Shown one piece after another: positions 1-22,465 of a stretch of DNA of 22,465 bases; position 1 is the first letter of the stretch, and each line of letters opens with the position of its first letter. A model generated the notes under the pieces. It ran no database searches and was not told the origin of the DNA. It saw only the letters and a list, made by a program, of their open reading frames with translations. The stretch is taken from IMG/VR virus record IMGVR_UViG_3300030104_002696, positions 1 through 22,465 of that record. One strand, written 5' to 3'. The translations under genes were made by a program, and so were the position numbers. The DNA is from a virus.

Positions 1-1
1 G

Positions 2-742
2 GGTTTAACTGGAGCGCAGTTTAGGGCTGGTGCTGGTTTAGCTTTAGTTGATAATTTTATAAATGAAATATCTGGTGTAAGCAATGAGGCAAGAATTTCA
101 AAGGCTATGGCTAGATTTACTTCTGAGGTTCTGGGTGGTTTTTTAACTCCATTAAGAATGTTTGGAGATTTTATAGAACAAGATCAGCCATTTAGAACTG
201 CATTACCAGAAACACAAACATACGGAGATATTCCATCTGCTGTAGTAGAGCAGTTAAAAACCAGCATACCTAGTATTAGAGAAACTTTGCCAGAAGCAGA
301 ATCTCCAACAAGAGCAGCAGCACCTGGCAGACCAGAAACAGTAAAGCTACCTTTTACTGACATAGAGCTACCCGGCCCATTAACAAGACAATTAACTGGT
401 GTTACTGTTAGAGAACAAAAAAATCTTGCTGAAAAAGAATTAGACAGATTAGGATTTAAAAGAATAGACATATTGCCTTACACTGGAGATAGAACAGCAG
501 ATCAGATAATGGCTAAATACATGGGGCCATTGGTTGAGAATTTAATATCAAGACTAGTAGTAGCGCCAAAATATCAAAAATTAAATAATCCAGCTAAAGA
601 GTTAGTAATGCGTGAAGCTCTCAAAGAAATCAGAAAAGAAATAAAACCATTTGCACAAGCAGAAGACCCACAAAGATTTGCGCAAATACAATACAACAGA
701 TTAAGTAGAGCCGTAAGAAAGATAGTTGAAAGAGCAAAATAA
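2..742 (+). CDS. C-terminal part of a large, probably virion-associated phage protein (5' truncated)
   Basis: The reading frame is open from base 2 to the stop at 742 (246 residues visible). The first ATG inside the window, at 107, is unlikely to be the true start because the frame runs through it without a break and no ribosome binding site precedes it. The visible part begins with a Gly/Ala-rich stretch (GAQFRAGAGLALVDNFI), then a Pro/Glu-rich linker (residues ~70-120), and ends in a charged helical segment rich in Lys, Arg and Glu. No catalytic motif is visible. Its place just before a cassette at the end of the late genes, and its apparent membership of a longer protein, suggest an internal or tail-associated virion protein. 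That is inference; I do not recognise the family with certainty. Confidence 0.6.
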   Translation, partial: GLTGAQFRAGAGLALVDNFINEISGVSNEARISKAMARFTSEVLGGFLTPLRMFGDFIEQDQPFRTALPETQTYGDIPSAVVEQLKTSIPSIRETLPEAESPTRAAAPGRPETVKLPFTDIELPGPLTRQLTGVTVREQKNLAEKELDRLGFKRIDILPYTGDRTADQIMAKYMGPLVENLISRLVVAPKYQKLNNPAKELVMREALKEIRKEIKPFAQAEDPQRFAQIQYNRLSRAVRKIVERAK

Positions 743-791
743 CCCTATATGAACAGAGCAACACAAAGGCTCTCAGATTTAAAATAAACTA

Positions 792-1142
792 ATGAATGAA
801 GCCATAGAATTTATAAATCAGGTGGGCTTCCCAATAGCCAGTGCTTTAGGTTTAGGTATATTTATATGGAAACTAATAAACCGGATTATAGATGGCATGG
901 AACAAAAGATAGATGTGGTTGACGAAAAAGTAGATGCCAGTCTAAATGCTATGGAAGAAAGACTAAGCACCAAACTAGATGCTCAACATGGGATTATAGT
1001 GGCTCTCATAGACCGGGTACGCGCTCTCGATAATCAAACTATCAGACAAGATGTATTATTGAAGACATTACTTGGCGCACCAAACTTAATAGAAATTGAT
1101 AAAATAGCAAAGGCAGAACGTGAAGATCAGCGTAAAGATTAA
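792..1142 (+). CDS. Small membrane-anchored coiled-coil protein (holin-like or accessory protein)
   Basis: This 116-residue protein has one hydrophobic segment near the N-terminus (residues ~12-30, VGFPIASALGLGIFIWKLI) followed by a long amphipathic, highly charged region (~35-100) with heptad-like spacing, predicted to be a coiled coil. The VGFPIA motif before a single membrane helix resembles YvrJ-like and some small phage holin-like proteins, but this comparison is from memory. No clear Shine-Dalgarno precedes the ATG. Its 3' end overlaps the csgF-like gene by 23 bases, so it is probably co-translated with the curli-like cassette. Possible roles are a holin/spanin-type accessory or an inner-membrane partner of the curli pore. 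A better holin candidate lies beside the endolysin at 19071. Confidence 0.7.
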   Translation: MNEAIEFINQVGFPIASALGLGIFIWKLINRIIDGMEQKIDVVDEKVDASLNAMEERLSTKLDAQHGIIVALIDRVRALDNQTIRQDVLLKTLLGAPNLIEIDKIAKAEREDQRKD

Positions 1143-1566
1143 TTTATTGTTATTATTTGCAAGTAGTATTTATGCAGATACTTTGTCTTTTAAATTTAAG
1201 AACCCTAGTTTTTCTGGTGTAAACACTTCTTCACATTACTTAACAATCGACTCGCAAGAAGCAAGCAGAAAACAAGCAGTCAAAGATGAAATAGAGGCAT
1301 ACAAAGATGAATTAGCAAGAGATGCTTCAAATACTACGTTAGCCAGGTTTATAAGAAACTTGGAATCACGCATATATGCGCAATTATCAAGACAAATGGT
1401 AGAAGGTTTGTTTGGTGAGGATAAAAAAGAATCAGGGTCATTAACGCTAGAAGGCAATAAAATAGAATATGAAGTAATTGAAAATGAAACTATCACACTT
1501 ACTATTACTGATGAATCGGGCGGGACGACTACTATTACTGTTCCTATTGGTGATTTTACTTTCTAG
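1120..1566 (+). CDS. csgF: CsgF-like curli assembly protein
   Basis: The 148-residue product starts at a GTG inside the preceding gene. That start gives a clean Sec signal peptide (Lys-containing N-region, hydrophobic LLLLFASS, cleavage after SIYA). The mature N-terminus DTLSFKFKNPSFSG closely parallels the E. coli CsgF N-terminus GTMTFQFRNPNFGG, the segment that plugs into the CsgG barrel in curli machinery. The C-terminal half keeps the family pattern: a short helix ending in GLFG, then beta-strand stretches ending TTTITVPIGDFTF. A Lys/Glu-rich stretch around residues 45-80 differs from E. coli CsgF. In curli systems CsgF sits with CsgG at the outer membrane and couples secretion to nucleation. 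The csgG-like gene follows directly and overlaps it by 56 bases. Family assignment is strong; its role in a phage is not known. Confidence 0.9.
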   Translation: MKISVKINLLLLFASSIYADTLSFKFKNPSFSGVNTSSHYLTIDSQEASRKQAVKDEIEAYKDELARDASNTTLARFIRNLESRIYAQLSRQMVEGLFGEDKKESGSLTLEGNKIEYEVIENETITLTITDESGGTTTITVPIGDFTF

Positions 1567-2320
1567 TTGCGCATCAAAAAACCTTTTAGAAGGTAGCGGT
1601 ATACCCAATATTGTAATAAAAAAATCATCAATATTAGAGTTACAATCAGAAGAATTAAAGCATCTAAAACCAGCAAAACGTAAACCTGTCATAGCTATAT
1701 ATCCTAATAGTTTTATGGATCATACCGGGCAAAGAAAAAGTAATGGACAGTTCGCGTTATTTTCTACTGCTATTACCCAAGCTCCAGAAGCATATTTAAT
1801 TCGCGCACTCAAACACGCAGCAAATGGAGAATTTTTTAGAGTAACCGAAAGGGTAGGTTTAGATTCGCTGACAAAAGAACGCCAAATTATAAGAAGCACG
1901 CGCGAATCTTTTGAGGAAGAAACACAAGTAAAACCATTACTGTTTGCTGGACTTTTGATTCAAGGTGGTGTATTGAGTTATGATACAAGTACGAAAAGTG
2001 GTGGAAGTGGAGCTAGATGGCTTGGTATAGGTTCTTCTAAGCAATATGTAGAAAACCTGATGACCATAAGTTTGAGATTGGTTTCAGTATCCACAGGTGA
2101 AATATTGGTTGAGGTTCTTGTTACAAAAACAATACTCTCAGTCAGCTTATCGCAAGATATATTTAGATTTATTGATGAAGGAACTCAGCTAGTAGAGGTT
2201 GAGGGTGGTGTTACAGAAACCGAAAGTTCATCAATCGCCCTACAAAAAAGCATTGAGGAAGGTGTTTTACAAATAATTAAAATAGGTATTAAAAGAGGGT
2301 ATTGGGAGTATGGAGAATAA
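1511..2320 (+). CDS. csgG: CsgG-like outer-membrane secretion pore lipoprotein
   Basis: CsgG forms a nonameric outer-membrane beta-barrel that exports curli subunits. I chose the ATG at 1511 (269 residues) because it gives a compact lipoprotein signal: basic NRAGR, a Leu-rich core and the lipobox LSSC with Cys20. The frame is open further upstream (ATG 1484, TTG 1478). Hallmarks aligned by eye with E. coli CsgG: HTGQ then FSTAITQ (constriction loop), ERVGLDSLTKERQIIR, SGGSGARWLGIG, VSTGEILVEV, TKTIL, FRFID, and the C-terminal IKRGYWE. The loop between TGQ and FSTA is one residue longer than in E. coli and lacks the Tyr and Asn equivalents of Y51 and N55, while the Phe is kept. The first 56 bases overlap csgF in another frame, and the 3' end overlaps the curlin-like gene by 11 bases. 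Overall length is typical of the family. Confidence 0.93.
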   Translation: MNRAGRLLLLFLLVILLSSCASKNLLEGSGIPNIVIKKSSILELQSEELKHLKPAKRKPVIAIYPNSFMDHTGQRKSNGQFALFSTAITQAPEAYLIRALKHAANGEFFRVTERVGLDSLTKERQIIRSTRESFEEETQVKPLLFAGLLIQGGVLSYDTSTKSGGSGARWLGIGSSKQYVENLMTISLRLVSVSTGEILVEVLVTKTILSVSLSQDIFRFIDEGTQLVEVEGGVTETESSSIALQKSIEEGVLQIIKIGIKRGYWEYGE

Positions 2321-3041
2321 ATTTAATAAAATTACCGCAGTTGTTCTTTTAGCTTTGTTAGTTTTTGCCGTTGGAACAAATGCAGACGATAATGAAATCT
2401 TTGTATCGCAGGTCGGTGCGACGGCTTCTATAGATTTGGAGCAGCTAGGTTCTGGCAACATCATAGGTGGCTTGAACTCTGCACATGGCTCTATGACTGA
2501 GTTTGATTTAGATGGTGCGACCATGACATTAGATGTGAACCAAATAGGTAACAATAACAAGATGTTAGGTGATATTAATGCAGATAGCCTCACAGGTATA
2601 TTTGATTTTGATGGTGATACAAACTCGTACACTATTCAGGTTGATCCTGGTAACTCAAACTCGGCAGATAACGCAAATATAAATGTGGACGTGGATGGTT
2701 CAACCAACACCATGACACTGGATTTGGCAACCAACAGTTTAGCTAGTGGCGCAGATATAGACACGATTGTGCAAGGTAGTAGTAACACTGTTCACATTGA
2801 TTTAGATGTAGATTCAGGTACAAGTTATATAGACCTAGATGGTGACTCAAATACTGTTGACCACAATGCGGACGGCTACGCTGGCGTTTATTTCAAACTA
2901 GAACATGATGGATCAACAAGGAGTTTTGACATTGACCAACAATCTACACAAGACAATGATTGGCTTCGGGTCGTTAGTTCTGGTTCTGGTGGAAGCGTTT
3001 GCATTAACCAGTCAGACCAGGGTACTAGCACAAGCTGTTGA
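2310..3041 (+). CDS. Secreted curlin-like repeat protein (putative amyloid-type cargo)
   Basis: This 243-residue protein has a Sec signal peptide (MENKFNK, then AVVLLALLVFAVGTNA with cleavage before DDNE). The mature part is low in aromatic residues and rich in Asp, Asn, Gly, Ser and Thr. It has irregular repeats of the curlin type (Q-x-G-x-x-N), for example EQLGSGN, NQIGNNN, VQGSSN and DLDGDSN, alternating with short hydrophobic beta-like strands such as MTLDL and VHIDLDV. This resembles the beta-solenoid strand-turn repeats of CsgA/CsgB, but more degenerate and more acidic. Two Cys lie near the C-terminus. It starts inside the end of the CsgG-like gene, which suggests that it is the substrate of that pore. 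It could instead be a surface or virion adhesin; amyloid formation is untested. Confidence 0.8.
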   Translation: MENKFNKITAVVLLALLVFAVGTNADDNEIFVSQVGATASIDLEQLGSGNIIGGLNSAHGSMTEFDLDGATMTLDVNQIGNNNKMLGDINADSLTGIFDFDGDTNSYTIQVDPGNSNSADNANINVDVDGSTNTMTLDLATNSLASGADIDTIVQGSSNTVHIDLDVDSGTSYIDLDGDSNTVDHNADGYAGVYFKLEHDGSTRSFDIDQQSTQDNDWLRVVSSGSGGSVCINQSDQGTSTSC

Positions 3042-4062
3042 TATTGGAAGTATTACAGAACTGAAAGGTAACACCAGAGTCGTAAGAGATAAGCCATACG
3101 AAAGTGTTATTGATTTCTCACTCAACGCTATGGATCGCCTAGAAACAAGTAATGGCAGAATGGGCGTTATGTTTCGTGACGATACTACAATAAGACTTAC
3201 AGAGCATTCTAATGTCGTAATTGATAAGTTTGTATTCGATCCCAACCCCAGTAAGTCAAGTATGGCTTTGAACTTTGTAAAAGGCACAGGGCGTTTTATA
3301 TCTAGTAAAAAACCACGCATACCAAAAGAAAACATATCAATCAGAACAAACGCAGCTACCATAGGTATAAGAGGTACAGATTTCACAATTACAGTAAAAG
3401 AGTCAGGCGAAAGTTTAGTCATACTTTTACCAGATGAAAATGGAGACAGTTCTGGTGAAATAGTTGTTACAACAGCATTGGGCCAAGTAGTTTTAAATAA
3501 ACCCTATCAGGCTACAACAGTTTATAACCTAGAAACACCACCCACCAATCCAGTCATACTTGATCTTACTTTGGATATGATTGATAACTACTTGATTGTA
3601 AATCCACCGAAAGAAAGAGAACTCAATACAGATGACTCCAGAGCAAGCAACAACAATACAATACTTGATGTTGATTATCTTGAGTTTGATGAATTAGATC
3701 AAGATGCACTAGAGTCAGAGGATTTAGAATATACAGAGCTAGATATAGATTACCTTGCTACTAATTTTTTGGAAGATTTACTGGATGTCATACAAGAAGT
3801 AGATGAATTGCAAAAAGCTGACGCACAGCTATCTGAACAAGGATTGAAGGGTACAGCAGTTGGTTACGATAGCCAAACTCAAATATCTAGTTTTATAACA
3901 GACTCAGAAGTAAAACTTATAAGACAGGTAGAAGATAAGCTAGAAATAAAGGTATCAAAAGACGGCAGTTACGATATTCGTATAGATCAGGAGGGAAAAG
4001 TAAACGCTGTAAGCGTGAATGGTGGTACATCTTCAATCATCAATATCAAGCAAGGTAGTTAA
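2956..4062 (+). CDS. Exported FecR-domain protein of the curli-like cassette
   Basis: The frame is open from 2905, but the ATG at 2956 (368 residues) gives a proper signal peptide: MIGFGSLVLVLVEAFALTSQ with likely cleavage after LAQA27. A FecR domain follows (~30-150): ITELKGNTRVVRDK, LETSNGRMGVMFRDDTTIRL, FVKGTGRFISSK and ISIRTNAATIGIRGTDF are classic FecR-fold strands. Here the domain is exported, with no N-terminal anti-sigma segment, so a sigma-regulator role like that of E. coli FecR is unlikely. Residues ~225-290 are very acidic with repeated YLE/DELD/DLEYTELD elements, followed by a helical segment and a C-terminal beta-like stretch. The first 86 bases overlap the curlin-like gene in another frame. 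Such stand-alone FecR proteins are often envelope or surface-associated; the precise role here is unknown. Confidence 0.85.
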   Translation: MIGFGSLVLVLVEAFALTSQTRVLAQAVDIGSITELKGNTRVVRDKPYESVIDFSLNAMDRLETSNGRMGVMFRDDTTIRLTEHSNVVIDKFVFDPNPSKSSMALNFVKGTGRFISSKKPRIPKENISIRTNAATIGIRGTDFTITVKESGESLVILLPDENGDSSGEIVVTTALGQVVLNKPYQATTVYNLETPPTNPVILDLTLDMIDNYLIVNPPKERELNTDDSRASNNNTILDVDYLEFDELDQDALESEDLEYTELDIDYLATNFLEDLLDVIQEVDELQKADAQLSEQGLKGTAVGYDSQTQISSFITDSEVKLIRQVEDKLEIKVSKDGSYDIRIDQEGKVNAVSVNGGTSSIINIKQGS

Positions 4063-4292
4063 ATACGTTTACCATCTGGATCGCATTTATGTACCAATTC
4101 AAGCTCAAGATCAATATAGTGCTTGGCTTTGAGTAAATCTTGTACTCTATTATCTTTTTTCCGAGTTATGTATTTGAGAACATTACCCATGCAGTAAGAC
4201 AGATCATTTGCATATATATATTGGATTGGTTGTATGTCTTTCTTGTAATGCTCACCACCCATTTGACTTTGTGTTGCTAATTTTCTTCTCAT
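4059..4292 (-). CDS. DUF3310 family small phage protein
   Basis: The minus-strand product (77 residues from the ATG at 4292) shows the DUF3310 signature: GGEHYKKDIQPIQYI, then a GNVLKYITRKK block and DLLKAKHYIDLEL. This family is common among early phage genes and is sometimes described as related to nucleotide kinases, but no nucleotide-binding loop is visible here. The frame is open upstream to 4409; 4334 is another possible ATG, and neither has a good ribosome binding site. It is convergent with the FecR gene: the two stop codons share TTAA at 4059-4062 with no room for a terminator. At its 5' side it is divergent from the early operon. It is the only minus-strand gene in the left half of the window. 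Confidence 0.8.
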   Translation of the reverse strand: MRRKLATQSQMGGEHYKKDIQPIQYIYANDLSYCMGNVLKYITRKKDNRVQDLLKAKHYIDLELELVHKCDPDGKRI

Positions 4293-4305
4293 AAATTCTT
4301 TTACT

Positions 4306-4333
4306 TTGTTGTTGATGTGTGTTTTACTATACA
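4306..4333 (+). promoter_or_regulatory. Candidate sigma70-type promoter for the early operon
   Basis: TTGTTG (4306-4311) and TATACA (4328-4333) are 16 bases apart, upstream of the first plus-strand early gene and between divergent genes. The match is imperfect and the region is AT-rich, so the call is tentative. Confidence 0.3.
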
Positions 4334-4359
4334 TGAATCGTGCACAAATAGGTAAAATA

Positions 4360-4560
4360 ATGGAAGAAAAAGGGTATTCTGATTTTATCACAACCGCAGA
4401 GTTAGCCAAGAGATGGCGTAAGTCTCACAGAACTCTTGAAAATTGGAGAGTAGAAGGATATGGACCTAGTTACTCAAAAATTGGTGGTACTGTTTTGTAT
4501 AAAATCAGAGATATAGAAGATTTTGAGAAAGAATCTTCTATACAAAAAACAAAGAAATGA
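4360..4560 (+). CDS. Small helix-turn-helix DNA-binding protein (AlpA/excisionase-like)
   Basis: The ATG at 4360 was chosen because AGG lies seven bases upstream and the HTH begins just after it, giving 66 residues; the frame is open back to 4306. The sequence FITTAELAKRWRKSHRTLENW then VEGYGPSYSKIGGTVLYKIRDIEDF is a typical winged-helix/MerR-like (HTH_17) pattern, as in excisionases, AlpA-type activators and many small phage regulators. It opens the plus-strand early operon and overlaps the next gene in an ATGA arrangement. It could regulate the divergent region upstream. With no integrase in the window, a directionality role has no support. Confidence 0.8.
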   Translation: MEEKGYSDFITTAELAKRWRKSHRTLENWRVEGYGPSYSKIGGTVLYKIRDIEDFEKESSIQKTKK

Positions 4561-4946
4561 ACTCAAGAAACAAAGGCAGACGAGGCGAGAGAGAGGTTAT
4601 CGAGGTAATCAAGACTCTCACTGATATACAGTTGGAGGTTAATTACTCTCAAACGTATGGCGGTGGGCATGATTTATTGGGTGCTGAACCTTACGCGATT
4701 GAGGTAAAACGTAGGAAAACTATCACACAGGGCGATGTGCGCCAGTGGTGGGTGCAAACATGGGAGCAAGCGGATAAAGTTAGATTGATACCTTGCTTGT
4801 GGTACAGGGCAGATAGGCAACAGTGGCAAGTTGTCATACCACATTCCAGCAAACTTTTACCAGATGATGATTTTAACTGCACAGCAACAATAAACCCTGA
4901 GTTGTGGGCTAAGATTTACAAGGAACATAAAGATGGCACACAGTAG
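4557..4946 (+). CDS. Putative PD-(D/E)XK nuclease (Holliday-junction resolvase-like)
   Basis: This 129-residue protein begins with NKGRRGEREVIEVI, a basic loop and helix carrying the early Glu common to archaeal Hjc-like and phage resolvase-like nucleases. It then has GGGHDLL (Asp39) and AIEVKRRK (Glu49, Lys51), which complete an E...D...ExK active-site pattern. An aromatic-rich segment follows (QWWVQTW, LWYRADRQQWQVVIP). Family knowledge suggests an endonuclease acting on branched DNA. It overlaps the upstream HTH gene by 4 bases and the downstream nuclease gene by 14, within the recombination/replication operon. The nuclease fold is fairly secure; resolvase specificity is inferred. Confidence 0.75.
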   Translation: MNSRNKGRRGEREVIEVIKTLTDIQLEVNYSQTYGGGHDLLGAEPYAIEVKRRKTITQGDVRQWWVQTWEQADKVRLIPCLWYRADRQQWQVVIPHSSKLLPDDDFNCTATINPELWAKIYKEHKDGTQ

Positions 4947-5676
4947 ATTCTCACCATCTGCAGCGAAGCGTTGGATGGCTTGTCCGGGTTCAATACAATT
5001 AAGTGAGTCAATACCTTTTGTTATGGATACAACAATGCCGGCAGCCACAGGAACATTGGTTCACCACATGGTAGAGATGTTGTTAAAAGAAAGATTAGAG
5101 AATGTCACATTGAGTGACTATTGGCTAGATCGTGAAGAAGAAATAGATGGTTTCAATGTCAAAGTAAACAAGTCAATGATTGATTGCGCAGAAGTATACG
5201 TTGATTATGTAAAGAAAAGAAAAGAAGAATTAGAAGGCACTCTATTAATAGAAGAAAAGTTATACATAAATGAAATATCGCCTGATTGTTGGGGAACAGG
5301 AGATGCCACAATAATTGGCAAGAAATCAAATCGTATTGCTGTCATAGACCTAAAGTCAGGAAAGTTTCCGGTAGATGTAGAAAACAATCCACAGCTTATG
5401 ATTTATGGCTTGGGTGCACTAGCAAGATATGGGAACGACAGAACCACATTAGAGCTAACAATAGTACAACCAACCTCATATCACAGAGATGGCAAAATTC
5501 GCGCATGGGATATTACTGCGGATAGCTTAGTGGAGTGGGGTTTCGATATTCTAAAACCAGCAATAGATGCTTGTTTAGAAGAAAATCCAGAGTTCATACC
5601 TGGTAGGGAGCAATGCAGATTTTGCAGAGCAAAAGATATATGCGAAACATACAAAGAAAGTGAGGTAAAACAATGA
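4933..5676 (+). CDS. DUF2800/Cas4-RecB-like iron-sulfur exonuclease
   Basis: The 247-residue product has a complete PD-(D/E)XK RecB-family layout. Cys17 (MACPGS) and Cys228, Cys231 and Cys237 (CRFCRAKDIC) form the likely 4Fe-4S cluster binding set seen in Cas4/AddB-type nucleases. The motif with His44 (GTLVHH), then GTGDA (Asp124), VIDLKSGK (Asp139, Lys141) and QLMIYGL (Gln154, Tyr158) supply the metal-binding and catalytic residues. Phage DUF2800 proteins of this kind usually lie beside Sak4-type annealing/recombination genes, as here. The likely role is end-resection during recombination or degradation of host DNA. The start at 4933 lies inside the previous gene, and the next gene overlaps by 4 bases. 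Confidence 0.85.
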   Translation: MAHSRFSPSAAKRWMACPGSIQLSESIPFVMDTTMPAATGTLVHHMVEMLLKERLENVTLSDYWLDREEEIDGFNVKVNKSMIDCAEVYVDYVKKRKEELEGTLLIEEKLYINEISPDCWGTGDATIIGKKSNRIAVIDLKSGKFPVDVENNPQLMIYGLGALARYGNDRTTLELTIVQPTSYHRDGKIRAWDITADSLVEWGFDILKPAIDACLEENPEFIPGREQCRFCRAKDICETYKESEVKQ

Positions 5677-5927
5677 GTGACAAACTTGAGACATTTTCAT
5701 TTGAAGATGGGGTCGAACATAGACTAGACGATATTTCAGATGAAGGTAAATTGATATTTCAGAAATTATCAGTAATAAACAAAGCAATGCGTGATGTGCG
5801 AGCAAACACTGATTTTGAACTAGAGAAGTTATCAATTTTAAGTTCACATTACGCAAACAAACTAAAAGAAATAGTAAGCCAAGAAAAGGAGGTAAAACAA
5901 AATGAGCCTGAAAGCAATAAGAAGTAA
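5673..5927 (+). CDS. Small acidic helical phage protein (DUF6447-like)
   Basis: This 84-residue protein opens with a short beta-like segment (FSFEDGVEHRLDDISDEGK) followed by two predicted helices (residues ~25-75) and a charged tail. The layout resembles small phage proteins that I recall as DUF6447, with a beta-hairpin then a helical hairpin; this is from memory and not certain. No catalytic motif is visible. It sits between the nuclease and the RecA-like ATPase, overlapping the nuclease gene by 4 bases and the ATPase gene by 26, so it belongs to the same operon. It could be an accessory or structural factor for the recombination proteins. Confidence 0.7.
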   Translation: MSDKLETFSFEDGVEHRLDDISDEGKLIFQKLSVINKAMRDVRANTDFELEKLSILSSHYANKLKEIVSQEKEVKQNEPESNKK

Positions 5928-6645
5928 AACCAAGTTAAAACCACCCAAGTTAGTTCTCTATGGTGGTGCGGGTATTGGTAAGACATCGTTTGCAGCAAGT
6001 ATGAATAAACCCATTTTTGTATTGACAGAGGATGGTATGGGTAAAATCCAATGCGATCATTTTCCGGTATCGAAAGATTATGATTCATTTATTGATAACC
6101 TTAATTCATTACTTGAAGAAGATCACGAATACGCAACATTGTGTGTGGATTCTTTGGATTGGTTAGAACCTTTGGTTTGGGAAAAGGTTTGCAGTATTCA
6201 TGGCAAAAAATCGATTGAGGAATTTGGGTATGGTCGCGGCTATGTAGAAGCATTGAAACAATGGCGCGAATACATAGATGTTCTCAATCGTTTAAGAGAT
6301 GAAAAGAAAATGACGATTATCCAAATCGCACACAGTCAGATTAAGCGTTTTGAGTCACCTGAGATTGAAGCCTATGATCGCTATGAATTGAAACTGCACA
6401 GAAAAGCGAGTGACTTGATACTTGAGCACAGTGATTGTTGTTTCTTTGCTAACTTTAAACTTGGTAGCGTGAAGGTTAAAGGTAAAGGTGGACAAACAAC
6501 ATCAAAAGCGGTGCAAGGTGACAGAGTGCTTTACACACAAGAAAAGCCAGCGTTCTTGGCAAAAAACAGGTATGGATTGCCAGAAGAAATGAGTTTCGAT
6601 TGGCAAGAAATAAGATCAGCAATTATCGGCAAAAAAGGAGAGTGA
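5902..6645 (+). CDS. Sak4-type RecA-like recombination ATPase (AAA_24)
   Basis: This 247-residue protein contains a Walker A motif GGAGIGKTS (residues 21-29), a Walker B-like strand ATLCVDSLDWL (Asp83) and a QIAHSQ motif (141-146) typical of RecA-fold ATPases of the AAA_24/Sak4 group. Sak4 proteins promote single-strand annealing and strand invasion in phage recombination, often with an SSB-like partner. Here the next gene encodes exactly such a protein (DUF669 with an SSB-type tail). A strong Shine-Dalgarno (AAGGAGG, about 5886-5892) precedes the ATG within the end of the previous gene. The neighbouring nucleases suggest a complete phage recombination module. Confidence 0.87.
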   Translation: MSLKAIRSKTKLKPPKLVLYGGAGIGKTSFAASMNKPIFVLTEDGMGKIQCDHFPVSKDYDSFIDNLNSLLEEDHEYATLCVDSLDWLEPLVWEKVCSIHGKKSIEEFGYGRGYVEALKQWREYIDVLNRLRDEKKMTIIQIAHSQIKRFESPEIEAYDRYELKLHRKASDLILEHSDCCFFANFKLGSVKVKGKGGQTTSKAVQGDRVLYTQEKPAFLAKNRYGLPEEMSFDWQEIRSAIIGKKGE

Positions 6646-6646
6646 C

Positions 6647-7153
6647 ATGACCGATTTAACAAAGTACAACCATGATTTTGAAGCAGAAAGAGAAACAAAA
6701 CCAAAAATTGAAGAGGGAAGACATAACATGACTTTCGTTGGTGACGAAATTATTTTTGGTAATAATGGATGGGAGGCAGTCAAACTCACCTTTGAAATAG
6801 AAGGCACGACCTTAAATGTAAGTTACGCTTGCACAATGGCACACGATACAAGTGAAAAAGCTGTAAGTATTGGAATAGAATCTTTGCGCAAGATTGCCAA
6901 TTCTTTAGGTGTGACTGGCGCTCTTAAAGACCCGGAAAAACAATTCCTTGGAAAGAAATGCAGTGCTGAGTTGGTTGTGAATGACAGAGGTTACTTAGAA
7001 ATCAAAAGTGATTTTGGTAACACTTTTCAACCAGTAGAAAAAGCAGCAAAGAAAAAACCTACCAAGAAAGAACAAATCAAAGCCGAAGCTGATTTCGTAA
7101 AAAAGGCATCAGCAGATGTAGATGACGACTTTGATGATGAAATTCCGTTCTAG
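6647..7153 (+). CDS. DUF669-like single-stranded DNA-binding protein with SSB-type acidic tail
   Basis: The 168-residue product starts one base after the ATPase gene's stop, with GGAGAG upstream. The N-terminal ~120 residues (YNHDFEAE, EEGRHNMTFVGDEI, VKLTFEIEG, SIGIESLRKIANSLG, FLGKKCSAEL) match the DUF669 pattern found beside Sak4 in many phages. A Lys-rich linker (~128-150) leads to the C-terminus DVDDDFDDEIPF, which copies the DDDIPF-type tip that bacterial SSB uses to recruit replication and repair partners. The protein probably coats ssDNA and loads the Sak4 ATPase and perhaps host proteins. The SSB role is inferred from tail and context; an OB fold was not verified. Confidence 0.82.
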   Translation: MTDLTKYNHDFEAERETKPKIEEGRHNMTFVGDEIIFGNNGWEAVKLTFEIEGTTLNVSYACTMAHDTSEKAVSIGIESLRKIANSLGVTGALKDPEKQFLGKKCSAELVVNDRGYLEIKSDFGNTFQPVEKAAKKKPTKKEQIKAEADFVKKASADVDDDFDDEIPF

Positions 7154-7523
7154 TCCTTTTCTTGAACACAGGCCGTCATTATGTTCATACTGTTTAAAAC
7201 CAGTTGGCGGTCTGCTTTTCCATCATAAAGACAGGTGGTATGCAGCTTGTAGCAGAGAGCACCTGTCAAAAATAAAAAAACAAATTATTACAGGAAAAAG
7301 AAATACCTTGAAAGCACCAATGATAAACAACAGCGCAGTCATAGATGCAGTAAGTTCTTGCAAAGATATTTACACCAAACTTGCAAAAGAAAATAAATCT
7401 TATGTTATTCATGAATGGAAAAAAGATGACCGGGTAAGATTATTTCATCAAGCAATAAAAGAATATTTAGTTGTATGCACTGAGCAAGCATATCAAGGTT
7501 TCTCTTTAGAGGACGATGGTTGA
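7137..7523 (+). CDS. Small zinc-finger-like protein of the replication operon
   Basis: The gene begins inside the end of the DUF669 gene. ATG codons at 7122, 7134 and 7137 are all possible and none has a clear ribosome binding site, so the start is approximate (128 residues from 7137). The N-terminal part carries CSYC, then HH, then a CSREHL segment (~residues 16-44), spacing consistent with a treble-clef or ribbon-type zinc site. The C-terminal two thirds is helical and charged. It lies directly before the primase-helicase gene and overlaps it by 8 bases. A role in binding DNA or the primase is plausible but not shown; I do not recognise the family. Confidence 0.68.
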   Translation: MKFRSSPFLEHRPSLCSYCLKPVGGLLFHHKDRWYAACSREHLSKIKKQIITGKRNTLKAPMINNSAVIDAVSSCKDIYTKLAKENKSYVIHEWKKDDRVRLFHQAIKEYLVVCTEQAYQGFSLEDDG

Positions 7524-9357
7524 CTTAACAAGATATTTAAAAGATGGCATTACCATTGACTCGAATTTCACATTTAGAGGTTCAAGTAAGTCTTTAGATG
7601 ATCTTATCTATGAAATGTCAAATGAAGGATTGTTAGTAGATTATTTGGAAACGTCAGGCGAATTGGTGCGCGTTAGAGTTGGTGGTGGCAATACACATAG
7701 ACCAGACAAACATGGTGAGAAAAGTGGTTGGTACACTTTTTTCCAAACAGGTGATTATCAAAACGCAGTTTATGGTAACTGGCGCACCGGTTTACAAAGA
7801 CAATGGTCTAATTTCGATGTTAATGAGTTAGAGCCAAAACAAAGACAAAAGTTAAAAACAGATTTAGATGAAGCAAAACGTAAAGCAGAGGAAGCAAGAA
7901 AGAAAAGGCAAGACGAAGTTGCTGAGTTGTGTCAAAAAAGATTCGCAAGTTACAAAGAACTGACCGAGCATCCTTATCTGGATGCAAAAGGCATCAAGAA
8001 CGATTACGGATTCAGAGCGCACAGAGATACGCTAGTGATACCTATTTATTCTATGGATGGTGAGATTCGTTCCTTGCAGCACATTGATAAGAAATCAAAT
8101 AAGCGTTTTGTATCGTCATCAGAGATTAAGGGTAACGTATTCCCGGTAGGATTCGACATCAAGCAAGCGAGTGAGGTGGGTGAACTCGTTGTGGTTGAGG
8201 GAGTTGCTACTGGCATAAGCGTACACATGGCGACCAAACTGCCAGTTTTGGTGGTATTTAGCGCAAGTTTTGCCATTGAAGCATTAACAAGATTTAGAAA
8301 ACACTCACAAGCAAAATTAACATTAGCATTTGATAATGATGAAAATGGGGTGGGCCAGAAAAAAGCCAATGAATGTGCAAACAGTTTAGCTAATACAGTT
8401 ATTAGACTGCCATCCGTACAAGGTGATTTCAATGATTTACATTTGAGCAAGGGTTTAGATGCAGTTAAATCAGAGATACTTGACAGTAAATTGGGGATTA
8501 GACGATATGAAATACGACAATTAGTTGGTAAACCACCAGAGATACAATTTCTTGTTGATCGTCTTATCCCTTTATCTACACCTGGTGTTTTGAGTTCAGT
8601 CGGTGGTATTGGTAAATCTTTTATGGCATTAAAACTCGCAATGGATATTGCCAATGGTGGCGGTACATTCATGGGTAAGAATGTTCTGCAATCCGGGAAT
8701 TCAGTATTGTTTTGTGCAGAGGATAATCGCGAGGAAGTGTGGCGAAGGATAGATGCACTTGATCCAGAAGGCAAACGATTCGATGCGCCTTACGATGTTT
8801 TCTGCGTAACCATAGCAGACTTAGGCAAGCCGATGATTCTCTTGTCAGAGGACAATATAAACAGTCAGGCAATGGAGATTGTTGAGGAGTTAAAAGGTAT
8901 TCCAGATTTAAAAATGGTTGTCTTTGATCCAATACAAAGTTTCGTGTCTGCAAGCTCCCCCATAAGCAATAGCAATGAGTCAGCGCAGTTGTGGTGTCAG
9001 TTTTGCGCGAGTATATCGGCACAGTTGGGTTGCACTACTTTAAGTATTCACCACATGAATAAAACTGCATTAACTGGCACTGAGAGCGCGATGGAAGCGA
9101 GGGCCAGTATCAGGGGCGCTTCAAGTATTGTGGATGGGATGCGGTTTGCTATGGCGATGTGGTTGCCTAATGAAAAGGAAGTGGAAAGGATTTGTGTGGA
9201 GCAAGGTATTGAACCGAATCCAACCAGTGTGGTCCGGGCGGGTGTGGTGAAAAGTAATAGCGGTAATGTGGACACTTCCATTAAAACATTAATCAGAGAG
9301 AAAGATTCACCAGTATTGGATATATTAAAAGAGGAAAAAGGGATTACATGGGATTGA
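7516..9357 (+). CDS. Toprim primase - RepA-like hexameric helicase fusion
   Basis: This 613-residue protein joins a primase-type half to a helicase-type half. Residues ~60-100 (GGGNTHRPDKHGEKSGWY, YGNWRTG) match the N-terminal module of phage and plasmid Toprim primases. A Lys/Glu-rich helix follows (~108-135). The Toprim core has LVVVEGVATG (Glu229), LAFDNDENG (Asp273, Asp275) and GDFND (Asp304). From about 340 a RepA/AAA_25-like RecA-fold ATPase begins: Walker A SVGGIGKS (361-368), VLFCAEDN (~397-404), MVVFDPIQSF (Asp471) and STLSIHH-type sensor His512/513. It would unwind the fork and lay primers, so the phage need not use host DnaB or DnaG. No zinc-binding domain is visible at the N-terminus; the previous gene's Cys motif might supply one in trans. 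Confidence 0.88.
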   Translation: MVDLTRYLKDGITIDSNFTFRGSSKSLDDLIYEMSNEGLLVDYLETSGELVRVRVGGGNTHRPDKHGEKSGWYTFFQTGDYQNAVYGNWRTGLQRQWSNFDVNELEPKQRQKLKTDLDEAKRKAEEARKKRQDEVAELCQKRFASYKELTEHPYLDAKGIKNDYGFRAHRDTLVIPIYSMDGEIRSLQHIDKKSNKRFVSSSEIKGNVFPVGFDIKQASEVGELVVVEGVATGISVHMATKLPVLVVFSASFAIEALTRFRKHSQAKLTLAFDNDENGVGQKKANECANSLANTVIRLPSVQGDFNDLHLSKGLDAVKSEILDSKLGIRRYEIRQLVGKPPEIQFLVDRLIPLSTPGVLSSVGGIGKSFMALKLAMDIANGGGTFMGKNVLQSGNSVLFCAEDNREEVWRRIDALDPEGKRFDAPYDVFCVTIADLGKPMILLSEDNINSQAMEIVEELKGIPDLKMVVFDPIQSFVSASSPISNSNESAQLWCQFCASISAQLGCTTLSIHHMNKTALTGTESAMEARASIRGASSIVDGMRFAMAMWLPNEKEVERICVEQGIEPNPTSVVRAGVVKSNSGNVDTSIKTLIREKDSPVLDILKEEKGITWD

Positions 9358-10511
9358 ACATGAAACAAAAAGAATTATTCGATGAACAAAAAAACGATCT
9401 TTTCGGTTGGGATGGTATGCCTGAGTATCAAAATGAAAAACAGCCACGACCAGAAATAACAGCTACTTTTAAATTCAGAAACAAACAGGATTACGATACT
9501 TTTCAAGCATTGGTAAAGAAGCATATATATGATGGCAAGAAAGTTTTTGATGGTATGCAAAAAAAGGATAAAAAAAACGCATGGTATCCATTGAATGAAA
9601 AAGCCAGTAATTATTACTATGAATCAGATAATCCAAAGAACCCCAGATTCCCTGTATATATAGTTAGTAAAGGCAGATGGGATCGCAACCCAACATCTAG
9701 GGCATTGAAAGAGATGGGTGTTCCTTTTTACATGGTGGTTGAGGAAAACGAGAAAGATAAATATTTAAACATCGTAGATGAAAACCAAATACTCATACTG
9801 CCACAAAAATATTTAGATGATTACGATACATTCTGGTATGACGATGATCCCAGAAAAGGGCCAGGAGCAGCTAGAAATTTTGTATGGGATCACTCCATTG
9901 AAAATGGTCATAAGTGGCATTGGGTAATGGATGATAATTTAGAATCATTTGAAAGATTAAATAACAACATGAAAGTCAAATGTGTGGATGGTACTCCATT
10001 GTATGTATGCGAAGATTACGTTTTAAGATATAAAAACATTGCACAAGCGGGCATAAACTATTCAATATTTTGCCCCGCATCAGATTCAAGACCGCCAATA
10101 AAAGTAAACACCAGAATATACAGTTGTTTGTTGATTAGAAACGATGTTCCTTATAGGTGGAGAGGGAGATATAACGAGGATACAGATTTAAGTTTAAGGA
10201 TGATGAAAGATGGTTGGTGTACTGTTCAATTTAATCAGTTTTTATGCGGTAAAAGAGCCACACAAACCATGCGAGGTGGTAACAGTGCTGAATTTTATGA
10301 TGAAGAAGGCACTAAAAACAAAAGCCAAATGTTAGCTGATATGCACCCAGATGTAGCCAGAGTTGCATGGAAATGGAACAGATGGCATCACCATGTTGAT
10401 TATTCGCCTTTTAGTAAAAATTCTTTGATTGAGATTGATAACCTAAAAATAAAAAAAGGCATTAACAATTACGGAATGATTTTGAAAACAAAAAATAATT
10501 TAGAGTTATAA
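9348..10511 (+). CDS. TET-associated-type (TAGT/GREB1-like) glycosyltransferase
   Basis: The 387-residue protein has an N-terminal part with a beta-alpha segment (ITATFKFRNKQDYDTFQALV, ~37-56, then WYP) common to phage proteins of this group. A GT-A-like domain follows from ~100: FPVYIVSKGRW (101-111), GPGAARNF (171-178), the DxD-like WVMDDN (Asp195, Asp196) and RYNEDTDLSLRMM (Glu277, Asp278). This is the signature I associate with TET/JBP-associated glycosyltransferases, predicted to add sugars to modified DNA bases in phages. No TET/JBP, methyltransferase or hydroxymethylase gene is visible in this window. The ATG at 9348 overlaps the helicase gene by 10 bases and has AAGGGA upstream; 9360 is an alternative. 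Target (DNA or protein) is unproven. Confidence 0.82.
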   Translation: MGLNMKQKELFDEQKNDLFGWDGMPEYQNEKQPRPEITATFKFRNKQDYDTFQALVKKHIYDGKKVFDGMQKKDKKNAWYPLNEKASNYYYESDNPKNPRFPVYIVSKGRWDRNPTSRALKEMGVPFYMVVEENEKDKYLNIVDENQILILPQKYLDDYDTFWYDDDPRKGPGAARNFVWDHSIENGHKWHWVMDDNLESFERLNNNMKVKCVDGTPLYVCEDYVLRYKNIAQAGINYSIFCPASDSRPPIKVNTRIYSCLLIRNDVPYRWRGRYNEDTDLSLRMMKDGWCTVQFNQFLCGKRATQTMRGGNSAEFYDEEGTKNKSQMLADMHPDVARVAWKWNRWHHHVDYSPFSKNSLIEIDNLKIKKGINNYGMILKTKNNLEL

Positions 10512-10542
10512 TAAAATGGTAACTACATCTAAGGAAAGAAAC

Positions 10543-10710
10543 ATGAAGTGTTGGCATTGCAATACCAATTTAATTTGGGGCGGAGATCACGACATCAATG
10601 ACGATAATCCTATCGCTGATCCAGATGAATTTTCGATGGTCACGAATTTATCTTGCCCCGCTTGCAATGCATATGTCGAAGTTTATTTGCCAAATGAATT
10701 AGAATCATGA
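10543..10710 (+). CDS. Small zinc-ribbon protein
   Basis: The chosen ATG at 10543 has AAGGA at 10531-10535; the frame is open from 10516. The 55-residue product has CWHC near the start and CPAC about 35 residues later, a two-knuckle zinc ribbon, with an acidic Asp/Asn-rich loop between them. Such small ribbons are common in phage early regions; no function is known. It overlaps the next tiny gene in an ATGA arrangement. Confidence 0.7.
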   Translation: MKCWHCNTNLIWGGDHDINDDNPIADPDEFSMVTNLSCPACNAYVEVYLPNELES

Positions 10711-10805
10711 GCAAAGGCAGTCGGCCCAGAAAGATATTAAATAAGAAAAAATACAGCGAAAACTGGGACAAAATCTTTGGTAAAAAGAGCAAAAAGAAGA
10801 AGTAA
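10707..10805 (+). CDS. Conserved tiny basic phage peptide (MSKGSRP type)
   Basis: This 32-residue peptide begins MSKGSRPRK, continues with YSENWDKIFG and ends in a Lys-rich tail. The pattern MSKGS-R/K-P ... NWD-x-IFG recurs, as I recall, in very short hypothetical proteins of many unrelated tailed phages, which argues for a real gene despite its size. The ATG overlaps the stop of the zinc-ribbon gene by 4 bases, so translational coupling is likely. It is the last gene of the early plus-strand operon. Confidence 0.7.
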   Translation: MSKGSRPRKILNKKKYSENWDKIFGKKSKKKK

Positions 10806-10807
10806 TG

Positions 10808-10864
10808 TTGATGAAGTTTTCATCAACCCCTGATGAAGTTTTCATCAACAGTTGATGAAGTTTT
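10808..10864. repeat. Three direct repeats with 22-bp period, two of them palindromic
   Basis: Copies start at 10808, about 10830 and 10852. The first is a perfect inverted repeat TTGATGAA-GTT-TTCATCAA, the second has 7-bp arms, and the third keeps only the left arm and spacer. A 22-bp period (about two helical turns) places the sites on one face of the DNA. They lie directly upstream of the candidate promoter and of the HTH gene, as expected for iterons or operators. Confidence 0.85.
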
Positions 10865-10876
10865 GCGCATACAGAC

Positions 10877-10887
10877 TATACTATACT
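10877..10887 (+). promoter_or_regulatory. Candidate -10 elements (two overlapping TATACT)
   Basis: Two TATACT hexamers (10877-10882 and 10882-10887) lie 22-35 bases downstream of the last repeat. No good -35 sits at 16-18 bases; TTGATG of the third repeat is 19 bases from the first hexamer. A promoter for the HTH gene is plausible but weakly supported. Confidence 0.35.
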
Positions 10888-10890
10888 AAT

Positions 10891-10919
10891 GGAGAGATGC
10901 GCCTGTGGCGCACTCTCTT
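10891..10919. other. Strong hairpin in the leader of the HTH gene
   Basis: TGCGCC-TGT-GGCGCA gives 6 perfect GC-rich pairs, extended by AGAGA/TCTCT pairing past one bulged C. No U-tract follows, so it is not a standard terminator. Its place just after the candidate promoter suggests an mRNA 5' structure or part of an origin. Confidence 0.6.
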
Positions 10920-10985
10920 AATTTAAGATTGAGTATTAATATTATTATTAATATTAGTTTGAGTATTAGTTTGAGTTTGAGTTTT
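10920..10985. repeat. AT-rich low-complexity tract with TTGAGTATTA-type repeats
   Basis: The stretch is built from ATT/AAT triplets and repeated TTTGAG/TTGAGTATTA units, with almost no C. It separates the hairpin from the ribosome binding site of the HTH gene and could serve as a DNA-unwinding element if the region is an origin. Confidence 0.6.
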
Positions 10986-10998
10986 AGGGAGAGAGATT

Positions 10999-11424
10999 GT
11001 GAAAGAGTATTGGTGGATTGAGAGTGGAGTTCCGAGTAATGAGCAAGCAAGCGGATGCGTGCGCTATGCAGTTTCGCAGTATTCGTTCTCGAAGATCAAG
11101 CAAGCGGTGTGGAGGATTTATCGTTTACATCTTGATAGAAAAGATTTAAATGCTTCCGATAAGGTGGTCCTGTATTGTCTATGCGAGCGATTCAGGGTGC
11201 AAAGTATGAGCAGTAGGGATGCGGTGGGGTATTTGAGTAAGATGTGTGGATTGAATCGCACGACAGTAGGTAAGAGTATTCAAAACCTGGTGGATGCGGG
11301 GGTTTTGTGGATAGTGGAAGAGGGGGAAGTGCGGAAGGCGCACAAGCGGTTGGTAGCGAGGAAGTATTTTAAGAAACACTTTTTAATCGTTGGATTGAGC
11401 TTTATATTGAGTTCTGAGGGCTAA
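10999..11424 (+). CDS. HTH_36-type DNA-binding protein (replication or regulatory)
   Basis: The gene starts at a GTG with AGGGAG at 10986-10991. The central part of the 141-residue product (LNASDKVVLYCLCERF, MSSRDAVGYLSKMCGLNRTTVGKSIQNLVDAGVLWIV) is a winged helix-turn-helix of the HTH_36/DnaD-like type found in plasmid and phage replication initiators and regulators. The C-terminus is basic then hydrophobic (FLIVGLSFIL). The three 22-bp repeats upstream are natural candidates for its binding sites, for autoregulation or as iterons. The coding strand is unusually G-rich (bases 11281-11340 contain 29 G and 6 C by count), unlike the neighbouring genes, which may mark different origin or strand-specific mutation. 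Initiator versus repressor cannot be decided here. Confidence 0.8.
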   Translation: MKEYWWIESGVPSNEQASGCVRYAVSQYSFSKIKQAVWRIYRLHLDRKDLNASDKVVLYCLCERFRVQSMSSRDAVGYLSKMCGLNRTTVGKSIQNLVDAGVLWIVEEGEVRKAHKRLVARKYFKKHFLIVGLSFILSSEG

Positions 11425-11430
11425 ATGTGT

Positions 11431-11455
11431 GGTAGGTAGGGGGTAGGGTAGGGGG
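11431..11455 (+). repeat. G-run repeats separated by TA (G-quadruplex candidate)
   Basis: Five G-runs of lengths 2, 2, 5, 3 and 5 are each separated by TA. With only three runs of at least three G, a two-layer quadruplex is the more likely form. It lies after the HTH gene's stop, in the convergent junction. Confidence 0.6.
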
Positions 11456-11502
11456 TGTGTGCTAAGAACGCCCAGGGAGATGTAAATGCGCCCTTAACAC
11501 AC
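11455..11502. repeat. Imperfect inverted repeat in the convergent junction
   Basis: GTGTGCTAAG (11457-11466) and CTTAACACAC (11493-11502) pair with one mismatch around a 26-base loop. It separates the HTH gene from the minus-strand cluster. No U-tract follows on either strand, so a terminator role is uncertain. Confidence 0.45.
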
Positions 11503-11508
11503 TTGAAA

Positions 11509-11670
11509 TTAATTGCTTTGCTTGGATAGGTAGTTGTCCCTGAGTTGCTTTGCAAAGTTTAGGAAAGATTTTTTATCTTCATCAGTGTTAGGAATCCATG
11601 CTTTTTGCCTTTTTAATCCTTTTTCCTTTTGTTTGCTTTCATAGTTTTTAACATATTTATAATTTGACAT
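11509..11670 (-). CDS. Small DUF3018-like/antitoxin-like protein
   Basis: This 53-residue protein reads YKYVKNYESKQKEKGLKRQK, then AWIPNTDEDKKSFLNFAKQLR. The order 'Y-x-x-K/R-x(4)-G-L-x-R-x-x-x-W-x-P' followed by an amphipathic helix resembles small DUF3018/MazE-related proteins and other ribbon-helix-type peptides; the similarity is by eye and modest. It starts inside the end of the 98-residue upstream gene (14-base overlap) and is the last gene of the minus-strand cluster. No toxin partner is evident. Confidence 0.65.
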   Translation of the reverse strand: MSNYKYVKNYESKQKEKGLKRQKAWIPNTDEDKKSFLNFAKQLRDNYLSKQSN

Positions 11671-11953
11671 TTTTATCCCTCATGTATTTTTGTCTCAATA
11701 ATTCCTCTGCGCTACTTTCCTCAATCTCTTTTCTTTGATTATTAAAAGAATTGATCAATGAATCGATAACCAGTTGTTTATCTTTTAAATCTAAGTTTTT
11801 AAAGCTAGTAAAAATATTTAATATTTTTTCATTAGTATTCATATTTTCTGTGTCTCTTAAAATAATCTCAGTTTTAGTTACTAGTGAGTCTTTTTCTGTT
11901 TCTGTTAAAGGCTCTGCATATATCATAGTTTTTAAATCATTTAAGTAACTCAT
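11657..11953 (-). CDS. Hypothetical helical early protein
   Basis: This 98-residue protein is almost entirely predicted helix, rich in Glu, Lys, Asn and Leu (LTETEKDSLVTKTEIIL, DLKDKQLVIDSLINSF, EESSAEELLRQKY). I recognise no family. It follows the small zinc-ribbon gene by 21 bases and overlaps the next gene by 14, so it belongs to the minus-strand transcription unit. No clear Shine-Dalgarno precedes the ATG, which leaves the start slightly uncertain. Confidence 0.65.
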   Translation of the reverse strand: MSYLNDLKTMIYAEPLTETEKDSLVTKTEIILRDTENMNTNEKILNIFTSFKNLDLKDKQLVIDSLINSFNNQRKEIEESSAEELLRQKYMRDKNVKL

Positions 11954-11974
11954 TTATTTATATTACATGATATT

Positions 11975-12109
11975 TTAATAAGTGTATAATTCTGTAACGA
12001 ACCATGACTTATCGCATTCCTCGCAGTAATACCAATTTCCGCTTTCACTTGGCTCTAATTCCTCACCGCACTTTTCGCAATCTGTGCTGAAATCTAAACT
12101 TTCTGACAT
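11975..12109 (-). CDS. Tiny zinc-ribbon protein
   Basis: The 44-residue product has CEKCGEELEPSESGNWYYCEEC, two CxxC knuckles 14 residues apart, the classic zinc-ribbon arrangement, followed by an aromatic tail. AAGGAAG lies a good distance before the ATG, and the start is inside the 3' end of the preceding tiny gene (16-base overlap). The role is unknown; such ribbons often modify host transcription or other processes early in infection. Confidence 0.72.
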   Translation of the reverse strand: MSESLDFSTDCEKCGEELEPSESGNWYYCEECDKSWFVTELYTY

Positions 12110-12243
12110 TGTTTTACTTCCTTTTGGTTTAAATGACTTAAATATTTGACTGCCAATGCTCGGCTAATAAAAACTTTACCTGAACATATTTTGTACTTAG
12201 ATTTATTAATCTTTTTGATTTTTAATATTGCTGATTTTTTCAC
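12094..12243 (-). CDS. Tiny basic hypothetical protein with GTG start
   Basis: The GTG at 12243 overlaps the stop of the preceding gene in a GTGA arrangement, the usual sign of translational coupling. The 49-residue product is Lys-rich (KKSAILKIKKINKSKYK) with a short hydrophobic end part (VFISRALAVKYLSHL). Its 3' end overlaps the zinc-ribbon gene by 16 bases. Because it is short and has no family match that I know, its reality rests mainly on the overlaps filling an otherwise empty 130-base gap. Confidence 0.5.
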   Translation of the reverse strand: MKKSAILKIKKINKSKYKICSGKVFISRALAVKYLSHLNQKEVKQCQKV

Positions 12244-12449
12244 TCTCTGTAAGACCTATTTAAATCATAAGATATTTCGTCAACACTTGGAGTGACCAAG
12301 AACTCTGAGCCATTCGATACAATGACAGTCTGGCCGTAATAATTCTTATAAATACATGATATTGAATTACTGGCAATCCTCACGCGCCCACCGCCTATTT
12401 TTAACGGATTTATATATGCTGTTATAGTTTCTACTTTTAATCTAGTCAT
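12240..12449 (-). CDS. Small FlbD-like phage protein
   Basis: From the ATG at 12449 (69 residues) the sequence MTRLKVETITAYINPLKIGG, then ISCIYKNYYGQTVIVSNGSEFLVTPSVDEI, resembles the small FlbD-like fold (INP near the start, T-V-I-V-x-N-G-x-x-F-x-V near the end), which phages often carry. The open frame continues to 12554, but this start overlaps the previous stop by only 8 bases and has GAGG upstream, so I prefer it. Function unknown. Confidence 0.65.
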   Translation of the reverse strand: MTRLKVETITAYINPLKIGGGRVRIASNSISCIYKNYYGQTVIVSNGSEFLVTPSVDEISYDLNRSYRE

Positions 12450-12684
12450 TAGAAAGATACCTCTTGTTTTTCTCATCTTTTGCATATTTATAGAAATCGT
12501 AATATTCTCTATCAGAATTAAATGCTTCTTTGCTGACCTGGCACCATTCATCATGAATTTTGAAATGTTCTATATTTCCGCTTTCATATTGATGGGTTGC
12601 AAATAAAAATCCATTAACAAATTTGTACGCATTGCCTTCGTATTTTTTTAAAGTAAATATATCGTTTTTAGCCATTTTATTCAT
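12442..12684 (-). CDS. Hypothetical small early protein
   Basis: The ATG at 12684 (80 residues) overlaps the preceding gene by 8 bases; an upstream ATG at 12711 and one downstream at 12675 are alternatives, none with a good ribosome binding site. The sequence is rich in aromatic and charged residues (YEGNAYKFVNGFLFATHQYESGN, HDEWCQVSKEAF, REYYDFYKY). I do not recognise the family. It sits in the middle of the overlapping minus-strand array. Confidence 0.6.
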   Translation of the reverse strand: MNKMAKNDIFTLKKYEGNAYKFVNGFLFATHQYESGNIEHFKIHDEWCQVSKEAFNSDREYYDFYKYAKDEKNKRYLSND

Positions 12685-12883
12685 GATCTGATAATCCCAT
12701 GTAATAGTCATCTATTGCTTGCGGTTCTATTTCTTGTTTTTGAAGTTTTAACCTGATGTTGTCTGATTTTTCTATGGCACTTTTTAGCTCTGGAGATATA
12801 TATTCAGTCATTGCTGATCTGTTAAACTCGCGCCAGTACTTCAATATTCGTTTATCCTTATATTCTTTAGTTAATGTTTTCAT
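12677..12883 (-). CDS. Hypothetical small early protein
   Basis: The ATG at 12883 forms an ATGA overlap with the preceding stop and has GGAAC upstream, so it is preferred over the ATG at 12895. The 68-residue product is helical and charged (TLTKEYKDKRILKYWREFNR, SPELKSAIEKSDNIRLKLQK) and ends acidic. No family is recognised. Confidence 0.62.
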   Translation of the reverse strand: MKTLTKEYKDKRILKYWREFNRSAMTEYISPELKSAIEKSDNIRLKLQKQEIEPQAIDDYYMGLSDHE

Positions 12884-13071
12884 ATTTCGTTCCATTCACT
12901 ATCGTAATACTCTGTAACAACATCTTGTTCATAATCTGGTTTTATTTCTACTATTACATTATCGTTGATCCCACTCGCAAGAATATTTTTAGCTTCTTCT
13001 ATATTCTCTGCTTCCACCTCAAATTTCGAATAGTGTTTTTCTACCATGTGAATTGTGAATTTTTTAGTCAT
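12880..13071 (-). CDS. Small phage protein with beta-alpha 'VEAENIEEAK' motif
   Basis: The ATG at 13071 follows the conserved leader GGGAGAAAGTAAG and gives 63 residues: TKKFTIHMVEKHYSKFEVEA, then ENIEEAKNIL and VIVEIKPDYEQDV. The pattern (strand, strand, Glu-Glu-Ala helix, strand) is common among small phage and plasmid proteins of unknown function. It is the first gene after an internal terminator-like hairpin, so its expression may depend on readthrough. Confidence 0.65.
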   Translation of the reverse strand: MTKKFTIHMVEKHYSKFEVEAENIEEAKNILASGINDNVIVEIKPDYEQDVVTEYYDSEWNEI

Positions 13072-13094
13072 CTTACTTTCTCCCATTTATTAAA

Positions 13095-13125
13095 CATAAC
13101 AAAGCGCACCCCAAGGGATGCGCTT
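13095..13125 (-). terminator. Intrinsic terminator-like hairpin inside the minus-strand cluster
   Basis: Read on the minus strand, AAGCGCATCC and GGGTGCGCTT pair around a 4-base loop, followed by TTTGTTATGTTT. It lies 8 bases after the stop of the 115-residue gene and before the leader of the next. With no evident promoter after it, it may act as a partial terminator or attenuator. Confidence 0.65.
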
Positions 13126-13132
13126 GATATGT

Positions 13133-13480
13133 TCAACTGTTCGAGATTGCTTCGTTATAACCAATAACAAAGCCGAGCATTTCTTCTTTAGAATTAAATC
13201 TCTTTAAATCATGCCCATAATAATGACCCAAAGTAATAGAATTTTTATTGAATAATAACCCTTCTTTTTTTACACTTTTCTTATTGGCATAAGAATCATA
13301 CCCATGTTCAATGATATTCTTTTCAAATAATGCGCATTGAAAGGCATAGTAATACTTACTATCACCGCGTAATGAAAAAGTAAGTTTCTCTTTTGCTTGT
13401 TTAAACTCGATTTCTCTATCTTTATGAAATCGATCATGCATTCGTTGTAATGTTTCTGGTTGTTGTTTTACTGCTTCCAT
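13133..13480 (-). CDS. Hypothetical early protein
   Basis: The ATG follows the leader GGGAGAAAATAAAG, the same 17-base element found before the next upstream gene. The 115-residue product begins helical and charged (ETLQRMHDRFHKDREIEFKQ) and then becomes mixed, with ALFEKNIIEHGYDSY and ITLGHYYGHDLKRF. No known motif was seen. A strong terminator-like hairpin follows the stop within 10 bases, so this and the first gene could form a separately expressed pair. Confidence 0.65.
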   Translation of the reverse strand: MEAVKQQPETLQRMHDRFHKDREIEFKQAKEKLTFSLRGDSKYYYAFQCALFEKNIIEHGYDSYANKKSVKKEGLLFNKNSITLGHYYGHDLKRFNSKEEMLGFVIGYNEAISNS

Positions 13481-13507
13481 CTTTATTTTCTCCCTTAGTT
13501 ATTAAAA

Positions 13508-13696
13508 TTAAATTAAATTTTCGTTAGCGTAGTCACAAAGACTATCAACAATATCAAAAACTGTATTACTAGACTTAACGCCATTAACAAATAATTTTTT
13601 GAAACCTTCATCTTCACAACAGATGATGAAAATAGCGTCTGTTTCTCCCTCAAATATTGAGGCAATATGGTTTGCTTTCTGTTGATAACTTGTCAT
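13508..13696 (-). CDS. First small gene of the minus-strand early cluster
   Basis: The 62-residue product (SYQQKANHIASIFEGETD, AIFIICCEDEGFKKLFVNG, FDIVDSLCDYANENLI) is acidic, with a central hydrophobic strand and two adjacent Cys. It starts after the conserved leader GGGAGAAAATAAAG and directly downstream of the candidate minus-strand promoter at 13731-13758, so it is probably transcribed first. No family is recognised. Confidence 0.65.
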   Translation of the reverse strand: MTSYQQKANHIASIFEGETDAIFIICCEDEGFKKLFVNGVKSSNTVFDIVDSLCDYANENLI

Positions 13697-13730
13697 CTTT
13701 ATTTTCTCCCGTTAATTAAAAGATAAGTTA

Positions 13731-13758
13731 ATTGTAATGAGTACCTTACTAAATGCAA
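13731..13758 (-). promoter_or_regulatory. Candidate promoter of the minus-strand cluster
   Basis: On the minus strand TTGCAT (13753-13758) and TACAAT (13731-13736) are 16 bases apart, a good sigma70-type match, about 35 bases before the first gene. An AGGTACT site lies in its spacer. Confidence 0.55.
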
Positions 13759-13836
13759 ATATATCTATGTATGTTTTTATGTTGATATATTCCAAAATAT
13801 GCTCAATTCGTTATATAATAGGGCTTGTGAGGTACT
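13740..13836. promoter_or_regulatory. Pair of inverted AGTACCT operator-like sites
   Basis: AGTACCTTAC (13740-13749) and GTGAGGTACT (13827-13836) are reverse complements with one mismatch. One lies in the spacer of the minus promoter and the other just after the plus -10 element, the positions expected for a repressor acting on both divergent units. Confidence 0.45.
13814..13819 (+). promoter_or_regulatory. Candidate -10 element of the terminase/late operon promoter
   Basis: A perfect TATAAT lies 43 bases before the small terminase start. No good -35 was seen at the proper spacing, so an activator may be needed. Confidence 0.45.
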
Positions 13837-13861
13837 TATCAGTTATTAAAATAATTTCATT

Positions 13862-14341
13862 ATGAAAGAAAAAACTACCAAAAAACGCGCAAAACTAGGA
13901 AGAAAGCGCATTGATTTGAGCGATAAAGAAACCTTAAAGAAAATAAAACATCTTGCTGGCCTTGGATTATCGGATCAGGCAATCGCAACATCCTTGGGAT
14001 GTTCGAGGGCTACTATATTAAGACGTAAACGCGATTCTGCAACATTTGATACAGCTATAAAAGAAGGAAAGATCAAAGCCGTTGCTGACGTTTCTAACGC
14101 ACTCTATGATTCCGCACTTGGTCGCAATGGCGAAAAGCCCAACACAAGCGCGCAAATATTCTTTCTCAAAAATAGAGGCGCAAGCGAAAACGTAGGCGCG
14201 TGGAAGGATCGCTTAGAGCAAACCACTAACTACAACGTCAACCTGGCTGACATCATTGGCTCACGCAAGCAGGCACTCACACATTCCACTGGCACGCTGC
14301 CACCCGCACCCAATAAAATAGTTGTCAACAATGATGACTAA
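13862..14341 (+). CDS. terS: Terminase small subunit
   Basis: The 159-residue product has a Lys/Arg-rich N-terminus, an HTH (LAGLGLSDQAIATSLGCSRATILRRK, ~residues 37-62), a helical part (AIKEGKIKAVADVSNALYDSAL) and AQIFFLKNRGASENVGAWKDR, a segment typical of phage small terminases and their relatives. It lies 126 bases before the large subunit. It would recognise the packaging site and load DNA onto the terminase-portal motor. The C-terminal ~40 residues are Pro/Asn-rich and probably flexible. No Shine-Dalgarno is seen before the ATG. The 3' half is unusually C-rich on the coding strand. Confidence 0.83.
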   Translation: MKEKTTKKRAKLGRKRIDLSDKETLKKIKHLAGLGLSDQAIATSLGCSRATILRRKRDSATFDTAIKEGKIKAVADVSNALYDSALGRNGEKPNTSAQIFFLKNRGASENVGAWKDRLEQTTNYNVNLADIIGSRKQALTHSTGTLPPAPNKIVVNNDD

Positions 14342-14343
14342 AG

Positions 14344-14352
14344 TTATCCACA
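14344..14352 (+). promoter_or_regulatory. Perfect DnaA-box consensus (TTATCCACA)
   Basis: A 9-base match to the strongest DnaA box lies just after the terS stop and directly next to the GC-rich palindrome. A single chance match is possible, but the placement is suggestive. Confidence 0.5.
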
Positions 14353-14426
14353 GCGCGCGCAAGCACGCAAGCGAGCGGGGGCAAGGAAAACGAAATAACC
14401 CCCCTTTGCGCGCGCGTACTGGTACG
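14353..14426. other. GC-rich palindromic island between terS and terL (cos- or origin-like)
   Basis: GCGCGCGCAA (14353-14362) and TTGCGCGCGC (14406-14415) are perfect 10-base arms. GGGGG (14377-14381) and CCCCCC (14399-14404) are nested inside. CGTAC-TG-GTACG (14415-14426) follows, then an AT-rich tract. The island is far more GC-rich than the genome around it. No coding frame was seen across 14342-14467. Confidence 0.6.
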
Positions 14427-14467
14427 TTATATATATCTATTGAACAAAAATTTTATTACTTTCTAAG

Positions 14468-16000
14468 ATGAAATACGGAGCAGAACAAGAAAAACAACTG
14501 ATGACTGAGCTTTGGTCTATAGACATCAAAGACAGTCCACTAAACTTTGTTAAGTTTGCCTTCCCTTGGAATCAAGAGAACACCCCCCTCGAAGGTTTTA
14601 CAGGCCCAAGGAAGTGGCAAGAAAAAATTTTGCGAGATATTGGAAACCACATACACAGAAACCAAGGAGAAAAGATACCTGAGATGTTTAGATTGGCGTT
14701 AGCCTCTGGGCGCGGTATAGGTAAGTCAGCCTTAGTTGCTTGGCTCATACTATGGATGCTCTCCACCCGCCTTGGCTCAACCATCATCGTCACAGCCAAC
14801 ACCGAGCAACAGCTACGCTCCCGCACCTGGGCTGAACTCGGTAAGTGGCTAACGCTATCTATCAACTCACACTGGTTCCACAAAACCGCCACCTCACTGA
14901 AACCTGAGAAGTGGTTTGAAGAAGCACTAATACGCGACCTACAAATAGACACCGGTTACTATTATGCGCAATCACAGCTCTGGTCGGAAGAAAACCCAGA
15001 TGCGTTTGCCGGGATTCACTCCACCTACGGAGTATGCTTGATTATGGACGAAGCATCAGGTATTCCATCACCCATTTACTCAGTGTCAGAAGGATTTTTC
15101 TCCGAACCCACAGCAGACAGATACTGGTTTACCTTTTCTAACCCAAGAAGAAATACAGGGCCGTTCTACGATAGCTTTCATTCCAAGCGCAAATACTGGC
15201 ATAACGAACAAATAGACTCGCGCGATGTAGAAGGCACAGACCAAAAACTGTTCCAAAGTATGTTAGATCAATACGGAGAAAATTCTACTGTTGCGAGAGT
15301 GGAAGTGCTAGGTGAGTTTCCAAGTGCCGATGACGATACGATTATTCCTATGGAGCTTGCAAGGGCTGCAGTTGATAGAGAAGTTTCTTTGAGTGCATCT
15401 GCGCCTATTGTGTGGGGTGTGGATGTGGCGCGATTTGGTGGAGATAACTCTGCCTTGTGTGTTCGACAAGGTAACACTGTTCTGGAAATGAAAACATTTA
15501 ACTCTATGGATTTAATGCAACTATGCGGAGCGATAAAAAACAAGTATGATAACGAAACAGTAATGACAAAACCGCAAGAGATATTAGTGGATGTGATTGG
15601 GCTAGGTAGCGGGGTAGTGGATAGGCTGTCAGAGCAGAACTTGCCAGTGCGCGGTGTGAATGTGGCAGAATCACCATCTACCAAAAAGAATTTTTTAAAC
15701 TTGCGAGCTGAACTTTGGTTTGCAATAAAAGATTGGTTAGCTCAAAGAGATTGTCGATTACCGGATGATGATGAATTGGTAGCAGAGTTAGTTGCACCAA
15801 TTTATAAATACACCTCAACAGGAAAAATAAAGATTGAATCCAAAGAGGAGATGAAAAAAAGAGGCATTAAGTCACCCGATAGAGCCGATGCACTAGCACT
15901 TACCATGGCAAGTTCGGCAGCTTCATTTAGTGGAAGTCAATCATTTATGGGGTATAATTTTAAAAAACCATTAAAATCAAGAATTTTGAGAGTTGGATAA
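14468..16000 (+). CDS. terL: Terminase large subunit (ATPase-nuclease)
   Basis: The 510-residue protein has both terminase domains. The ATPase has Walker A LASGRGIGKS (78-87), Walker B VCLIMDEA (Asp194, Glu195) and a WFTFSNPRR coupling motif (~220-228). The RNaseH-like nuclease has GVDVARFGGDNS (Asp319, Asp326), ILVDVIGLGSG (Asp375) and SPDRADALALT (Asp471, Asp474). It cuts concatemers and pumps DNA into the prohead through the portal encoded next. Strand composition flips near the domain junction: 14761-14880 has 46 C and 22 G, while 15361-15480 has 18 C and 41 G by count. This may reflect recombination between domains or a replication feature. Confidence 0.95.
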   Translation: MKYGAEQEKQLMTELWSIDIKDSPLNFVKFAFPWNQENTPLEGFTGPRKWQEKILRDIGNHIHRNQGEKIPEMFRLALASGRGIGKSALVAWLILWMLSTRLGSTIIVTANTEQQLRSRTWAELGKWLTLSINSHWFHKTATSLKPEKWFEEALIRDLQIDTGYYYAQSQLWSEENPDAFAGIHSTYGVCLIMDEASGIPSPIYSVSEGFFSEPTADRYWFTFSNPRRNTGPFYDSFHSKRKYWHNEQIDSRDVEGTDQKLFQSMLDQYGENSTVARVEVLGEFPSADDDTIIPMELARAAVDREVSLSASAPIVWGVDVARFGGDNSALCVRQGNTVLEMKTFNSMDLMQLCGAIKNKYDNETVMTKPQEILVDVIGLGSGVVDRLSEQNLPVRGVNVAESPSTKKNFLNLRAELWFAIKDWLAQRDCRLPDDDELVAELVAPIYKYTSTGKIKIESKEEMKKRGIKSPDRADALALTMASSAASFSGSQSFMGYNFKKPLKSRILRVG

Positions 16001-16003
16001 CTT

Positions 16004-18112
16004 ATGAAATACGACAAAGGTAAAGATTCAAAAGCAACACAAGACATGAAACTGCAAAGTATGATTCGATCTGAGTTAGATGATGCAGAAGATTACATTA
16101 ACCAAATAGGCAAAGAAAGAGCAGAAAGCACAGAGTATTACTTGGGAAATGAACCTGATAATACCAGTGATTTACAGTCTGAGTTTATATCGACTGATGT
16201 TAGAGATAGCATATTGTTTATGTTGCCATCAATCATGCGCACTTTCTTTGGCACTAAAAAAGTTGTTGAGTTTGTTCCCAATGGGCCGGAGGATATTCCT
16301 GTAGCAGAACAACAAACTGAATACATAAACTATATCGTCCAACAAAAGAATCCCGGCTTTAAAGTAATGTATGATGCCTTTAAAGATGCTCTCGTAAGAA
16401 AGTCAGGATTTGTCAAGGCTTTTTGGGATGACACTATGAGTTCCACAACTCACGAATACACAGACATTGATCCTATGTCATATCAAGCATTAATCATGGA
16501 TAAAGATGTAGAAGTGGTAAAAGAAGCGGTCAAAATGGAATCAATGACTATGGTTGATCCAGAAACTAATGAAGAAATAACCCAAGAATCACCCGCAAGT
16601 TACGACTTAACAATCAGAAGGGTAAAAAGAAAGAATCAGGTTTGCATAGAAGCTGTACCACCAGAAGAAGTATTGATCTCAAGAGATGCAAGAAGTTTAG
16701 AATCATCTCATTATGTAGCACATAGAATGGTCAAAACTGTTTCTGAGTTAGTTGCTATGGGTTATGAGAGGGAAGAAATAGAGGAGTATGCGGGTTCTGG
16801 GTCGTCTTTTGATGCTGATACCTACACAGAAAGAGAAGCACGAAACCCACTCGGTGAAGATGTTTACCCTACATCTAGTTCTGAGTACTCAAAGGAAGTT
16901 CTATACATAGAGCATTATTGTTTTTACGATTTAGACGATGATGGTATAGACGAAAGGGTGAGAGTATGCACAGTTGGTAATGGCGCAAATATACTTCATG
17001 TTGAGCCATGGGATGACCTTCCCATCGTTATGTTCTGCCCCGATCCAGAACCTCACACCTCTATTGGCAGTTGCCCCGCAGATTACGTTAAACCAATCCA
17101 AGCAGCTAAATCACAGATTATGCGCGATACATTGGATTCATTGGGTCACTCAATATTTCCAAGAATGGGTGTGGTTGAAGGGCAAGTCAATATTGATGAT
17201 GTATTAAACACTGACATTGGACAACCTATCAGAATGAGAGCGCCCGGTATGGTGCAACCTTTCTCTGTGCCTTTTGTTGGTAAAGAGGCGTTCCCTGTTC
17301 TGGGATATTTAGACGAATCCAAAGAAAACCGAACTGGTGTATCTAAAGCAAGTGCTGGATTAAACGCTGATGCACTGCAATCCACCACTAAATCCGCAGT
17401 AGCAGCCACTATGAGTGGTGCGCAAGGCAGAATCGAGCTAATTTGTCGTCATTTTGCAGAAGGTGGGATGCAACAATTATTCAAACTTGTCAATGGTTTA
17501 GTGATAAAACATCAAGATTCAGAGTCAGTTTTTAGATTAAATAACAAATTTATAGTGGTTGACCCGCGTTATTGGGACTCAGACAAAGATATGGTCGTTA
17601 ATGTAGCAATAAGCAAGTCTAGCGATGAAGAAAAGTCTGCATTGTTAGCACAGCTTGCGGGCAAGCAAGAGCAAATACTGCAAACTATGGGTGCAAACAA
17701 CCCACTGGTTAGCTTGCAACAGTATTCCAACACATTAACTCGTATTATTGAGATGGCTGGCTTTAAAGATGCGCAATCGTTTATCAATACGCAAGTACCG
17801 CCTATGCCACCACAACCAGAACAGCAAAAACCAGATGCAGCAGAGTTATTAGCGCAAGCTGAAATGCAAAAAGCACAAGTGCAAGCACAGAAAGCAATGG
17901 TTGATGCAGAAACAGATCGCATGAAGATTATTATGGATGACGATAGAGACAGGGATAAGGCAGAAGCCAATATCAGGCTAAAAGCTGCTGAGTTAAATGC
18001 GAAGTATGGCACACAAGTTAATATTGCTGAGATAAATGCAGTAATGGAAAGAGATAGAGAGACATTAAGACAAATTGCAAAAACTCAGTCACAAGGATTA
18101 TTTAACAACTAA
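16004..18112 (+). CDS. P22-type portal protein
   Basis: The 702-residue length is close to P22 portal (725). The N-terminal part has helical MIRSELDDAEDYINQIGKER, YYLGNEP, FISTDVRDSILFMLPSIMR and KSGFVKAFWDD. The middle has VCIEAVPPEEVLISRDAR, SHYVAHRMVKTV, the acidic DLDDDGIDE and PADYVKPIQAAKSQIMRD. The C-terminal ~100 residues are a long Ala/Gln/Lys/Glu helix like the barrel of P22-type portals. It forms the dodecameric ring through which DNA enters and leaves. It follows terL by 3 bases. This is the main evidence that the phage is a podovirus. Confidence 0.9.
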   Translation: MKYDKGKDSKATQDMKLQSMIRSELDDAEDYINQIGKERAESTEYYLGNEPDNTSDLQSEFISTDVRDSILFMLPSIMRTFFGTKKVVEFVPNGPEDIPVAEQQTEYINYIVQQKNPGFKVMYDAFKDALVRKSGFVKAFWDDTMSSTTHEYTDIDPMSYQALIMDKDVEVVKEAVKMESMTMVDPETNEEITQESPASYDLTIRRVKRKNQVCIEAVPPEEVLISRDARSLESSHYVAHRMVKTVSELVAMGYEREEIEEYAGSGSSFDADTYTEREARNPLGEDVYPTSSSEYSKEVLYIEHYCFYDLDDDGIDERVRVCTVGNGANILHVEPWDDLPIVMFCPDPEPHTSIGSCPADYVKPIQAAKSQIMRDTLDSLGHSIFPRMGVVEGQVNIDDVLNTDIGQPIRMRAPGMVQPFSVPFVGKEAFPVLGYLDESKENRTGVSKASAGLNADALQSTTKSAVAATMSGAQGRIELICRHFAEGGMQQLFKLVNGLVIKHQDSESVFRLNNKFIVVDPRYWDSDKDMVVNVAISKSSDEEKSALLAQLAGKQEQILQTMGANNPLVSLQQYSNTLTRIIEMAGFKDAQSFINTQVPPMPPQPEQQKPDAAELLAQAEMQKAQVQAQKAMVDAETDRMKIIMDDDRDRDKAEANIRLKAAELNAKYGTQVNIAEINAVMERDRETLRQIAKTQSQGLFNN

Positions 18113-18134
18113 GATATAGTTAAGGAAAATAATT

Positions 18135-18386
18135 ATGGCAGTAACTTATCGAGGCGAAAGATTTAGCGGATACAACAAGCCTAAAAGAACACCAGGCAAA
18201 AGTAAAAAGTTTGCGGTGTTAGCAAGAGACAAAGGCAAAGTAAAACTGGTTCGTTTTGGTGATCCTAATATGACTATCAAAAAAAATAATCCCAAGAGAA
18301 GAAAATCATTTAGAGCAAGACACAAATGCGATACCAACCCACCAAATAAATTAACGCCTAGATACTGGAGTTGCAAAAAATGGTAG
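18135..18386 (+). CDS. Small basic Cys-containing phage protein (DUF6321-like)
   Basis: This 83-residue protein is strongly basic, with LVRFGDPNMTIKKNNPKRR, KSFRARHKCD and RYWSCKKW near the end. This RFGDP...KSFRARH.C...YWSC.KW arrangement is one I recall from marine phages, including cyanophages (DUF6321). AAGGAAAA precedes the ATG. The position just after the portal suggests a head-associated or DNA-binding minor protein; the two Cys and His may bind a metal. Confidence 0.78.
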   Translation: MAVTYRGERFSGYNKPKRTPGKSKKFAVLARDKGKVKLVRFGDPNMTIKKNNPKRRKSFRARHKCDTNPPNKLTPRYWSCKKW

Positions 18387-18571
18387 CAAAAAGAAAATTT
18401 AAAAAAGTAAAAAAAACAAAGAATGGTGTTCCATTAAAATACTTATCTGGATCAAGAGATAGAAAAAAAAGAGAAGAAGAAATAAAAAGAACAGCTAAGT
18501 TATACAGAGAAGGCAAGCTGACTAGAGCTATGATGGATAGAATATCTAAATTAAGGAGTAGAGATGTCTAA
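18380..18571 (+). CDS. Small basic phage protein
   Basis: The ATG at 18380 has GGAG at 18367-18370 and lies inside the end of the previous gene (63 residues; a TTG at 18371 in frame is less likely). The product is Lys/Arg-rich: KNGVPLKYLSGSRDRKKREEEIKR, then YREGKLTRAMMDRIS. The motif 'G-x-P-x-K-Y-L-x-G' followed by a basic helix is familiar from marine phage head regions, but no function is known to me. Confidence 0.72.
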   Translation: MVAKRKFKKVKKTKNGVPLKYLSGSRDRKKREEEIKRTAKLYREGKLTRAMMDRISKLRSRDV

Positions 18572-18809
18572 AAAAGATGTTATCAACAAGTATGCTAAAT
18601 CAAGTGGAATATCAAAATCTACATTAGAAAAAGTTTATAAAAGAGGGCTAGGAGCTTATTACAGTTCTGGTTCTCGAACAGGGGTATCTGCGCATCAATG
18701 GGCTGCTGGTAGAGTTAGGTCTTTTGCTACTGGAAAAGGCGGTGCAAGAAAAGCAGATGCAGATTTACTAAGAAAGAGAAAAGCAAAAAAGAGGAAAAGA
18801 TATGCCTAA
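18564..18809 (+). CDS. Small basic phage protein (DUF5824-like)
   Basis: This 81-residue protein reads KSTLEKVYKRGLGAYYSSGSR, then VSAHQWAAGRVRSFATGKG, and ends in a Lys/Arg tail. The pattern 'V-Y-x-R-G-x-G-A-Y...S-H-x-W-A-x-x-R-V-x-S-F' is that of DUF5824, widespread in tailed phages near head genes. AAGGAG lies before the ATG, which overlaps the previous gene by 8 bases. It could be a minor head protein or a factor carried with the DNA. Confidence 0.8.
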   Translation: MSKKDVINKYAKSSGISKSTLEKVYKRGLGAYYSSGSRTGVSAHQWAAGRVRSFATGKGGARKADADLLRKRKAKKRKRYA

Positions 18810-18873
18810 TCCTAGAAAAAAGAAAAAAACATCTAAAATGAAAAGAACTAAAAAGAAAACTTACGGGTACTAA
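18802..18873 (+). CDS. Tiny lysine-rich peptide
   Basis: A 23-residue peptide (MPNPRKKKKTSKMKRTKK and a TYGY end) starts inside the end of the previous gene, with GAGGAAAAG upstream. More than half its residues are Lys or Arg. The overlap, the ribosome binding site and the neighbouring basic genes support it, but the size keeps confidence modest. Confidence 0.5.
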   Translation: MPNPRKKKKTSKMKRTKKKTYGY

Positions 18874-18876
18874 ACA

Positions 18877-19071
18877 ATGAAAACAAAAAAATCATCTAGA
18901 ATGATAAAAGGAGTCAACGTATCTTCTTTGAATAAACGTCAACAAGATGCCATGGCAAGACACTCAAAACACCACACAATCAAACACTTAAAAGTAATGG
19001 TTGGTGCTATGAATAAAGGTGCTACTTTTGGTGAGTCACACAAACTAGCAATGAAAAAAGTTGGTGTATAA
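18877..19071 (+). CDS. Small basic phage protein
   Basis: This 64-residue protein has SSLNKRQQDAMARHSKHH, then HLKVMVGAMNKGATFGESHKLAMKKVG. It is basic with several His, and the 'L-x-x-R-Q-x-x-A-M-x-x-H-S-x-H-H' segment recurs, as I recall, in marine phage genomes. The stop shares a base with the start of the holin gene. Function unknown. Confidence 0.75.
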   Translation: MKTKKSSRMIKGVNVSSLNKRQQDAMARHSKHHTIKHLKVMVGAMNKGATFGESHKLAMKKVGV

Positions 19072-19553
19072 TGAAGTTTAAGTTTGTCAAAAACATTATA
19101 GGTGCTGTAGCACCAACAATCGGCACAGCTCTTGGTGGGCCTATGGGTAACATGGCAGCCAATATGGTTGCGGAGGCATTAGGTTGTGAACCTACACCAA
19201 AAAAAATAGAACAGGCAGTACAACAAGCTACGCCTAAAGAACTGGCTGAACTAAAAAAGATTGATGCTGAATTTGAAATAAAGATGAAAGAGCTAGAAGT
19301 TGATTTATACGCTCTCGAAACTCAAGACATACAAGATGCAAGAGGTAAGTTTTCTAAAGACTGGACATCTCGCATTATGGGTGTATTTGTTGTTGGTGGT
19401 TTTATGGGTTATATATTTTTAGTAACACTTCAACCACCAGAACAGAACAGTGAAGCATTAATTAACCTGGTGTTAGGTTATCTTGGTGGTTTGGCAAGTG
19501 CTGTTATATCATTTTACTTTGGTGCAAGTAATTCTAAGGATAAAGATGAATGA
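19071..19553 (+). CDS. Holin (3-TM type)
   Basis: The 160-residue product has a Gly/Ala-rich N-terminal hydrophobic segment (IIGAVAPTIGTALGG), a charged helical middle (~45-90) and two strong membrane helices near the C-terminus (IMGVFVVGGFMGYIFLVTL, ~101-119; LVLGYLGGLASAVISFYFGA, ~133-152), ending in a charged tail NSKDKDE. This is the architecture of Holin_3TMs family proteins. The endolysin gene follows after one small gene, which supports a lysis cassette. Holins permeabilise the inner membrane at a set time and let the endolysin reach the cell wall. Confidence 0.8.
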   Translation: MKFKFVKNIIGAVAPTIGTALGGPMGNMAANMVAEALGCEPTPKKIEQAVQQATPKELAELKKIDAEFEIKMKELEVDLYALETQDIQDARGKFSKDWTSRIMGVFVVGGFMGYIFLVTLQPPEQNSEALINLVLGYLGGLASAVISFYFGASNSKDKDE

Positions 19554-19732
19554 AAGTTTATATCACAGAATTTAAGTACAAAGGTAAATACTATGAAGGT
19601 CCACCAGTAGTTGCATCTTCTTTTTCTGATGCTGAAACAAAAGCAGAAAATTATGGATGTAATGTAGTTGGTATCTTAGATTTAGTAATTAGTGATTTTG
19701 AGGAATCAGAATATCAAATGGTTTTACATTAA
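19550..19732 (+). CDS. Small hypothetical protein in the lysis cassette
   Basis: The 60-residue product (VYITEFKYKGKYYEGPPVVAS, FSDAETKAENYGCNVVGI, then an acidic end) is a strand-strand-helix-strand pattern common among small phage proteins. It overlaps the holin gene by 4 bases and ends 2 bases before the endolysin start. No signal peptide or lipobox is visible, so it is not an obvious spanin. Confidence 0.7.
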   Translation: MKVYITEFKYKGKYYEGPPVVASSFSDAETKAENYGCNVVGILDLVISDFEESEYQMVLH

Positions 19733-19734
19733 AC

Positions 19735-20184
19735 ATGAAAACATCAGAGAAAGGTATAGAATTAATCAAGTATTTCGAGGGTTGTCGTTTAGAACCATAC
19801 CGATGTAGTGCTGATGTTTTGACTATAGGCTATGGTCATACAAGAAATGTTATTGAGAATATGAAAATTACCGAAGATACAGCAGAGGCATTATTGCAAC
19901 AAGATTTAAAAGATTTTGAAGATCATGTGACGAGTTTGTCTCAAGTTGAGTTGAATCAAGATCAATTCGATGCTTTGGTATCATGGACTTTTAATTTAGG
20001 TGCTGGCAATCTAAAAACCAGCACTATGTTAAAAGTATTAAATCAAAAAAAATATGATGAAGTTCCAGAACAAATGAAGCGTTGGAACAAAAGTGCCGGG
20101 GTGGTAAATGATGGGTTAGTTAAAAGAAGATTAGCTGAATCATTATTATTTCTAGGTGAAGATTGGAAAACAAATAATAATTAA
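19735..20184 (+). CDS. Endolysin, GH24 (T4/P21-type) lysozyme
   Basis: The 149-residue protein has the GH24 pattern: LIKYFEGCRLEPY, LTIGYGHT, LNQDQFDALVSWTFNLGAG, KSAGVVNDGLVKRRLAE. The catalytic set appears as Glu15, Cys24 and Thr30 (E-x8-C-x5-T), with Cys in place of the usual Asp, a known variant among phage lysozymes. It cleaves peptidoglycan glycan strands. There is no signal peptide or SAR helix, so release should depend on the holin at 19071. Length is typical of the family. Confidence 0.93.
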   Translation: MKTSEKGIELIKYFEGCRLEPYRCSADVLTIGYGHTRNVIENMKITEDTAEALLQQDLKDFEDHVTSLSQVELNQDQFDALVSWTFNLGAGNLKTSTMLKVLNQKKYDEVPEQMKRWNKSAGVVNDGLVKRRLAESLLFLGEDWKTNNN

Positions 20185-20210
20185 CTTAAAAGATAGAGAA
20201 GGAATATTTT

Positions 20211-20798
20211 ATGGCAGAAAGAATAATAGATCCCTTATTTAGCTCTGGATTGCAATTTGCACAATCAATAGCTGGTGGGGAAAACGTAGCTGATATGATA
20301 GCACCGGGTGTAGGATACTCAGAGGAGTTTCCAGAAGGTTTTGTGATGCGAAATGGAGTACCAGTTTCCGTAAGGGAAGCAGCCCCAATGCCCGCACCAA
20401 CAACAATGCCAGAAATGACATCAACACAAGTTCAGCCTAGTATGTTAATGGATATGCCTATGGAGATACCTGACTCCGCACCATCACCTACTAATATTCC
20501 TTTTATTGATGCGTTGAATATACGCTTGGCAACACCTCCAAGAGATAATCTATTAATTACTCCAGAAGAAGAAATGGCAGCACAGAGAGTAAGAGATTTA
20601 ATCCAATCAGGAGATTTAATACCACCCGCACCTGTGTTTGGTTCTGGATTACCTATGTCCGATGGACAAATGGCTATGTTCGATGCCGAGACAGAAAGAT
20701 TTGAAATGCAACCTCAATACAATGTGGATGCACAACCAATCAAATATAGACCTTTTGACTTTACTAATGTGCAAAGAATGATAGACAGAATGAGGTAA
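20211..20798 (+). CDS. Pro/Met-rich hypothetical protein, possibly virion-associated
   Basis: The 195-residue product starts after GAAGGAAT. It is low in lysine and rich in Pro, Met, Ala and acidic residues, with long likely disordered stretches (~55-105) and a basic C-terminal end (FTNVQRMIDRMR). No domain is recognised. It lies between the endolysin and the scaffold/capsid genes and may be a minor head protein or assembly factor. Confidence 0.7.
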   Translation: MAERIIDPLFSSGLQFAQSIAGGENVADMIAPGVGYSEEFPEGFVMRNGVPVSVREAAPMPAPTTMPEMTSTQVQPSMLMDMPMEIPDSAPSPTNIPFIDALNIRLATPPRDNLLITPEEEMAAQRVRDLIQSGDLIPPAPVFGSGLPMSDGQMAMFDAETERFEMQPQYNVDAQPIKYRPFDFTNVQRMIDRMR

Positions 20799-20800
20799 AT

Positions 20801-21064
20801 ATGGCTACTAGAGAGGAAATATTACAATCAAACGAGGCAGAGCTAATCCTAAAAAGCGATACTTTTAAAAAAGCTATAGAAAATTTAAAACAAGAATATG
20901 TTGCACTATGGATGAATAGTAAGGGTGAGAGTAATGTTGATTTTAGAGAAACATTACATAACGCAATAAATATTCTTCCAGAAGTAGAAAGGCACATGAG
21001 AATATTAGTAGAAAAAGGTAAGATTAACAAAGCACAAATTAAAAAATTGCACAATTATATTTAA
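20801..21064 (+). CDS. Small helical phage protein
   Basis: The 87-residue product (REEILQSNEAELILKSDTFKK, AIENLKQEYVALWMNSKGE, LHNAINILPEVERHMRILVE) is all helix. Its size and composition recall small helical proteins found between lysis and head genes in other podoviruses, including small terminase-like or head-assembly proteins. It follows the previous gene by 2 bases. A specific function cannot be assigned. Confidence 0.7.
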   Translation: MATREEILQSNEAELILKSDTFKKAIENLKQEYVALWMNSKGESNVDFRETLHNAINILPEVERHMRILVEKGKINKAQIKKLHNYI

Positions 21065-21096
21065 CTAGGTAAAATTTTTAAAATTAAGGAGTGATT

Positions 21097-22119
21097 ATGA
21101 GCAACACCGGAAAACCGATTGCATTACAATCAGAGTTAGATAAAACTGTAAGTTCTTTTGAAAATCTTTTGACTCCAACTGAGGAAGTAACAGAGGAAGT
21201 TCAAGCAGAGCAGACAGAGGCATCTCCAGAAGATGTTGTTGAAACAGAAATGGAAGAAGAAGTCGAAGTTGAGGCTGAAGCAGAAGTTGAAGTTGATGAT
21301 GACATTGAGGAAGGAGAGGAAGAAGTAGAACAGTCTTTAGAAGAACAAACAGAAGTAGAGGAAGAACTACAACCTGATGTTTACACTGTTAAGATTGATG
21401 GTGTCGAACAAGAGGTTACGTTAGATGAACTCAGAAACGGATATTCTCGTCAACAAGACTATACTCGCAAAACTCAAGAACTGGCACAACAGCGTAAAAG
21501 TTTTGAAGATCAGCAATCAGAGTTAGCGAAAAAAGATGCTATTTACGCTCAGTTGTTGCCTCAGTTAGAGGCAAGTTTAAATGGCGAATTGGAAAACGAA
21601 CCAGATTGGGCAGCACTGTACGAATCTGATCCTATTGGGTATGTTCGTGAAAAAGACGTTTGGGATGAAAAACGAAAAAAATTGGATGCAGCAAAAGCTG
21701 AAAACAAAAGATTGCAAGATGAAGCAATACAAAAACAGCAAGAGCAAATTCAAAAATATGTTGAGTATGGTCATCAACAATTAAAAGAAAGAATCCCAGA
21801 TTGGTCTGATGTTGAGAAATCTCAAAAAGAGAAACTTGCAATCACAAACTACGCAGTTAATGAACTTGGATTTACCCAAGATGAAATTAATCAGGTGATA
21901 GATTATAGAGTGTTAATCGGTTTACGAGATGGGATGCTATACCGCAAACAAGTCGCAGCATCCAAGAAGAAACCAACCCAAAAAAAGGCATCGAAAGTTG
22001 CTAGACCTGGAACATCCAATAAGCCAAAAACAACAACACCAGTGAAAAAAGCAAAAATGAGATTAGCTAAATCTGGCAAAGTGCAAGATGCAGCTAAAGT
22101 TTTTGAACAATTAATTTAA
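21097..22119 (+). CDS. Scaffolding protein
   Basis: The ATG at 21097 follows AAGGAG at 21086-21091; a GTG at 21091 in frame overlaps that signal and is rejected. The 340-residue product has a very Glu-rich N-terminal part (~25-95), then VYTVKIDGVEQEVTLDELRNG and YSRQQDYTRKTQEL, a motif typical of phage scaffolds. Long helices follow, and the tail is basic (KKKPTQKKASKVARPG onward). It would guide capsid assembly and be lost on maturation. It directly precedes the capsid gene, as usual. Confidence 0.83.
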   Translation: MSNTGKPIALQSELDKTVSSFENLLTPTEEVTEEVQAEQTEASPEDVVETEMEEEVEVEAEAEVEVDDDIEEGEEEVEQSLEEQTEVEEELQPDVYTVKIDGVEQEVTLDELRNGYSRQQDYTRKTQELAQQRKSFEDQQSELAKKDAIYAQLLPQLEASLNGELENEPDWAALYESDPIGYVREKDVWDEKRKKLDAAKAENKRLQDEAIQKQQEQIQKYVEYGHQQLKERIPDWSDVEKSQKEKLAITNYAVNELGFTQDEINQVIDYRVLIGLRDGMLYRKQVAASKKKPTQKKASKVARPGTSNKPKTTTPVKKAKMRLAKSGKVQDAAKVFEQLI

Positions 22120-22130
22120 AGGTATAAAAA

Positions 22131-22465
22131 ATGGCTAAAGTAACAAACGCCTTTGACACATATACTGCGACTTCTGACAGAGAGTCATTGTCTGATACTA
22201 TCTACAATATCTCTCCAATGAGTACGCCTTTTATGAGTTCTATAGGCACTACAAATGTAAAAAATGTCCAATTTGATTGGCAAACAGAAGCCTTACCTAC
22301 TGCATCTGGAACAGGTCAGTTGGAAGGTTTTGAACTATCAAGAGCAGCTTCTACTGCTACAGTTAGAGAAAGTAACGTATGTCAAATCTCAAGCAGAGAT
22401 GCAACTGTAACAGGTACGCAAAATGCTTCTGATGCAGCCGGGAAAAGAACAGAAATGGCGCATCA
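22131..22465 (+). CDS. Major capsid protein, SU10/DUF5309-like (3' truncated)
   Basis: The gene runs off the window; 111 codons are visible. The N-terminus AFDTYTATSDRESLSDTIYN, then ISPMSTPFMSSIG, VQFDWQTEAL and QISSRDATVTGTQ follow the DUF5309 (SU10-type major capsid) pattern, in which an 'RE-L-x-D-x-I-Y-x-I-x-P-x-x-T-P-F' segment is characteristic. AAAGG precedes the ATG. It is the main head subunit, probably HK97-fold. Confidence 0.87.
   Translation, partial: MAKVTNAFDTYTATSDRESLSDTIYNISPMSTPFMSSIGTTNVKNVQFDWQTEALPTASGTGQLEGFELSRAASTATVRESNVCQISSRDATVTGTQNASDAAGKRTEMAH

Follow-up and report, generated by a model that had tools for sequence, protein, structure and literature searches.

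Plasmid and phage origins of the DnaA-dependent type include P1 oriR and RK2 oriV. Single-strand initiation and primosome assembly sites are formed by PriA hairpins or DnaA-box hairpins. As for DNA packaging, lambda-like cos regions combine a constant nicking site with an adjacent variable region that holds a site for a host bending protein (PMC4669245). Sf6 packages by the headful mechanism, and the pac site of the phage P22 lies within terS (PMC9611059). The binding of TerS at pac can be sequence-independent (PMC4737164).

The locus described here comes from a marine phage in IMG/VR. It was analysed within a stretch of 22,465 bases, hereafter the window. It lies between terS (13862-14341, + strand; 159 aa with an N-terminal HTH; phrog_309, E 4e-23) and terL (14468-16000, + strand; phrog_2, E 1e-48, and phrog_5902), as the preliminary description had stated, and an SU10-type portal gene follows the pair. 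Further upstream, a TAGT-type glycosyltransferase gene (9348-10511; PF20691, phrog_842) suggests that the phage DNA is modified. The preliminary description proposed either a packaging site or an origin recruiting host DnaA, and these are still the two best explanations. Judging from its sequence, the element probably serves as a start site of DNA copying or of packaging.

The core behind terS

In the window, the perfect DnaA box TTATCCACA is located at 14344-14352 on the + strand. It is the sole perfect copy in the whole window, where copies with at most one mismatch occur at chance level (8 against 7.2 expected). The box is followed at once by the left arm GCGCGCGCAA (14353-14362, + strand), which is complementary at 10/10 positions to the right arm TTGCGCGCGC (14406-14415, + strand). 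A G5 run (14377-14381, + strand) and a C6 run (14399-14404, + strand), which could pair, are nested between them. All these features had been correctly reported before, but the supposed 12-base palindrome CGTACTGGTACG at 14415-14426 is imperfect, consisting of 5-bp arms around TG. The AT-rich tract, also noticed earlier, extends from 14428 to 14459 (+ strand), ends in AAAAATTTTATTAC and includes A5T4 at 14446-14454. The local GC content is 0.46, compared to roughly 0.35-0.40 in most of the window. Folding of the window's stretch was not exceptional against dinucleotide shuffles (z of -1.07 as RNA and -1.56 as DNA).

The perfect GC arms stressed by the preliminary description are peculiar to the window's close relatives; the left arm, for instance, is retained as 8-9 bp arms in the loci L003 and L004. 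The conserved parts are instead the C-run (C5-10 across the family, mode 7), the G-run that follows it and the AT tract. The G-run is degenerate in the window (GCGCGCGCG), where the right arm lies around its position, and reads GCGCGCGGGGG in L004.

For comparison, 80 related terL loci and 80 terS loci were fetched. They revealed a constant design before terL, made of a C-run, a gap, a G-run, often TATA or GTA, and an A-tract/T-tract. The latter occupies the position of the AT tract in the relatives, GC-rich freshwater phages included. Protein-free pattern scans of IMG/VR recovered the same design. In all loci together, 403 matches were obtained, 280 of them between terS and terL of the window's family, most of the loci behind this figure having been fetched through their terS or terL genes. 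Many other matches are located directly 3' of further TerS-type genes, and terL then follows at a distance of 0.5-2.4 kb. MW202879, a complete uncultured phage, has the element between terS and a gene for a resolvase, with terL at a distance of about 5 kb. The linkage to terS is kept where terL is 1-5 kb away.

The core was described from 253 distinct elements, each closely preceded by an ORF, which in a few cases is not terS. It consists of C5-10, 8-16 nt (typically about 12), the G-run, 16-39 nt (median 24) and the AT tract. The C-run begins a median of 98 nt after the terS stop (51-190 nt, 5-95% range). The AT tract is found in 251 of the 253 elements, partly by construction because the search patterns required it; the same holds for the constancy of the core as a whole and not for the linkage to terS. 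As clades share modules, the 253 elements are not 253 independent events. Conservation in related phages, suggested earlier as a check, is nevertheless apparent, one core being common to about 250 distinct elements. Sequence comparison shows that the stretch is a DNA control region, genuine and widely conserved; this judgement is based on its conservation across relatives and not on the window's own statistics.

Plasmid or cellular relatives of the element were searched for and none was found, and the freshwater form gave no convincing relatives in plasmid or phage DNA. No isolate phage with mapped ends was found to carry the element; it is missing from the near TerL relatives MW202483 (49% identity) and OR003940 (47%). 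Literature searches returned no experiment on any of its members.

Two observations were made in individual records. L007, L008, L012, L014 and L077, which form the window's sister clade, carry a further strong inverted repeat, GGATGCACTCG...GCGGGTGCATCC, located between the AT tract and terL. Between L014 and L089 (IMGVR_UViG_3300030376_002940, 21599-21608), ten bases are missing just upstream of the element. Both flanks repeat the same terS 3' end and spacer, and the gap looks like a scaffold artefact.

Exchangeable modules in front of the core

Three types of module precede the core, namely clusters of DnaA boxes, a three-stem hairpin and palindromic repeats. The motif TTATNCACA occurs 203 times in the 30.7 kb of spacer between the terS stop and the C-run. 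This corresponds to 6.6 per kb against 0.23 per kb in the same loci, a 29-fold enrichment which shows the box clustering expected of an origin and, being found in several lineages, strengthens the DnaA-origin option of the preliminary description. Of the 253 elements, 83 have DnaA boxes; these elements belong to several TerS clusters, and the boxes occur in either orientation. They were found in the window's clade, in L112, L115 and L120, and in the GC-rich freshwater phages. The window's clade has 1-4 boxes (3-4 in the close relatives, one in the window itself), and in the genome record G001 three of four boxes lie at the element. Their positions relative to the core vary, for instance -9/-21, -24/-36 in reversed orientation, and -67/-123.

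In the hairpin module, the outer stem is formed by N4GGG pairing with CCCN4 of the C-run. The outer arm was detected in 77 of 214 elements, compared to 4.5 expected. Compensatory changes are seen even where the TerS proteins are 93-100% identical, and the loops, ATGCTCC or ACTCTCC, are invariant while the stems change on both sides. The wobble pairs of the apical stem (5 G-T and 0 A-C) point to the + strand. The strand preference comes from these wobbles alone, since whole hairpins fold no worse on the minus strand, and overall better there.

Palindromic repeats of the GATAGTAAGTACTTACTATC type are present in 17 elements. GATC-rich stretches occur in L071, L073 and L074; a GATC (Dam/SeqA) cluster was rejected as a general feature because it is limited to these three loci, with no general enrichment. 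DnaA boxes (83 elements) and the strict outer stem (64 elements) never occur together. Modules can also differ between very close relatives, as in L106 and L130, whose TerS proteins are 95% identical.

Replication, packaging and RNA control

A replication-initiation type site which recruits host DnaA in the window's lineage is the tentatively preferred reading, with a probability of roughly 40%; this figure, like the grades given below to the other readings, is a matter of judgement and was not computed. The element would be a composite one, with the constant core (C-run, short gap, G-run, about 24 nt, A-tract/T-tract) 3' of terS and an exchangeable recruitment module in front. In the window's lineage, the module would carry boxes bound by host DnaA. 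Bound DnaA would help to open the AT tract next to the boxes, or to load helicase or primase, and might act on duplex DNA or on a single strand that is exposed. Recruitment in other lineages would be by a palindromic repeat or a structured hairpin in place of DnaA boxes. This reading is favoured because of the DnaA boxes, the constancy of the AT tract, as expected of an unwinding region, and the free exchange of modules. The mutual exclusion of boxes and strict hairpin and the lack of a contig-end pile-up at the core support it as well. Several facts stand against an origin. No DnaA box is found in 170 of the 253 elements, and the boxes vary in position and orientation, in contrast to a rigid oriC. 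The element always adjoins terS, which is not required of an origin. GC skew gave no origin signature at the element, with a minimum at -4 kb to +0.9 kb; it follows gene direction and is not diagnostic here. The lack of relatives in plasmid or cellular DNA also counts against an origin.

Moreover, other places in these genomes compete for the role of main origin. At about 10806-10865 of the window, a 22-bp palindromic repeat containing TGATGAAGTTTTCATCAAC is present in 2.5 copies (iterons at 10809-10864), ahead of a replication-initiator-like HTH gene (10999-11424, phrog_8102). At the corresponding position, several relatives have repeats that differ in sequence and are spaced at 21-23 bp. The window's repeats are likely an iteron origin or an autoregulatory operator, and as an origin they would be better placed than the element. 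In the freshwater records, nearly all DnaA boxes belong to two clusters. One is at the element, and the other, about 1.2 kb before it, accompanies a repeat array that directly follows a repA-like primase/helicase gene. Given the iterons at 10.8 kb and the freshwater arrays, the element may serve as an additional site of initiation or loading and not as the main origin. In the freshwater locus L266, an array of TAATGCGGTA repeats with DnaA boxes (7010-7253) directly follows the repA-like gene and is a probable main origin. In the window, the G-rich run GGTAGGTAGGGGGTAGGGTAGGGGG (11426-11460) immediately follows the rep-like gene, close to where gene direction and GC skew switch, and is a possible G-quadruplex.

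Packaging start is a somewhat less probable reading, and a doubtful one on its own. TerL would cut at or near the C-run/G-run core, with TerS and a DNA-bending host protein on the flanking module; DnaA would serve here as the bending protein, as IHF does at lambda cosB. It is favoured because of the constant linkage to terS, as expected of a pac site and seen in several TerS clusters, and because of the cos-like layout, with a constant nicking site and a variable binding region including a site for a host bending protein (PMC4669245). When 257 Gb of cellular genomes were scanned with a stricter core pattern, 27 matches were obtained, and no upstream ORF shown for them resembled terS, which also supports it. 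In the freshwater family, TerS has a match to Sf6_terminase, Sf6 being a headful phage, and a pac site of the headful type is more likely than cos. On the other hand, DnaA boxes are unexpected at a packaging site, and the P22 pac lies elsewhere (PMC9611059). The left module does not change in step with the TerS HTH. When the HTH identity exceeded 70% and the C-terminus had diverged, 10% of pairs shared the left module, compared to 91% when the HTH identity was below 30% and the C-terminus similar. A TerS-specific site in the left module is therefore not supported, as the module cannot be predicted from HTH identity and as L106 and L130 carry different modules. These figures describe co-variation, and a module changing with the TerS HTH, as a cos site would have it, was not seen. 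The argument is not final because TerS-pac binding can be independent of sequence (PMC4737164). Within the relatives, TerS proteins with similar C-terminal parts differ in their HTH domains (L035 and L033 share 18% in the HTH and 77% in the C-part), as if these domains had been exchanged.

Contig ends were examined for a cos cut, and no pile-up was found at the core, where one of about 208 contigs ends. Precise cutting is thereby weakly disfavoured, since contigs run through the core, and only weakly since these are metagenome assemblies and not virion read data. In the freshwater phages, contig ends do pile up, but scattered over terS, a variable gene in which the assemblies seem to have broken. 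The cos/pac option of the preliminary description thus keeps its strict terS linkage, with the module's independence of the TerS HTH and the missing pile-up against it.

Both functions could also be joined. The element would then represent a new class of phage cis-element, in which a constant core behind terS and interchangeable modules (host DnaA boxes, palindromic operator or folded hairpin) link the start of replication and of packaging. This is unlikely as it stands. More generally, the element would, if confirmed, offer a signature for reading the start of replication or packaging from sequence in a large group of uncultured aquatic phages, and would show that host DnaA boxes and a folded hairpin can replace each other at one phage site.

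A region at the terS end controlling RNA or transcription and tuning the genes behind terS is an unlikely reading, behind both replication and packaging. In lineages with the hairpin, the region would act as a structured element of the mRNA; elsewhere, operators of the DnaA or repressor type would serve as a roadblock or a regulator. For part of the family, this reading is favoured by the compensatory hairpin with its invariant loops, by the excess of the outer arm and by the + strand wobbles. The folding of the minus strand and the enrichment of DnaA boxes, which points to DNA, argue against it, and the gene behind the element varies (terL, resolvase, other small genes). Its more specific forms were rejected, as 14342-14467 holds no intrinsic terminator and the AT tract starts a median of 24 nt past the G-run, no Rfam family matched, and Shine-Dalgarno sequestration by the CTCC loop fits a GGAGCA in one branch only.

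Comparison with known systems

Like the pac sites of P22, Sf6 and SPP1, the element lies in the terminase gene region, and one family has an Sf6-type TerS. In contrast, the P22 pac is inside terS (PMC9611059), and that of SPP1 spans the terS promoters and gene start (PMC4737164). DnaA boxes or the element's core are not described for these pac sites in the two papers (PMC4737164, PMC9611059). The resemblance to lambda-like cos (cosQ-cosN-cosB, with the IHF site I1) is in the position next to terS and in a constant GC-rich core by a variable module with a site for a host bending protein (PMC4669245). The element differs in being 3' of terS, in having DnaA instead of IHF sites, in the independence of its module from the TerS DNA-binding domain and in the absence of a pile-up of contig ends at the core.

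With primosome assembly sites, the element would share that loading can be signalled by either a hairpin or a DnaA box. No known consensus of such sites was found in it, and strand exposure is hypothetical here. Compared to DnaA-dependent plasmid and phage origins, the element has no iterons, its box spacing is variable, it is far from the rep-like gene and many relatives' elements have no boxes. Nevertheless, it has in common with these origins clustered TTATCCACA boxes beside GC-rich and AT-rich blocks.
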